From assembly GCF_004336745.1 (NCBI RefSeq), contig NZ_SJXD01000026.1, positions 186,001 to 250,000 on the forward strand: a DNA stretch of 64,000 bases, read 5' to 3'. Origin of the DNA: Roseococcus sp. SYP-B2431 (GTDB lineage Bacteria; Pseudomonadota; Alphaproteobacteria; Acetobacterales; Acetobacteraceae). Both the position numbers and the translations under genes were made by a program. This document shows positions 1 through 64,000 of this stretch, piece after piece. Numbering within the stretch: the stretch's first letter is position 1; each line of letters begins with the position of its first letter. The notes beneath the pieces are model-generated. The model searched no databases and was not told where the DNA came from. It was given only the letters and a program-made list of their open reading frames with translations.

Positions 1-5
1 TGATT

Positions 6-40
6 ACCCATATCCACCCAGATAAAACCGCCACAGCCCA
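6..40 (-). promoter_or_regulatory. Candidate MraZ operator (10-bp-phased TGGG repeats)
   Basis: Read on the minus strand, TGGGC ends at position 36, TGGGT at 16 and TGGGT at 6. These lie on an exact 10-bp period with one degenerate slot at 26-30. MraZ of E. coli binds direct TGGGN repeats separated by 5 nt, which is the same 10-bp phase, upstream of its own gene. Here the repeats run opposite to mraZ and the window begins at their edge, so more copies may lie outside. The operator role is inferred. Confidence 0.35.
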
Positions 41-200
41 ATACGGATGAGACGCTCGGGGGGGCGAGCATCTGGAAAAGGGCTGGTCGGGCGAGCCGAC
101 GGGGTTTCCGGGGGGGAACCTCGTCGGCCGCTGCTCCCGGCAGAGGAACCAAACTGACCGTCCCCCTTTGGCGCGTTCGAGAGGGGCATCCGACGGCACG

Positions 201-647
201 ATGACCCAGTTCCGGGGCAAATTCATCAACGGGTTGGACAAGAAGGGCCGCTGCAGCGTGCCGGCCCTGTTCCGCACCCGCCTTGCCGGAGAGGGCCTCG
301 TCCTGCGCCGTTCCACCCGCCATCCCTGCATCGAGGCCTGGCCCACTTCCGCCTTCGAGGCCGAGGTCAGCCCCAAGAGCCCGCTCGACGAACCGAGCGA
401 GGATGATGAATTCAAGGCCTATGCCCTCTACTCCGACACGGTGGACGTCACGCCCGACCCCGATGGCCGCATGATCCTTCCCGCCGACCTCATCCAGTTC
501 GCGAAGCTGAGCGACAGCGTGGCCTTCCTCGGCCGCATGGACTGCATCGAGCTCTGGGAACCCGCGGCCGCCGAGGCACAGATCGAGAAGGCCCGTCAGG
601 CGCTGGCCGAGAAGGCGCGCGCCCGGGCCGCGGCGGGGAGCGCCTGA
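201..647 (+). CDS. mraZ: Transcriptional regulator / division-cluster protein MraZ
   Basis: 148-residue MraZ, first gene of the dcw cluster. It is a ring-forming DNA-binding protein of the SpoVT/AbrB-like fold that represses its own operon in E. coli. The two half-domains show the conserved D-x2-G-R signatures at about residues 13-17 (LDKKGR) and 88-90 (DGR). The start at 201 is chosen because MTQFRGKF matches the usual MraZ N-terminus; a reading-frame extension to 168 adds 11 residues with no family resemblance. The stop overlaps the rsmH start as TGATG. The C-terminal tail is Ala/Arg-rich. Phased TGGG repeats at 6-40 could be its operator. Length and motifs fit the family closely. Confidence 0.95.
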
Positions 648-1588
648 TGGCCCATATCCCCGTCCTGCTCCAGGAGGTCCTGGAATACCTGGCGCCGCGC
701 GCCGGCGAGAACATCCTCGACGGCACCTTCGGCGGCGGCGGCTATGCCCGCGCCATCCTTGAGGCCGCCCCCTGCACCGTCTGGGCCATGGACCGCGACC
801 CCGAGGCGATCGCGCGCGGCGCGGCCCTGGCCGCCGCGTATCCCGGCCGCCTGCACCTCATCGAGGGCCGCTTCGGCGACATGCTCGCGCATCTCTCGGC
901 CGCAGGCGTGTCCGCGCTGGGCGGGGTGGTGCTGGACCTCGGCGTCTCCAGCTTCCAGATCGACACGCCCGAGCGCGGCTTCTCCTTCCGCTTCGACGGT
1001 CCGCTCGACATGCGCATGGGCCGCGGCGGCCCGAGCGCGGCCGACCTCGTGAACACCCTTCCCGAGGCCGAGCTCGCCCATCTGATCTGGGAGCTCGGCG
1101 AGGAGCGGCATTCCCGCCGCGTTGCCCGCGCGATCGTGCGCGACCGCGCGGAGGCGCCCTTCGAGACCACGCTGCGCCTCGCCGAGACCATTCGCCGCGC
1201 CGTGCCGCGCGACCCGTCCGGCATCCATGGCGCGACCCGAAGCTTCCAGGCGCTGCGCATCCGCGTGAACGACGAGCTGGGCGAGATCGAGCGCGCGCTG
1301 GAACAGGCGCTCGGACTGCTGGCGCCCGGGGGCCGAATCGTTGTCGTATCATTTCACTCGTTGGAGGACCGGATCGTGAAGCGTGCCTTCCAGAAGGCCG
1401 CAGGCCGCACCCCTGGGGCGTCGCGGCACGACCCAGGCGCGCTGCTGGCGCCGCGCGCCGAGACGGAATTCGCCCTGCTCACGCCACGTTCCGTCCGTCC
1501 GGGCGCCACGGAGGCCGCGGAAAATCTGCGGTCCCGCTCCGCCCATCTCCGCGCCCTGCTCCGCAAGCCCGAAAGCCGCGCCGCATGA
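647..1588 (+). CDS. rsmH: 16S rRNA (cytosine(1402)-N(4))-methyltransferase RsmH
   Basis: 313 residues, the usual RsmH (MraW) length. The enzyme uses S-adenosylmethionine to N4-methylate C1402 in the decoding centre of 16S rRNA. The SAM-binding loop DGTFGGGG is at residues 25-32. [11 protein letters not shown] and the C-terminal [11 protein letters not shown] block are family signatures. It starts one base inside the mraZ stop (TGATG) and its own stop overlaps ftsL by four bases (ATGA), so translation is probably coupled on both sides. Its place second in the dcw cluster is the standard one. Confidence 0.97.
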
Positions 1589-2565
1589 TCCATCCGCTGA
1601 CCCTCGTGACCTTCGCGGCTTTCCTCGGCTCCGGGCTCTACGTCTTCCAGACCAAGGAGGAGGTGGCGAAGCTGGACCGCGAACTGCGCGACGTCAGCCG
1701 CCAGATCGAGGGCGAGCGCTCCCGGACGCAGACGCTCTCGGCCGAATGGGCACGGCTGAACGACCAGGACCGGCTGCGCAGCATGGTGACGAGCCACCTG
1801 CGCGACATGCAGCCGATGGAGCCCTCGCAGTTCCAGCGGCTGGACGACGCGCAGCGCCGCATGCCGCAGGCCGTGGCCTTCGTGCCGGAAGCCACCGGCT
1901 TCCGGCGCCGCGCCGACGCGCCCTCCGCCCCGGGCGAGGTCCTGGTCTTCACCGCCGCGAGCATGCTGGCCGAGGCGGAGCCGCGCCGCGCCAGGCCGGC
2001 GCAGCGCGTCGTGCCGGCCACCGAGCCGGCCGTGGCCGCCGCATCCGCGCCCGTGGTGGCCGCGCCCGTCGTGACCGCGCCCGTCGTGGCCGCGCCGGCT
2101 CCGCAACCGGCCCCCGTCGCCGTCGCCGTCGCGGCCGCTTCGCCGGCTGCCCGCGCGCCCGCCGCAGCGCGGCCGGAAGCCGCCGCGCTGCCGCCCATCG
2201 CCGGGCCCAGCCTTGCCGCCGCGACCCGCCCGGTCCCGGCGGTCGCGCCTTCCTCCACCGAGCTTGCCGTCGCCGCGCCGCGCGCCAGCGCCTTGCCGCC
2301 GATCGCCGGTCCCGCCGCCGCGCCGGCCGCACGCACCGAGTCCCCCGCGGCGCGTGTCGCAGACGCCGCCCCGACCCCGCGCGCCACGCCCCGCATTCGC
2401 GTCGAGGCGCCGGCCCCGCGTCGGGCCCAGCTCGCCCAGGCTCCGATCGCCGCACCCCCGGCGCCGCTCCGCACGGCCATGCATGTCCAGCCCGCGCAGG
2501 CGTCCGGCGGCTCGCTGCTCGGCGGCGGCATGAGCCTGCCGCCTCCCGTGCCCTTCGGCCGATGA
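1585..2565 (+). CDS. ftsL: Cell division protein FtsL with a long Ala/Pro-rich tail
   Basis: 326 residues, roughly three times the usual FtsL. Residues 1-20 form the single membrane segment and residues 21-65 a heptad-like periplasmic coiled coil ([20 protein letters not shown]), as expected for FtsL, which joins FtsB and FtsQ to recruit FtsW-FtsI. From about residue 110 to the end the protein is a low-complexity Ala/Pro/Val tail with repeats ([16 protein letters not shown] twice). Identity rests on position between rsmH and ftsI and on the N-terminal architecture, because FtsL sequences diverge strongly. It overlaps both neighbours by ATGA. The tail should be periplasmic; its role is unknown. 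Codon use in the tail matches the neighbours. Confidence 0.85.
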
Positions 2566-4583
2566 GCGACCTGCCCCCCCCTGCCCCGAACGCCCGGCCC
2601 CTCGGCTTCGACGGGCTGCCCCTGCCCGAGCCGGGCCTGCCCGCGCGCGATGCGCTGCCGCGGGAAAGTCCGTCGCGCGCGCTGGTCCGCGTCGCCGCCT
2701 CGGAGGCCGCGCAGATGCGCAGGATGCGCGGGCGGCTGGCGGTGGCCTCCATCGGCTTCGGCGTGCTCTTCCTGGCCGTCGCGGCCAAGCTCACCGACGC
2801 CACGGTGCTCTCGCCCGCCGCCTCGCGCATCGCCCAGGCGCCGCGGATTCCGGCGCCGGAGCCGGCCGTCAGCCGCGCCGCCATCACCGATCGCAACGGC
2901 GAGATCCTCGCCGTCACCGTGCGCGGCACGGCGCTCTACGCGCGGCCGGCCGAGATCGATAATCCGGTCCAGGTCGCCGACCAGCTCGCCCGCATCCTGC
3001 CGCACCTAGACCGCGCCAGGCTGGTCCCGCGGCTCAGCCCGCCGCGGCAATTCGCCTATATCGACCGCTTCATCACGCCGCGGCAGCAGCAGCAGATCAA
3101 CGACCTCGGCATCCTCGGCCTCTACTTCGAGACCGCCGAGCGCCGCACCTATCCGCGCGGTCGCGACGCCGCCCATGTGCTAGGCGCGGTGGACGTGGAC
3201 GGCGAGGGCATCGCGGGCGTCGAGAAATGGTACGACGAGCGCCTGCGCGTGAGCCCCACGGCGCTGCGCCTCTCCATCGACATCCGCATCCAGCGCGAGC
3301 TGCGCGAGGCGCTGGACTACGCGATCGACCGCTTCAGCGGCATCGGCGGCTCGGCCATCCTGATGGACGTGAACACGGCCGAGGTCATCGGCATGGTCAG
3401 CCTGCCGGACTTCGCCGCCTCCGACCTCGCGACCGCCCCGGCCGAGCAGCGCTTCAACCGCGCCGTGACCGGCGTCTACGAGCCGGGCTCGACCTTCAAG
3501 CTCTTCACCGCCGCCATGGCGCTGGATTCCGGCACCGTCACCCTGAACTCGGGCTACGACGCGAGCCGCCCGATCCGCATCGGCCGGTTCCAGATCGACG
3601 ACTACAAGGGCAAGCACCGTTGGCTCTCGCTGCCCGAGATCATCGCCTATTCGTCCAACCTGGGCACCGCGCACATGGCGATGGCGCAGGGGATCACACG
3701 GCATCGCGAGTTCCTCGGGCGCCTGAGCCAGCTCTCGCGGCTCGGCGTCGAGCTGCCCGAGGCGGCCTCGCCGCTGGCGCCCTCCGCCCGGCGCTGGCGT
3801 GACATCAACACGATGACCATCGCATTCGGCCAGGGCATCTCGGTGACGCCGCTGCACATCGTCACGGGCGTCTCGGCGCTGGCGAATGGCGGCATCCTGC
3901 GTCAGCCGACCGTGCTCGCCGTCCCGCCCGGGCAGGAGCGCGAGGGCGTGCGCGTCATCAGCGAGCGCACCTCGGAGAGCATTCGCCGGCTGATGCGCGT
4001 CGCGGTGACCGACGGCTCCGCGCGTGCCGCGGATTCGCCGGGCTATTTCGTCGGCGGCAAGACCGGCACGGCGCAGAAGGTCGGCAATCGCGGCCAGTAC
4101 CTCGAGAACCAGCGCATCTCCTCCTTCATCGGCGCCTTCCCGATCAACGCGCCGCGCTATGCGCTGCACGTCCTGGTGGACGACCCCAAGGGCCGCGCCG
4201 ACACGGGCGGCTACGCGACGGCCGGCTGGGTGGCCGCGCCCGCCGCGCGCCGGGTCGTGGAGCGCACGGCGCCCATCCTGGGCCTCGTGCCCGAGATCGA
4301 GCGCATGGCGCAGATCCAGCAGACCATCGCCCTGTCGCTCAACGGCGCCCGCCCCACGGCCCAGCGCCCGGCCGCCACCGCGCCGGCCGCGCCCGCGGCG
4401 TCCCCGCGCGTCCCCGCCATCGCGCCCCGCCCCCTCCCCTCCATGGAACCGCAGCCTCCCCCTCTGCGCCGCACCGATGCGAGCGACGGCATCGCCATGC
4501 CACGGCTGGTGCTGCATGTGACCTCTCCTCCCCTTTCCTTCCCCCCCTCTCAGCCCCCCGAGACAGGCCGTGCGACTCGATGA
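2562..4583 (+). CDS. ftsI: Septal peptidoglycan transpeptidase FtsI (PBP3)
   Basis: 673-residue class B penicillin-binding protein that cross-links septal peptidoglycan with FtsW. Membrane anchor at about residues 59-77, then the PBP dimer domain, then the transpeptidase domain. All three active-site motifs are present: S310-T-F-K313 (nucleophile Ser310), S364-S-N366 and K500-T-G502. The start is the ATG overlapping the ftsL stop (ATGA at 2562-2565); the reading frame stays open upstream to 1383 only as a shadow of rsmH and ftsL. The last ~80 residues after the catalytic domain form a Pro/Ala-rich periplasmic tail. The end overlaps murE by 14 nt. Confidence 0.96.
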   Translation: MSDLPPPAPNARPLGFDGLPLPEPGLPARDALPRESPSRALVRVAASEAAQMRRMRGRLAVASIGFGVLFLAVAAKLTDATVLSPAASRIAQAPRIPAPEPAVSRAAITDRNGEILAVTVRGTALYARPAEIDNPVQVADQLARILPHLDRARLVPRLSPPRQFAYIDRFITPRQQQQINDLGILGLYFETAERRTYPRGRDAAHVLGAVDVDGEGIAGVEKWYDERLRVSPTALRLSIDIRIQRELREALDYAIDRFSGIGGSAILMDVNTAEVIGMVSLPDFAASDLATAPAEQRFNRAVTGVYEPGSTFKLFTAAMALDSGTVTLNSGYDASRPIRIGRFQIDDYKGKHRWLSLPEIIAYSSNLGTAHMAMAQGITRHREFLGRLSQLSRLGVELPEAASPLAPSARRWRDINTMTIAFGQGISVTPLHIVTGVSALANGGILRQPTVLAVPPGQEREGVRVISERTSESIRRLMRVAVTDGSARAADSPGYFVGGKTGTAQKVGNRGQYLENQRISSFIGAFPINAPRYALHVLVDDPKGRADTGGYATAGWVAAPAARRVVERTAPILGLVPEIERMAQIQQTIALSLNGARPTAQRPAATAPAAPAASPRVPAIAPRPLPSMEPQPPPLRRTDASDGIAMPRLVLHVTSPPLSFPPSQPPETGRATR

Positions 4584-6039
4584 GCTCCGCGCGCCCTGCC
4601 CGAGGCTGAGCGGTTCGGGCTCGGCTGAAATCCGCGGAATCACCGCCGACAGCCGGGCCGTGCGGCCGGGCTTCCTCTTCGCCGCCCTGCCGGGCGCGAA
4701 GGCCGACGGCACGCGCTTCATTGCCGATGCGGTGAAGGCCGGCGCGGCCGCCGTCCTGGCGCCGGAAGGCACGGAATGGCCGGCCGAGGTGCCCGAGCGG
4801 CCGCTGCTGCGCGCCGCCGATCCCCGCCGCGCGCTGGCGCTGATGGCCGCCGCCTTCCATGGCGCGCAGCCGGAACGGATCGTCGCCATCACCGGCACCA
4901 ACGGGAAAACCAGCACGGCGGATTTCCACCGTCAGCTCATGGCGCTGGCCGGGCGGCGCGCCGCCTCGCTCGGCACGCTCGGGCTGATCGCCGAGGGCTT
5001 CCCGGTCGGGCCCAGCCTGACCACGCCGGATCCGGTCTCGCTGCACGCGCAGCTCGCCGCCCTGGCGCAGGCGGGCGTCACGGACCTCGCCATGGAGGCG
5101 AGCTCGCACGGGCTCGACCAGCGGCGGCTCGACGGGGCGAAGCTCGCCGCCGGCGCCTTCACCAACCTCACGCGCGACCATCTCGACTATCACGGCGACA
5201 TGGCCGGCTACCGCGCGGCCAAGCTGCGCCTCTTCGACCGGCTGCTGCCCGCCGGCGCCACGGCCGTGCTGCATGCGGACATGGAGTCCGGCACGCTCGA
5301 GGCGCTGCGCGGGATCGTCGCGGCGCGGGGCCTGCGCGGCATCGAGGTCGGCGAAGCCGGGCGCGACATCCGGCTGATCTCCCAGCGCGCGCTGCCGGCC
5401 GGCCAGGTGGTCGAGCTCGACGCCTTCGGCCGGCGCGAGAGCGTGACGCTCGCGCTGCCGGGGCGCTTCCAGGCGGACAACGCCCTCGTCGCCATGGGCC
5501 TCGCGGCCGGTCTGGGCGTCGACGCGCTGGCGCTCCTGCCGCGCCTCGCCGGCGTGCGCGGCCGGATGGAGCTGGCCGCCACCCTGCCCAACGGCGCCGC
5601 CGTCTATGTCGACTACGCGCACACGCCGGACGCGCTGGCCCGGCTGCTGGCCGCGCTGCGGCCCCATGTGGCGCCCGGGGCGAAGCTGCATGTCCTCTTC
5701 GGCGCGGGCGGCGACCGCGACCCCGGCAAGCGCCCGCTGATGGGCGCCGCGGCCGCGGAGTCCGCCGACGTGCTCTGGGTCACTGACGACAATCCGCGCA
5801 GCGAGGACCCTGCCGCCATCCGGGCCGCCATCCTCGGCGCCGCCATCCCTTCCGCCACCGCCGCGCGCGACGCGGGCGAGCGCGAGGGCGCCATCGCGGC
5901 GGCCCTCTCGGCGCTGCGGCCGGGCGACGTCCTGGCCGTCGCCGGCAAGGGGCACGAGAGCGGCCAGACCATCGCCGGCGTCACCACGCCCTTCGACGAT
6001 GCCGAGGTGGTCCGCCGCCTCGCGGGGATCGCGGCATGA
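4570..6039 (+). CDS. murE: UDP-MurNAc-L-Ala-D-Glu:meso-DAP ligase MurE
   Basis: 489 residues. Cytoplasmic ATP-dependent ligase that adds the third stem-peptide residue. The P-loop GTNGKTST is at 109-116, and the DNPR motif (residues 407-410), which marks meso-diaminopimelate rather than lysine specificity, is intact. The start is GTG at 4570, 14 nt inside ftsI, and gives the normal N-terminus MRLDELR; the ATG at 4580 is out of frame. The gene ends in an ATGA overlap with murF. So the peptidoglycan here should be the DAP type usual for Gram-negatives. Confidence 0.96.
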   Translation: MRLDELRAPCPRLSGSGSAEIRGITADSRAVRPGFLFAALPGAKADGTRFIADAVKAGAAAVLAPEGTEWPAEVPERPLLRAADPRRALALMAAAFHGAQPERIVAITGTNGKTSTADFHRQLMALAGRRAASLGTLGLIAEGFPVGPSLTTPDPVSLHAQLAALAQAGVTDLAMEASSHGLDQRRLDGAKLAAGAFTNLTRDHLDYHGDMAGYRAAKLRLFDRLLPAGATAVLHADMESGTLEALRGIVAARGLRGIEVGEAGRDIRLISQRALPAGQVVELDAFGRRESVTLALPGRFQADNALVAMGLAAGLGVDALALLPRLAGVRGRMELAATLPNGAAVYVDYAHTPDALARLLAALRPHVAPGAKLHVLFGAGGDRDPGKRPLMGAAAAESADVLWVTDDNPRSEDPAAIRAAILGAAIPSATAARDAGEREGAIAAALSALRPGDVLAVAGKGHESGQTIAGVTTPFDDAEVVRRLAGIAA

Positions 6040-7478
6040 CCGCGCCCGACGATCGGAGCGTCGAAGGGCGGGGCGACGGCGCCCTCTGGACCTGCGCCGA
6101 GCTGCGCGCGGCGACGGGCGGCAGTTGCGACGACTCCCTGGAGGTCTCCGGCATCTCCATCGACACCCGCACCGTCGGCGAGGGCGAGCTCTTCGTCGCC
6201 CTGCGCGACGTCCGGGACGGGCACGACTTCGTCGGCCAGGCCTTCGCCAAGGGCGCCGCCGCCATGGTGGACCGCGGCGTCGAGGCGGTCGGGCCCATGC
6301 TGCGCGTCGCCGACACGCTGGCCGGCCTTACCGCGCTGGGCGCCGCGGGGCGCGCACGCAGCGCGGCACAGGTGATCGCCGTCACCGGCAGCGTCGGCAA
6401 GACCACGACCAAGGAGATGCTGAAACGGGCCTGCGCGGCCCTCGGCGCCACCCATGCCTCGGCCGCCAGCCACAACAACCATTGGGGCGTACCGCTCACC
6501 CTCGCCCGCATGCCGCGCGACACGGAATGGGCCGCCATCGAGATCGGCATGAACCATCGCGGCGAGATCGCGCCCCTCGCGCGCCTGGCGAAGCCCGGCG
6601 TGGCCGTGGTGACCAATGTCGGCACCGCCCATATCGGCCATCTCGGCAGCGCGGAGGCCATCGCCGACGAGAAGGCCGACATCGCGGCCGGCATCGCCCG
6701 CTGCGGCGTCGCCATCCTGCCGCAGGACAGCCCGCATTTCGCCCGCATGGCCGACATCGCGGCCGGCTACGGCGCCCGGGTCGTGGGCTTCGGCGAGGAT
6801 CCCGCCTCCACGGCGCGGCTGATCGCCTTTCGCGGCGGCGAGGCGTCGGGCGAGGCGGAATTCGACCTCTCGGGCCGCCATGTGACGCTGCGGCTGGAGC
6901 AGCCGGGCCGGCACATGGCGATGAACGCGCTGGCGGCGCTGGCCGCCATCCAGGCCGCGGGCGGCGATGCGGGCCTCGCCGCCGCCGCGCTCTCGGGCTT
7001 CGGCGCCGGGGCCGGGCGCGGCGAGATGCGCCGCATCTCCACCCCGGACAAGGGCACGGCCCTGCTGCTGGACGAGAGCTACAATTCCTCGGACAGCGCG
7101 CTGCGCGCCGCCTTCGCCGTGCTGGCCCAGCAGAAGGCGCGCCGCCGCATCGCCGTCCTGGGCGACATGCTGGAGATGGGAGAGTTCGGCCCTGCCCTGC
7201 ACTCGGCGCTGGCCTCCGATGCGGCCAGCGCGGCCGAGCTGGTCTATGCCTGCGGTCCGCTCATGGGGCATCTCTTCGCCGCCCTGCCGGCCGACCGCCG
7301 CGGGGCGCACACCCCAGATGCCGCGAGCCTCGCGCCGCTTGTCGCCGCGGCCCTCCGCGACGGCGATGCGGTGCTGGTGAAGGGATCGCTCGGCATGCGC
7401 ATGGCCGAGATCATCCGCGCACTCACGGGTGCCCCCAAGGATGCCCCTGGGGCGGGCACCGATAGGAAGACCGCATGA
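6036..7478 (+). CDS. murF: UDP-MurNAc-tripeptide:D-Ala-D-Ala ligase MurF
   Basis: 480 residues. Catalyses the last cytoplasmic amino-acid ligation, adding D-Ala-D-Ala (made by Ddl, encoded at 14.8 kb) to UDP-MurNAc-tripeptide. P-loop GSVGKTTT at residues 118-125, followed by the [13 protein letters not shown] and [10 protein letters not shown] blocks typical of MurF. The first ~18 residues ([15 protein letters not shown]) are a poorly conserved extension before the LWTCAEL start of the fold; the ATG at 6036 is kept because it forms the ATGA overlap seen across the cluster. The mraY start overlaps its stop in the same way. Confidence 0.96.
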
Positions 7479-8563
7479 TCCCCCTGCTGCTCGGCCCGTT
7501 GGCTGACGATTTCATTCTGTTCAACCTGGCCCGCTACACCACCTTCCGCGCGGGCGCCGCCTGCATGACGGCGCTGTTCATCGCCCTGTTCTTCGGCAAG
7601 AAGGTCATCGCCTGGCTGCGCACCTTCCAGCCGGGCGGCCAGCCCATCCGCGAGGACGGGCCGGCGAGCCACCTGCTCACCAAGAAGGGCACGCCGACCA
7701 TGGGCGGCGTGCTGATCCTGCTGTCGCTCACGCTCTCCGTGCTGCTCTGGGCCGACCTGCGCAACGGCTTCGTCTGGGCGGTGCTCTTCGTGACGCTGGG
7801 CTATGGCTGCCTGGGCTTCGTGGACGACTGGCTGAAGGTCACCAAGCGCAACACCAAGGGCGTCTCGGGGCGCCAGAAGCTGATCGCGCAGGCGGCCATC
7901 GCACTCGGCGCGGCCATCTGGTTCTCCCTGATGCTGCCCGAGCCGCTCTCGACCACCCTGGCCGTGCCCTTCCTCAAGGACACGCTGGTGCCGCTCGGCC
8001 TCGCCTTCCCGCTGGTAGCGGTGTTCGTGATGATGGGCGCCTCCAACGCGGTGAACCTGACCGATGGGCTGGACGGGCTGGCCATCGTGCCGGTCATGAT
8101 CGCCTCCGCGGTCTTCGCGCTGATCGCCTATCTCGTCGGCAACCGGGTCTTCGCCGACTACCTGCAGCTGCATGCGGTCGCGGGCGCGGGCGAGCTCGCG
8201 GTCTTCTGCTCGGCGCTGATCGGCGCCTCGCTCGGCTTCCTCTGGTTCAACGCGCCGCCGGCCGCGGTCTTCATGGGCGACACGGGCAGCCTGGCGCTGG
8301 GCGGCGCGCTGGGGGCGGTGGCGGTGGCGACCAAGCACGAGATCGTGCTGGCCATCGTGGGCGGGCTCTTCGTCGTGGAGACGCTGTCGGTCATCATCCA
8401 GGTCTTCTGGTTCAAGCGGACCGGCCGGCGCGTCTTCCTGATGGCGCCGCTGCACCACCATTTCGAGAAGAAGGGCTGGGCCGAGCCCACCATCGTGATC
8501 CGCTTCTGGATCATCGCGATGGTGCTGGCGCTGGTCGGCCTTTCCACGCTGAAGATCCGATGA
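7475..8563 (+). CDS. mraY: Phospho-MurNAc-pentapeptide transferase MraY
   Basis: 362 residues, ten predicted membrane segments. Inner-membrane enzyme that transfers phospho-MurNAc-pentapeptide to undecaprenyl phosphate, forming lipid I, the substrate of MurG. Conserved elements include GTPTMGG (about residue 71), the catalytic GFVDDWLK region, the [13 protein letters not shown] block and the C-terminal [12 protein letters not shown] histidine motif. Overlaps murF and murD by ATGA. Length and order are standard. Confidence 0.97.
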
Positions 8564-9954
8564 CGGCGTCCGATCGCAGAGCCAGTGCGGCGCCCGGCGA
8601 CCAGCCCTTCGCGGGCCTGCGCGTCGCGGTGGTGGGGCTGGGCAAGGCCGGCCTCCCGGCCGCGCGCCGGCTGCGCGAATGGGGCGCCGAGGTGACCGCC
8701 TGGGACGACCGGGCGCCGGGCCGCGAGGCGGCGGCGGCGGCGGGGCTGCATGTGGCCGACCCGGCCGGCGATTTCATCCAGGACGCCCTGCTGCTCTCGC
8801 CTGGCATCCCGCACGCCCTGCCGCGCGCGCATCCCGCCGCGGCGGCCGCCCGGGCCCTGGGCAGGCCGATCCTGGTCGATGTCGAGTTCCTCTACCGCGC
8901 GGTCCGCGCCGCCGGCAGCAAGGCCCGGTTCGCCGGCATCACCGGCACCAACGGCAAGAGCACGACCACGGCCCTGCTCGGGCATCTGGTCGCCCGCGCC
9001 GGCATCCCCGTGCAGGTGGGCGGCAACCTGGGCCCGGCGGCGCTCGACATGCCCATCCTGGACGACGACGGCATCTATGTCCTCGAGATGGCGTCCTACA
9101 TGCTGGAACGAATCGAGACGCTTCGATTCAACTGCGCAAGCATGCTGAACCTCAGCGTCGACCATCTCGACCGCCATGGCGACATGGACGGGTACCGCGC
9201 CGCCAAGGCGCGCATCTTCGCGACGCAGCGCGCCGGGGACACGGCCGTGCTCGGCATGGACGATCCGGCGACCGCCGGCCTGCGGGACGGCCTCCGCGCG
9301 CATGTCGTGCCCATCTCGGGGCACACGGCGCAGCATGGCGGCTTCTGGGCCACTGGCAGCCTGCTACGCGACGGGCGCGGCCTCATCGCCGACCTCTCCA
9401 CCTGCCCCACCCTCCCCGGCGCGCACAACGCCCAGAATGCGGCCGCCGCCTGCGCCATGGCGCTCGCGCTCGGCCTCCGGCGCAACGACCTCGCCGACGG
9501 GCTGCACTCCTATCCCGGGCTGCCGCACCGCCAGGAGATCGTGGGCACGATCCGCGGCGTGCGCTTCGTGAATGACAGCAAGGCGACCAATGCTGACAGC
9601 GCCGCCCGCGCGCTCGCCAGCTACGAGCGCGTGGTCTGGATCGCCGGCGGCACGGGCAAGGAGGGCGGCATCGCGCCGCTCGCGCCGCATTTCCCGCGCA
9701 TCGCCCGGGCCTATCTCATCGGGCAGGATGGCGGGATCTTCGCCGCGACGCTGGCCGAGCACGGCGTGCCGCATCTGCGCCTCGACACCCTGGAGGAGGC
9801 GGTCTCCGCCGCCGCGGACGCCGCCTTCGCCGGCGCCGCCGAGGTGGTCCTCCTCTCGCCGGCGGCGGCTTCCTGGGACCAGTTCACCGGCTTCGACCAG
9901 CGCGGCGACCATTTCCGGGCCCTCGTCCAGAACCTTTCCAAGGGGCACGCCTGA
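8560..9954 (+). CDS. murD: UDP-MurNAc-L-alanine:D-glutamate ligase MurD
   Basis: 464 residues. Adds D-Glu to UDP-MurNAc-L-Ala. An N-terminal nucleotide-binding fold ([10 protein letters not shown], residues 23-32) precedes the ATP P-loop GTNGKSTT at 129-136. The block [12 protein letters not shown] and the C-terminal [11 protein letters not shown] segment are MurD signatures. The first ~17 residues are a variable extension; the ATG at 8560 is selected because it sits in the ATGA overlap with mraY. The stop overlaps ftsW as TGATG. Confidence 0.96.
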
Positions 9955-11132
9955 TGGCCGTCTCGCGCAACGACACCTCGCTCCTCGGCCGCTGGTGGTG
10001 GAGCGTGGACCGCTGGACGCTCGCCGCCCTGCTTTCGCTCGTGGCGATCGGCTACGTGATGATGCTCTCCGCCTCGCCGGCCGTCGCCGAGCGCATCGGC
10101 GCCTCCTCGCGCCACATGTTCCTCGCGCGCCAGGTCTTCTACTCGGCGATCGCGGTGGCGGTGATGGTCGCCTGCTCGCTCTGCACGCCGCGCTGGGTGC
10201 TGCGGCTGGCGCTGCTGGGCTCGCTCGGCGCGCTGGCGCTGACGGCGGCGACGCTGGTGGTCGGCGTCGAGATCAAGGGCGCGCGCCGCTGGCTGCCCAT
10301 CCCGGGGCTCTCGCTGCAGCCCTCGGAATTCCTCAAGCCCTGCCTCGCGGTGGCCTGCGGCTGGCTGATCGCCGAGGGCAAGCGCTCGCGCCGGTTTCCC
10401 GGCCTCACCATCTCGTTCTGCCTGATCGGCATCGTGGCCGTGCTGCTCAAGCAGCAGCCCGACATCGGCATGCTGGCCGTCATCGTGATGGTCTTCCTGG
10501 CCCAAGTCTTCGTCTCCGGGATCAACCTCTTCTGGGTGGCGATGGGCGGCGCGAGCGTCGTGGGCATGGGCATCCTCGCCTATATGCTGCACGGGCACGT
10601 GCGCAGCCGCGTGCAGCGCTTCCTCGACCCCGAGGCGGGCGACAACTTCCAGATCCGCATGTCGCTGGAGGCCTTCGGCAATGGCGGGCTGCTGGGCCGC
10701 GGCCCCGGCGAGGGCCGCGTGAAGGACGTGCTGCCCGACGCCCATGCCGACTTCGTCTTCCCGGTGGTGGGCGAGGAGTTCGGCCTGGTCGTCTGCCTCG
10801 TCATCCTCGCGATCTTCGCCTTCGTGGTGATCAGCGGCCTCGTGCGCCTGCGCCACGAGCGCGATCCTTACGTGACGCTCGCCGCCACGGGCCTGCTCAC
10901 GCAGTTCGGCCTGCAGGCCTTCATCAACATGGGCAGCTCGCTGCACCTCATCCCGACCAAGGGCATGACGCTTCCCTTCGTGAGCTACGGCGGCTCCTCG
11001 GTCATCGCGCTCGCCATCGGCATGGGCTTCCTGCTGGCGCTGACGCGCCGCCGCACGGCGCGCACCGAGGATACCCAGCCGTTTCTCCCCTCGGGCCTGC
11101 CGGCAGGCGGCCGCCAGCCGGTCATGACATGA
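9954..11132 (+). CDS. ftsW: Lipid II polymerase (SEDS glycosyltransferase) FtsW
   Basis: 392-residue SEDS-family integral membrane protein with about ten membrane segments, the septal glycan polymerase that partners FtsI. Recognisable family features are GARRW near residue 109, the QPSEFLKPC segment, the PDIGM loop and the C-terminal GMTLPFVSYGGSS signature. It sits directly upstream of murG, whose product makes its lipid II substrate. The start overlaps the murD stop by one base, and its stop overlaps murG as ATGA. Confidence 0.95.
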   Translation: MAVSRNDTSLLGRWWWSVDRWTLAALLSLVAIGYVMMLSASPAVAERIGASSRHMFLARQVFYSAIAVAVMVACSLCTPRWVLRLALLGSLGALALTAATLVVGVEIKGARRWLPIPGLSLQPSEFLKPCLAVACGWLIAEGKRSRRFPGLTISFCLIGIVAVLLKQQPDIGMLAVIVMVFLAQVFVSGINLFWVAMGGASVVGMGILAYMLHGHVRSRVQRFLDPEAGDNFQIRMSLEAFGNGGLLGRGPGEGRVKDVLPDAHADFVFPVVGEEFGLVVCLVILAIFAFVVISGLVRLRHERDPYVTLAATGLLTQFGLQAFINMGSSLHLIPTKGMTLPFVSYGGSSVIALAIGMGFLLALTRRRTARTEDTQPFLPSGLPAGGRQPVMT

Positions 11133-12274
11133 GAGGTCCCTCGGTGCGCCCCATCGCCATCGCGGCCGGCGGCACGGGCGGGCATCTCTTCCCGGCCGAG
11201 GCCCTGGCGGCCGAGCTCACCGCCCGCGGGGAGCGGATCGTGCTCTTCACCGATTCGCGCTCGGCCGCCTTCGACAGCCCGGCCTTCGCCAATGCCGAGC
11301 GCTTCGTCCTCAGCGGCGAGGGCATCGCCGGGCGCAGCCCGCTGCGCGCGGCCAGGGGCGCGATGAAGCTCGCGGCCGGCACGGTCACGGCGCGGCGGCT
11401 GCTACGGCGGCTGGACGCGGCGGCCGTGGTGGGCTTCGGCGGCTATCCCGCGATCCCGCCCGCCTTGGCCGCGCTCAGCCTCGGTGCCCGACGCCCGGCC
11501 CTGATCCTGCACGAGCAGAATGCCGTGCTCGGCCGCGCCAACCGCGCCCTGGCGCCGCGCGCCGACCTGCTGGCCCTGGCCTATGCCGACACCACGCGCG
11601 TGCCGAAGGCCGCCAAGGCGCAGGTGGTCGGCAATCCCGTCCGCCCGGCGCTCGCCGCCCTGGCCGGCGCCGGCTATCCCTCGCCCGAGGGCGCGCTGCG
11701 GCTGCTGGTGACCGGCGGCTCGCTCGGCGCCCGGGTCTTCGCCGACCTCGTGCCGCCCGCCATCGCCGCCCTGCCCGACGCGATCCGCGCCCGCCTCGTG
11801 GTCGCGCAGCAATGCCGCGTGGAGGACCTTGAGCGCGTCCGCGCCGCCTATGCCGGCACGGGCATCCCGGTCCAGCTCTCGCCCTTCTTCCCCGACATCG
11901 CGGGGCGGCTGGCGAATGCGCATCTGGTCATCGCCCGATCCGGCGCCTCGACGGTGGCCGAGCTGGCCTGCGCCGGCCGGCCCTCCCTCCTGCTGCCCCT
12001 GCCCTCGGCCATCGACAACCACCAGTTCGCCAATGCACGCGCCCTCGCGGAGGCCGGAGCGGCCCTGATTCTCCCCCAGGCCAGCACCACGCCGGTGCGA
12101 CTCGCTGAATTGCTGGCGGAATTCCTGGGCTCGCCGGAAAGGCTTGCCGAAGCGGCCCGGGCTGCGGCATCCCTGGCCCGCCCCCAGGCCGCGCGCGACC
12201 TGGCCGACCTCGTCCTCGCCCTCGCCAACCCCGCCGACCGGATTGGTGCCAACCTGCTTCAGGAACCTCGCTGA
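11129..12274 (+). CDS. murG: Lipid II synthase MurG (UDP-GlcNAc transferase)
   Basis: 381 residues. Peripheral membrane glycosyltransferase (GT28/GT-B fold) converting lipid I to lipid II. The N-terminal glycine-rich loop GGTGGH is at residues 14-19; LHEQNAVLGRANR and the C-terminal ARSGASTVAELACAGRPS donor-site block follow. The start at 11129 overlaps the ftsW stop by ATGA; the frame remains open far upstream only as a shadow of ftsW and murD. The stop TGA at 12272-12274 overlaps not murC itself but the first of the repeated murC-like starts. Confidence 0.96.
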   Translation: MRGPSVRPIAIAAGGTGGHLFPAEALAAELTARGERIVLFTDSRSAAFDSPAFANAERFVLSGEGIAGRSPLRAARGAMKLAAGTVTARRLLRRLDAAAVVGFGGYPAIPPALAALSLGARRPALILHEQNAVLGRANRALAPRADLLALAYADTTRVPKAAKAQVVGNPVRPALAALAGAGYPSPEGALRLLVTGGSLGARVFADLVPPAIAALPDAIRARLVVAQQCRVEDLERVRAAYAGTGIPVQLSPFFPDIAGRLANAHLVIARSGASTVAELACAGRPSLLLPLPSAIDNHQFANARALAEAGAALILPQASTTPVRLAELLAEFLGSPERLAEAARAAASLARPQAARDLADLVLALANPADRIGANLLQEPR

Positions 12275-12357
12275 TGCGCGCGCTGCCTCTCTCCATCGGG
12301 ACGATCCATTTCGTCGGCATCGCCTGCCGCAGAGCGGCGAAAGGAAACGGCCGCTGA
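12274..12357 (+). CDS. 27-codon leader ORF 1 (murC N-terminus plus a novel tail)
   Basis: Encodes 27 residues: the first 16 equal MurC residues 1-16 ([16 protein letters not shown]), then an 11-residue basic tail [11 protein letters not shown]. It starts within the murG stop (TGATG) and its own stop overlaps the start of the next copy as TGATG, so ribosomes leaving murG could reinitiate here. It has no glycine-rich nucleotide loop and cannot be an active ligase fragment. Whether it is translated as a functional peptide or only as a relay to murC cannot be told from sequence. Confidence 0.5.
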
Positions 12358-12440
12358 TGCGCGCTCTCCCTCTCTCCATCGGGACGATCCACTTCGTCGG
12401 CATCGCCTGCCGCGGAGCGGCGAAAGGAAACGGCCGCTGA
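12357..12440 (+). CDS. 27-codon leader ORF 2 (second murC-head copy)
   Basis: Second copy of the leader ORF, 26 of 27 residues identical to the first; the only amino-acid change is R to G in the tail ([11 protein letters not shown]). It is preceded by AAAGGA from the tail of copy 1. Its TGA at 12438-12440 overlaps the ATG of the genuine murC, so murC translation is probably coupled to it. The 83-bp unit length puts each copy in a different frame, so the copies cannot be read as one fused protein. Confidence 0.5.
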
Positions 12441-13894
12441 TGCGCGCTCTCCCTCTCTCCATCGGGACGATCCATTTCGTCGGCATCGGCGGCATCGGCA
12501 TGTCCGGGATCGCCGAGGTGCTCCACAACCTGGGCTATTCGGTCCAGGGCAGCGATCTCTCGGAAAGCGCCAACGTCGCCCGGCTGCGGGAGGCGGGAAT
12601 CCGGGTCACCGTCGGCCATGCGGCGGAAAACCTGGGCATGGCGCAGGTCGTGGTCGTCAGCACCGCGGTGAAGAAGGACAATCCCGAGGTCCAGGCCGCC
12701 CGTGCGCGCCTGCTCCCCGTCGTGCGCCGCGCCGAGATGCTGGCCGAGCTGATGCGCCTGAAATGGGGCATCGCCGTCGGCGGCACCCATGGCAAGACCA
12801 CCACCACCAGCCTCATCGCCTGCGTGCTGGAGCAGGCCAAGCTCGACCCCACCGTCATCAACGGCGGCATCATCAATGCCTATGGCACCAACACGCGCAT
12901 GGGCACGGGCGAGTGGATGGTCGTCGAGGCCGACGAGAGCGACGGCAGCTTCCTGCGCCTGCCCGCCACGGTCGCCGTCGTCACCAACATGGATCCGGAG
13001 CACCTCGACCACTGGGGCACCGAGGAGGCCATGAAGGAAGGCTACGCCCAGTTCGTCGGCAATATTCCCTTCTACGGCTTCGCCGTCCTCTGCGCCGATC
13101 ATCCGGGCGTGCAGGCCATGATTCCGAAGCTGGACCGCCGCCTCGTCACCTACGGCTTCTCGCCGCAGGCCGACGTGCGCGCCGAGAAGCTCCTCACCAA
13201 CCGCATGGGCGCGAGCTTCGAGGTGACGGTGCAGGACCGCACCACGGGGCGCGCCCGCACGCTGCAGCCTTTCCGCCTCCCCATGCTCGGCCAGCACAAT
13301 GTGCAGAACGCGCTGGCCGCCATCGCCGTCGGCGTCGAGATGGACGTGCCCGAGGATGTGATCCGCGCCGCGCTGGCCGGCTTCAAGGGCGTGAAGCGCC
13401 GCTTCACCCGGGTCGGCGAGACCGGGGGCGTCACCGTCATCGACGATTACGGCCACCACCCGGTGGAGATCGCGGCCGTGCTGAAGGCCGCCCGCCAGGC
13501 CGGCGCGCGCGACGTGATCGCGGTGGTGCAGCCGCATCGCTATTCGCGCCTCAGCCAGCTCTTCGCCGAGTTCTGCACCTGCATGAACGACGCCGGCACG
13601 GTGATCGTGGCCGATGTCTATGCCGCCGGCGAGGCGCCGATCGAGGGCATGGACAAGGACGGGCTGGTGGAGGGCCTGCGCGCGCGCGGCCATCGCAGCG
13701 TCGTGCCGCTGCCCGAGCCTTCCAGCCTGCCCGAGATGATCAACGCCATGGCCAAGCCCGGCGACTATGTGATCTGCCTCGGCGCCGGCAATATCACGAG
13801 CTGGGCGCATGCGCTGCCGGAGCAGCTGGCCGCGCTCCAGGCGCAGGGCGGCGGGCATGCCGGCGCGCGCGTGACGCCGCTGCGACGCGCATGA
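12440..13894 (+). CDS. murC: UDP-N-acetylmuramate:L-alanine ligase MurC
   Basis: 484 residues. First Mur ligase, adding L-Ala to UDP-MurNAc. The start at 12440 is the third of three repeated ATGs and the only one that continues into the Rossmann loop GIGGIGMSG (residues 15-23). The ATP P-loop GTHGKTTT is at 115-122, followed by [11 protein letters not shown] and the C-terminal [10 protein letters not shown] block. Shine-Dalgarno AAAGGA is supplied by the tail of the preceding repeat. The stop overlaps murB by ATGA. Full length with intact motifs, so the upstream duplications did not break it. Confidence 0.96.
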
Positions 13895-14799
13895 GCATGC
13901 GCGACGCCACCCCGCATCGCATGCCCGCCATCCGCGGACGCGTGGAGGCGGGCGCGAGCCTCGCGCCCTTCACCTGGTTCCGCGTGGGCGGGCCGGCGGC
14001 GTGGCTCGCGCGCCCGGCCGATGCCGAGGATCTGCTCGCCTTGCTCGCCGCCCTCGATCCGGCGACGCCGCTGACGGTGCTGGGCGCGGCCTCCAACCTC
14101 ATCATCCGCGACGGCGGGCTGCCGGGCGTGACCCTGCGCCTGCCCGCGCGCGGCTTCGGCAGCGTGAGCATCGAGGCGGATGGCGTGGTCGCCGGCGCCG
14201 CGGCGCTGGACGCCACCGTCGCCGAGCACGCGGCGGCCGCCGGCCTCGCCGGGCTGGAATTCCTCTCCGGCATCCCCGGCAGCCTCGGCGGCGCCGTCGC
14301 CATGAATGCAGGCGCCTATGGGCGCGAGATCGTCGACGTCCTGGACTGGGCCGAGATCGCGACGCCCGCCGACCTCGTCCGCCTCGACGCGGCAGGGCTG
14401 CGGCTCGCCTATCGCCATGCCGAACTGCCGGCGCGCGGCGTCGTCACCCGCGCCCGCCTGCGCGCCGCGCCGGGCGATGCCGCGGCCATCGCCGGCCGGA
14501 TGGCCGAGATCAGGGCTTCGCGCGAGGCCACCCAGCCCGTCCGCGCCCGCACCGGCGGCAGCACCTTCCGCAATCCGCCGGGCCAAAAGGCCTGGGCGCT
14601 GATCGACGCCGCCGGCTGTCGCGGCCTGCGACTCGGCGGGGCGCAGGTCAGCGAGAAGCACACCAACTTCCTGCTCAACGCCGGCGGCGCCACGGCCGCC
14701 GATCTCGAATCCCTGGGCGAGCAGGTCCGCGCCCGCGTGCTGGAGCATTCGGGCATCGACCTGCACTGGGAAATCAAGCGCATCGGAGTTCCGGCATGA
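13891..14799 (+). CDS. murB: UDP-N-acetylenolpyruvoylglucosamine reductase MurB
   Basis: 302 residues. FAD-dependent NADPH reductase that forms UDP-MurNAc, the MurC substrate. Visible family features: [11 protein letters not shown] near the N-terminus, the FAD-binding [33 protein letters not shown], and the active-site serine in GGSTFRNP. The length and the compact C-terminus suggest the shorter MurB class typical of alphaproteobacteria. The start at 13891 (ATGA with murC) is preferred over the ATG at 13900 two codons later because of the overlap pattern. The end overlaps ddl by ATGA. Confidence 0.95.
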
Positions 14800-15755
14800 A
14801 CGCGTTCACCCCGAACAGCCGCGATCCGAAGGACACGCACGTGGCCGTGCTGCATGGCGGCATCTCGGCCGAGCGCGAGGTCAGCCTCGCCAGCGGCGTC
14901 CAGGTGATCGAGGCCCTGCGCCAGTTCGGCTACCAGGTCACGGCGATCGACGTGAGCGCCGACCTCGCCGCGACGATCGGCGCGCTCCGGGCCGCCGCGC
15001 CCGACGTGGTGTTCAACGCCCTGCACGGCCGCTTCGGCGAGGATGGCTGCATCCAGGGCGTGCTCGACTGGATGGGCCTGCCCTATACACATTCGGGCGT
15101 CCGCGCCTCGGCGCTCGCGATGGACAAGGTGGCCGCGAAGGCCGTCTTCCGCGCCGCCGGCCTGCCGGTGACGCCGCACAAGGTCGTCGAGATGGAGGAG
15201 CTGGAGGCCGAGGATCCCATGCCCCGCCCCTTCGTCGTGAAGCCCATCAACGAGGGCTCGTCGGTCGGCGTCCACATCCTGCGCTCAGGCGACAACCGCC
15301 GCGCCGAGATCGCCCGCAGCTGGCGCTTCGGCCACCAGGCGCTGGTCGAGGAATTCATCCCCGGCCGCGAGATCACGGTGGGCGTGATGGGCGACCGCGC
15401 GCTCGCCGTCACCGACATCCTGGCCGATGCCGGCGAGTTCTACGACTACGAGTCCAAATACGCCGAGGGCGGCTCGCGCCACGTCGTCCCGGCCGCCATC
15501 GATCCGGGCGTCTACCGGAAGGCCATGGAGGTCGCCGTCGCCGCGCATCAGGCGCTCGGCTGCCGCGGCGCCACGCGCTCCGACTTCCGCTACGACGACA
15601 CCGGGGGGGAGCCCGGCCGCCTCATCCTGCTCGAGGTGAACACCCAGCCCGGCCTGACGCCGACCTCGCTGCTGCCCGAGCAGGCCGCGCATCAGGGCAT
15701 CGGCTTCCCCGCGCTCTGCGCCTGGATGGTGGAGCAGGCCGCTCATGGCCCCTAA
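14796..15755 (+). CDS. ddl: D-alanine:D-alanine ligase
   Basis: 319 residues, DdlB-like ATP-grasp ligase making the D-Ala-D-Ala used by MurF. Key blocks are VAVLHGGISAEREVSL, ALHGRFGEDGCIQG, the ATP-binding FVVKPINEGSSVGVHI and the metal/ATP segment LLEVNTQPGLTP. The start at 14796 overlaps the murB stop. Its last 11 nt overlap ftsQ. Position between murB and ftsQ is the common dcw order. Confidence 0.96.
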   Translation: MNAFTPNSRDPKDTHVAVLHGGISAEREVSLASGVQVIEALRQFGYQVTAIDVSADLAATIGALRAAAPDVVFNALHGRFGEDGCIQGVLDWMGLPYTHSGVRASALAMDKVAAKAVFRAAGLPVTPHKVVEMEELEAEDPMPRPFVVKPINEGSSVGVHILRSGDNRRAEIARSWRFGHQALVEEFIPGREITVGVMGDRALAVTDILADAGEFYDYESKYAEGGSRHVVPAAIDPGVYRKAMEVAVAAHQALGCRGATRSDFRYDDTGGEPGRLILLEVNTQPGLTPTSLLPEQAAHQGIGFPALCAWMVEQAAHGP

Positions 15756-16644
15756 AGCCCTGAGGGGAGAGCCGGCCCGCACCCGCAACGCCGCCAAGCC
15801 GCCGAAGCGGCCCTCGGCGACGCGCCTCTGGTTCAAGCGCTGGCGCAACGCGCTGCGCGGCGTGGGCCTCGCCTCCGTGGCCCTGGTCGCGGTCGGCGCG
15901 CTCGCCATCGGCGTGGTCGCGCTCGACCCCGCCGCGCGGCTGCGCGACACGGCCGCGAGCCTGGCCGAGCTCGGCCGCGGCCCTGGCCTGTCGATCCAGG
16001 AGATCCGCATCGAAGGCCGCGAATTCTCGCCCCGCGAGGCCCTGCAGACCGCCATCGCCACCACCCCCGGCGAGGCCATGCTCGACTTCGACCCCGCCGC
16101 CGCCAAGGAGCGGCTGGAGCGCATCGCCTGGGTCGAGCACGCCCATGTCGAGCGCCGGCTTCCCGGCACCATCCTCATCCGCCTGGTCGAGCGCCGCGCC
16201 TTTGCCGTCTGGCAGCGCGACGGCCGCTTCGCCGTGATCGACCGCGAGGGCCGCATCATGGCGACCGACCGGCTCCAGGCCTTCGGGCCGCTGCCCCTGG
16301 TCGTCGGCACCGGCGCGGAGCGCGCGGCGGCGCCCATGATCGACCTGCTGCGCAGTTCCCCCGAGATCGCCGACCGCGTGCAGGCCATCGTGCGCGTCTC
16401 CGAGCGGCGCTGGAACCTGCGGCTGCAGAACGGCGCCGACGTGATGCTGCCCGAGGGCCATGAGGAGGCGGCGATCACCCGCCTCGCCGAGCTCCAGGCG
16501 CGCGAGAAGCTGCTGGACCGCCCCCTCGCCGCCGTGGACATGCGCCTGCCCGACCGCCTCGTGGTCCGCATGCAGCCGGGCGCGCCCGCCACGCCGGCGA
16601 CCGCCAACCCCTCCTCCCCCTCTGCCCGGAGCCAGCGCGGATGA
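15745..16644 (+). CDS. ftsQ: Cell division protein FtsQ
   Basis: 299 residues. Bitopic inner-membrane divisome protein that binds FtsL-FtsB. It has a basic cytoplasmic N-terminus (about 35 residues), one membrane segment at about residues 39-61, then a POTRA domain (IQEIRIEGREF...) and the beta domain ending near RLPDRLVVRMQPG. The start at 15745 lies 11 nt inside ddl and is the first in-frame ATG with a sensible N-terminus. The last ~20 residues are a Pro/Ala/Ser tail. Overlaps ftsA by ATGA. Sequence is divergent, as usual for FtsQ, but domain order and synteny are clear. Confidence 0.93.
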   Translation: MAPKALRGEPARTRNAAKPPKRPSATRLWFKRWRNALRGVGLASVALVAVGALAIGVVALDPAARLRDTAASLAELGRGPGLSIQEIRIEGREFSPREALQTAIATTPGEAMLDFDPAAAKERLERIAWVEHAHVERRLPGTILIRLVERRAFAVWQRDGRFAVIDREGRIMATDRLQAFGPLPLVVGTGAERAAAPMIDLLRSSPEIADRVQAIVRVSERRWNLRLQNGADVMLPEGHEEAAITRLAELQAREKLLDRPLAAVDMRLPDRLVVRMQPGAPATPATANPSSPSARSQRG

Positions 16645-17948
16645 ACGAGCTCGTTCGCTACACCCCGCCGCAGGCGGATGTGCCCAGCCGCGGCATCCGC
16701 CTCGGCAAGGCCCGCTCCGGCGCCTTCGGCGTGCTGGATATCGGCTCGACCAAGATCGTCTGCCTGATCGCCCGCATCGAGAGCGACGGCACGCCGCGCG
16801 CGCTGGGCTTCGGCTGGCAGAAGTCGCGCGGGGTGAAGGCCGGCTCCATCGTGGACATGGAGGAGGCCGAGCGCAGCATCCGCGCCGCCGTCGCCTCCGC
16901 CGAGGAGATGGCCGACACGCTGCTGAAGGGCGTGATCGTCAACCTGTCCTGCGGCCAGCCGGAGAGCCGGACGCACAATATCCTCTGGCAGGTCGCCGGC
17001 CGCCCCGTCACCGAGGCGGACCTGCGCGGCATCATGACCGAGGGCGTGCGCCGCACCGAGGCCGAGGGGCGCGAGGCCGTGCACTCCTTCCCGCTCGGCT
17101 TCCAGGTGGATGCGACGGGCGGCGTGGACGATCCGCGCAACATGGTCTGCGACACGCTGAGCGCGCGCCTGCACGTGCTGGACGCTGCCAGCCATGCGCT
17201 GTTCAACCTCGGCCAGTGCCTGCACCGCTGCGAACTGGAGGCCGAGGAGATGGTCTCCTCCCCCTTCGCGGCCGGCCTCGCCACCCTGGTGGACGACGAG
17301 CGCGAGCTGGGCGCCGTGGTGGTGGACATGGGCGGCGGCACGACGAGCCTCGCCGCCTTTGCCGACGGGCGGCTGATGCACACGGCCCAGCTTCCGGTGG
17401 GCGGCTGGCAGGTGACCAACGACCTGGCCCGGGTGCTCTCCACCCCCATCACCCATGCCGAACGGCTGAAGACCATGCATGGCAGCGTGCTGGAATCCGC
17501 CGAGGACCGCGGCGAGATGCTGCCCGTGCCCCTGGTCGGCGAGGATGACGACCAGATCGCCCGCATCCCGCGCGAGATGATCGTGCGCATCATCCGCCCC
17601 CGGCTGGAGGAGAGCTTCGAGCTGCTGCGCGACCGGCTGGAGGGCAGCGGCCTGCCGGCCGAGATGCGCCGGCGCATCGTGCTGACCGGCGGCGCCTCGC
17701 AGCTCATCGGCGCGCGGGAGCTCGCCCAGCGCGTGCTGGGGCGCGAGACCACGATCCGCCTCGGCCGCCCCCGTCTGGTGCGGGGCCTGCCGGAGACCGC
17801 CTCGGGCCCGGGCTTCTCCGGCGCCATCGGCCTGCTGGCCTGGGCGGCGGGCGAAGGGCGCCCCTTCATGGACTTCGCCGCCGGCCCGCCGGTGGCGCAG
17901 GGCGGCTGGATCCGCCGCAGCTTCGCCTGGCTGCGGGAAAGAATCTGA
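16641..17948 (+). CDS. ftsA: Cell division protein FtsA
   Basis: 435 residues. Actin-like ATPase that tethers FtsZ to the membrane. Phosphate-1 loop VLDIGSTKIVC near residue 32, the phosphate-2 region VVVDMGGGTTSLA and the adenosine loop IVLTGGASQLIG are present. The C-terminal GGWIRRSFAWLRERI is the expected membrane-targeting amphipathic helix. It is the last gene of the continuously overlapping block; 132 nt separate it from ftsZ, which therefore has room for its own promoter. Confidence 0.96.
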   Translation: MNELVRYTPPQADVPSRGIRLGKARSGAFGVLDIGSTKIVCLIARIESDGTPRALGFGWQKSRGVKAGSIVDMEEAERSIRAAVASAEEMADTLLKGVIVNLSCGQPESRTHNILWQVAGRPVTEADLRGIMTEGVRRTEAEGREAVHSFPLGFQVDATGGVDDPRNMVCDTLSARLHVLDAASHALFNLGQCLHRCELEAEEMVSSPFAAGLATLVDDERELGAVVVDMGGGTTSLAAFADGRLMHTAQLPVGGWQVTNDLARVLSTPITHAERLKTMHGSVLESAEDRGEMLPVPLVGEDDDQIARIPREMIVRIIRPRLEESFELLRDRLEGSGLPAEMRRRIVLTGGASQLIGARELAQRVLGRETTIRLGRPRLVRGLPETASGPGFSGAIGLLAWAAGEGRPFMDFAAGPPVAQGGWIRRSFAWLRERI

Positions 17949-17997
17949 CGTCTTGGGACGGTTGCAGGCCGAAATGACGGTTTTTCGACGACAAGGC

Positions 17998-18006
17998 TGT
18001 GGATAA
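17998..18006 (-). promoter_or_regulatory. Perfect DnaA box upstream of ftsZ
   Basis: TGTGGATAA on the plus strand is TTATCCACA on the minus strand, the strict DnaA-box consensus. It lies 75 nt before the ftsZ start in the only sizeable gap of the dcw cluster. DnaA boxes near ftsQAZ are known in other bacteria; here a single box is seen, so the function is inferred. Confidence 0.5.
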
Positions 18007-18030
18007 CGGGGACGACGCCCCGCGCGTGCA

Positions 18031-18040
18031 GACTCGAATC
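18031..18040. promoter_or_regulatory. Two abutting GANTC (CcrM-type) sites in the ftsZ promoter
   Basis: GACTC (18031-18035) is followed immediately by GAATC (18036-18040), with a third GAATC at 17941-17945 across the end of ftsA. GANTC is methylated by CcrM in alphaproteobacteria, and ftsZ transcription in Caulobacter depends on CcrM/GcrA through promoter GANTC sites. The sites are seen directly; the regulation here is by analogy. Confidence 0.55.
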
Positions 18041-18080
18041 GCTTCCGGTGCTCTAAGCTGAGTTGAGGAGACCTCGCCAC

Positions 18081-19619
18081 ATGACCCTGAACCTGACGCT
18101 GCCGGTAACCCAGCACACGGATTTCTCGCCGCGCATCGCCGTCATCGGCGTGGGCGGCGGCGGAACCAACGCCGTCAACAACATGATCAACCTCGGTCTG
18201 GATGGGGTCGAGTTCATCGTCGCCAACACCGACGCCCAGGCGCTGGTGAACAGCCGCTCGGAGCGGCGCGTGCAGCTCGGCCCGCATTTGACGCAGGGCC
18301 TCGGCGCCGGGGCCAAGCCCGAGATCGGCCGCGCGGCGGCCGAGGAGGCCACCGACGAGCTGGCCCGCCATCTCGAGGGCTGCCACATGGTCTTCGTCAC
18401 CGCCGGCATGGGCGGCGGCACGGGCACGGGCGCGGCGCCGGTCATCGCCCGCATGGCGCGCGAGCGCGGCATCCTGACGGTCGGCGTCGTCACCAAGCCC
18501 TTCGACTTCGAGGGGCCGAAGCGCAAGCGCAGCGCCGATCTCGGCCTTGAGGAGCTGCAGTCCTTCGTGGACACGCTGATCGTGATCCCGAACCAGAACC
18601 TCTTCCGCCTGGCGAACGAGCGCACGACCTTCGCCGAGGCCTTCAAGATGGCCGACAACGTCCTCTACATGGGCGTGCGCGGCGTGACCGACCTGATGGT
18701 CAATCCCGGCATCGTGAACCTCGACTTCGCCGATATCCGCACGATCATGGCGGAGATGGGCAAGGCCATGATGGGCACGGGCGAGGCCGAGGGCGAGGAC
18801 CGCGCGGTGAAGGCCGCCGAGGCCGCCATCAGCAACCCGCTGCTGGAGGACACCTCCATGCGCGGCGCCAAGGGCGTGCTGATCAACATCACGGGCGGCC
18901 TCGATATGACGCTGTTCGAGGTGGACGAGGCCGCGATGCGCATCCGCCGCGAGGTGGACGAGGATGCCAACATCATCTTCGGCTCCTCCATCGACGAGAA
19001 CATGAACGGCCGGGTCCGCGTCTCCGTGGTCGCGACGGGCATCGACCTCGCCTCGATGGGGGCCGTCATGAACACGACGGCGGCCGCGGCCGCGGCCGGT
19101 CCGCGCCTGGCCGTGGTGAACCCGCCGGTCGCCGCGGCGCCTGCCCCGGCCGCTCCGGCCCGCCCGGCGGCCGGCCCGCTCGGCGCGCCGACCCTTCCCG
19201 CCGCGCCGCGCCGTCCGGTCCAGGTCGGCGGCGCCGGCCTGCTGCGTCAGCCGGCCGCCACGGCCATGGCCCCGGCCCCCGCGCCCGAGCCGCAGCAATA
19301 CGTCTATGCCGAGCAGATGCCGCAGCCGCAGATGGTGCAGCCTGCGCCGATGCCGGCCCCCATGCCGCCGCAGCCGCAGCTGCACCAGCCTTCCCTGCCG
19401 GAGCCGGGCCAGGTTGGGGGCCAGGGCGCCGGCTGGCGCGGGCTCTTCCGCAACGCGACGGGGCTGATGCGCCGCAATATGGAGCCCGAGGCGCCCGCCG
19501 CCCCACGCGCGGAGCCCTCGCTGGCCACCCAGCCAACGCGGCAGCCTCGGCCGGCCCAGCCGCAGCCGGACGAGATGGGCCTCGACATCCCCACCTTCCT
19601 CCGTCGCCAGAGCAACTGA
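18081..19619 (+). CDS. ftsZ: Cell division GTPase FtsZ
   Basis: 512 residues. Tubulin homologue that forms the Z-ring. N-terminal nucleotide loop [15 protein letters not shown] (21-35), tubulin signature GGGTGTG at 111-117 and T7 loop NLDFAD are intact. After the globular domain (to about residue 330) comes a ~150-residue Ala/Pro/Gln-rich linker, then the conserved C-terminal peptide DIPTFLRR that binds FtsA. Start 18081 is chosen for GAGGAG at 18065-18070, 10 nt upstream; an in-frame start at 18063 would place this site inside the gene. A DnaA box and GANTC sites lie upstream, and a strong terminator follows. Confidence 0.97.
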
Positions 19620-19647
19620 GCGAACGGCCCTTCGGGCGTTCTGGATG

Positions 19648-19672
19648 ACGGGCGGGGCCTTGCCCCGCCCGT
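19648..19672 (+). terminator. Rho-independent-type terminator after ftsZ
   Basis: Perfect 11-bp stem ACGGGCGGGGC / GCCCCGCCCGT with a CTT loop, followed by TCTCGTTC, 29 nt past the ftsZ stop. The U-tract is weak. It closes the dcw transcription unit and separates it from lpxC. Confidence 0.7.
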
Positions 19673-19789
19673 TCTCGTTCGGGCGCCCGCGACGCCAGCC
19701 CGACCGCCCTGTCGGCCCAGGATGTCGAAGTCAATGAAGCGGCTCATGAAAAATCTGCACAATTTCGCCGTCTTTTCCGACATTTAAGG

Positions 19790-19808
19790 GGAAACATCAG
19801 GAAACATC
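19790..19808 (+). promoter_or_regulatory. 10-bp-phased direct repeat upstream of lpxC
   Basis: GGAAACATC occurs at 19790-19798 and again at 19800-19808, exactly one helical turn apart, in the locally AT-richer part of the 285-nt ftsZ-lpxC gap, about 100 nt before lpxC. This is the geometry of a tandem activator site, but the protein is unknown. The remainder of the gap (19673-19904) holds no gene I can support. Confidence 0.25.
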
Positions 19809-19904
19809 GCTTGAGTGGCGCCGCAGTCCCCGCGCTGTCATTTTCCGCGTCACTGATCCGGGCGGAGGGGAGCCCCGGCCACACTCTTCGGGGGCTTTCT
19901 CTAT

Positions 19905-20876
19905 ATGGATGGTTTCGCACCTTTGACGCTCGGCCGCCGCCGCCGCCTCGCTTCCAGCATCAGCTGCAAGGGCATCGGGCTTCACTCCGGTCGCAACATC
20001 TCGCTGTCGCTGCACCCCGGCACCTCCGGCGCGGGCATCGTCTTCCACCGCAGCGATCTGAACGTCAGCATCCCCGCCCGCTACGACCATGTCTCGGAGA
20101 CGCGCCTCTGCACGGGACTGACGCTGCCCGGCCATCCCGAGGCGCGCATCGGCACCGTCGAGCATGTGATGGCCGCCCTGGCCGCGGCCGGCGTGGACGA
20201 CGCGGTCGTCGAGCTGGACGGCCCGGAGGTCCCCATCCTGGACGGCTCGGCCGATCCGTTCCTTTTCCTCATCGACTGCGCCGGCATCGCCGAGCACCTG
20301 GGCACCCGCCGCACCATCGAGGTGCTGAAGCCCGTCCGCGTCGAGGACGAGAACGGCGCCTGGGCCGAGCTGACCCCGACCGATGACCTCGCGCTGGACG
20401 CCGAGCTGACCATCGATTTCGGCGAGACCGCGATCGGCCGGCAGAGCTTGGCGCTGCGCGTCTCCTCGGACAGCTTCCGCGCGGAGCTGGCCAATGCCCG
20501 CACCTTCACGTTGGCCGAGGAGATCTCCCGCCTGCGGGCCGCCGGCCTCGCGCGCGGCGGCAGCCTGGACAATGCCATCGTCGTGGACGGCACGCTGATC
20601 GTGAACCCGGGCGGGCTACGCTGGCCGGACGAGTTCGTCCGCCACAAGCTGCTCGACGTCGTGGGCGACCTGGCGCTGGCCGGCGCGCCGATCGCCGGCC
20701 GCTTCACGGGCCATCGCTCCGGCCATGCCATCAACAACCAGCTGCTGCGCCGCCTGATGGCCGATCGCTCCGCCTGGCGCTATGCCGGCGGCCATGCGCT
20801 GGCCGATGCCGGCGCCAGCCCCGTCCGGCAGCCCGCCGTCCGGCAGGCCCCGGTCAGGCAACCGGTCGCGGCCTAG
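19905..20876 (+). CDS. lpxC: UDP-3-O-acyl-N-acetylglucosamine deacetylase LpxC
   Basis: 323 residues. Zinc amidase carrying out the committed step of lipid A synthesis, so the organism makes lipopolysaccharide. Zinc ligands are H87 (VEHVMAAL) plus H247 and D251 (HKLLD), and the general acid/base is H274 in GHRSGH. The start MDGFAPLTLGRRRRL is the first in-frame ATG; only a loose GGGGG precedes it. The C-terminus carries a short repeated tail with the unit VRQ three times (VRQPAVRQAPVRQP), absent from typical LpxC. It is probably transcribed separately from ftsZ because of the intervening terminator. Confidence 0.95.
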   Translation: MDGFAPLTLGRRRRLASSISCKGIGLHSGRNISLSLHPGTSGAGIVFHRSDLNVSIPARYDHVSETRLCTGLTLPGHPEARIGTVEHVMAALAAAGVDDAVVELDGPEVPILDGSADPFLFLIDCAGIAEHLGTRRTIEVLKPVRVEDENGAWAELTPTDDLALDAELTIDFGETAIGRQSLALRVSSDSFRAELANARTFTLAEEISRLRAAGLARGGSLDNAIVVDGTLIVNPGGLRWPDEFVRHKLLDVVGDLALAGAPIAGRFTGHRSGHAINNQLLRRLMADRSAWRYAGGHALADAGASPVRQPAVRQAPVRQPVAA

Positions 20877-20930
20877 CAGACGCCGCCGGCCGCATGGTAT
20901 AGAGCGGCCCGACTGGAGCCGAACTTGCCC

Positions 20931-21782
20931 ATGCATCTGCTGACTCGCACTTCCCTTTTTCTCGCCCTTGCGCTGCCTGTGTCGGGCTGCGGCATCACGT
21001 CGTGGGACGGGACCATGGGCTCGCTGTTCGGGAGCTCCTCGGCGACCAGCGGCCTGGTCGACCGCTCGCCCGAGTCGCTCTATGCGGCCGGCATCGAGGC
21101 GATGCAGGCCCGCCGCTTCCAGCAGGCCGTCGAGCTCTTCGACACGCTGGAGCGCGAGCATCCCTATTCGACCTGGGCGACCAACGCCAAGATCATGGGC
21201 GCCTATGGCGACTACATGCGCAACCGCTACACCGAGGCCATCGGCGCGCTGGACCGCTTCATCCAGCTGCATCCGGCGCATCGCGACATCGCCTATGCCT
21301 ACTACCTGCGGGCCCTCTCCTATTACGAGCAGATCTCCGACAGCCAGCGCGACCAGCGCGGCACCGAGCTCGCGTTGACCGCGCTGCAGGACGTGGCGAA
21401 CCGCTTCCCCGATACGGCCTATGCCCGCGACGCCCGTCTCAAGATGGACCTCGCGCGCGACCACATGGCGGGCAAGGAGATGAACATCGGCCGCTTCTAC
21501 CAGCGGCAGGGCCTCTTCGGCGCCGCCATCGGCCGCTTCCGCCGCGTCGTCGAGGAGTATCAGACGACCAACCACGTGCCCGAGGCGCTGCACCGGCTGA
21601 CGGAGATCTATCTCCGCCTTGGCCTGCGCGACGAGGCGGCGCGATCGGCCTCCGTGCTCGGCCACAACTTTCCGGGCAGCCCCTGGTACCAGGACAGCTA
21701 TGCGCTGCTGACGCCGGGCGCCCAGGCGTCGGTGGAGGACCGGCCGGGCCTGTTCCGGCGGGCCTGGGGCACCGTCTTCTGA
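20931..21782 (+). CDS. bamD: Outer-membrane assembly lipoprotein BamD
   Basis: 283 residues. TPR lipoprotein of the BAM complex that inserts beta-barrel proteins into the outer membrane. A signal peptide ends in the lipobox PVSGC, with the lipidated cysteine at residue 20, followed by TPR-like helices (SLYAAGIEAMQARRFQQAVE, EHPYSTWA, IQLHPAHRDIAYAYYL) characteristic of BamD/ComL. The ATG at 20931 is preferred over an in-frame TTG two codons earlier. Position between lpxC and recN is the conserved alphaproteobacterial order. Confidence 0.95.
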   Translation: MHLLTRTSLFLALALPVSGCGITSWDGTMGSLFGSSSATSGLVDRSPESLYAAGIEAMQARRFQQAVELFDTLEREHPYSTWATNAKIMGAYGDYMRNRYTEAIGALDRFIQLHPAHRDIAYAYYLRALSYYEQISDSQRDQRGTELALTALQDVANRFPDTAYARDARLKMDLARDHMAGKEMNIGRFYQRQGLFGAAIGRFRRVVEEYQTTNHVPEALHRLTEIYLRLGLRDEAARSASVLGHNFPGSPWYQDSYALLTPGAQASVEDRPGLFRRAWGTVF

Positions 21783-21880
21783 AGACGGGAGCCGCGATCC
21801 ATTTGGCGATTCCGCCGAAAGGGCCGCGCCCTAGGGCCGGGACGATTCCGCCACGCCGCGAGATGCTGTAGCGAGGAGGC

Positions 21881-26168
<4,288 letters not shown>

Positions 26169-26194
26169 AGGCGGCGCGCGGCGCTGATCCCTGC

Positions 26195-26677
26195 ATGAAG
26201 CGCCAACTTGTCCTCGCCGCCCTCCTCCTCGTCGCCGCCCCCGCCGCGGCCGACGACACCACCCGCGTCGGCCGGGTGAACACGGCCATCACCAATCTCG
26301 GCCTGACGCGCAGCCACCAGGTGGTGGTCGAACGCTTCACCGACCCCGAGATTCCCAATGTCGCCTGCTATGTCAGCCAGGCGCGGACGGGCGGGCTGGC
26401 CGGCATGGTGGGCGTGGCGGAGGATCCCTCGCGCTTCTCGCTCTCCTGCACGGCGACGGGCCCGATCGCCATCCCCGAGGGCGCCCGTCGCGGCGAGCGG
26501 GGCGAGCAGATCTGGGAGGCTTCCAGCAGCCTCTTCTTCAAGGAAACGCGCGTGCAGCGCTTCGTGGACGAGCAGGCGCAGGTGCTGGTCTACCTCGCCT
26601 GGAGCACGCGGCTCGTCGACGGCTCGCCCCACAACGCCGTCGCGACGGTCCCCTACGGCACGGCCGCCCCGCGCTGA
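26195..26677 (+). CDS. creA: CreA-family periplasmic protein
   Basis: 160 residues. A cleavable signal peptide (MKRQLVLAALLLVAAPAAA, about 20 residues) is followed by a single CreA domain: NTAITNLGLTRSHQVVVERF, FTDPEIPNVACYVSQARTGG and LVDGSPHNAVATVPYG match the conserved blocks of this family, named for catabolite regulation protein A of E. coli. The molecular function is unknown. The start at 26195 is the only one that gives a signal peptide; upstream reading frame is ligA shadow. It follows ligA by 26 nt and may be co-transcribed. Confidence 0.85.
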   Translation: MKRQLVLAALLLVAAPAAADDTTRVGRVNTAITNLGLTRSHQVVVERFTDPEIPNVACYVSQARTGGLAGMVGVAEDPSRFSLSCTATGPIAIPEGARRGERGEQIWEASSSLFFKETRVQRFVDEQAQVLVYLAWSTRLVDGSPHNAVATVPYGTAAPR

Positions 26678-26763
26678 TCGGGCGCGACGGGCCCCTGGGC
26701 GCCGCCCGACTCGTCCCCATGTCCGATCGGCCCTCAGGGCTAGCACGGCAAGGAGACCGACCC

Positions 26764-27204
26764 ATGGTGGATAAGATCAACCCGCTCTACACCGCCCATG
26801 CCTTCGCGACCGGCGGCCGCAACGGCCACACCCAGTCCGATGACGGGCTGGTCTCGGTGGACCTCTCGGTGCCCAAGGCGATGGGCGGCCCCGGCAAGGA
26901 AGGCACGGCCACGCCCGAGCACCTCTTCGCGGCGGGCTACTCCGCCTGCTTCGGCGGCGCGATCGACTTCGTGGGCAAGCAGCACAAGAAGGACGCCTCC
27001 AAGGCCAAGGTCTCGACGGCGGTCTCGATCGGCCCGCGTGAGGCCGGCGGCTTCGGCCTCGCCGTGGAACTGACCGTCGAGGACCCTTCCCTCCCGCAGG
27101 CCGAGCTCGAGGCGCTGGCGAAGGAAGCGCATGAGAAGATCTGCCCCTATAGCCACGCCACGCGCGGCAATGTGGACGTCAAGCTGACCGTCAGGGGCGG
27201 CTGA
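26764..27204 (+). CDS. ohr: Organic hydroperoxide resistance protein Ohr
   Basis: 146 residues, OsmC/Ohr superfamily thiol peroxidase that reduces organic hydroperoxides. Catalytic cysteines are C62 (GYSACFGGA) and C127 (KICPYSHATRGN), and the active-site arginine and glutamate are probably R19 and E52. The start at 26764 has AAGGAG a few bases upstream; an in-frame start at 26719 has no such site. No OhrR regulator lies in the window. The stop abuts the stop of the convergent aminopeptidase gene inside one TGATCA. Confidence 0.93.
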   Translation: MVDKINPLYTAHAFATGGRNGHTQSDDGLVSVDLSVPKAMGGPGKEGTATPEHLFAAGYSACFGGAIDFVGKQHKKDASKAKVSTAVSIGPREAGGFGLAVELTVEDPSLPQAELEALAKEAHEKICPYSHATRGNVDVKLTVRGG

Positions 27205-28983
27205 TCACGCCTCCAGCGGCGCGCATTCCGCCGCGAGCCACGCCCGGGCCGCCTCGTCCAGATGCGGCCCGACCTCCTCCAGCACCCGCGCCTGATAGGC
27301 GTCGATCCAGCGCAGTTCGGCGGGCGTCAGCAGCGCCGGCTCGATCAGAGCCCGGGCATAGGGCGCCAGCGTCAGCGTCTCGAATTCCAGGAAGGGACGG
27401 ACCTGGTCGGGCTGCGGCTCGGCGGGGCGGGCCAGCAGAAGGTTCTCGATGCGGATGCCGTACTGGCCCGGCAGGTAGTAGCCGGGCTCGTCCGACAGGA
27501 TCATGCCCGCCCGGATCGGCACCACCTTCGCCGCCCGGCTTAAAGCCACCGGCCCCTCATGCACCGAGAGGAAGCTTCCCACGCCGTGGCCGGTGCCGTG
27601 ATCGTAGTCCAGCCCGGCCTCCCAGAGCGGCCGTCGCGCGACGGCGTCCAGGTGCGGCCCCGCCACCCCCTCGGGAAAGCGCAGCGTGCCGAGCGCGACA
27701 TGGCCGCGCAGCACCGCCGTGTAGCGCGCCCGCAGCCCGGCCGGCGCCGGGCCCGGGCCGCTCCAGAGGGTGCGGGTGATGTCCGTGGTGCCGTCGGGGA
27801 ACTGGCCGCCGCTGTCGATGAGGTAGCACTCGTCGGCGGCGATGGGCCGGTCGGTGGCCTCGGTGACGCGGTAGTGGACGATGGCGCCGTTCTCGCCGGC
27901 GCCGGAGATCGCGGGAAAGCTTTCCCCCGTGAAGCCCGGCACCTCGCGCCGGAAGGCGAGGAGCCGCTCGGCGGCCGACATCTCGGTCAGCCCGCCCATC
28001 GGCGCCTCGGCCGCGAACCAGGCGAGGAAGCGCGCCACGGCCACGGCATCGCGCGCATGGGCATTGCGGGCGCCCTGCTGCTCGGTCGGGTTCTTCGTGG
28101 CCCGGGGCAGGCGGCAGGGGTCCTCGCCCGCGGTCACGGTCGCGCCGGCCGCGCGCAGGGTGGCGGCGAACCAGGCGGGGGTGAGGTCGGGGTCGATCCG
28201 CACGGTCTGGCGGGAAAGCTCCTGCAGCGCGGCCGGAATTTGCGAGCGAGGCTCGACCGCCACCCGGTTGCCGAGCCAGGCGCGGGTCTCGGCGGAGACG
28301 CGCTCCGGCGCATTCAGGAACATGCGGACCGAGCCGTCGGCGCGCAGCAGCGCCGTGGCCAGCGCCATTGGCGTATGGGCGAGGTCGGCGCCACGGATGT
28401 TCAGCAGCCAGGCGACGGAATGCGCATCCGCCAGGACCGCCGCCGCCTCGCCCGATCTGCGCAGTTCGGCGGCGGCGGCCTCGCGCTTCGCCTCGGCGGT
28501 GGCGCCGGCGTGTTCGAGCGGGTGCGGCACCACGGCAGCCACGGGCGGCGCGGGGCGGTCGCGCCAGATGGCGTCGATCGGATTGGGGCTGAGCGGCACG
28601 AGCTGCACGCCGGTGAACCGCTTCAGCGCGACCTCGCTGTGCAGCCAGGGATCGTAGCCGATGCGGCGGCCCTGGGCCTGGGCGCGCAGCCAGCCTTCCG
28701 GGGGATCCTCGGTGACGTGGCGGCGTTCGAAGAGGCCGCCGTCGGTCTCGGCCTGGACCTGGGTGGTGTAGCGCCCGTCGGTGAAGATCGCCGCCTGGTC
28801 CGCCAGGATCGCAGCCATGCCGGCGCTGCCCGTGAACCCGGTGAGCCATGCGAGGCGCTCGCCCGAGGGCGGCACGTATTCGCCGAGATGCTCGTCCGAG
28901 CGTGGCACCAGAAAGCCATCCACCCCCGCCGCGGCTAGGATGGAGCGAAGGGCGGTAAGGCGGGCGGAATGGTCTGGCGGCAT
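27205..28983 (-). CDS. pepP: Xaa-Pro aminopeptidase (aminopeptidase P family)
   Basis: 592 residues, cytosolic M24B metallopeptidase of the long, eukaryote-like aminopeptidase P type with two creatinase-like N-terminal domains. It cleaves N-terminal residues before proline. Dinuclear metal ligands are visible in LIDSGGQFPDGTTDITRT (two Asp), GHGVGSFLSVHEGP (His) and the Glu residues of LSDEPGYY and GIRIENLL. The start at 28983 is chosen because MPPDHSARLTALRS resembles the family start and GAGGATC precedes it; a start 11 codons upstream is possible. Convergent with ohr with no gap. Confidence 0.93.
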   Translation of the reverse strand: MPPDHSARLTALRSILAAAGVDGFLVPRSDEHLGEYVPPSGERLAWLTGFTGSAGMAAILADQAAIFTDGRYTTQVQAETDGGLFERRHVTEDPPEGWLRAQAQGRRIGYDPWLHSEVALKRFTGVQLVPLSPNPIDAIWRDRPAPPVAAVVPHPLEHAGATAEAKREAAAAELRRSGEAAAVLADAHSVAWLLNIRGADLAHTPMALATALLRADGSVRMFLNAPERVSAETRAWLGNRVAVEPRSQIPAALQELSRQTVRIDPDLTPAWFAATLRAAGATVTAGEDPCRLPRATKNPTEQQGARNAHARDAVAVARFLAWFAAEAPMGGLTEMSAAERLLAFRREVPGFTGESFPAISGAGENGAIVHYRVTEATDRPIAADECYLIDSGGQFPDGTTDITRTLWSGPGPAPAGLRARYTAVLRGHVALGTLRFPEGVAGPHLDAVARRPLWEAGLDYDHGTGHGVGSFLSVHEGPVALSRAAKVVPIRAGMILSDEPGYYLPGQYGIRIENLLLARPAEPQPDQVRPFLEFETLTLAPYARALIEPALLTPAELRWIDAYQARVLEEVGPHLDEAARAWLAAECAPLEA

Positions 28984-29136
28984 GATCCTCGATCCGTCAA
29001 AAATGCAGCATTTCACAATTTGTCATGCTTGCAGAGCGCATCTGAAATCCAGGCTTCGCGCAAGTTTTCCACAGTTTCACGTCCTACATACCCCGTCGCA
29101 GGGCAGGTGGCTGCCCGCCAAGACGGAACCGCTATC

Positions 29137-29466
29137 ATGAACGCCCGCATCATCTCAGCCGAAGCCGCGCTGCTGATGCCCTTAGCCCCGCGCAACGACA
29201 AGGCCGACGAGATCGCCCGGATCATCGACGAGGCGCGCCGCGCCCGCGACGCGGCCCTCGCCGCCCGCCTCAGTGGCTTTTTCCGCGGCCTGCGCGACGC
29301 CCTGGCCGCCATGCGCGCCCGCCGCGAGACGATCGAGCAGCTGAGCGGCCTCACCGACCGGGAACTGGCTGATATCGGCCTCTTCCGCAGCGGCATCCCG
29401 GCGGCCGCCCATGCTTCGGTCCCGAGGCCGGCCAACGACCGCGCCGAGGTCCGGCGCGCGGCCTGA
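29137..29466 (+). CDS. DUF1127 domain small protein
   Basis: 109 residues. The C-terminal half carries the DUF1127 (YjiS-like) signature, LSGLTDRELADIGLFRSGI at about residues 69-87, preceded by a charged helix rich in Ala/Arg. Many DUF1127 proteins are only ~50-70 residues, so this one has an extra N-terminal half (MNARIISAEAALLMPLAP). Small arginine-rich members in alphaproteobacteria have been linked to phosphate and RNA-related stress control; nothing here proves that role. The 5' region (28984-29136) is AT-rich for this genome and contains a small GGGCAG/CTGCCC hairpin at 29101-29116. Divergent from the aminopeptidase gene. Confidence 0.75.
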   Translation: MNARIISAEAALLMPLAPRNDKADEIARIIDEARRARDAALAARLSGFFRGLRDALAAMRARRETIEQLSGLTDRELADIGLFRSGIPAAAHASVPRPANDRAEVRRAA

Positions 29467-29622
29467 TCTCCGGCGGCCGGGGCGCGCACCCGCGCTTCGA
29501 CCCCTGCGGCCCGGCTTGCTCCTCCGCAGGGCTGGGCTGACGGACTGCGTTGCAGCAGACGCATGACGGCCCCGGCGTTCCATTCGCTTGTGCAGCAAGG
29601 AGGCCTCCGGTCTGCTTCGGGG

Positions 29623-30849
29623 ATGCAAAGCGCCGAAGCCTCCGCTCGTTCCGCCAAGACCGTGCTGCTGATCGCGCTGATCGCGGCCTCGGCGACATCG
29701 AGCCTCGGCATGGGCATCCGCCAGACCTTCGGCCTGCTGCTTCTTCCACTCGCCTCCGAGAATGGCGTTGCGCCCTGGGCCTTCGGCCTTGCAGTGGCGC
29801 TGCACAACCTCGTCTGGGGGCTGGCCCAGCCCTTCAGCGGCGCGATGGCCGACAAATACGGTTCCGGCCGCGTGATGGCGGCCGGCGCCGTCTTCTATGT
29901 GATCGGCTGCGGCCTGCCGGCCCTCTTTCCCTCCAATGCGACCGTGCTCCTGGGCATCGGGCTGTTCTCCGGCCTGGGCGTCGCCAGCGCGGGCACGGGC
30001 CTCGCCCTCGCCGCCATTGGCCGGATGGCGCCGGCGGCCAAGCGCGGCGAGTATATCGGCATCGCGAGCGCGGGCGGCAGCCTCGGCCAGGCGGCCATGG
30101 TGCCGCTGGTGTTCCACGCGATCGGCTGGATCGGCGCCACGGGCGCCATGGCCATGCTCGCGCTCTCGGCCCTTCTCATCATCCCGATCGCCCGGAACAT
30201 CGAGTGGAAGCCGACACCACGGATCGGCCCGCCCGCCGCCGGCCTGCGCGGCCTGCCCGGCCTCGCCCGCAACGCCCTGGCCGACCGCGACTTCGCCCTG
30301 CTCACCGGCGGCTTTTTCGCCTGCGGCTTCCAGTTGGCCTTCCTCACGACGCACCTGCCCTCGCACATCGCCCTCTGCGGCCTGCCGGCCAGCATCGGCA
30401 TGACGGCGCTCATGATGGTGGGGCTGTTCAACATCCCCGGCTCCTGGCTCTGCGGCTGGCTCTCCTCGCGCATCCGGCCGGAGAACGGGCTGGGCTGGAT
30501 CTACCTGGTGCGCACCATCGCCATCGCCATCTTCGCCTATACCACGCCCACCGAATGGGGGACGATCGTCTTCGCCGCCGTGATGGGCTTCGTCTGGCTG
30601 GGCACGGTGCCGCTGACCTCGGCCGCCATCGCGCGGCGCTTCGGCGTGGCCAATCTGGGCGCGCTCTACGGCGTCTGCTTCTTCAGCCACCAGATCGGCG
30701 GCTTCCTGGGTGCCGGATCGGGCGCGCTGCTGATGGAGACGGTGGGCAATTACAATGCCTTCTGGCCGGTGATGATCGTGGTGGGCATCTTCGCCAGCAC
30801 GCTGAACTGGATGACGCGGTCGCCGGACCAGCGCATGGCCGCGGCGTAA
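29623..30849 (+). CDS. Major facilitator superfamily transporter
   Basis: 408 residues with about 12 membrane segments. N-terminal [18 protein letters not shown], the loop-2/3 motif [13 protein letters not shown] (the MFS G-x3-D-R/K-x-G-R pattern) and the matching central loop are seen. It resembles the bacterial MFS group that includes oxalate/formate-antiporter-like and monocarboxylate-like carriers; the substrate is not predictable. Start is uncertain: 29623 gives a short cytoplasmic N-terminus before the first membrane segment, and an in-frame ATG at 29563 would add 20 residues. Neither has a well-spaced Shine-Dalgarno. Confidence 0.85.
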
Positions 30850-30889
30850 ACCTCGGCGGGGGTTGCAACCGCGGCCCCGCCCGCCCCAA

Positions 30890-31915
30890 ATGACGATGTC
30901 ACGAGATTCCGGGGCTCCAGCTTCCATGATCGATCCGTTCGGTCGCGACATCTCCTATCTCCGCGTCTCCGTCACGGATCGGTGCGACCTTCGCTGCGTC
31001 TACTGCATGGCCGAGGACATGACGTTCCTGCCGAAGGCCGAGGTGCTGAGCCTGGAGGAGCTGGATCGCCTCTGCGGCGCCTTCATCGACCTTGGCGTGC
31101 GCAAGATCCGCCTCACGGGCGGCGAGCCGCTGGTGCGCCGGAACGTCATTTCGCTCGTCCGCAGCCTCGGCGCGCGGCTGGGCCATGGCCTCGATGAACT
31201 GACGCTGACCACCAACGGCACACAACTCGCCCGGCATGCGGACGATCTCGCCGCCGCCGGAATCCGCCGCGTCAACGTCTCGGTCGACACGCTGGACCCC
31301 GGCACCTTTCGCGCAGCGACACGCTGGGGCGATCTCGACAAGGTGCTATCGGGCATCTTCGCCGCCAAATCCGCCGGGCTGCATGTGAAGATCAACGCCG
31401 TCGCGCTGCGCGGCGTGAACGAGGGCGAGTTCGACCGCATGCTCGCCTGGTGCGGCGAGCACGGCTTCGACCTCTGCCTCATCGAGACCATGCCACTCGG
31501 CGAGACCGGCGAGGACCGCACGGAGCAGTTCCTGCCGCTCAGCCTCGTCCGCGCCAAGCTGAAGGAGCGCTGGACGCTGAACTCCACCGACTACGTGACC
31601 GGCGGCCCCGCCCGCTACTACGACGTCGTCGAGACAGGCACGCGCCTCGGCTTCATCACGCCGATGACCCACAACTTCTGCGAGAGCTGCAACCGGGTGC
31701 GGATCACCTGCACCGGCAAGCTCTACATGTGCCTCGGCCAGGACGACGACGCCGATCTCCGCGTCCCGCTCCGCGACGAGGCGCTCGGCGAGGACGGGCT
31801 GAAGACCGCCATCCTGGAGGCCATCACGCGCAAGCCCAAGGGCCACGACTTCATCATCGACCGCCGCCACAAGGCCCCCGCGGTCGCTCGTCACATGAGC
31901 GTGACGGGGGGCTGA
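30890..31915 (+). CDS. moaA: GTP 3',8-cyclase MoaA (molybdenum cofactor biosynthesis)
   Basis: 341 residues. Radical-SAM enzyme for the first step of molybdopterin synthesis. The SAM-cluster cysteines are C32, C36 and C39 (CDLRCVYC). The C-terminal substrate cluster is C-x2-C-x13-C in [18 protein letters not shown]. The protein ends in the Gly-Gly tail (MSVTGG) that MoaA needs for activity. Start is ambiguous: 30890, 30896 or 30927 ([12 protein letters not shown], the most conserved N-terminus). No other moa genes are nearby. The stop overlaps the next gene as TGATG. Confidence 0.95.
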
Positions 31916-32271
31916 TGCTGCAGGATCTCGCGACCCGCCTCACCTTGCCCGGCCTGCCGGAATGGACCGGCCTCGTGGCGCTGCTGGTGCTGCTGCTGCT
32001 GGCGTTCTGCCTCGTGGTGATGCCCTTCTCGGTCTTCGGGGTGAAGGGCCGGCTGGACAATATCGAGGCGCAGCTGGACGAGATCCGCGCCGAGTTGCGC
32101 GTCTTCGCGGCCCGCATGCCCGAGGCGCGGCGGCCCGACTGGCGCGGCGATGCCGGGATCGACCTGCCCACGCCCCCCGCGCGGTCCGACCCCTCCCCGC
32201 CGTCCGAGCCGCATCCGGCGATCTATCCGGGCGGGCGAGCCGAGCCGAAGATTTCCTGGCCCAAGCGGTAG
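31915..32271 (+). CDS. Small membrane protein of unknown function
   Basis: 118 residues. One hydrophobic segment at about 18-42 (WTGLVALLVLLLLAFCLVV), then a short coiled-coil-like stretch (GRLDNIEAQLDEIRAELRVFAARM, about 48-70) and a Pro-rich soluble tail. I do not recognise the family. It is translationally coupled to moaA (TGATG), and the topology suggests a membrane-anchored helix that oligomerises. A link to molybdenum cofactor use is possible only by position. Confidence 0.7.
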   Translation: MLQDLATRLTLPGLPEWTGLVALLVLLLLAFCLVVMPFSVFGVKGRLDNIEAQLDEIRAELRVFAARMPEARRPDWRGDAGIDLPTPPARSDPSPPSEPHPAIYPGGRAEPKISWPKR

Positions 32272-32586
32272 ATGCTGCCTGGGCTGATCGCAGCCTCCCT
32301 CTTCGCCGCGCCGCCCTCTACGTCACCATCGCGAACAGCCCGCGCGACGCCTGCTCGAGGATCGCGCGCGGCCCATCCAAGGGAAGCCCTCCTGCAAGCG
32401 CGGCTTCGCTGCGATCCTTATCGCGATGCTCGCCTTCCTGCCGGGCCGCGAGCCGCGCGCTCGTCGAGAAGCGGGCTATCTGCACCTGGCGCGCGTGGCC
32501 CTCGGCGTGCCCGGCACCATGGCCATGCCGTGGGGCTGCCGCCATGCCTGAGGCGCCGCTTTGTGCGAACCGGGTTCTGTGGCTTG
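32272..32586. other. 315-nt stretch without a recognisable gene
   Basis: Open frames exist: an upstream extension of the following hydrolase, a 75-codon minus-strand ORF at 32318-32545 and a 41-codon plus-strand ORF starting near 32428. None has a recognisable domain, and their composition (many Arg/Ala/Pro/Ser) looks like shadow coding. It may be a decayed gene or the leader of the next operon. I see no hairpin-plus-T terminator. Confidence 0.4.
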
Positions 32587-33429
32587 ATGGCGTCCATGCG
32601 CATCTCCGCCATCCAGATGAACCAGGGCAGCGACAAGCCAGCCAATCTCGACCAGGCGCGCCGCCTGATCGAGGCCGCGCTGGACGCCGATCGGCCGCAT
32701 CTCGTCACCCTGCCCGAGACCTGGACCAATCTCGGCGGCGGCCGCGAGGCGCGGGCCAATGCGGCGGAGGTGCTGCCGCCGGTGGGTTCGAATGAGCCGG
32801 GCGGCCCGGCCTACGAGATGCTGCGCGACATCGCGCGCAAGGCACGCATCCACGTTCACGGCGGTTCCATCATCGAGCAGGGGCCGGAAAAGTTCTTCAA
32901 CACCACCGTCGTCTTCGACCCGATGGGCGCCGAGATCGCGCGGTACCGCAAGATCCACCTCTTCGACATCACCGGCCCGGACGGCACCGGCTACCGCGAA
33001 AGCGCCCTCTATGGCGGCGGCAGCGAGATCGTCACCTTCCGCGCCGGCGACGTCACCCTGGGCTGCACCATCTGCTACGACATGCGCTTCCCCGAACAGT
33101 ACCTGGCCCTGCGCCGCGCGGGCGCCGATGTCATCTTCGTGCCGTCCAACTTCACCCTGATGACCGGCAAGGACCATTGGGAGGTCCTGCTGCGCGCCCG
33201 CGCCATCGAGACGCAATGCTGGATCGCCGCCGCCGCCTCGCACGGCGCCTACGAGGAGCGCGGCGCGATGCGGCAGGTCTATGGCCATTCGCTCATCGCC
33301 GATCCCTGGGGGCATGTCGTCGCCAAGGCGAGCGACGGCACCGGCTGGTGCACCGCCCGCATCGACCCCGCCGTCACCGCGCGCGTCCGCCGCGACATGC
33401 CGGTGCTCGAGCACCGCCGGCTCGCTTGA
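32587..33429 (+). CDS. Carbon-nitrogen hydrolase (Nit1 / deaminated-glutathione amidase-like)
   Basis: 280 residues, nitrilase superfamily. Catalytic triad E44 (LPETW), K122 (RKIHLFD) and C163 ([11 protein letters not shown]). The KIHLFD and DMRFPE contexts match the Nit1/omega-amidase branch that hydrolyses deaminated glutathione or omega-amides rather than nitriles. The start at 32587 ([13 protein letters not shown]) or the ATG three codons later fits the family; upstream open frame lacks similarity. The stop overlaps nadK as TTGA. The metabolite-repair role is inferred from the family. Confidence 0.88.
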
Positions 33430-34196
33430 GCGACGCGCCCCGCATCGCCTTCCTGGCCGCGGCCACCGAGGTCGCGCAGACGGCCCGCGACCGGCTCGTC
33501 GCCATGTATGGCGAGGCGCAGCCCGGCGAGGCCCATTTCATCGTGGCCCTCGGCGGCGACGGCATGATGCTGGAGACGCAGCACCGCTTCCTCGGCCGCA
33601 ATGCGCAGATCTACGGCATGAATCGCGGCAGCGTCGGCTTCCTGATGAACGAGTACCGCGAGGAGGATCTGCCCGCCCGCCTCGCCGCCGCCCAGGCCGC
33701 GCAGCTGCACCCGCTGCGCATGCGCGCTCATTCGATGGACGGGAAGACCCACGCCAGCCTCGCCGTCAACGAGGTCTCGCTGTTGCGGCAGACCCGCCAG
33801 ACGGCCAAGCTGCGCATCCTCGTCGACGGCAAGGAGCGCCTGCCGGAGCTCATCTGCGACGGCATCATCGTCGCGACCCCCGCGGGCAGCACGGCCTACA
33901 ACCTTTCGGCGCATGGCCCGATCGTGCCGCTCGACGCAAACCTGCTGCCGCTGACGCCGATCTCGGCCTTCCGGCCGCGGCGCTGGCGCGGAGCGCTGCT
34001 GCCCTCGACGGCGCGGGTGGTCTTCGAGGTGCTGGAGGCGGAGAAGCGCCCCGTCTCGGCCACGGCGGACTACACCGAGGTGCGCGACGTTCGCCGCGTG
34101 GAGGTGCGCGAGGACCGCAGCATTACGATGACCATGCTGTTCGATCCGGACCGGAACCTGTCCGAGCGCATCATCTCGGAGCAGTTCACGGTTTGA
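33426..34196 (+). CDS. nadK: NAD kinase
   Basis: 256 residues. Phosphorylates NAD+ to NADP+. The GGDG motif is at 43-46 ([11 protein letters not shown]), with [10 protein letters not shown] and the conserved NE in [10 protein letters not shown] following, and [15 protein letters not shown] in the C-terminal domain. The start is TTG at 33426, overlapping the hydrolase stop by TTGA; it yields [12 protein letters not shown], matching short alphaproteobacterial NadK. The first in-frame ATG (33505) would remove the first beta strand. It ends against the dispersed repeat at 34.2 kb. Confidence 0.93.
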
Positions 34197-34200
34197 TGTG

Positions 34201-34305
34201 CCCTCAGACACCGGGCGCGCGCCCCGCGCGCTTGGCTTCGCCGCACGACCGGCGGCACCGGGCCGGGAAGTGGAGTGGCGGCGCCGGCCGCTTTGCGGCC
34301 GGTGA
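34201..34305 (-). repeat. Dispersed two-hairpin intergenic element, copy 3
   Basis: On the minus strand this is hairpin A (CCGGCCGC-AAA-GCGGCCGG), a ~35-nt spacer, then module B with GCGGCGAAGCCAAG, the stem GCGCGC-GGG-GCGCGC and CCCGGTGTCTGAGGGC. Module sequence and order match the copies at 49.6 and 51.2 kb, which run on the plus strand. It fills the gap between the convergent nadK and wecB genes and could serve as a bidirectional terminator. Confidence 0.8.
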
Positions 34306-34320
34306 GTTGGAAAGGGCCGC

Positions 34321-35544
34321 TTAAGACTCCGGCACGCGGATCGACAGTTCCCGCAGCATGGGCTGCACCGGCACCGACCGTGCGGCCGTTCTCGGCGCCG
34401 GTGTCCGGACCGCCAGCGGCAAGGTGATCGCCGGCTCCCGCCCGCCCTCGGCCAGCAGCGCCTCCACGATGCGTGGCGCGGCCCGCCCATCACCATAGGG
34501 ATTCTCCGCCCGCGCCATGGCGCGCCAGGCGCCCTCGTCGTCCAGGAGACGGCCGGCCTCGCGGAGCAGCGTCGCGCCGTCGGTGCCCACGAGCCGCGCC
34601 GTGCCGGCCGTGATCGCCTCCGGACGGTCGCTCTCGTTGCGGGTAACGAGGACCGGCCGCCCGAGGCTCGGCGCCTCCTCCTGCACGCCGCCGCTGTCGG
34701 TCACCACCAGATGCGCCCGTCGCATCAGCCAGACGAAGCCCGCATGATCCTGCGGCGGCAGCAGGTGCACGTTCGGCAGGTGTCCCAGCGCGGCCCGCGC
34801 CGGCCCCTCGGCGCGCGGGTTGAGGTGCAGGGCGAAGACGACCTCGACCTCCGGCCGCGCGGCCAGGACCGCGACCGCCCGGGCGATCCGGCCGAGCCCG
34901 CCCGAAAAATTCTCGCGGCGATGGCCGGTGACGAGGATCAGCTTCCGCGCCGGATCGAGGAAGCCGAAGCGCGCGGCCAGCGCCGGATCGCGTTCCACGC
35001 GCGCCGCCACCACCAGCAGCGCGTCGATGCCCGTATTGCCCGTGACGGCGATCGCCCGCGGCGCGATGCCCTCGTTCCGCAGGTTCTTCGCTGCCAGCGG
35101 CGTAGGCGCGAAATGCCGCGTGGCGAGGCGGGCGACGAGGCTGCGGTTCACCTCCTCCGGCCAGGGCGCCAGCGGGTTCCAGCTGCGCAGCCCGGCCTCC
35201 ACATGGCCGACGCGCACGCCGGCGTAGAACCCGGCCAGCGCGCCGGCAAAGGCCGTGGTCGTGTCGCCCTGCACCAGCAGCCAGTCGGGGCGGAGGCTGG
35301 GCAGGAGCGGCGCGAGCCGCTCCAGGGCGCCCGCCGTCAGGTGGGTGAGCGTTTGGTCCGGCCGCATGAGCGCGAGGTCATGGTCCGGCTTCAACCCGAA
35401 GCCGCCGAGCGCCTGGCGCAGGAGGTCGCGATGCTGGCCGGTCGAGACCACATCGCAGGTCATGCCCCTTGCGCGCAGCGCCAGGATGACGGGGGCCAGC
35501 TTGATCGCTTCGGGGCGCGTGCCGAGCACGCAAGTGACGCGCAT
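34321..35544 (-). CDS. wecB: UDP-N-acetylglucosamine 2-epimerase (non-hydrolysing)
   Basis: 407 residues. Interconverts UDP-GlcNAc and UDP-ManNAc for surface polysaccharide. Signatures: GTRPEAIKLAPVI at the N-terminus, VQGDTTTAFAGAL, GHVEAGLRSWNPLAPWPEE(V)N, VTGHRRENF and TDSGGVQEEAPSLG. The C-terminal ~30 residues are an unconserved extension. The start ATG at 35544 gives MRVTCVLGTRPEA; a GTG three codons upstream is also open. No clear Shine-Dalgarno for either. No wecC-like dehydrogenase is adjacent, so the downstream use of ManNAc is unknown. Confidence 0.92.
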   Translation of the reverse strand: MRVTCVLGTRPEAIKLAPVILALRARGMTCDVVSTGQHRDLLRQALGGFGLKPDHDLALMRPDQTLTHLTAGALERLAPLLPSLRPDWLLVQGDTTTAFAGALAGFYAGVRVGHVEAGLRSWNPLAPWPEEVNRSLVARLATRHFAPTPLAAKNLRNEGIAPRAIAVTGNTGIDALLVVAARVERDPALAARFGFLDPARKLILVTGHRRENFSGGLGRIARAVAVLAARPEVEVVFALHLNPRAEGPARAALGHLPNVHLLPPQDHAGFVWLMRRAHLVVTDSGGVQEEAPSLGRPVLVTRNESDRPEAITAGTARLVGTDGATLLREAGRLLDDEGAWRAMARAENPYGDGRAAPRIVEALLAEGGREPAITLPLAVRTPAPRTAARSVPVQPMLRELSIRVPES

Positions 35545-35553
35545 GCGCGCCAC

Positions 35554-35673
35554 TTAACCGCTGGCATTTGCCGAACGCCATACAACTCAGGCGTGTCATG
35601 CAAATAAATTACTCTCACAATTACATACTATTCCGAGGAAATATTTAGATCCCCACTCGAACGATTGTCAGGT
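35554..35673. promoter_or_regulatory. AT-rich gap between bcsC and wecB, probable wecB promoter
   Basis: About 120 nt that are conspicuously AT-rich for this genome (for example AAATAAATTACTCTC and GAAATATTTAG). The gap separates the end of the cellulose operon from wecB on the same strand. No hairpin terminator for bcsC is obvious. A promoter or a binding site for a nucleoid protein is the simplest reading. Confidence 0.4.
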
Positions 35674-38600
35674 TCAGAATCGCCCGTTCAGCCGCAGCAG
35701 AACCCGCGTCTCGTCGTAATCCGCCGATTTGTCGTAGCGGAACATGGCGCCCAGGTTGATCCGCGGCGTGACCGCGTAGTCGACATCGCCACGCAGGCTG
35801 CCCACGAAGGTCTGGCGGCTTTGCCCCGGCGTGCTCGTCAGCACGGTCGGATCGGTCTGCGATCGGGCCACCACCTGCTGCTGCAGCCCCGGATCGTTCG
35901 GGTAGAGGGGCGCCGCCGACTCGCGGAACACCGCGTAGCCCACCGTGCCGCCCATCCGGTAGCTGAAGTCGCCCGAGCGCCCCCGATAATCCACCGGCAC
36001 GTTCACCGAGGTGAAGGTCTGGGGGCTGAAATAGCCACCGTTGCCGAGGGTGAAGGCGCGCTGGTTCTGGTCGTAGCCGAAATAGACGAGGTCCGTCCCG
36101 ATGGTCAGGCCCTCGGTGATCGAGCCGATCACCGGATAGGCGAAGCCGGCGCCGGCCTCCACGCGGTTGTTGTCGGCCACGTTCTGGCCGACGAAGGTCG
36201 AATATCCGCCGCCGACATAGGCATAGCCCGGCCCGACCGGAATCTCGACCTGCGCGCGCCCGCCCGAGCGCACCACCGCGCCCCAGCTGCGGCCCGACAC
36301 GCTGTCGCGCAGCCCCGCCCAGGACAGCACGCTGTCCGTCACGGAGCGCCTTTCGCCGGTCAGCCGCAGCCGGACGCCGCCGATCTGCGGCGCCACCTCC
36401 AGCCCGCCCAGGATGGTCGTGGTCGGGAAGCCGAGCGGCGAGGAGCCGATGTCGGCGCGGAAGACGTCGCCGCGGCGGTAGGTGGCGCCGAGGCCCACGC
36501 CCGCCGCGGTGGTGCGCGGCGTGGCGCTCGTGCCGCTCGCTGCATTGGTGCCGTAGCGCTGCAGGGTGTTGCGGTCGGTCGCGATGCTGGAGGAATCCAG
36601 CGAATAGCCCGTCACCGTCGCGGTCAGCCGGCCGCCGATGCCCGGTGGCGTGACCTCGGCCTCGGCCGTGCCGGAGATCTCCTGCAATCGGTCCAGCCCG
36701 CGCGTGCCCGAGCGCTGGCGCAGGCCGGCGGTGAGCGTGGCGCGGCCGGCATTGACCGCCTCCAGCGAGGCCAGCTCCTGCGAGATCTCGCGGGCGATGC
36801 GGTCCGTCGGCTGGACCACGGCCATGCGCCCGTCGACGGTGGGCAGCGGCACGGCGGCCCCCGGCCGGACGAAGGGGTTCTGCAGACCGCCCGGCGTGGT
36901 GGTGGTCACGCCGGAGGGCAGCGCCGCGACGCGGCCGATCTCGGCCTGACGCTGCGCCTGGGCGGTCTCCAGCGCGCGGCGGGCGCGGTCGTCCTGGTCG
37001 AAGGCCCGGGCGATGCGCGCCTCCATCAGCGCGATGCGGCTGTCGTTCGGGAAGAACTCGCGCCCCTCGGCCAGGAGTTGCTCGGCCTTGCTGCGCTGGC
37101 GCAGCGCGAGGGCGGCGCTGACCGCGCCCTGCCGCGCGTCGAAGTTGCGCGGGCTGCGGGCCAGCACGCCCTCGGCGATGCGCAGCGCCTCGGCGGGCTC
37201 GCGCGCGCCCTGGTAGAGGCGGGCCAAAGCGAGGTTGGCGTCGACATTGCCCGGGTCGCGCTCCAGGGCCGGGCGCAGCCGCTCGAAGGCCTGGGCCTGC
37301 CGGCCCTCGTCGTTGAGCCGGTCCGAGGCGCGGACGGCGATGCCCGCGCGCAGCGAGGCGACATCGCGCCGCTGCTCGGGCGTGAGCGTGCCTGCATCCG
37401 CCTGGTCGGCCAGCGCCAGCGCCTCGGCCTCGAGCCCGGCGCCGAGCAGCGCCCCGGCGATGGCGATGCGGACCGGCGCGCCGCCGCGATTCGCGGCCTC
37501 GCCGACGCGCGCGGCCTCGGCCGCGCCGAAGCGCTCGTTCGCGTCGCCGAAGGCGCGGATGACGGCGGCGGCCGTGGCGCCCGAAGGGTCGGGCCGGGCG
37601 GCGATGGTCAGCAGCTGCGTGCGCGCCTCGGCGCGGTTGCTGGCCATCATCGCGGCCGCGCGGCTCACGTCGCGCTGGGTGCGGATGCGGGCCTGGAGCT
37701 GCGACATGTCGCGGCTGCGTGATGTCGGGGGGATTCGGTTCAGATAGGATTCGGCATCGGCCAGCCGGTTGTCCTCGTCGGCGAAGAGCGCGGCGGCGAA
37801 GAGGCTGTCCGCGCGCGGATCGCGGGCAACCTGCTCCTCCATGACCGAGCGGCCCTCGGCGGCGCGTCCCTGCCGGCGCAGGGCGCGGGCGAGGTCGAGC
37901 CGCGTCCAGGGGTCGTTGGGCTGTTGGGTGAGCGCCTGGCGCAGCAGCGCCTCGGCGACCACCGGATCCATCGAGCGGTTCGCCTCGGAGCGGAGCTGAC
38001 CGCCGGCGCCGATCGACTCCGCAGCCTCACCGGCGATGCGCGGCGGACGCTGCACCGCAGGAAGCTCCGCAATGCGACCCTGGCTCCGCAGCGCCTGGTT
38101 CAGCCCGTCGCGCGCCGGCGCGAAGCCAGGGCGGCGCGAGAGCGCGGTGCGGAAGCGCTGCTCGGCGGCGGGGGCGTCGCCCCGGCGCAGCGCGATCTGG
38201 CCGAGCAGCACCTCGACATCGGTGCGGTCCTCCACCTGCCGGCGGGCGGCGCTGCGGGCGACGGCGTCGGCGCCCTCGATGTCGTTGCGGCGGAGCGCGG
38301 CGCGGGCCTCGGCGAGCTCCAGCCCGTAGCTCGCGCCGTCCAGCGCGCCCTGCCATTGCTGCGCGCGCGCGGGATCGGCGGCGACGGCGCGCTCCAGGAG
38401 CTGCCGGGCCTCGGCGGCGCGGCCCTCGCGCAGGCGCACGATGCCCAGGCCGCCGAGCGCGTCAGCGTCGCGCGGATTGGCGGCGAGGGCGGCCTCGAAG
38501 CGACTGGTGCTTTCACGCAGACCGGCCGCGCCGCCGGTCTCGAGCGCGGCGAAGCCCTCCTGCCGGAGCCGCGCGCCAGGGTCAGGCGGCGCGGCCACGG

Positions 38601-39420
38601 CGGCGGTGCGCGCCGTCTCCATGGCGCGGCGCAGCTCCGGATCGTCGCCCACGCGCTGGAGATAGGCCTGGATCTGCGGGACGTTGGCCGGGTCGGCGGC
38701 GCCCCAGATCAGCGCCTGGCGCCAGGCGCGGCGGGCCTCGGCACCGACCTCCGGATCGCCCGCTAGCGCCTGCAGCCGCGCGATGCCGTCGGCCCGGGTG
38801 GCGGGCTGGAAGGTCTGGTTCTGGGCGAAGGCGAAGCGCGCCCGGGGGGTGGCCGTCGGGCTCTGGGCGAGGCGCGCCAGGCCGGCGCGCCCGGCCTCGG
38901 CCCCGGCCTGGGTGGCGGCCAGCGCCAAATAGTATTCCTGCGCGAAGGCCGGAGTCGGCCCCTGGGCGCCGAAGATCTGGCGGTAGCGCGCGGCGGCCGC
39001 CTCGGCCTGGCCCTCGCGGGCGAGGCGGCGCGCCTCCTCGATCGCGGCGCGGTCGATGGCGGCGCCGCGCAGCGCGTTCTCAGCGACCGCGCGCTGCTCC
39101 TCGGTGGCGCCCGCCTCGCGCAGCCGCGTGGCGATCGCGGCGGCGCCGCTGCGGTTGTTGCGGGCGGCCTCGACGCGGGCGGCCACCGCAAGCGCGGCGG
39201 TGTTGCGCGGCTCGGCGGCCAGCGCGCGCTCGATGGAGGCGGCGGCGAGATCCGGGCGGTCCTGCGCCAGCCAGCGCTCGGCCTGCCGGATCAGGACATC
39301 CACGGCGCGCGCCGGCGCCTGAGCCGTCGCGGCCGGATCGGCGGCGACGGTCTGCGTCTGGGCGGCGGCGGAACCCAGTGCGGCTCCCCCGAGCAGCAGG
39401 GCCATAGGCACGGCGCGCAT
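35674..39420 (-). CDS. bcsC: Cellulose synthase export subunit BcsC
   Basis: 1248 residues. Periplasmic TPR scaffold plus outer-membrane beta-barrel through which the glucan leaves. Signal peptide MRAVPMALLLGGAALGSAAA; then many TPR-like helix pairs rich in Ala/Arg (for example AEQRFRTALSRRPGFAPARDGL, LARLYQGAREPAEALRIAEG) to about residue 850; then the BCSC C-terminal barrel of roughly 330 residues ending in an aromatic terminus (LLRLNGRF). The start at 39420 gives the signal peptide; the open frame upstream to 39669 is bcsAB shadow. It lies 25 nt downstream of bcsAB on the same strand. Confidence 0.93.
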   Translation of the reverse strand: MRAVPMALLLGGAALGSAAAQTQTVAADPAATAQAPARAVDVLIRQAERWLAQDRPDLAAASIERALAAEPRNTAALAVAARVEAARNNRSGAAAIATRLREAGATEEQRAVAENALRGAAIDRAAIEEARRLAREGQAEAAAARYRQIFGAQGPTPAFAQEYYLALAATQAGAEAGRAGLARLAQSPTATPRARFAFAQNQTFQPATRADGIARLQALAGDPEVGAEARRAWRQALIWGAADPANVPQIQAYLQRVGDDPELRRAMETARTAAVAAPPDPGARLRQEGFAALETGGAAGLRESTSRFEAALAANPRDADALGGLGIVRLREGRAAEARQLLERAVAADPARAQQWQGALDGASYGLELAEARAALRRNDIEGADAVARSAARRQVEDRTDVEVLLGQIALRRGDAPAAEQRFRTALSRRPGFAPARDGLNQALRSQGRIAELPAVQRPPRIAGEAAESIGAGGQLRSEANRSMDPVVAEALLRQALTQQPNDPWTRLDLARALRRQGRAAEGRSVMEEQVARDPRADSLFAAALFADEDNRLADAESYLNRIPPTSRSRDMSQLQARIRTQRDVSRAAAMMASNRAEARTQLLTIAARPDPSGATAAAVIRAFGDANERFGAAEAARVGEAANRGGAPVRIAIAGALLGAGLEAEALALADQADAGTLTPEQRRDVASLRAGIAVRASDRLNDEGRQAQAFERLRPALERDPGNVDANLALARLYQGAREPAEALRIAEGVLARSPRNFDARQGAVSAALALRQRSKAEQLLAEGREFFPNDSRIALMEARIARAFDQDDRARRALETAQAQRQAEIGRVAALPSGVTTTTPGGLQNPFVRPGAAVPLPTVDGRMAVVQPTDRIAREISQELASLEAVNAGRATLTAGLRQRSGTRGLDRLQEISGTAEAEVTPPGIGGRLTATVTGYSLDSSSIATDRNTLQRYGTNAASGTSATPRTTAAGVGLGATYRRGDVFRADIGSSPLGFPTTTILGGLEVAPQIGGVRLRLTGERRSVTDSVLSWAGLRDSVSGRSWGAVVRSGGRAQVEIPVGPGYAYVGGGYSTFVGQNVADNNRVEAGAGFAYPVIGSITEGLTIGTDLVYFGYDQNQRAFTLGNGGYFSPQTFTSVNVPVDYRGRSGDFSYRMGGTVGYAVFRESAAPLYPNDPGLQQQVVARSQTDPTVLTSTPGQSRQTFVGSLRGDVDYAVTPRINLGAMFRYDKSADYDETRVLLRLNGRF

Positions 39421-39445
39421 ACAAAATCCCCCGTCGGGAAGAATC

Positions 39446-42400
39446 TCACGAAGGCGTGCGTCCTCGCAACCGCGAAAGCGAGCGGCGGCGCAGCATCCAG
39501 AAGAAAGGAATGCCGATGAGCGCGGCGGAGGCCAGCAGCAGCAGCATGACCCGCTCCGGCCGCTCGGCCAGCCAGACCTGCGGCCAGAGCCACCAGGGCA
39601 GCCGGCCGACCGAATAGGGCGCCTGGGTGCGGAAGCTCTGCATGACGCCGCCCGAGAACAGCGCGACATCGCCCTGGATCCGCGGCGCGAGGACCGGATC
39701 GCGCAGCGCGGCGACGAGCCCGCCGATCGCGACCGGCGTCACCCCGGTCAGCGCCACCACGGAGCGGCCGGATTGCAGCGGGCTCTCGGCCCCCAGCAGC
39801 ATGGCGAGCCCCTCCCCGCCGCTCTCGTTGACGGCGGCGCTGGCCCGGCCGCGCTCGGCGCCGTTCGGCGCGTCGAGGAAGAGCGCCCGCGCGTCCTGCA
39901 GCGCATCCGGCAGGGCCAGGGTGAGCCGGTCGCCCTCGATTCGCACCGGCGTGTCGCGCAGCAGCGTGTTGAGCGCCGGATTGCGCCCGATCGTGCCGAT
40001 GACGAGCAGGTCGCGCGCGGCGACGGATTGCAGCCCGCCCGGCGTCACCACCTGCACGCCGGTCGAGGCCAGGCCGACGGTCGCGGCCAGCTGGCCGACG
40101 AGGTCGAGGAAGGCGGTCAGCTCCACCGGATTGGCGCGCTCCGGCACCACCACGGCCGTGTTGGAGAGGTCGGCCATCCGCGTGAACGGGAAGCCCGAGG
40201 AGGCGAAGAAGCCGAGATTGGGCAGGCGCGCATGGCGATACGCGCGCCGCAGGTCCACCGTGCTGGTGGGCTCGATCGCGGCCCGCACGTCGGCCGGCAC
40301 CGCCACGCAGTCGCCGCGCGCCATGGGCCGCATGTCGAAGCGCAGCTGCAGCTCGTCGCGGCCGAGGATGAGATAGGGCGGGATGCTCACCCGGCCGCTG
40401 CGGATCTCGGTGCCCGTGCCGACGCCCGTCTGGTCGGAGACCCAGTCCCAGGCCGCGCTCAGCGCCGGGACCAGCGGGGGATCGGCCAGCCGGAAGGAGC
40501 GCAGGTAGACGCCCGAGACCGCCGCATCCAGCCGCGAGGTCGCGACGTCCACCACGGGGCCGGGCGGCGCGCGATAGGCGAGCGTCAGCGGGAAGCCGCG
40601 GTTGCGCCAGGTCAGGATGTCGGGCGCGGTGCGCAGCGGGACGCGGACGGGGCCAGGTGCATAGCCCTGCGACTGGAGGTCCTGCGCGGAGACGAGGCTG
40701 CCCAGCTCCACCGCCCGGTCCGTGCGGATCCAGCGCGGCGCGTCATAGGGCTGGCGGCCGGGGATGGAGGGCGCCACCACGCGCGCCACCTCGCCCGAGA
40801 GCGCCGCGCGGGCCGCGACCAGCGACTGCGCGGCGGCCACCGCCTCGGCCTCGCTGCGGCCGCCGATGACGAGCAGCGTGCCGAAGGCGTCGGTCGGATT
40901 GGCGATCAGCGCCAGCGTCGGCCCGTCCATCCGCGGCAGGGACACGCCCGGCACGGAATCCACGCCCACCGCCACCACGATGCCGTCACCCCGCTCGGGC
41001 GCCACGCGGGACACCGGGAAGGTCGCGCCGCGATAGTCGGCCTGCACGGCGAACCAGGAGGCCGCGATGGCCGCCGCGCGCAGGCCGGCCGGCCCAAGCG
41101 TCTCCGGCAGGATCATCGGCAGGGTCACGATGCCCTGGAGGATGCGCCGGTCGAAGAGCGGCTCCGGCAGCCGCGCCAGCTCGCGCTGCGGCGGCAGGCG
41201 CTCGATGCGCATCTCCACGGCGGAGAGGTCGGAGATGGTCGCCCAGAGCAGGCCGGAGAGCGGGTCGTTGCACTCGGTCGTGTAGCGGCCGGCGAAGCGG
41301 AAGTTCAGCCGGTTCACCTCGGCGAAGAAGAGCGGGTCAAGCGGGAACTCCATCGGGCCGAAGGTCTGGCGCGCGGAATCCATCGGAATGGTGCCGACGG
41401 CCTGCTCGTTCAGCGTGATGGCGATCTGGCTGAGGTTCGGGATGAGCTGCGGCGAGGCCGCGCCTCCCACCGTCATGCGCGCCTGCGTCACCACCTCGTC
41501 GCCGCGCAGGCCGAAGAGCACGCCCTGAAGGTCGGAGATGCCGCGCAACTGCATCGGGCCGGAGAGCCCGAGCTCGCGCAGCGTCCGCGTGACGATCCGC
41601 GCCCCGGGCGGTAGCGCGTCGGGCGCCGCCGGATCGGACGCGGCCGGGACCGGGGCGAGCGCCGCCGCCGTCGGCAGGGCCGGGTCCGCCGGCTGTGCCG
41701 GCCCCTGGGCGGCCGCCGGCGCGGCGAAGGCGAGGCCGGCCGCGAGCAACAGGGCCGCCACGGTCTCCACTACCGGCCGCCCGCGGGTGACCGGCCGGCG
41801 CGGCGCGACCACGTCGGACACGCGCGGCGCCTGCGGCTTGGCGGGGCCGACGGGCTTGGCGGCCCGCAGAATGCCGAAGCGGTACTTGCGGAACACGGCA
41901 TCGGCCGTGGCGAGGACGACGTTGAGAAGCGAGCGCAGCGGTTTGTCCTCGGGCCAATGGTCCCAGTAGAGCCAGGCGTCAGGCCGGCCGAAGAAGGCGC
42001 GCACCACGGCGGCCTCGGCGGCGATGTCCTCGATGACGAATTGCAGATAGGCCTCCTGCCCATCCCAACGGATCACCTCGGCCTCGAGCTGAACCGTGTC
42101 GCCGCCGGTCTCGAAGCAGACCTGGACGTGGTCCCCCTCGGCGACGCCGAGCGCGCGGTCGAGGATAAGCCGCGCGCCGGAGAGCGAGAGGTTGGCGCTG
42201 TGCGCCGCCAGCAGCTCGCCGCCCGGCAGGCGGATGCTGGCCGGCAGGTCGGCCTCGACGCGGGCGCGCACGCGGGACTGCTCGCGCTCGCGGCCCACGG
42301 CCACGCTGGCGGAGAGCGGGATCAGGCACATGCCGGCCCAGATGGTGTTCAGCAGATAGGCGTTGCCCTCGATCGTGCCGAACTCGCTGGTGAAGCTGCC

Positions 42401-43996
42401 CCAGAGCCCGATGAGGAAGCCCGCGCCCAGCAGCACCAGCATGATCAGATTGGGCAGCACGGCGCGGAAGTCGAGATAGCCCGCCTCCAGGATGCCGCCC
42501 TTGTCCGTCACGTTGAACTTGCCCTTGGAGGGGTCCCACAACGTCAGCAGCGTCACCGGCAGCAGGGGAACCGCCAGCGAGGCTTCGTAGATCTCCGACC
42601 AGAAGGAGTGGCGGTGCTTGCCGTTCAGCCGCGCGGTCGTGGCGACGGCGTGGAACATGTGGCTGCCCGCATAGGCGATGATGGCGAGCGGGCTCGCGGC
42701 GATCACGCTTTCGCCGAGGAAAAGGAAGGCCAGCGGCGAGGTGAGGAAGATCACGCGCGGCAGGGCGAAGAGGAAGCCGAATCCCGCGATAAAGTAGCAG
42801 AAGCGCTGCGCCCATTTCAGCCCCGGCGCGAAGAGCGTGTTCTCCGTCCGCATGATCTGCAGCATGCCGCGCGCCCAGCGCAGCCGCTGGCCGATGTGCA
42901 GCGCGAGGCGCTCGGTGGCCAGCCCGGCCGCGAGCGGGATGCGGAGATAGGCCGTGTGCCAGCCCTTCTGCTGCATCTTCAGCGCGCAGTGGCAGTCCTC
43001 GGTGACGGTGACGTGCGGCACGCCGCCCACCTCCTCCAGCGCCTCGCGGCGGATGACCGCGCAGGAGCCGCAGAAGAAGGCGGCGTTCCACATGTCCGAG
43101 CCGGGCTGGATGGCGCCGTAGAAGAGCAGCCCTTCATTGGGCACGAGGCGCTGGCGCGCCAGGTTCCGCTCGAAGGGGTCGGGCGAGTAGAAATGGTGCG
43201 GCGTCTGCACCATGGCGATGCGCTTGTCGCGCTCCAGCCAGCCGAGGGTCAGCTGCAGGAAGGCCCGCGTCGGCGCGTGGTCGCAGTCGAAGATCGCGAT
43301 GTACTCGCCGTCGGTGTGACGCATCGCGTGGTTGAGGTTGCCGGCCTTCGCGCCCTTGTTGTCCGGCCGGATGATGTAGCCGCAGCCCGCCTCCTCGGCG
43401 AAGTCGCGGAATTCGGGGCGGCGGCCGTCGTCGAGGATCCAGACGTTCAGCCTGTCGCGCGGATAGTCCATGTTCATGGCCGCCAGCACGGTCGGCCGCA
43501 CGAGGTCGAGGCTCTCGTTGTAGCTGGGGATGTAGATGTCCACCGTCGGCCAGGTCTCGGGATCGGCCGGCAGCGGCACCGGCTTGCGGTCCAGTGGGTA
43601 GGAGGTCTGGATATAGGACAGCGTCATCAGGATGCCGGCGAAGAGCTCGGCGCCGAAGAGCCCCGAGCCCAGCACGGTCTGCAGCAGGGAGTCGAATTCC
43701 AGCGTCTCCGTCGCCCGCCAGAAGAGATAGCGCGAGCTGATCATCACCGACATCACGACGAGGACCATCCCGGCTTTGCGGGAGTCGCTGCGGTTCAGGA
43801 CGAGGAAGGCCGCGATCCCCGCCAGGGTCAGCCAGACCTGCCCCTCCTCGGCCATGGGCGTGGTGACGAAGAAGAAGGCGCCGAGCAATCCCAGCGTCAT
43901 GGCGCCGAGGCGCTTCAGCTTCGCGGCGCGCGGCACCGGGCCGGGGAAGGTCTGGACGAACTCGGAAAAGCGCGCGCCGCTCAAGGCTGCCTCCAT
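39446..43996 (-). CDS. bcsAB: Fused cellulose synthase BcsA-BcsB
   Basis: 1516 residues. Residues 1 to ~730 are BcsA: membrane helices, the GT2 catalytic residues DDG (189-191), DCD (238-240), TED (332-334) and QRLRW (370-374), gating loop FNVTDKG (494-500), and a PilZ domain with R575-x3-R579 and N602-L-S-L-S-G607, indicating c-di-GMP activation. Residues ~743-763 form a signal-like helix, then the BcsB periplasmic domains run to a C-terminal membrane helix (VMLLLLASAALIGIPFFWML). Fused AcsAB-type proteins are known from Komagataeibacter. The start overlaps bcsQ by 16 nt. Polymerises UDP-glucose to beta-1,4-glucan and moves it across the inner membrane. Confidence 0.95.
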   Translation of the reverse strand: MEAALSGARFSEFVQTFPGPVPRAAKLKRLGAMTLGLLGAFFFVTTPMAEEGQVWLTLAGIAAFLVLNRSDSRKAGMVLVVMSVMISSRYLFWRATETLEFDSLLQTVLGSGLFGAELFAGILMTLSYIQTSYPLDRKPVPLPADPETWPTVDIYIPSYNESLDLVRPTVLAAMNMDYPRDRLNVWILDDGRRPEFRDFAEEAGCGYIIRPDNKGAKAGNLNHAMRHTDGEYIAIFDCDHAPTRAFLQLTLGWLERDKRIAMVQTPHHFYSPDPFERNLARQRLVPNEGLLFYGAIQPGSDMWNAAFFCGSCAVIRREALEEVGGVPHVTVTEDCHCALKMQQKGWHTAYLRIPLAAGLATERLALHIGQRLRWARGMLQIMRTENTLFAPGLKWAQRFCYFIAGFGFLFALPRVIFLTSPLAFLFLGESVIAASPLAIIAYAGSHMFHAVATTARLNGKHRHSFWSEIYEASLAVPLLPVTLLTLWDPSKGKFNVTDKGGILEAGYLDFRAVLPNLIMLVLLGAGFLIGLWGSFTSEFGTIEGNAYLLNTIWAGMCLIPLSASVAVGREREQSRVRARVEADLPASIRLPGGELLAAHSANLSLSGARLILDRALGVAEGDHVQVCFETGGDTVQLEAEVIRWDGQEAYLQFVIEDIAAEAAVVRAFFGRPDAWLYWDHWPEDKPLRSLLNVVLATADAVFRKYRFGILRAAKPVGPAKPQAPRVSDVVAPRRPVTRGRPVVETVAALLLAAGLAFAAPAAAQGPAQPADPALPTAAALAPVPAASDPAAPDALPPGARIVTRTLRELGLSGPMQLRGISDLQGVLFGLRGDEVVTQARMTVGGAASPQLIPNLSQIAITLNEQAVGTIPMDSARQTFGPMEFPLDPLFFAEVNRLNFRFAGRYTTECNDPLSGLLWATISDLSAVEMRIERLPPQRELARLPEPLFDRRILQGIVTLPMILPETLGPAGLRAAAIAASWFAVQADYRGATFPVSRVAPERGDGIVVAVGVDSVPGVSLPRMDGPTLALIANPTDAFGTLLVIGGRSEAEAVAAAQSLVAARAALSGEVARVVAPSIPGRQPYDAPRWIRTDRAVELGSLVSAQDLQSQGYAPGPVRVPLRTAPDILTWRNRGFPLTLAYRAPPGPVVDVATSRLDAAVSGVYLRSFRLADPPLVPALSAAWDWVSDQTGVGTGTEIRSGRVSIPPYLILGRDELQLRFDMRPMARGDCVAVPADVRAAIEPTSTVDLRRAYRHARLPNLGFFASSGFPFTRMADLSNTAVVVPERANPVELTAFLDLVGQLAATVGLASTGVQVVTPGGLQSVAARDLLVIGTIGRNPALNTLLRDTPVRIEGDRLTLALPDALQDARALFLDAPNGAERGRASAAVNESGGEGLAMLLGAESPLQSGRSVVALTGVTPVAIGGLVAALRDPVLAPRIQGDVALFSGGVMQSFRTQAPYSVGRLPWWLWPQVWLAERPERVMLLLLASAALIGIPFFWMLRRRSLSRLRGRTPS

Positions 43997-44790
43997 TCGA
44001 ACAGGCCCTGATAGGTCTGCGGATCGGCGCCCGGCAGCCTGACGCGCTTCACGATCGCGTCGGCGAGGAGCTGGAAATCCTCGCCCGCCCCTTCCTCCCC
44101 CTCGACCAGCATGCGCCTGTCGGCCAGGGCCTCGGCGAGGGCCTGGTCGCGGCAGACGGCGCCGATCAGGCGCTTGCCGAGCGCCGCCTGCGCCATCTCG
44201 ACCACGGCGTCGGAGAGCGGCTCGGCGTCGTCCACCTGGTTGAGTACGACCACGGCGCGATCGGCCGAGCGGCTGGCCAGCGTGCCGCGACCGAGGAAGC
44301 GGTTGCTGGCGATCTGCGGGATGATCGCCGCGCTGCCGCCATCGGCCAGCAGCACGAGGACCAGCAGGTCGAGCATCGAGGTGACGGCGGTCAGGGCGGC
44401 GTTCGGCCCGGGAGGGCTGTCCACGATGACGATGTTGTCGGGCGTCGCCAGCATGTCGCGCACGGGGTCGGCGAGGAGCGCGGGCTCCTGCGTGAGGGCC
44501 ACGGCGAGCTCGAGCGTGCCCAGCGGGTCCTGCGGGCCGAAGGGCAGCAGCCGCACGCCGGATTCGGTCTCCACCACGCAGTCCCGCCAGAGCGGGCGCG
44601 ACGGCAGGCTGGACAGGAAGCGCCCCTCCTCGCGGATCGAGACGCCGAGATGCAGCCGCAGCGCGTTCTGCGGATCGAGGTCGAGGGCGATCACCTTGTA
44701 GCCGCGCCGCGCCAGGATCGCGGCGACATGGGCGGCGATGGTGGTTTTACCGACCCCCCCCTTGGGCGAGGCGAAGGCGATCAGCGGCAT
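43981..44790 (-). CDS. bcsQ: Cellulose biosynthesis ParA-like ATPase BcsQ
   Basis: 269 residues. MinD/ParA-type P-loop ATPase with deviant Walker A KGGVGKTT (residues 10-17, in FASPKGGVGKTTIAAH), switch region DLDPQNALRLH and Walker B VIVDSPPG. BcsQ (YhjQ) localises cellulose synthesis to the pole in enterobacteria. The start at 44790 gives MPLIAFASPKGG; the open frame upstream belongs to the proline-rich gene's shadow. It lies 7 nt downstream of that gene and overlaps bcsAB. Confidence 0.9.
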   Translation of the reverse strand: MPLIAFASPKGGVGKTTIAAHVAAILARRGYKVIALDLDPQNALRLHLGVSIREEGRFLSSLPSRPLWRDCVVETESGVRLLPFGPQDPLGTLELAVALTQEPALLADPVRDMLATPDNIVIVDSPPGPNAALTAVTSMLDLLVLVLLADGGSAAIIPQIASNRFLGRGTLASRSADRAVVVLNQVDDAEPLSDAVVEMAQAALGKRLIGAVCRDQALAEALADRRMLVEGEEGAGEDFQLLADAIVKRVRLPGADPQTYQGLFEWRQP

Positions 44791-44797
44791 GCGTCGC

Positions 44798-45337
44798 TCA
44801 CAGCAGGTCCCCGGGCCCGCGGCGGCCGGTGCGGGCACGGCGCGGGCGTATTTCGGTGGAGATCTCGTCGAGCAGGGCGAAGCGGCGCGGGGCCCCGGGC
44901 GGCTTCGGGGGCGGAGGCACGGCCGCGGCGGCGGCCTCTGCGAGCAGCCGCAGGCCGGAAGGGCGGGCCGGAGGCGGCGTCCGGGACCAGCTCGGCGGGT
45001 CCGGGATGGGCTCCGGCGCGGCCTGCGGCAGGGCGCTTGCCGGGGCGTTCGGTGGGGCGGCGGCGGCCATGACGGGCGCCGCCGGCTGAACCGGCGCCGC
45101 ATGCACCTCCGCATGCGGGGCGAGCGGCGGCAGGGCTGGCATCGGCGCCGGCGGGGCGGGCGGCTCGTTCTCCGGGGCCAGCACCCATTCGGGCTCGCCG
45201 GGCGCCGGCTCCGGCAGGATCGCCGGCGCCTCCTCGACGGGGCGCTGCGCCGCATCGAAGACGATCGGCGGAAAGGCCACGTAGCGGAAATTCCGGAGGC
45301 CGCTCGCCTTCATGACGTTTGCGATCTCGCGCTCCAA
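44798..45337 (-). CDS. Proline-rich cellulose-operon protein (BcsO/BcsP-like, unverified)
   Basis: 179 residues, first gene of the bcs operon. A short ordered N-terminus (NVMKASGLRNFRYVAFPPIVF) is followed by a ~110-residue Pro/Ala-rich linker and a C-terminal RRFALLDEI motif. Small proline-rich Bcs accessory proteins (BcsO, BcsP) occur at this position in other cellulose operons and share this layout, but I cannot verify homology. The start is TTG at 45337, with AGGAAGGGG about 9 nt upstream; an ATG at 45313 is the alternative. Probably cytoplasmic, possibly a BcsQ partner. Confidence 0.65.
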   Translation of the reverse strand: MEREIANVMKASGLRNFRYVAFPPIVFDAAQRPVEEAPAILPEPAPGEPEWVLAPENEPPAPPAPMPALPPLAPHAEVHAAPVQPAAPVMAAAAPPNAPASALPQAAPEPIPDPPSWSRTPPPARPSGLRLLAEAAAAAVPPPPKPPGAPRRFALLDEISTEIRPRRARTGRRGPGDLL

Positions 45338-45525
45338 CCTGCCGGTCCCCTTCCTGGCGCCTCAGCCGCGGCGCTTGGCCGTCCATCCCCGCTAAGCGGC
45401 GGAGCCGACAGCATACTGCCCGGGTGTTGCAGCACGCCGGGCGGATTCGCGCCAATTCTTGACGGCTGCCTCCTGGTGGACAAAGGCGGCGCGGCATTCT
45501 CCGCAACGCTCCAGGGAGCGACCGG
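45338..45525. other. Probable divergent promoter region (bcs operon / sulfurtransferase)
   Basis: 188 nt with no supported gene. It must hold the promoter of the minus-strand cellulose operon and of the plus-strand sulfurtransferase or the small ORF before it. TTGACG at 45459-45464 is a possible -35, but no convincing -10 follows. Confidence 0.4.
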
Positions 45526-45645
45526 ATGCGTTCCGTCATGATCGGGCGGGACGGGCCCGGCCCGATGGCCTGGCGATATGCGCTGGAGAGCGGCTGGCAG
45601 GATGGGCGCCGCTTCGATCCGACGGCGCTGGTCGGCCGGAGCTGA
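45526..45645 (+). CDS. Candidate 39-residue small protein
   Basis: An ATG with AGGGAG a few bases upstream opens 39 codons ending in TGA at 45643. The peptide begins MRSVMIGRDGPGPMAWRYAL and contains ESGWQDGRRFDP. 34 of its 39 codons end in G or C, as in real genes here. It lies 82 nt before sseA on the same strand. It has no recognised domain; a leader peptide is possible. Short length makes chance occurrence a real alternative. Confidence 0.4.
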   Translation: MRSVMIGRDGPGPMAWRYALESGWQDGRRFDPTALVGRS

Positions 45646-45727
45646 AGGCGGTCGAAGCCGTACCCCGAGCTTGCAAGCGGCCGGAACCGGCCCAAGCTCC
45701 CGCGAAACATTCCCGGAGGATTCGTCC

Positions 45728-46612
45728 GTGTCGACCACCGCCCGCTACGCCCACCCCGAGGCCATCGTCAGCACGCAATGGCTCGAGGAGCACCTTCGCG
45801 ATCCGTCGCTTCGCCTCTTCGACTGCACCACCTACCTGCTCTACGAGACGGGCACCGGACGGCCCTATCGCGTGGAGAGCGGACGCAGCGACTACGAGGC
45901 CGCGCGCATCCCGGGCTCGGCCTTCCTGGACCTTCAGGCCGAGCTCTCCGACCCGTCGAGCGGGCTCAACTTCACCATGCCGGCGCCGGAGGCCCTGGCG
46001 GCGAGCCTCGCCGCGAAGGGCATCGGCAGCGGGACGCGCGTCGTTCTCTATTCCCGCAAGAACATGCAATGGGCCACGCGCGTCTGGTGGATGCTGCGCG
46101 CCATCGGCTTCGACGAGGCGGCGGTGCTCGATGGCGGCTTCGACAAATGGCAGGCCGAAGGGCGGCCGACCGAGACGGGCAGCGCGGACTACCCGCCGGC
46201 CGCCCTCGCCGCCCGGCCGCGCCCGGGGCTGTTCGTCGGCAAGGCGGAGGTGAAGGCAGCCATCGGCGACGCGGGACGCTGCACGATCAACGCGCTCGCC
46301 CCGGACCTGCATAGCGGCGAAAATCCGCGATATGGGCGGCCCGGCCGGATTCCCGGCAGCGTCAACGTGCCGGTTGGGTCCCTGGTGGATCCGGAGACCT
46401 TCGCCTTCCGGCCGCCCGAGGAGGTGGCCGGAGCCTTCGCTGCCGTGGGCGCCGACCGGTCGAAGCGGATCATCCTCTATTGCGGCGGCGGCATCGCCGC
46501 GACGCTGGACGCCTTCCTCCTGCATCAGGTCGGCCATTCCGAGCTGGCGGTCTACGACGCCTCCATGAGCGAATGGGCCAGGGACGAATCCCTGCCGATC
46601 GAGCGCGACTGA
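45728..46612 (+). CDS. sseA: 3-mercaptopyruvate/thiosulfate sulfurtransferase (tandem rhodanese)
   Basis: 294 residues, two rhodanese domains. The N-terminal domain (VSTQWLEEHLRDPSLRLFDC, then YEAARIPGSAFLD) lacks a catalytic cysteine. The C-terminal domain has the active-site loop YCGGGIAAT with the nucleophilic Cys, whose CGGG(I/V) form is closer to mercaptopyruvate sulfurtransferases than to classical CRKG rhodaneses. The start is GTG at 45728, with GGAGGA seven bases upstream; an open frame from 45578 is not conserved in character. Converges with the hydrolase gene across a 3-nt gap. Confidence 0.9.
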   Translation: MSTTARYAHPEAIVSTQWLEEHLRDPSLRLFDCTTYLLYETGTGRPYRVESGRSDYEAARIPGSAFLDLQAELSDPSSGLNFTMPAPEALAASLAAKGIGSGTRVVLYSRKNMQWATRVWWMLRAIGFDEAAVLDGGFDKWQAEGRPTETGSADYPPAALAARPRPGLFVGKAEVKAAIGDAGRCTINALAPDLHSGENPRYGRPGRIPGSVNVPVGSLVDPETFAFRPPEEVAGAFAAVGADRSKRIILYCGGGIAATLDAFLLHQVGHSELAVYDASMSEWARDESLPIERD

Positions 46613-46615
46613 CCC

Positions 46616-47794
46616 TCAGTCCGAGCGCCCGTCCCGTCGCCGCGGCGCCCCCTGCCCGCGCAGGAAGTCCAGCAGCAGCCCCACGGTCGCCTCCGGCTGT
46701 TCCTGCTGCACCCAGTGGCCGGCCCCCGGCACAAGATGGGCGCCGCGCAGATCCGCGCAGGCCGTGGCCTGCATCGCCTCGAAATCGCCGGGCTTCTGGT
46801 ACACGCCCCAGTCGCTGGCGCCGGCGATGTAGCAGGACGGCACCTCGATGCGCCTGCCGGCGAAGAGCCGCATCTCGGCCGCGGCCAGCCCACTCGTCGT
46901 GCAGCGGTAGGATTGCAGCCCGCCCTGGAACCCGGTGCGGCCATATTCCATCGCATAGACGGCGAGATCCTTCTCCGGCAGCCAGCCGTTCGCGGCCACC
47001 TCGGCCGCGCCGGGCATCTCGGCAGCCACCGTCTCCGCCATGCCGAGGCCGGCCGGCATGATGTAGTAGGTCGGCATCCTCGCCAGCTCGGATGCGGTCC
47101 AGGCCGAAAGGCGGAAGGGCGTGTTGGCCGCCCAGTCGGCGCTCTTGTGGTGGTAATAGGCGCGGATGAAGTTCGCGAGGCCCTGCCGCGCGTGCCACAT
47201 GTTCTCGTTGGCCTCGCGGGTCGAATAATACCACTGGTAGTGCTTGCGCGGCGGATCGAGCCGGCCGAGCGCCTCGTTCATCCCGCCCGAGGCCAGGCCC
47301 GCGGCGGCTTCGGGCTGCGGCTGCTCGCCCCTCGGCCAGGGGCGCGGGCCGCCATAGGGCGCGCTCATCAGGGCCACGGAACGGAAGACGTCGGGGCGCG
47401 AGATCGCGCAATTGCCCGCGACGGGCGAGCCGAAGTCGTGGCCGATCACGCTCGCGACCTCCGTGTGGCCCAGGGCCGCCACCAGGGCCAGCGCGTCGCG
47501 GACGTAGTTGAGCGGTCCGAAGCTCTGGATCTCGCCGTCGAAGCTGGCGGTCCAGCCGGTGGTGCGGCCATAGCCGCGCTGGTCGGGTGCCACGACGTGG
47601 TAGCCGGCCTCGGCCAGCGGGACCATGACATGACGCCAGGAGAAGGCGAGCTCGGGGAAGCCGTGCAGCAGCAGCAACAGCGGCCGCCCGGCCTCGCCGG
47701 CCTCGAGCAGGTGCATGTCGAGCCCGTTCACGTGCCGCAGGAGGCGGGCGCGAACGCCCGGGGGAAGGTGGGCCGCGTCGAGCGGATCGTGCAT
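46616..47794 (-). CDS. Alpha/beta hydrolase, epoxide-hydrolase-like
   Basis: 392 residues. Oxyanion-hole motif HGFPE at 44-48, cap-side DQRGYGRT, nucleophile elbow GHDFGS with D120 as nucleophile, and catalytic His in GAGHWVQQEQPE. An aspartate nucleophile with HGFPE is the pattern of soluble epoxide hydrolases and haloalkane/fluoroacetate dehalogenases; the long cap domain favours epoxide hydrolase. The substrate is unknown. The protein begins at MHDPLDAAHL; about 37 nt separate it from the transglutaminase-like gene upstream on the same strand, so the two may be co-transcribed. Confidence 0.85.
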   Translation of the reverse strand: MHDPLDAAHLPPGVRARLLRHVNGLDMHLLEAGEAGRPLLLLLHGFPELAFSWRHVMVPLAEAGYHVVAPDQRGYGRTTGWTASFDGEIQSFGPLNYVRDALALVAALGHTEVASVIGHDFGSPVAGNCAISRPDVFRSVALMSAPYGGPRPWPRGEQPQPEAAAGLASGGMNEALGRLDPPRKHYQWYYSTREANENMWHARQGLANFIRAYYHHKSADWAANTPFRLSAWTASELARMPTYYIMPAGLGMAETVAAEMPGAAEVAANGWLPEKDLAVYAMEYGRTGFQGGLQSYRCTTSGLAAAEMRLFAGRRIEVPSCYIAGASDWGVYQKPGDFEAMQATACADLRGAHLVPGAGHWVQQEQPEATVGLLLDFLRGQGAPRRRDGRSD

Positions 47795-47831
47795 GGAATC
47801 GTCCTCCGTTTCCGGAGGATAGGCCCAGGCC

Positions 47832-48776
47832 CTACGAGGGCGGAAGCGTGCCCGCCTCGATGCGCCGCACCTCCACCGAGACCTCCATCCCCAGAAAATC
47901 CTCCGGCCGGCCGGTGAAGCTGCCGCTGATGGGCGCGGCCTGGCGGATGTCGCGCACCGTCGCCACGCGGATCAGGTCGCGGCTGCCCATGAGGCCGTTG
48001 GTCGGGTCGAAGGCGATCCAGCCGGCGCCGGGGAGATAGACCTCGCACCAGGCATGGGTGGAGCCGGCGCCGAGCAGCGCGCTCTCCTCCGGCACGCGCA
48101 GATAGCCGCTGATGAGCCTCGCCCCCAGGCCCATGGCGCGGCAGGTCTCGATCATCAGCACGGCGAAGTCGCGGCAGGTGCCCGAGCCGCGATCCAGCGT
48201 CTCGATGGGCGTCTGGGTGCCGGCCTCCTCGCGGGCGCGATAGGCGAAGCCGGCCTGGATGCTGGCGTTGATGTCGCGCAGCAGGCCCAACGTCGGCGTC
48301 GGATAGGCGGCCACGAAGCCCTGTCCCCAGCGCAGGACACGGCCTCCGGGATCGGCATATTGCGCGATCATCATGGTGCCGAGGTCGGCGCGGTCGTCGG
48401 GCGAGTAGAGGAAGGGCCAGTTCCGCGCCTCGGGCGTGATCTCGGCCGCGATATCGCGGGCCCGCTCGTCGCCGAAGCGCTCGACGACGAGGTCACTGCG
48501 GATGACCAGCTCCCGCGTCGGCGCGTCGAACTCGGCCATGGCGATGCTGTTGCCGAAGACGTCGTGGAACCAGCGCAGCTTTCCCGGCGGCGAGAGGGTC
48601 AGCGAGGCGGAGAGCAGCCGCATGTCGTGGCTGTCGTGCGGGCGCAGCATCAGCCGCTGCGGGCCGAGCGCGACGGGAACCGCGTAGCGGTAGGTGGTGA
48701 CGTGGGAGACGGCGAGCAGGTCGCGCGGCCGTCCCGGGGACGGGGCATCGGGCGCGGTGGGGGTGGGGACGGACAT
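47832..48776 (-). CDS. Transglutaminase-like cysteine peptidase family protein
   Basis: 314 residues. An N-terminal beta domain typical of bacterial transglutaminase-like proteins (VSHVTTYRYAVPVALGPQRLML) precedes the catalytic core with a complete triad: C201 (GSGTCRDFA), H241 (STHAWCEVYLP) and D257 (FDPTNG). No signal peptide is seen. Such proteins are common in proteobacteria and their substrates are mostly unknown (peptidase or amidase rather than cross-linking is likely). Divergent from the response regulator gene across 99 nt. Confidence 0.88.
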   Translation of the reverse strand: MSVPTPTAPDAPSPGRPRDLLAVSHVTTYRYAVPVALGPQRLMLRPHDSHDMRLLSASLTLSPPGKLRWFHDVFGNSIAMAEFDAPTRELVIRSDLVVERFGDERARDIAAEITPEARNWPFLYSPDDRADLGTMMIAQYADPGGRVLRWGQGFVAAYPTPTLGLLRDINASIQAGFAYRAREEAGTQTPIETLDRGSGTCRDFAVLMIETCRAMGLGARLISGYLRVPEESALLGAGSTHAWCEVYLPGAGWIAFDPTNGLMGSRDLIRVATVRDIRQAAPISGSFTGRPEDFLGMEVSVEVRRIEAGTLPPS

Positions 48777-48875
48777 GCAGGTTCATAGCACCTCCGGCCC
48801 GGCGCCGGGCGCATCTCTCCCGCCGTCGCGCGATCCGTGGCAGGCTGGCCGGCCCAACAGGCTGCACGAACCCAA

Positions 48876-49565
48876 ATGCGCATCCTCCTCATCGAGGACG
48901 ACGAGACCACCGCCGGCTACGTGGCCAAGGGCCTGCGCGAGGAAGGCCACGTCGTGGACCATGCCAATAACGGCCGCGACGGCATGTTCCTCGCCATGAA
49001 CGAGCCCTTCGACGTGATCGTGACCGACCGCATGCTGCCGGGACCGGACGGGCTCTCCATCATCCGCGCGATCCGCCTGGCCGGCATCGCCACGCCGGTG
49101 CTGATGCTGACGGCGCTGGGCGAGGTGGAGAAGCGGGTGGAAGGCCTGGAGGCCGGCGCCGACGATTATCTGGGAAAGCCCTTCGCCTTCGCCGAGCTGC
49201 GCGCGCGCATCCGGGCCCTGGCCCGCCGCCCTTCCGGGCCGCCGGCCGAGCAGTCGGTGCTGAGCCTGGGCGATTTGCGCATGGACCTGCTGCAGCGCAC
49301 GGCCGCGCGCGGCGCGCGCAAGCTCGACCTGCTGCCGACGGAATGGCGGCTGCTGGAATTCCTGATGCGCCATCCGGGCGAAGTCATCACGCGGACCATG
49401 CTGCTGGAGAAGGTCTGGGATTTCTCCTTCGATCCCACGACGAATGTGGTGGACGTGCATGTCAGCCGGCTGCGCCGCAAGCTCGACCTGCCGGGCGAGC
49501 CGCCGATGATCCGCACGGTGCGCGGCGCGGGCTACGCGCTCTCCGCCCCCGGGACGGAGGGATGA
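48876..49565 (+). CDS. OmpR-family two-component response regulator
   Basis: 229 residues. Receiver domain with acidic pocket (IEDDE), phospho-acceptor D51 (DVIVTDRMLPG) and K101 (LGKPF), then a C-terminal winged-helix DNA-binding domain (LLPTEWRLLEFLMRHPGEVITR, VDVHVSRLRRKL, TVRGAGYAL). The start at 48876 yields MRILLIEDDE; 13 upstream codons are open but unconserved. Its partner kinase gene starts 175 nt downstream, separated by a repeat element and a strong hairpin, which is unusual because such pairs normally overlap. The likely target is the nearby degP-type gene (inference). Confidence 0.93.
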   Translation: MRILLIEDDETTAGYVAKGLREEGHVVDHANNGRDGMFLAMNEPFDVIVTDRMLPGPDGLSIIRAIRLAGIATPVLMLTALGEVEKRVEGLEAGADDYLGKPFAFAELRARIRALARRPSGPPAEQSVLSLGDLRMDLLQRTAARGARKLDLLPTEWRLLEFLMRHPGEVITRTMLLEKVWDFSFDPTTNVVDVHVSRLRRKLDLPGEPPMIRTVRGAGYALSAPGTEG

Positions 49566-49592
49566 TGGAGAGGGATCGTCACTCGTCAGCAG

Positions 49593-49700
49593 AATCCGGC
49601 CGCACAGCGGCCGGCGCCGCCCAACCGACCGCCCCGCCGGGTGCCCCCTTGGCGCGGCGAAGCCAAGGCGGCGGAGCCGCCGCCCGGCGTCTGAGGGCGG
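49593..49700 (+). repeat. Dispersed two-hairpin intergenic element, copy 1
   Basis: Hairpin A is CCGGCCGC-ACA-GCGGCCGG (49596-49614, perfect 8-bp arms). Module B has GCGGCGAAGCCAAG, a stem GGCGGC-GGA-GCCGCC (49667-49681) and CCCGGCGTCTGAGGGCGG. Compared with copies 2 and 3, three neighbouring base pairs of the B stem are swapped on both sides, so pairing is kept while sequence changes. It sits between the response regulator and kinase genes and accounts for most of that gap. Confidence 0.85.
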
Positions 49701-49706
49701 AAAAAA

Positions 49707-49743
49707 CATTCCTTCCGGCCGCCTATGGCGACCGGAAGGAATG
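49707..49743. promoter_or_regulatory. Perfect inverted repeat containing the kinase start codon
   Basis: CATTCCTTCCGG (49707-49718) and CCGGAAGGAATG (49732-49743) are perfect complements; the loop holds a further CGCC-TAT-GGCG stem. The final ATG is the predicted kinase start, and GGAAGG, the only Shine-Dalgarno-like sequence, is in the same arm. AAAAAA precedes the repeat, so on the minus strand it reads as a hairpin followed by T6, a classical terminator. It could be a translation-blocking hairpin, a minus-strand terminator, or both. Confidence 0.65.
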
Positions 49744-51075
49744 AGGCACCTCTCCAGCTTCGCGCTGCGGGCCGCGACGGCCTCGGCCGCCGTCATGCTC
49801 GTGCTGTCGCTGCTCGGCTCCTATTGGGGCTGGTGGCGCGCCGAGGCGGCGCTGCGCCAGCAGCTCGACCTCGCGATCGCCGCCGAGGCCGAGGGCTTCG
49901 TGCGCGAATTCGAGGAGGCGGGAATCCGCGGGCTGGCCCTGTCGGTGGAGGCCTATGCGCGGCGGCGCGGCCCCCTCTTCGTGGCGCTGCTCGCGCCCGA
50001 CGGCCGGGTCATCGCCGGCCGCCTGCCCCAGCCGCCGCCGCCGCTCCGCGGCTTCGCCAACCTGCCGGGCACGGGGGAGCGGCCGAGCCTGCGTGTCCTC
50101 GGCGGATCGCTGCCCGGCGGGGGCACGCTGCTGGTCGCGGCCGACCTCACCCCCGTGGACCAGGCGGCGACGGCCCTGGCCTGGACGCCGCCGATCGCGG
50201 GCGGCGCGGCGGCGCTGCTGGCGCTGCTGCTCGGCTTCGTCGCGGCGGGGCGGATGGAGCGCCGGCTGGCCTCCGCCTCGGACGCCGCGCGCGACGTGAT
50301 GGACGGAGACCTCATGCGCCGCCTGCCGCTCAGCGGCCGCGACGACGAGTTCGACCGGCTCACCGAGACCTTCAACGCGCTGCTCGGCCGCATCGAGACG
50401 CTCATGATCGCGCAGCGGCAGGTGACGGACGACATCGCGCACGACCTGCGCAGCCCCCTCTCCCGCCTGCGGCAGCTGCTGGAGGGCGCGCTGGCCGGCC
50501 CCCGCGACCCCGCCGCCGATGCCGAGGTGCTGGAGCGCGCCATGACGGAGCTGGACGCGGTGCTCGCCAGCTTTTCCGCCCTCCTGCGGATCGCCCGGGC
50601 CGAGAGCGGGGTGCTCCGGCAGGGCTTCCTGCCGGTGGACCTCTCCGCGCTCGTGGAGACCAGCGCGGAGATCTACGCGCCCGTGGCCGAGGAGGCGGGG
50701 AAGGCGCTGCGGACCGAGATCGCGCCCGGCATCGCGCTGCGGGGCGATGCGGCGCTGCTGCGGCAGGCCGTGGTGAACCTGATCGAGAACGCCGTCCATC
50801 ACGGCGGATCGCAGGTCGTTCTGCGGCTGCGCCCCGGGCCGGTGATCGAGGTGGAAGACGACGGGCCCGGCATCCCCGCCGGGGAGCGGGAGGCGGCGAT
50901 GCGCCGCTTCCACCGGCTGGACCGCAGCCGGTCGACGCCGGGCACCGGCCTCGGCCTCGCCCTGGTCGCGGCGGCGGCACGGGCGCATGACGGCGCGCTG
51001 ACGCTGGAGGATGGCGCCGGCGGGAAGGGCTTCCGGGCCAGGCTGACGCTGACACCTGACGCCCGGATGACCTGA
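49741..51075 (+). CDS. Two-component sensor histidine kinase
   Basis: 444 residues. Membrane segment 1 at about 8-30, a ~115-residue periplasmic sensor region, membrane segment 2 at about 150-170, HAMP (about 171-222), H-box with H234 (DDIAHDLRSPLSRLR), and the ATPase domain with N-box NLIENAVHH, EVEDDGPGIP and GTGLGLALV. EnvZ/CpxA-type architecture. Start 49741 is the first available codon in the frame and lies within the inverted repeat; its only Shine-Dalgarno candidate is abnormally close, so the true start is uncertain. The gene is bracketed by direct copies of the dispersed element. Confidence 0.92.
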   Translation: MRHLSSFALRAATASAAVMLVLSLLGSYWGWWRAEAALRQQLDLAIAAEAEGFVREFEEAGIRGLALSVEAYARRRGPLFVALLAPDGRVIAGRLPQPPPPLRGFANLPGTGERPSLRVLGGSLPGGGTLLVAADLTPVDQAATALAWTPPIAGGAAALLALLLGFVAAGRMERRLASASDAARDVMDGDLMRRLPLSGRDDEFDRLTETFNALLGRIETLMIAQRQVTDDIAHDLRSPLSRLRQLLEGALAGPRDPAADAEVLERAMTELDAVLASFSALLRIARAESGVLRQGFLPVDLSALVETSAEIYAPVAEEAGKALRTEIAPGIALRGDAALLRQAVVNLIENAVHHGGSQVVLRLRPGPVIEVEDDGPGIPAGEREAAMRRFHRLDRSRSTPGTGLGLALVAAAARAHDGALTLEDGAGGKGFRARLTLTPDARMT

Positions 51076-51082
51076 AAGGGTC

Positions 51083-51284
51083 TCGCGCCACAACCACGAA
51101 CGCGGCCGCACGGCGGCCGGCATCGCCCAACCGTTTCACGCCCGGCTGACCCGACAAGTCCCTGCGCCACAACCACGAATCCGGCCGCATGGCGGCTGGC
51201 GCCGCCCAGCCGAATTCACCGCCGGCACGACAGTCGCGCGGCGAAGCCAAGCGCGCGGAGCGCGCGCCCGGCGTTTGAGGGCGG
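51083..51284 (+). repeat. Dispersed element copy 2 with a duplicated A module
   Basis: GCGCCACAACCACGAA occurs identically at 51085-51100 and 51164-51179 (79-bp period), each time followed by hairpin A: GCGGCCGC-ACG-GCGGCCGG, then CCGGCCGC-ATG-GCGGCTGG with one G-U wobble. Module B follows the second copy at 51238-51284, with stem GCGCGC-GGA-GCGCGC. It lies between the kinase stop (51075) and the degP start; together with copy 1 it flanks the kinase gene in the same orientation. Confidence 0.85.
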
Positions 51285-51293
51285 AAATTCTGA

Positions 51294-51309
51294 CACGATC
51301 TTCACGATC
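51294..51309 (+). promoter_or_regulatory. CACGATC direct repeat upstream of degP
   Basis: CACGATC occurs at 51294-51300 and 51303-51309, a 9-bp period, about 90 nt before the degP-type start. OmpR-family regulators bind short direct repeats near one helical turn apart, and such a regulator is encoded just upstream, so this is a weak candidate site. Confidence 0.2.
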
Positions 51310-51397
51310 GGTCCCGCTCGCCTCCAGCGTCCCCGGAGGAAGCTCCCATCATCCAAGGCGGGACTGTCCCGCGACCGATGAACCGGAGAGACGCCTC

Positions 51398-52939
51398 ATG
51401 ACGACGACTTCCACCCCCTCCCGCCGCCGCCGCGCCGGCTTCGCCGCCGTGCTCATGGCCGGGACCGCGCTCGGCAGCCTCGCCTTCTGGGAAGGCTCGG
51501 CCGGCGCGCAGCAGGCCGCCATCAACCCCGCCCCCATCACGCGCCAGGCCGCCGTGGCCCTGCCCGGCTTCGCCGACCTCGTGGACCGCGTCCGCCCCGC
51601 CGTCGTGACCATCACCGCGACCGAGCGCGCGGCCAATGCCTCCGCCCGCTCGCCCTTCCCCGAGGGCAGCGAGCAGGACCAGATGTTCCGCCGCTTCTTC
51701 GGCGACCAGGCCCCCCAGCGCGGCGGCCAGGGCCAGGAGCGTCCGCGCGGCGGCCGCGCCCTCGGCTCGGGCTTCGTGGTGAAGGCCGACGGCACCATCG
51801 TCACCAACAACCACGTGGTCCGCGAAGGCGGCACCGTGACCGTGACGCTGGAGGACGGCCGCGAGCTGCCGGCGCGCGTCGTCGGCCGCGACCCGCGCAC
51901 CGACATCGCCGTGCTGAAGGTGGATGCCGGCGCGCCCCTGCCCTTCCTCGAACTGGGCGACAGCGCCCGGGCCCGCGTGGGCGACTGGGTGGTGGCCGTG
52001 GGCAATCCCTTCGGCCTGGGCGGCACCGTGACCACGGGCGTCGTCTCGGCGCGCGGCCGCAACATCGGCCAGGGCCCCTATGACGACTTCCTGCAGATCG
52101 ACGCCTCCATCAACAGCGGCAATTCCGGCGGCCCGCTCTTCGCCCTGGACGGCTCGGTGATCGGCGTGAACACGGCGATCTTCTCGCCGACGGGCGGCTC
52201 GGTCGGCATCGGCTTCGCCATCCCCTCGAACATGGTCCGCCAGGTGGTGACCCAGATCGAGGAGAACGGCCGGGTCGAGCGCGGCTTCCTGGGCGCCACG
52301 ACGCAGAACCTGACGCCGGCGCTGGCCAGCGCGATGCGCCTGCCGCGGCCCGAGGGCGCGCTTGTCGGCGACATCCAGCCGGACAGCCCCGCCGCCCGCA
52401 GCGGCCTGCGCCCCGGCGACGTGGTGACCAAGGTCGGCGAGACGGCGGTGGCCAATCCACGCGACCTGGCCCGCCTGATCGGCGACAGCCGCCCGGGCAG
52501 CACGGTCCAGCTGACCGTGCAGCGCGACGGCCAGCCCCGCGACCTGAGCGTGACCCTGGCCACCCTGCAGGACGGCGAGAGCAACCCGGCCCGCGGCGGC
52601 AAGCCCGGCCAGCGCGGCGAGCGCGAGCAGCAGCGCGGCGGCCCGGTGGGCGTGGCCCTGGCGCCCATCGACGAGCGGGCCCGGCAGGCGCTGAACCTGC
52701 CCGAGGGTGCCCGCGGCGCGGTGGTCGCCCAGGTCCGCCCGGAGAGCCCGGCCGCCGCGGCCGGCCTGCGCGAGGGCGACGTGATCGTGGGCGTGGGCAG
52801 CCGCGACGTGGCCGACGTGAACGCGGTCGCGACCGCGATCCGCGAGGCCGGCCGCCAGCCGGGGACGGCGGTGGCGCTGAGGATCATCCGCGAGGGCCAG
52901 AGCGCCTTCGTGGCGGTGCAGATCCCCGCGCGCGGTTAA
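51398..52939 (+). CDS. degP: Periplasmic serine protease, Do/DegP (HtrA) family
   Basis: 513 residues. Twin-arginine-rich N-terminus and signal peptide ending near AGAQQA (about 38), trypsin-like domain with triad H139 (TNNHVV), D169 (RTDIAVLKV) and S243 (GNSGGP), then two PDZ domains (starting about 285 and 400). A Q/R/G-rich LA-loop (residues 88-121) precedes the catalytic core, as in DegP/MucD. It degrades or refolds misfolded envelope proteins. Start 51398 has GGAGAG about 8 nt upstream. Neighbouring two-component genes suggest stress-regulated expression. Followed by a strong terminator. Confidence 0.94.
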   Translation: MTTTSTPSRRRRAGFAAVLMAGTALGSLAFWEGSAGAQQAAINPAPITRQAAVALPGFADLVDRVRPAVVTITATERAANASARSPFPEGSEQDQMFRRFFGDQAPQRGGQGQERPRGGRALGSGFVVKADGTIVTNNHVVREGGTVTVTLEDGRELPARVVGRDPRTDIAVLKVDAGAPLPFLELGDSARARVGDWVVAVGNPFGLGGTVTTGVVSARGRNIGQGPYDDFLQIDASINSGNSGGPLFALDGSVIGVNTAIFSPTGGSVGIGFAIPSNMVRQVVTQIEENGRVERGFLGATTQNLTPALASAMRLPRPEGALVGDIQPDSPAARSGLRPGDVVTKVGETAVANPRDLARLIGDSRPGSTVQLTVQRDGQPRDLSVTLATLQDGESNPARGGKPGQRGEREQQRGGPVGVALAPIDERARQALNLPEGARGAVVAQVRPESPAAAAGLREGDVIVGVGSRDVADVNAVATAIREAGRQPGTAVALRIIREGQSAFVAVQIPARG

Positions 52940-52996
52940 GCGGCGGGAGCCTGAGTTCCCGGGCCTCACCCCCTCTCCGGGGTCCGGGACACTGAG

Positions 52997-53031
52997 CCAC
53001 GCGGGCCGCCCCCCGGCCCGCGTGGCCTTTT
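52997..53031 (+). terminator. Rho-independent terminator after degP
   Basis: Perfect 11-bp stem CCACGCGGGCC / GGCCCGCGTGG around a GCCCCCC loop, followed by CCTTTTCG. It lies 57 nt after the degP stop and 25 nt before the end of the convergent orphan gene. Confidence 0.85.
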
Positions 53032-53055
53032 CGCGTCCGCGGGCTCCCCTCGGGC

Positions 53056-53727
53056 TCAGGGCAGGGCGGTGACCGTGCAGCGCGCCCCGGCGATGGGAAT
53101 GTCGGCCACGTAGAAGGTCCAGCGGCCCCGCCAGCTCTTCTTGCCGAAGACGAAGGCGAGGTTGTCGTAATGCGTGCCCTTGATCGCCGCGTGGCGCCCG
53201 CGGATCCCCAGGCCGAGGCTCGTGGAGGTCATGGCCGTCATGGCCTGCTTGACGGCCGCGTTGCGGTGCCGCTCCTCGATGCCGTTGCGATTGGCGTGGA
53301 AGGCCCAGAGCGAGCCGTCCGAGCCATCGCCGATATGGACGGAGCATCCCGTGAGAGGGCCGGTGAAGAAGGTCTTCGCGGAGGACGGGATCTGAATGCA
53401 GGTGACGGCGTCCTCCTCCCAGGGCAGGTAGCAGATTCCCTTGTCCTGCCAGCCCGGAATGGCCGTCACGGTGTGCCAGGCCTGCCTGCCGAGCTGGACG
53501 TGCCAGCCCTGGATGTTGTTCACCACGTCGTCGAACACCGTGTCCCCGTCGAAGGCGAAGTTGGTGTAGTAGGGCGGGCAGCGCTCGTACTGGTACGAGG
53601 ACCAGCCCTGGTACTTGACCCGGTTCCGCAGGCGCAGGCCGGCGATCTCCGGACCGATATTGCCGAATTTCACCTTATGGGATTTGGAATAAGATTCCGG
53701 ATCATTGATGAAATCCTGGACCGACAT
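53056..53727 (-). CDS. Orphan protein with a deamidase-like T-x2-L-T-G-C...H signature
   Basis: 223 residues; not recognised as a named family. There is no signal peptide or membrane segment, and it is rich in aromatics (WSSYQYERCPPYYTNFAF). The stretch FFTGPLTGCSVHIGDG has T122, L125-T-G-C128 and, 16 residues later, H144 (LWAFHAN). Glutamine deamidase toxins CNF1 and BLF1 and the chemotaxis deamidase CheD use an L-S/x-G-C nucleophile followed by a His, and BLF1 also has a Thr six residues before the Cys, as here. A cysteine-histidine deamidase or amidase is therefore a reasonable hypothesis, not a demonstrated function. The start has CGGAGA upstream. It is a single gene between two terminator-like hairpins, in a stretch with more A/T than its neighbours, suggesting acquisition. 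Confidence 0.7.
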   Translation of the reverse strand: MSVQDFINDPESYSKSHKVKFGNIGPEIAGLRLRNRVKYQGWSSYQYERCPPYYTNFAFDGDTVFDDVVNNIQGWHVQLGRQAWHTVTAIPGWQDKGICYLPWEEDAVTCIQIPSSAKTFFTGPLTGCSVHIGDGSDGSLWAFHANRNGIEERHRNAAVKQAMTAMTSTSLGLGIRGRHAAIKGTHYDNLAFVFGKKSWRGRWTFYVADIPIAGARCTVTALP

Positions 53728-53854
53728 CCCGCGAATCTCCGTCTTCCGACAGTGCTCTTAAGGGATTCGTTCCAGAAACTGTAAATTTTTCCGCGATCCG
53801 GGACACCTTGCCGGCAGGAGACTCCGGCTTCCGCATGGAGCAACGGTGACCGGC

Positions 53855-53883
53855 CCGATCCGCCGAGCCTCACGGCGGATCGG
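53855..53883 (-). terminator. Hairpin downstream of the DEAD-box helicase
   Basis: Perfect 11-bp arms CCGATCCGCCG / CGGCGGATCGG with a 7-nt loop, 10 nt after the helicase stop on the minus strand. No T-tract follows, so it may be a transcript-end stabiliser or a factor-assisted terminator. The rest of 53728-53892 shows no gene; 53755-53800 is AT-richer and probably carries the orphan gene's promoter. Confidence 0.5.
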
Positions 53884-53892
53884 ACGCAGCGG

Positions 53893-55665
53893 TCAGGAGC
53901 GCGGCGGACGCGACGCCGCGGGGCGCTTCTTGGCGCCCTCGGCGCGCGGCCGGGCCTGATAGGCCGGACGCGGCTTGCCGGCATGGGGCGCGCGCGGCCC
54001 CGCCGCATGCGCGGCCCGGTCGGCCGGGCCGGCGGAGGCCGCCGGCTCGATGCGGATATGCGCGTCGTCCTGCCCGGGCCTCGAGGCGGCGATGGCGAAG
54101 CGCTCGGCCAGCTGGGGCGCGACCTCGAAGCGCGTCTCGCGATCCAGGATGCGGATCTGGCCGATGGCCTCGCGGGTCACATGGCCGCGATGGCAGAGGA
54201 AGGGCAGGATCCACTTGGGGTCCGCCTGGTTGCTGCGGCCCACATTCATGCGGAACCACACGCCTTCCACGGCCACCGGCGCCTGCTGCGGATAATCGCG
54301 CGAAGGCGCGACGGCGCGCGGACCGCGCTCGGTGCGCGGCGCATATTGCACCGGGCCGGCCAGCTCCTCGGGCGCGGGCAGGTGGCTGCGCAGCAGCCGG
54401 GCCAGGGCGGCCGCGATCGCCTCGGGGTTGCGGCCCTCCAGCAGGCGGCGGCCGAGGGCCAGGTCGGCCTCCTCGGGCATCTGGTCGAGCATGGCGGTCG
54501 CCGTCTCGGCGAGGCGCTCGACGTCCTTCGCCTGGATCTCCTCGGCGCTGGGCGCGGGCGACCACTCGGCCTTCACCTTGGCGCCCATGAGCAGGCGCTC
54601 GGCGATGCGGCGGCGATTGTGCGGCACGACCAGCGCGCTGATGCCCTTCTTCCCCGCGCGGCCGGTGCGGCCCGAACGGTGCAGCAGCGTCTCGGGATCG
54701 TTCGGCAGGTCGGCATGGATGACCAGCGCGAGGTCCGGCAGGTCCAGGCCGCGGGCGGCCACGTCGGTCGCCACGCAGACGCGGGCGCGGCCGTCGCGCA
54801 GGCCCTGCATGGCGCGGGTGCGCTCGGCCTGGGACAGCTCGCCGGAGAGCGCTACGGCGGAGAAGCCGCGCTCGACCAGGTTGCCGTGCAGGCGGTTCAC
54901 CGCGGCGCGGGTCGTGCAGAAGACGATGGCCGTGCGCGGGTCGAGGTAGCGCAGCGTGTTCACCACCGCGCGCTCCATCTCGCCGGGGGCGACCGAGAGG
55001 GCGCGGTATTCGATGTCGGTGTGCTGCCCGCCCTCGCCGGCGGCGGCGATGCGCAGCGCGTCGCGCTGGAAGTTCTTGGCCAGCTGCGCGATCGGGCGCG
55101 GCACGGTCGCCGAGAAGAGCAGCGTGCGGCGCTCCGGCGGAAGGGATTCCAGAATGGCCTCGAGGTCCTCGCGGAAGCCGAGGTCGAGCATCTCGTCCGC
55201 CTCGTCGAGCACGACGGCGCGCATCGACTGCGGGCGAAGATTCCCACGCTCGATATGATCGCGCAGGCGGCCAGGCGTGCCGACCACGATATGGGCGCCA
55301 TGGGCGAGCTGGCGGCGCTCGGTCATGGGGTCCATGCCGCCGACGCAGGAGATGACGCGGCCGCCGGCGCGGGCATAGAGCCAGTTCAGCTCGGTCTGGA
55401 CCTGGAGGGCCAGCTCGCGGGTCGGCGCGACGACGAGGGCCAGGGGCAGGCCGGCGGCGGGCAGCCGCTCGGCCTCGCCGAGCAGGTCGCGCGAGATGGC
55501 CAGGCCATAGGCGACGGTCTTGCCCGAGCCGGTCTGGGCGGAGACGAGGAGGTCGCGGCCGGCGGTCTCGGCCTCGAGCACCGCGGCCTGGACGGCGGTG
55601 GGCTCGGCATAGCCGCGTTCGGCGAGGGCGGCCGCGATGGGCGCAGCGAGCGTGGGAAAGGGCAC
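53893..55665 (-). CDS. DEAD-box ATP-dependent RNA helicase with DbpA-like C-terminal domain
   Basis: 590 residues. Helicase motifs: Q-motif region (GYAEPTAVQ), Walker A AQTGSGKT (43-50), PTRELALQV, GTPGRL, DEAD box in VVLDEADEML, SAT (LLFSATVPR), then the second RecA domain with TDVAARGLD and HRSGRTGRAG. The C-terminal region GVWFRMNVGRSNQADPKWIL resembles the DbpA/DeaD RNA-binding domain, and a basic Pro/Arg/Ala tail follows. Such enzymes act in ribosome assembly and cold adaptation. The start is set at GTG 55665 (MPFPTLAAP), with AGGA 8 nt upstream; a GTG 10 codons earlier is also open. Confidence 0.9.
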   Translation of the reverse strand: MPFPTLAAPIAAALAERGYAEPTAVQAAVLEAETAGRDLLVSAQTGSGKTVAYGLAISRDLLGEAERLPAAGLPLALVVAPTRELALQVQTELNWLYARAGGRVISCVGGMDPMTERRQLAHGAHIVVGTPGRLRDHIERGNLRPQSMRAVVLDEADEMLDLGFREDLEAILESLPPERRTLLFSATVPRPIAQLAKNFQRDALRIAAAGEGGQHTDIEYRALSVAPGEMERAVVNTLRYLDPRTAIVFCTTRAAVNRLHGNLVERGFSAVALSGELSQAERTRAMQGLRDGRARVCVATDVAARGLDLPDLALVIHADLPNDPETLLHRSGRTGRAGKKGISALVVPHNRRRIAERLLMGAKVKAEWSPAPSAEEIQAKDVERLAETATAMLDQMPEEADLALGRRLLEGRNPEAIAAALARLLRSHLPAPEELAGPVQYAPRTERGPRAVAPSRDYPQQAPVAVEGVWFRMNVGRSNQADPKWILPFLCHRGHVTREAIGQIRILDRETRFEVAPQLAERFAIAASRPGQDDAHIRIEPAASAGPADRAAHAAGPRAPHAGKPRPAYQARPRAEGAKKRPAASRPPRS

Positions 55666-55791
55666 TTTCGGAATCCTGATGGGGCGCAAACCCACATCGG
55701 GCGTGGTGCGCGCCCCCGGCAGATAGGGGCGATGCGGCCGGCCGCAAAGCGCGCATCGGGCATCGCCGCAATGCGTTGGAGGGCGGGAGAG

Positions 55792-56829
<1,038 letters not shown>

Positions 56830-56890
56830 GCGCGGATCTCCCTGAATCGAGGGAGGATAGGCGCGGCCCCGCGCGAAGCGAACGGGATTG

Positions 56891-56913
56891 TGCGGCGGGG
56901 AAGACCCGCCGCA
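56891..56913 (-). terminator. Hairpin after hyuB
   Basis: TGCGGCGGG and CCCGCCGCA are perfect 9-bp arms around GAAGA, 16 nt beyond the hyuB stop on the minus strand. There is no strong T-tract, so terminator function is only likely. Confidence 0.5.
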
Positions 56914-56928
56914 GCCGTCGCCCCGGCC

Positions 56929-58497
56929 TCAGCTGGAATCCTTCGCGTACATCCCCCCGCCGCCCGGCATCTCCACCACCAGCCGGTCGCCCGCCGGGAT
57001 GACCTGGAAGCCCTTGGCCTTCAGCACCGCGCCCGAGGCCAGCTTCACCACGCCATTGGCGCCGTCGCCGCCGCCGTGGCGGCCGCGCGGCGGGTACTTC
57101 ACGCGCTCGAAGGTCGCGAAGATGCCGAAGGCCTCACCGTGCCGATGGGCGACCTCCATGATCTGCCCGTCGCCGCCGCGATACCTGCCCTCGCCGCCGG
57201 AATCGTCGCGCAGGTCCTTCCGCCAGACGACCAGCGGCGCGACCGTCTCGGTCACCTCCACCGGCACGTTCTTCACGCCCGAGGGATAGGGCGTGGCGGA
57301 GAGCCCGTCCTGCGCCGGCCGCGCGCCGGAGCCGCCGGAGTGGAACATGGTCACCATGAAGGGCCGGCCGGTGTCGCCCGTGAGCCCCTGCCCCGCGCCG
57401 AGCTTCAGGTTCCACAGGTTGGAGGTTCCCTCCGCCGGCACGCGCCCAGGCAGCGCCTGGTCCAGCGCGCCGAAGACCACGTCGGGCATCATGTGGCCCA
57501 TGGTGCTGCGCGCGTTCACCGCGGCCGGAAAGAGCGCGTTGACGATGCTGCCCTCCGGCGCCGTCACGCGCACCAGGTCCAGCGTGCCGGCATTGTTCGG
57601 GATCTCGGGTCCGATGATGCAGCGGATGCCGAAGGCCGTGTAGGCGTCGGTGTAGCAGAGCGGGCAGTTGATGCCGAAGCTGCTCTGGCCGGAAGTGCCG
57701 GCGTAGTCCACGGCGATATGGTCCTCGGCGAAGGTGACCGCCGCATGCAGGTCGACCGGCGCCTCCATGCCGTCGATGCGCATGTGGCTCTTCCACGTGC
57801 CCTTCGGCAGGGCCGCGATCTCCTTCAGCATGGCGTCGCGCGAGCGGGCGATGATGTGCTCGCCCAGCAGCTCCAGGTCGTCCAGACCGTTCTCGGCGAG
57901 CATGGCGGAGAGGCGGCGCTCGCCCGTCTCGTTGCAGGCCATCAGCGCGTAGATGTCGCCCTCCACCTGCACCGGCTCGCGGACATTGGCGCGGACGAGG
58001 TCCACCAGCCACCGATCCACCACGCCCTCGCGCGCGAGCGGCATGATGGGGATGCGGAGGCCTTCGTGAAACACCTGCCGCCCGTCCGGGGCGAGGCCGA
58101 TGCCGCCGATGTCCACCACATGCACGGTGCAGGAGAAGAGCCCCACCATCTTGCCCTTGTGGAAGGCCGGCGAGGTCACGACGATGTCGTAGAGATGCCC
58201 CGTGCCGAGCCAGGGGTCGTTGGTGACGTAGTGGTCCCCCTCCTTCATCGTCCCGGCGGGGATCTTCGCCAGGAAGTGCTTCACGCTCCGCGCCATGGAG
58301 TTGATGTGGCCGGGCGTGCCGGTCACGGCCTGGGCGAGCATGCGGCCCTCCACGTCGAAGACGCCGGCGGAGATGTCGCCCGCCTCGCGCGCCGAGGTGG
58401 AGAAGGCGGTGCGGACCAGCGTCTTGGCCTGCTCCTCCACGACGGAGAGCAGCCGGTTCCACATCACCTGGTAGCGGATGTCGTCGTTCTGGCTCAT
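56929..58497 (-). CDS. hyuB: Hydantoinase B / 5-oxoprolinase beta-type subunit
   Basis: 522 residues, HyuB family. Conserved stretches include RTAFSTSAREAGDISAGVFD, HYVTNDPWLGTGHLYDIVV, VHVVDIGGIGLAPDGRQVFHEGL and the C-terminal ERVKYPPRGRHGGGDGA. With HyuA it forms an ATP-dependent enzyme hydrolysing cyclic amides such as hydantoins or 5-oxoproline, or an acetone/acetophenone-carboxylase-like complex; the exact substrate cannot be read from sequence. The start overlaps the hyuA stop by four bases, so the two are coupled. Confidence 0.92.
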   Translation of the reverse strand: MSQNDDIRYQVMWNRLLSVVEEQAKTLVRTAFSTSAREAGDISAGVFDVEGRMLAQAVTGTPGHINSMARSVKHFLAKIPAGTMKEGDHYVTNDPWLGTGHLYDIVVTSPAFHKGKMVGLFSCTVHVVDIGGIGLAPDGRQVFHEGLRIPIMPLAREGVVDRWLVDLVRANVREPVQVEGDIYALMACNETGERRLSAMLAENGLDDLELLGEHIIARSRDAMLKEIAALPKGTWKSHMRIDGMEAPVDLHAAVTFAEDHIAVDYAGTSGQSSFGINCPLCYTDAYTAFGIRCIIGPEIPNNAGTLDLVRVTAPEGSIVNALFPAAVNARSTMGHMMPDVVFGALDQALPGRVPAEGTSNLWNLKLGAGQGLTGDTGRPFMVTMFHSGGSGARPAQDGLSATPYPSGVKNVPVEVTETVAPLVVWRKDLRDDSGGEGRYRGGDGQIMEVAHRHGEAFGIFATFERVKYPPRGRHGGGDGANGVVKLASGAVLKAKGFQVIPAGDRLVVEMPGGGGMYAKDSS

Positions 58498-60527
58498 GGC
58501 AGGAGCTCCAGCAGGATCTGCTCGGCGGCGTTGATGCGGGCGGACCAGCCGGCCGGCACGACGGTGGTGGTCTCGTCCTCGATGATGAGGGCGGGGCCGC
58601 GCAGCATCGCGCCCGGCGGCAGCGCGTCCCGGACATGGATGGCGGCCGGGTCGGTGCGGCCGGTGGCGGGGTCGGTGAGCGGACGCTCGCGTCCGGGCCG
58701 GCGCGCCGGCTCCGTGGGGAGTTCCGCCAGGAGATCGGGCTCCGCCACGGGGCAGGAGAGCGAGAGCGCCCAGGTCATGATCTCGGGCTGCAGGCCCGGG
58801 ATGGCCCGGCCGAAGATGCCGCGATAGGCGGCGACGAAGGCGTCGTGCAGGGTGGCGGGGTCGATGCCGCCCGTGACAGGCACGGCGATCTCGTGCCCCT
58901 GGCCGCGGTAGCGCATGAAGGCGGTGCGGGTCTCGACCAGCCCTTCGGGCGCCGCCGCCTGGAGCACGACCCCCTCGGCCTCTTGGCGCATCTCCGCGAA
59001 CATGGCCTCCAGCGAGGCCCCGTCCATCGCGTCGAGACGCGTGTAGCGCGTGCGCACGACCTCGAAGCCGATCGGCGCCTGCAGGAAGCCATGCGCCGAG
59101 CCCACGCCCGCGCCGCGCGGCACCAGCACCTTGGCGATGCCGAGCTTTTGCGCGAGCCGCGCGGCATGCAGCGGCGCCGCGCCGCCGAAGGCGATCATGG
59201 TGCGGCCGGCGGTGTCCTCGCCATTCTCCACGGCATGGACGCGGGCGGCGCTGGCCATGGTCTCGTCCACGATCTCGGCCACGCCCACCGGGGCGCCCGC
59301 GCCCATCGCCGTGAAGGCCCGGTCCGCGGCGGCTGTGTCCAGCTTCATCGTGCCGCCGGCGAAGAGATCCGGATCGAGCCGCCCGAGCAGCAGGTCCGCA
59401 TCCGTCACCGTCGGCATGGTGCCGCCGAGGCCGTAGCTGGCCGGGCCCGGCTTGCTGCCCGCGCTGTCCGGGCCGATCTGGATGCGGCCCAGGCTGTCAT
59501 GCCGCGCGATGGAGCCGCCGCCCGCGCCGATCTCCACCAGCTCGATCACCGGAATGCGGATCGGCAGGCCGCTGCCCTGCACGAAGCGATAGGCGCGCGC
59601 CACCTCGAAGCTGCGCGCCATGTGGAACTTGCCGTGATCGATGAGCGTGAGCTTGGCCGTGGTGCCGCCCATGTCGAAGGCCAGCACGCGGTCCAGCGCA
59701 TTCTGGGCCGCCACGTGCCGCGCGAGGATGGCGCCGCCCGCCGGGCCGCTCTCCACCAGCCGCACGGGGAAGCGGCGCGCCGCCTCCACCGTGCAGAGCC
59801 CGCCGGAGGACATCATCATCAGCACCGGCGCGTTCAGACCCAGGCCGCGCAGCCCGCCCTCGATGCCCGCGAGATAGCCGTCCATCAGCGGGCGCACATA
59901 GGCATTGGCGATGGTGGTGCTGGCGCGGTCGTATTCGCGAACCTCGGGGCAGACCTCGCAGGAGAGCGAGAGGGAAACGCCCGGCAGCATCTCCGCCACG
60001 ATCGCCGCCGCGCGGCGCTCATGCGCGTCGTTGGTGAAGGAGTGCAGGAAGCAGATGGCGATGGCCGTGATGCCGTCCGCCCTCGCCTGCCCGCAGACCG
60101 CGCGAAGCGCCGCCTCGTCCAGTTCCAGCAGCACGCCGCCATCGGCCGCGATGCGCTCGGGCACCGTGTAGCGCAGCGCGCGCGGCACCAGCGGCACGGG
60201 GCGCTCCATCGTCAGGTCGTATTGGGCGAAGCGGTGCTCGTAGGCGATCTCGATGCTGTCGCGGAAGCCCTCGGTGGTGATGAGCGCCGTCCTGGCGCCC
60301 TTGCGCTCGATGAGCGCATTGGTCGCCAAGGTCGTGCCGTGCAGGACGAGGCCGATCGCCGAGGGCTGGACGCCGGCCGAGGCCAGCAGGATCCGCGTGC
60401 CCTCGATCACCGCGCGCTCGGGCGCATCGGGCGTGGTCAGCAGCTTGTGGGAGAAGCTCCGGCCAGGCGCTTCGAGCACGAGGTCGGTGAAGGTGCCGCC
60501 GATGTCGACGGCCAGTCGGTGCTGCAT
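58494..60527 (-). CDS. hyuA: Hydantoinase A / 5-oxoprolinase alpha-type subunit
   Basis: 677 residues, HyuA family with the actin-like ATPase fold. N-terminal phosphate loop DIGGTFTDLVLE, VLHGTTLATNALIERKGA, SSGGLCTVEAA, LAFDMGGTTAKLTLI and IEIGAGGGSIA are family landmarks. It begins one base after the stop of the Bug-type binding protein gene and overlaps hyuB, so bug-hyuA-hyuB form one minus-strand operon. The neighbouring binding protein may deliver the substrate or a related acid. Confidence 0.92.
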   Translation of the reverse strand: MQHRLAVDIGGTFTDLVLEAPGRSFSHKLLTTPDAPERAVIEGTRILLASAGVQPSAIGLVLHGTTLATNALIERKGARTALITTEGFRDSIEIAYEHRFAQYDLTMERPVPLVPRALRYTVPERIAADGGVLLELDEAALRAVCGQARADGITAIAICFLHSFTNDAHERRAAAIVAEMLPGVSLSLSCEVCPEVREYDRASTTIANAYVRPLMDGYLAGIEGGLRGLGLNAPVLMMMSSGGLCTVEAARRFPVRLVESGPAGGAILARHVAAQNALDRVLAFDMGGTTAKLTLIDHGKFHMARSFEVARAYRFVQGSGLPIRIPVIELVEIGAGGGSIARHDSLGRIQIGPDSAGSKPGPASYGLGGTMPTVTDADLLLGRLDPDLFAGGTMKLDTAAADRAFTAMGAGAPVGVAEIVDETMASAARVHAVENGEDTAGRTMIAFGGAAPLHAARLAQKLGIAKVLVPRGAGVGSAHGFLQAPIGFEVVRTRYTRLDAMDGASLEAMFAEMRQEAEGVVLQAAAPEGLVETRTAFMRYRGQGHEIAVPVTGGIDPATLHDAFVAAYRGIFGRAIPGLQPEIMTWALSLSCPVAEPDLLAELPTEPARRPGRERPLTDPATGRTDPAAIHVRDALPPGAMLRGPALIIEDETTTVVPAGWSARINAAEQILLELLP

Positions 60528-60528
60528 C

Positions 60529-61485
60529 TCAGTCGTTGATCCTGATGTTGCCGGCGCGCACGACGCGCCCCCAGACTTCGGTGTCCGCGCGAAGGAAGGC
60601 CACGTAGTCGGCGCGCGGCATGGGCGCGGGGGTCAGCCCCGCCTCGTCGAAGCGGCGCTTCCAGGCCGGGTCGGCGAAGACGCGCAGGACCTCGGCGTGG
60701 ATGCGGTCCTGGATCGGCTCGGGCGTGCCCGCGGGGGCCACCAGCCCGTACCAGTTCTCCGACACGAAGCCCGGCACCGCCTCGCCGACCGCCGGCGTGT
60801 TCGGCAGCAGCGCCCAGCGCTCCGGCGAGGTCACCGCCATGGCGCGCGCCTGGCCGCCGTTGATGAGGGTCAGCGTGGCCGGGTCGCCGTAATAGGCGTC
60901 CACCACCTTGGCCGCGAGGTCGTTCAGCGCGGGGCCCGTGCCGCGATAGGGCACGTGCTCGATGCGGACGCCGGCCGACTGGTTGAAGAGCTCGCCCGTC
61001 AGGTGCTGGCTGGTGCCGGCGCCGCCGCTCGCGTAGCGGAGGCCGCCGCGTCGCGCGAGGGCGATGAACTCCGGCAGCGTCTGCGCCGGAAGATCGGTGC
61101 GGACGGCCAGGATGAAGGGCATCCGCACGAGCCGCGTGATGTTCCCGAGGCCGAGCGGATCATAGGGCAGCTGACGCAGATGCGGTCCCACCGTCAGCGT
61201 GCCGGCGCCGGTGAGCGAAAGCGTGTAGCCGTCAGGCGGCGCGTGCGACAGCGCCTCGACCCCGATGACGCCGCCCGCGCCGCCGCGGTTCTCGACCACG
61301 ACGGACTGGCCGAGATGACGCCCCAGCGGCTCCGCCAGAAGCCGGCCCGTGAGGTCCACGCCGCCGCCCGGCGGGAAGGGCACGATCAGGCGGATGGGCC
61401 GCGTCGGCCAGGATTGCGCAGCCGCCGGAAGGGCCGCCGGGGCGGCCAGCATGGCGAGCGTCGAGCGTCGCGAAAGGCGCAGCAT
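60529..61485 (-). CDS. Bug-family (TctC-like) extracytoplasmic solute-binding protein
   Basis: 318 residues. Signal peptide MLRLSRRSTLAMLAAPAALPAAA, then the Bug fold with WPTRPIRLIVPFPPGGGVDLTGRLL, VVVENRGGAGGVIG and DPLGLGNITRLV. Bug proteins bind carboxylates for tripartite tricarboxylate transport, yet no membrane subunits (TctA/TctB) occur here, a common orphan state. The start at 61485 follows GGAGAAAG; a start ten codons upstream lacks support. First gene of the hyu operon, divergent from the IclR gene. Confidence 0.9.
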   Translation of the reverse strand: MLRLSRRSTLAMLAAPAALPAAAQSWPTRPIRLIVPFPPGGGVDLTGRLLAEPLGRHLGQSVVVENRGGAGGVIGVEALSHAPPDGYTLSLTGAGTLTVGPHLRQLPYDPLGLGNITRLVRMPFILAVRTDLPAQTLPEFIALARRGGLRYASGGAGTSQHLTGELFNQSAGVRIEHVPYRGTGPALNDLAAKVVDAYYGDPATLTLINGGQARAMAVTSPERWALLPNTPAVGEAVPGFVSENWYGLVAPAGTPEPIQDRIHAEVLRVFADPAWKRRFDEAGLTPAPMPRADYVAFLRADTEVWGRVVRAGNIRIND

Positions 61486-61528
61486 GGGCTTGCTTTCTCC
61501 GTCCAGAGTTCGCATCCTCGTGAATAAT

Positions 61529-61541
61529 GGAACAGTGTTCC
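61529..61541. promoter_or_regulatory. Palindromic operator candidate for the IclR regulator
   Basis: GGAACA-G-TGTTCC is a perfect 13-bp palindrome in the divergent bug/iclR region. It has the GGAA...TTCC form of IclR-family operators. It overlaps the upstream of the two possible iclR start codons, which favours the later start. Confidence 0.5.
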
Positions 61542-61544
61542 GAA

Positions 61545-62333
61545 ATGGGCAATGCCCTTCCGGAGGATGCGAAGAAAGCGGAGGCCAGCCTCTCGCTCCA
61601 GCGCGGCCTCGACATCGTGACCCGCCTCGGCGCGGAGGCGCCGCTTGGCGTGCGCGACATAGCGCGGCGTTGCGGCCTCGCGCCGGCCACGGCGCAGCGG
61701 CTGGTGAACACGCTGGCCCGGCGCGGCTGGGTGGAGCAGGACGCGGCCACCCAGCGCTACCGGCTCGGCGGCGCGCTGCTCTCGCTGGCCGTCCGCGTGG
61801 ACCTCTCCGACCGCATGGCCGAGGCCGCGCGCGAGGCGCTGGCGCCCCTCGCCGCGCGCGGGCTCAACGGCTATCTCGCCGTACTTCGCGGCCGGCAGGC
61901 GCTCTACCTCGTCGCCGTGCAGTCCACCGGCCCGATCGCGATCCGCTCGCGGCCCGGCGATTTCGGGATGCTGCACACCACGGCCATGGGCAAGGCGCTG
62001 CTCGCCGGCATGACGGATGCGGAGGCGGCCGCCCTGCTCGGCCCCGGCCCGCTCGAGGCCGTGACGCCGCAGACGATCACGGATCCGGCCAAGGTCGTGG
62101 CGCAGCTCGGAAAGTTCCGGCGGCAGGGGCTGTCGGTGACCGACAACGAGAACCTGCCCGGCGTGCTCTCGCTCGGCGCGCCGGTGCGTGACGCGCAGGG
62201 CCGGACCGTCGCCTCCGTCTCCGTCGCCTGGCTCCCCTCCGCGGCGCCGCAGGAGGACCGCCGCCGCGTCGCTTGCGACGTGAAAGAGGTGGCCGCTCGG
62301 ATTTCCGCCGCCATCGGCGGCCCTTCCGCATGA
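61545..62333 (+). CDS. IclR-family transcriptional regulator
   Basis: 262 residues from this start. N-terminal winged helix with VRDIARRCGLAPATAQRLVNTL (about 36-57), then the effector-binding domain with SRPGDFGMLHTTAMGKALLAGM and the C-terminal TDNENLPGVLSLGAPVRD. IclR proteins usually control adjacent catabolic operons in response to small aromatic or aliphatic acids. The start at 61545 (MGNALPED) is preferred to the ATG at 61527 because the latter lies across the operator palindrome; neither has a clear Shine-Dalgarno. The stop overlaps the next gene by ATGA. Confidence 0.88.
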   Translation: MGNALPEDAKKAEASLSLQRGLDIVTRLGAEAPLGVRDIARRCGLAPATAQRLVNTLARRGWVEQDAATQRYRLGGALLSLAVRVDLSDRMAEAAREALAPLAARGLNGYLAVLRGRQALYLVAVQSTGPIAIRSRPGDFGMLHTTAMGKALLAGMTDAEAAALLGPGPLEAVTPQTITDPAKVVAQLGKFRRQGLSVTDNENLPGVLSLGAPVRDAQGRTVASVSVAWLPSAAPQEDRRRVACDVKEVAARISAAIGGPSA

Positions 62334-63262
62334 GGACCCGCATGCTTCTTCGTCGCAGCCTGCTCGCCGCCGGCGCCGCCCTTCCCCTCGCCGCAGCGGC
62401 GCAACCGGCAGGGCCCGTCACCATCCTGGTCGGCTTCGCGCCGGGCGGCATCGGCGATGCGCTGATGCGCGCGCTGGCCGAGCACATGCGCCAGAGCCGC
62501 GGCGTGCAGGTGATCGTCGAGAACCGGCCGGGCGCGGCGGGCACCTTGGCCAATGAGCGCGCCGCCCAGGCGGCGCCGGACGGCCGCACCGTCGCGCTCT
62601 ACAGCCCGAGCACGGTCTGGATCGTGCCGCAGCTCCAGCGCGTCGGCTACGACCCGCTGAAGGACCTCACGCCGCTCGGGCAGATCTGCACCCAGCCCAT
62701 GCCCGTCTACGTAAAGGCGGACAGCCGCTTCGCCTCCTGGGACGCCGTGCTCGCGCATCTGCGCGCGAAGCCCGGCGATTTCTCCTGGGGCACGGCGGGC
62801 AGCCGCAGCATGGCGGAGATCACGGTCGAGGCGGCCTTCCGGCAGCTTGGCCTGCAGACCACCTCGGCGCCCTTCCGTGGCGGCGCGGAGGCGATCACGG
62901 CGCTGCTCGGCGGGCATGTGGATGCCGTGGCCTCGACGGATTTCGGCCCGCTGCTGCGGCAGGGCGCGGTGCGGCTGCTGGTGGAGACGGGGCCGGTTCC
63001 CGCCGCCGGGCATGACATCCCCACCTTCGCACAGCTTGGCTACCCGCTGCATGCGGCGGTGGCCTATGGCGTCGTCGGGCCGGCGGGGATGCCGCCACCG
63101 ATCCTCGCCTGGTGGGATGCGGCCATCCGCGACGCCACGGCGAGCCCGGCCATGAAGGAGCTGGTGGAGCGCTGGTTCGGCCGGGTGGCGCATGTCGGGC
63201 AGGCCGAGCTCGGCCTGCAGTTCCGCGAGGGCCACGAGGCCTTCGCGCGCGCGCTGCGATAG
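62330..63262 (+). CDS. Second Bug-family solute-binding protein
   Basis: 310 residues. Signal peptide MRTRMLLRRSLLAAGAALPLAAAAQ, then Bug-fold markers VTILVGFAPGGIGDALMRAL, VIVENRPGAAGTLANE and YDPLKDLTPLGQI. It is clearly distinct in sequence from the Bug protein at 60.5 kb, so this is not a recent duplication. Coupled to iclR by ATGA and followed by the GST-like gene 41 nt later. No membrane transporter subunits are present. Confidence 0.9.
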   Translation: MRTRMLLRRSLLAAGAALPLAAAAQPAGPVTILVGFAPGGIGDALMRALAEHMRQSRGVQVIVENRPGAAGTLANERAAQAAPDGRTVALYSPSTVWIVPQLQRVGYDPLKDLTPLGQICTQPMPVYVKADSRFASWDAVLAHLRAKPGDFSWGTAGSRSMAEITVEAAFRQLGLQTTSAPFRGGAEAITALLGGHVDAVASTDFGPLLRQGAVRLLVETGPVPAAGHDIPTFAQLGYPLHAAVAYGVVGPAGMPPPILAWWDAAIRDATASPAMKELVERWFGRVAHVGQAELGLQFREGHEAFARALR

Positions 63263-63303
63263 GCCCGGCGCTCGCCGAACCGCCCCGAGGAGACAGGGAC
63301 ATC

Positions 63304-63999
63304 ATGACCGAGCGAAAGCTCTTCGAGCTTTGCGGCACCGATCCGGACCTTCGCTTCAGCCCCTATTGCTGGCGCATCCGCATGGCGCTCGCGCATAAGG
63401 GCCTCGACGCCGAGACGATCCCCTGGCGCTTCACGCAGACCGAGGCCATCGCCTTCGCCGGCTCCAAGACCGTGCCGGTGCTGATCGACGGCGATCACGC
63501 GGTCGCCGACAGCTGGGCCATCGCCGAGTATCTGGACCGCACCTATCCCGACCGGCCCGCGCTCTTCCCCGGCCCGCCCGCCGCGCTGCGCTTCGCCGCC
63601 TCCTGGGCCGACCGCGTGCTGAATGCCGGGCTCGCGAAGCTTATCGTCTCGGACATCCCCTCGCTGCTCGGCGCGGGGGAGCGCGCCTATTTCGTGGAGA
63701 GCCGCGAGAGGCGCTTCGGCATGCCGCTGGACCAGGTGACCGCCGGCCGCGAGGCGAAGCTGCCGGAATTCCGCGCCAGCCTCCAGCCGCTGCGCGCCGT
63801 GCTCATGCAGCAGCCCTGCGTCGCGGGGGATGCGCCGGACTACGCCGACTACCTCATGTTCGGCGGCTTCATGTGGGCGCGCGTGGCAAGCCCGCTGCGG
63901 ATCCTCGAGGAGAGCGACCCCGTCCACGCCTGGATGGAGCGCATGCTGGACCTCTTCGGCGGCCTCGCGCGCGGCGTGCCGGCCCGGGCCGGCGACTGA
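63304..63999 (+). CDS. Glutathione S-transferase family protein (beta-etherase-like)
   Basis: 231 residues. N-terminal thioredoxin-like domain: FSPYCWRIRMALAHKGL with the probable catalytic Ser at residue 19, KTVPVLIDG (cis-proline) and DSWAIAEYLD (glutathione gamma-Glu site); an all-helical C-terminal domain follows. The SPYxWRxRMAL context resembles lignin beta-etherases LigE/LigF and related GSTs, which cleave aromatic ethers, but many members have unknown substrates. GAGGAGACAG precedes the start. Co-directional with iclR-bug, consistent with an aromatic or organic-acid catabolic cluster. The stop lies one base from the window end. Confidence 0.88.
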   Translation: MTERKLFELCGTDPDLRFSPYCWRIRMALAHKGLDAETIPWRFTQTEAIAFAGSKTVPVLIDGDHAVADSWAIAEYLDRTYPDRPALFPGPPAALRFAASWADRVLNAGLAKLIVSDIPSLLGAGERAYFVESRERRFGMPLDQVTAGREAKLPEFRASLQPLRAVLMQQPCVAGDAPDYADYLMFGGFMWARVASPLRILEESDPVHAWMERMLDLFGGLARGVPARAGD

Positions 64000-64000
64000 T

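Follow-up and report, generated by a model that had tools for sequence, protein, structure and literature searches.

A tandem array of murC starts in Roseococcus and a second genus: a probable stop–start-coupled leader relay

In Roseococcus sp. SYP-B2431 three copies of the murC start lie in tandem, and each of the two extra copies forms a short leader whose stop codon overlaps the start that follows. On the evidence of the sequences we favour, with a probability of about 0.6, the view that the array is a relay of stop–start-coupled leaders, built from the murC start, which keeps murC coupled to murG. Since the same unit is found in six genomes of two genera, we take the array to be genuine, and not a very recent event confined to one genome. 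The very recent origin that an earlier note on this DNA had offered as one explanation is thereby not supported; the assembly artefact for which that note had allowed is unlikely, since the unit recurs in five other assemblies. Nor is the array a matter of chance, given the repeat itself and the presence of the same unit in those five assemblies. The copy number in the window, three rather than two, could nevertheless be a misassembly, coming as it does from one assembly of 31 contigs.

The junction between murG and murC

How is the junction organized? The window, by which we mean the whole stretch of 64,000 nucleotides analysed, belongs to a genome of 4.71 Mb in 31 contigs, and its MurC has its nearest named relatives in Roseococcus and related Acetobacterales. 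The order of the operon is murD, ftsW-like, murG, murC, murB. The names of murC and murG are secure, both exceeding the curated cut-offs of TIGR01082 and TIGR01133, respectively; the ftsW-like gene, at 329.2 bits, lies slightly below its cut-off of 337.5. The features of the junction are:

11132..12274, + strand: murG (TIGR01133, 259.7 bits against a cut-off of 250.25)
12261..12264, + strand: native AGGA, Shine–Dalgarno-like, in the 3′ end of murG, 5′ of copy 1 (anti-SD duplex −4.3 kcal/mol)
12269..12488, + strand: tandem array of the murC start, period 83 (repeat searches)
12274..12357, + strand: leader ORF 1, 27 codons, MurC residues 1–16 plus an 11-residue tail (ORF reading)
12340..12345, + strand: AAAGGA in tail 1, upstream of leader 2 (anti-SD duplex −6.1 kcal/mol)
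12357..12440, + strand: leader ORF 2, 27 codons, MurC residues 1–16 plus an 11-residue tail (sequence)
12423..12428, + strand: AAAGGA in tail 2, upstream of murC (anti-SD duplex −6.1 kcal/mol)
12440..13894, + strand: murC (TIGR01082, 524.1 bits against a cut-off of 335.1)

A repeat search of the window places the three starts at 12274, 12357 and 12440, an exact spacing of 83 bp, and Tandem Repeats Finder reports 2.7 copies of period 83 at 12269–12488, with 96% matches. The triplication described in the earlier note, with spacings of 83 and 83, is thus recovered by two repeat searches. The TGA of murG shares a base with the ATG of copy 1 (TGATG at 12272–12276). The TGA of leader 1 overlaps the ATG of leader 2 and the TGA of leader 2 overlaps the ATG of murC, each as the TGATG that had been read before; the putative ribosome-binding site AAAGGA does lie within each tail, at 12340–12345 and 12423–12428. 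The period of 83 is not a multiple of three because 28 codons overlap the next start by one base. Units 1 and 2 mismatch at 4 positions. Among the three copies of the head, differences occur at three codons and are all synonymous, in agreement with the earlier reading. The frame of leader 2 stays open upstream to a TTG at 12144, and the mechanical ORF list gives this leader as the 3′ end of a 98-aa frame.

Elsewhere in the window, at 51059–51212, a 79-bp duplication (1.9 copies, 81% matches) spans the 3′ end of an ORF and the sequence after it. The ORF that ends there presumably encodes a histidine kinase.

A shared unit, scattered among relatives

How widely is the unit distributed? The earlier note had proposed reading the murG–murC junction across relatives, and repeated heads were indeed found outside the window's genome. 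In the window's genus, which is Roseococcus-like, the unit is present in five of the 19 readable genomes (21 in all, G002 and G013 being without a readable murC start). Of the nine genomes searched in the second genus, to which G322 belongs, eight have a murC match, and one of these carries the unit. Reading of the junction at 111 loci, a number that counts several genomes twice, gave repeated heads in nine loci from five genomes. Of 397 genomes sampled from the family, 4 showed the arrangement in a pattern search, as did 4 of the 21 genomes of the window's genus; the reversed control pattern gave no match in the 397 family genomes, among the matches listed. A further bearer, G001, was found by reading its contig, having escaped the pattern search because its spacing is 131 bp. 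Since the 397 genomes are sampled from a larger family and the pattern was limited in spacing, the counts of arrays are lower bounds. Through identity of the junction sequence, four of the bearers could be named as Roseococcus sp. SDR, R. suduntuyensis DSM 19979, the MAG H1_MAG_00044 and the Rubritepida MAG LF-bin-79.

Two leaders are present in the window and in G322, and one in each of the other four array genomes. R. suduntuyensis is among those with one leader, whereas its relative R. thiosulfatophilus has a single murC start. Variation in copy number thus stands as a difference between species, which show one, two or three starts, each species being represented by one genome. At no locus read does the number of starts exceed three.

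All eight leaders in the six genomes are open and end in TGATG into the next start. Seven are of 27 codons; the eighth, that of G001, has 43. The unit in G001 measures 131 bp, its tail being longer by 48 bp, a multiple of three, so that both the frame and the TGATG are kept. This expansion (locus L172) consists of two 24-bp in-frame repeats encoding the eight-residue repeat RGAALRSL; elsewhere in the 21 genomes of the genus the 24-bp sequence has just one match, with two mismatches, in G007. With the G001 expansion removed, tails differ between genomes at 4–10 of 35 positions. The native end of murG is retained 5′ of copy 1 in all six array genomes, and murG runs into copy 1 by TGATG in five of them and by TAGATG in the sixth.

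Was the unit remade in each genome from its own start? Codons 4–5 read CTC CCT in all eight starts that lie behind a tail (seven of seven in five genomes, plus G001); of the 27 starts that follow murG directly in both genera (21 single-copy starts and six first copies), none has this pair. It is because of this contrast that we regard the unit as shared rather than remade from each native start; the same distribution indicates that the last start of an array was not copied from copy 1, the native start of that genome. A single origin of the unit is probable. The loci compared comprise 99 distinct murC starts, and besides the six array genomes only the single-copy L109, from outside both genera, shows CTC CCT, so the codon pair is not unique to starts behind a tail. 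In the 397-genome sample a longer motif ending in CTC CCT has exact matches only in the four array genomes; a further four carry it with one mismatch.

Where might the tail have come from? Allowing up to three mismatches, it is found twice in the window's genome, both times inside the array, and we reject the idea of a dispersed repeat. A family-wide search gave full-length matches at murC only; the others were partial or weak, and 14 of their loci were inspected. A 96% match over 26 bases in G008 falls inside a region with a long open frame, which we take to be Mfd-like, and we regard that match as chance. The tail was also considered as a known murG end, and the murG C-termini of the loci compared offered no clear donor; C-termini in other genera, such as ALARRNLVGAA, are similar to it in style. 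No match to the tail was found among phages, plasmids and viral contigs.

Two other junctions carry repeats of their own. Between the murG stop and murC of L027 (genome G034), about 100 bp 5′ of murC, short units of about 15 bp (ATGACAAGGTCGGGC type) are repeated in tandem, each with an AAGG site and with an ATGA; this is a second repetition of murC start signals, unrelated to the array. In L046 (Crenalkalicoccus roseus) the murG C-terminus contains, just before the murC start, about 27 bp repeated in frame (SGASIEQRA).

A tree of murG and murC, built with the repeat left out, places the five array genomes known first as five separate tips, and a single clade of those five is rejected (AU p 4.8e-5). 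With G001 added, a minimum of six changes is needed; G001 and the window group with the single-copy L003 in a clade with weak support for its internal order (88/60). If the unit had been gained once, at the base of the two genera, 15 losses among 27 rows would be needed. The flanks of array genomes match those of single-copy sisters right up to the edge of the array. For example, L015, with an array, and L012, with a single copy, share 99% identity in the final 84 bp of murG and 97% in the 100 bp of murC that follow the head. The last head of L015 is 90–94% identical to the last heads of other array genomes and 92% to the head of L012. For L011 the contrast is sharper: its last head is 81% identical to that of its sister L010, as against 92% for L005, 94% for L015, 90% for L048 and 88% for the window. 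Divergence of the unit does not rise together with that of the flanks (Spearman −0.47, p 0.08, 15 pairs). The scattered tips and this failure of the unit to track its flanks make repeated loss, recombination or transfer likely. Horizontal transfer would demand very short tracts in each case. Single-copy heads were compared with mosaics of the first and last heads of an array genome. The mosaic with the first head at the 5′ side and the last head at the 3′ side fits better than its reverse in 7 of 11 pairs, equally well in 4 and worse in none; L015 paired with L012 and L011 paired with L008 give a strong fit. Such mosaics leave the direction unsettled, because recombination within the head yields them both when the unit is lost and when it is gained.

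The proposed relay and its rivals

How might the array work? The unit may be thought of as having two parts, a tail of 35 bp, which comprises the last 11 leader codons with the ribosome-binding site and the TGATG, and behind it codons 1–16 of murC. On finishing murG, a ribosome would reinitiate at the overlapping leader start; its translation of the leader would stop 27 codons on at TGATG, and reinitiation would repeat until murC is reached. On this view the unit arose once, probably when a murC start was joined to the end of a murG that was foreign or older, and was later lost, expanded and exchanged through recombination within the 48-bp murC head. It would persist because murC stays coupled and readable, and its effect would be at most a shift in the ratio of MurC to MurG. 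In favour of the relay we count the retention of frame and TGATG in eight of eight leaders, including the one with the tail longer by 48 bp. Against this account we count the unfolding cost of the tail-driven starts, the CTC CCT of L109, and the problem of 15 losses or short tracts. A bolder form of the proposal, which we regard as unlikely, would make the gene-start repeat a selectable translation relay: the 83-bp unit would spread between species through murC-head recombination, rebuilding an intact murC, and its copy number would set the number of MurG–MurC reinitiation steps and tune the ratio.

Do the tails provide special signals? Each retains a purine-rich site, with anti-SD duplex energies of −5.2 to −7.9 kcal/mol, as compared with −4.3 to −7.5 kcal/mol for the native first copies. 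In seven of seven cases (without G001) a tail-driven start is costlier to unfold than the first start in its genome. High GC suffices for this cost, since tails shuffled at constant base composition are at least as costly. Folds of three stretches of the window gave z-scores of 0.1 to 0.8. On the shuffles and z-scores, which reveal nothing beyond base composition, we reject a special coupling RNA structure. A pairing of the tail with CTC CCT, proposed by eye, was dropped; both G322 tails are altered in the proposed partner.

Could the array instead be a neutral passenger, a tolerated by-product of recombination in which ribosomes start murC de novo at the tail site and no role falls to the leaders? 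That the tail sites pair with the anti-SD about as well as native sites do, that the tail is without amino-acid constraint, and that the unit is missing from 14 of 19 readable genomes of the genus and from seven of eight in the second are all consistent with it. Yet eight of eight leaders keep their frame and TGATG despite 4–10 differences in 35 tail positions, and the one tail that lengthened did so by a multiple of three. Useless direct repeats this close are expected to disappear fast, which also counts against a mere passenger; we hold this explanation to be possible but doubtful. If, on the other hand, the number of relay steps set MurC output and changed within populations, the array would be a dose tuner, akin to a contingency locus. 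Different species do show one, two or three starts, and near-identical units within one genome (4 of 83 positions differ in the window) would allow slippage; the starts never exceed three in the loci read, however, and we think such a role quite improbable.

The earlier note had also suggested that the leaders might yield a peptide mimicking the MurC N-terminus. Among the seven 83-bp leaders, head codons 2–13 comprise 11 that vary synonymously only, one invariant and none variable in amino acid; codons 14–16 comprise one synonymous-only and two variable; and tail codons 17–27 comprise four invariant, none synonymous-only and seven variable. Fisher's test gives p 3.1e-5 for codons 2–13 against the tail and 3.1e-4 for codons 2–16, values that are indicative since the leaders are related and two genomes contribute two each. 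Synonymous and nonsynonymous differences between copies within a genome number 10/0 in L011, 7/0 in L015, 5/0 in G001, 4/1 in L005, 1 to 3/0 in the window and 4 to 6/0 to 1 in G322. The hint of constraint thus stands for the head, but the amino acids of the tail vary freely. The pattern in the head could reflect a constrained peptide, or equally heads exchanged with the real murC start by recombination, or heads recently joined. The mosaics suggest that the head may be corrected by such recombination, and the heads may have been real starts before the units were joined. Moreover, two leaders carry V14A or I16S, changes that are missing from 26 real murC starts, and neither leader peptide of the window matches Pfam up to E 1. 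A working peptide is highly improbable in our estimation.

Precedents and meaning

What known systems does the array resemble? By analogy the closest precedent is the mycobacterial MIRU, described as a short ORF-bearing repeat that lies at gene starts, is stop–start coupled and does little harm on insertion (PMC12548453). The murC unit, too, is a short repeat with an ORF coupled to the start of the following gene. MIRUs as described there are dispersed and coupled by an overlap of −4 nt (PMC12548453), whereas the murC unit is found at one locus, overlaps by 1 nt (TGATG) and contains the start of its own downstream gene. Termination–reinitiation at TGATG overlaps has been established by reporter assays in E. 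coli and Haloferax (PMC6728339). The gene pairs treated in that paper share with the murC array the TGATG overlap and an intragenic Shine–Dalgarno site, but they are full genes, while the murC array interposes one or two duplicated gene starts. All eight leaders carry an overlap of the kind, ATGA or TGATG, by which termination–reinitiation-coupled ORFs are recognized. A short upstream ORF, according to PMC12548453, may serve solely to bring ribosomes to the next start, and the role of the murC leader may likewise be ribosome delivery; the leader differs from the ORFs described there in that it copies the start of its own gene, in tandem.

What would the relay mean? There is a warning for annotation, that the true murC start be chosen and not the first look-alike. 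If the relay works, these genomes hold a natural series of one, two and three reinitiation steps before one essential gene, for which closely related species also supply zero-step controls. The efficiency of repeated termination–reinitiation would then be measurable in natural sequences, and the array would show how the start of a gene can be duplicated without breaking an essential operon.
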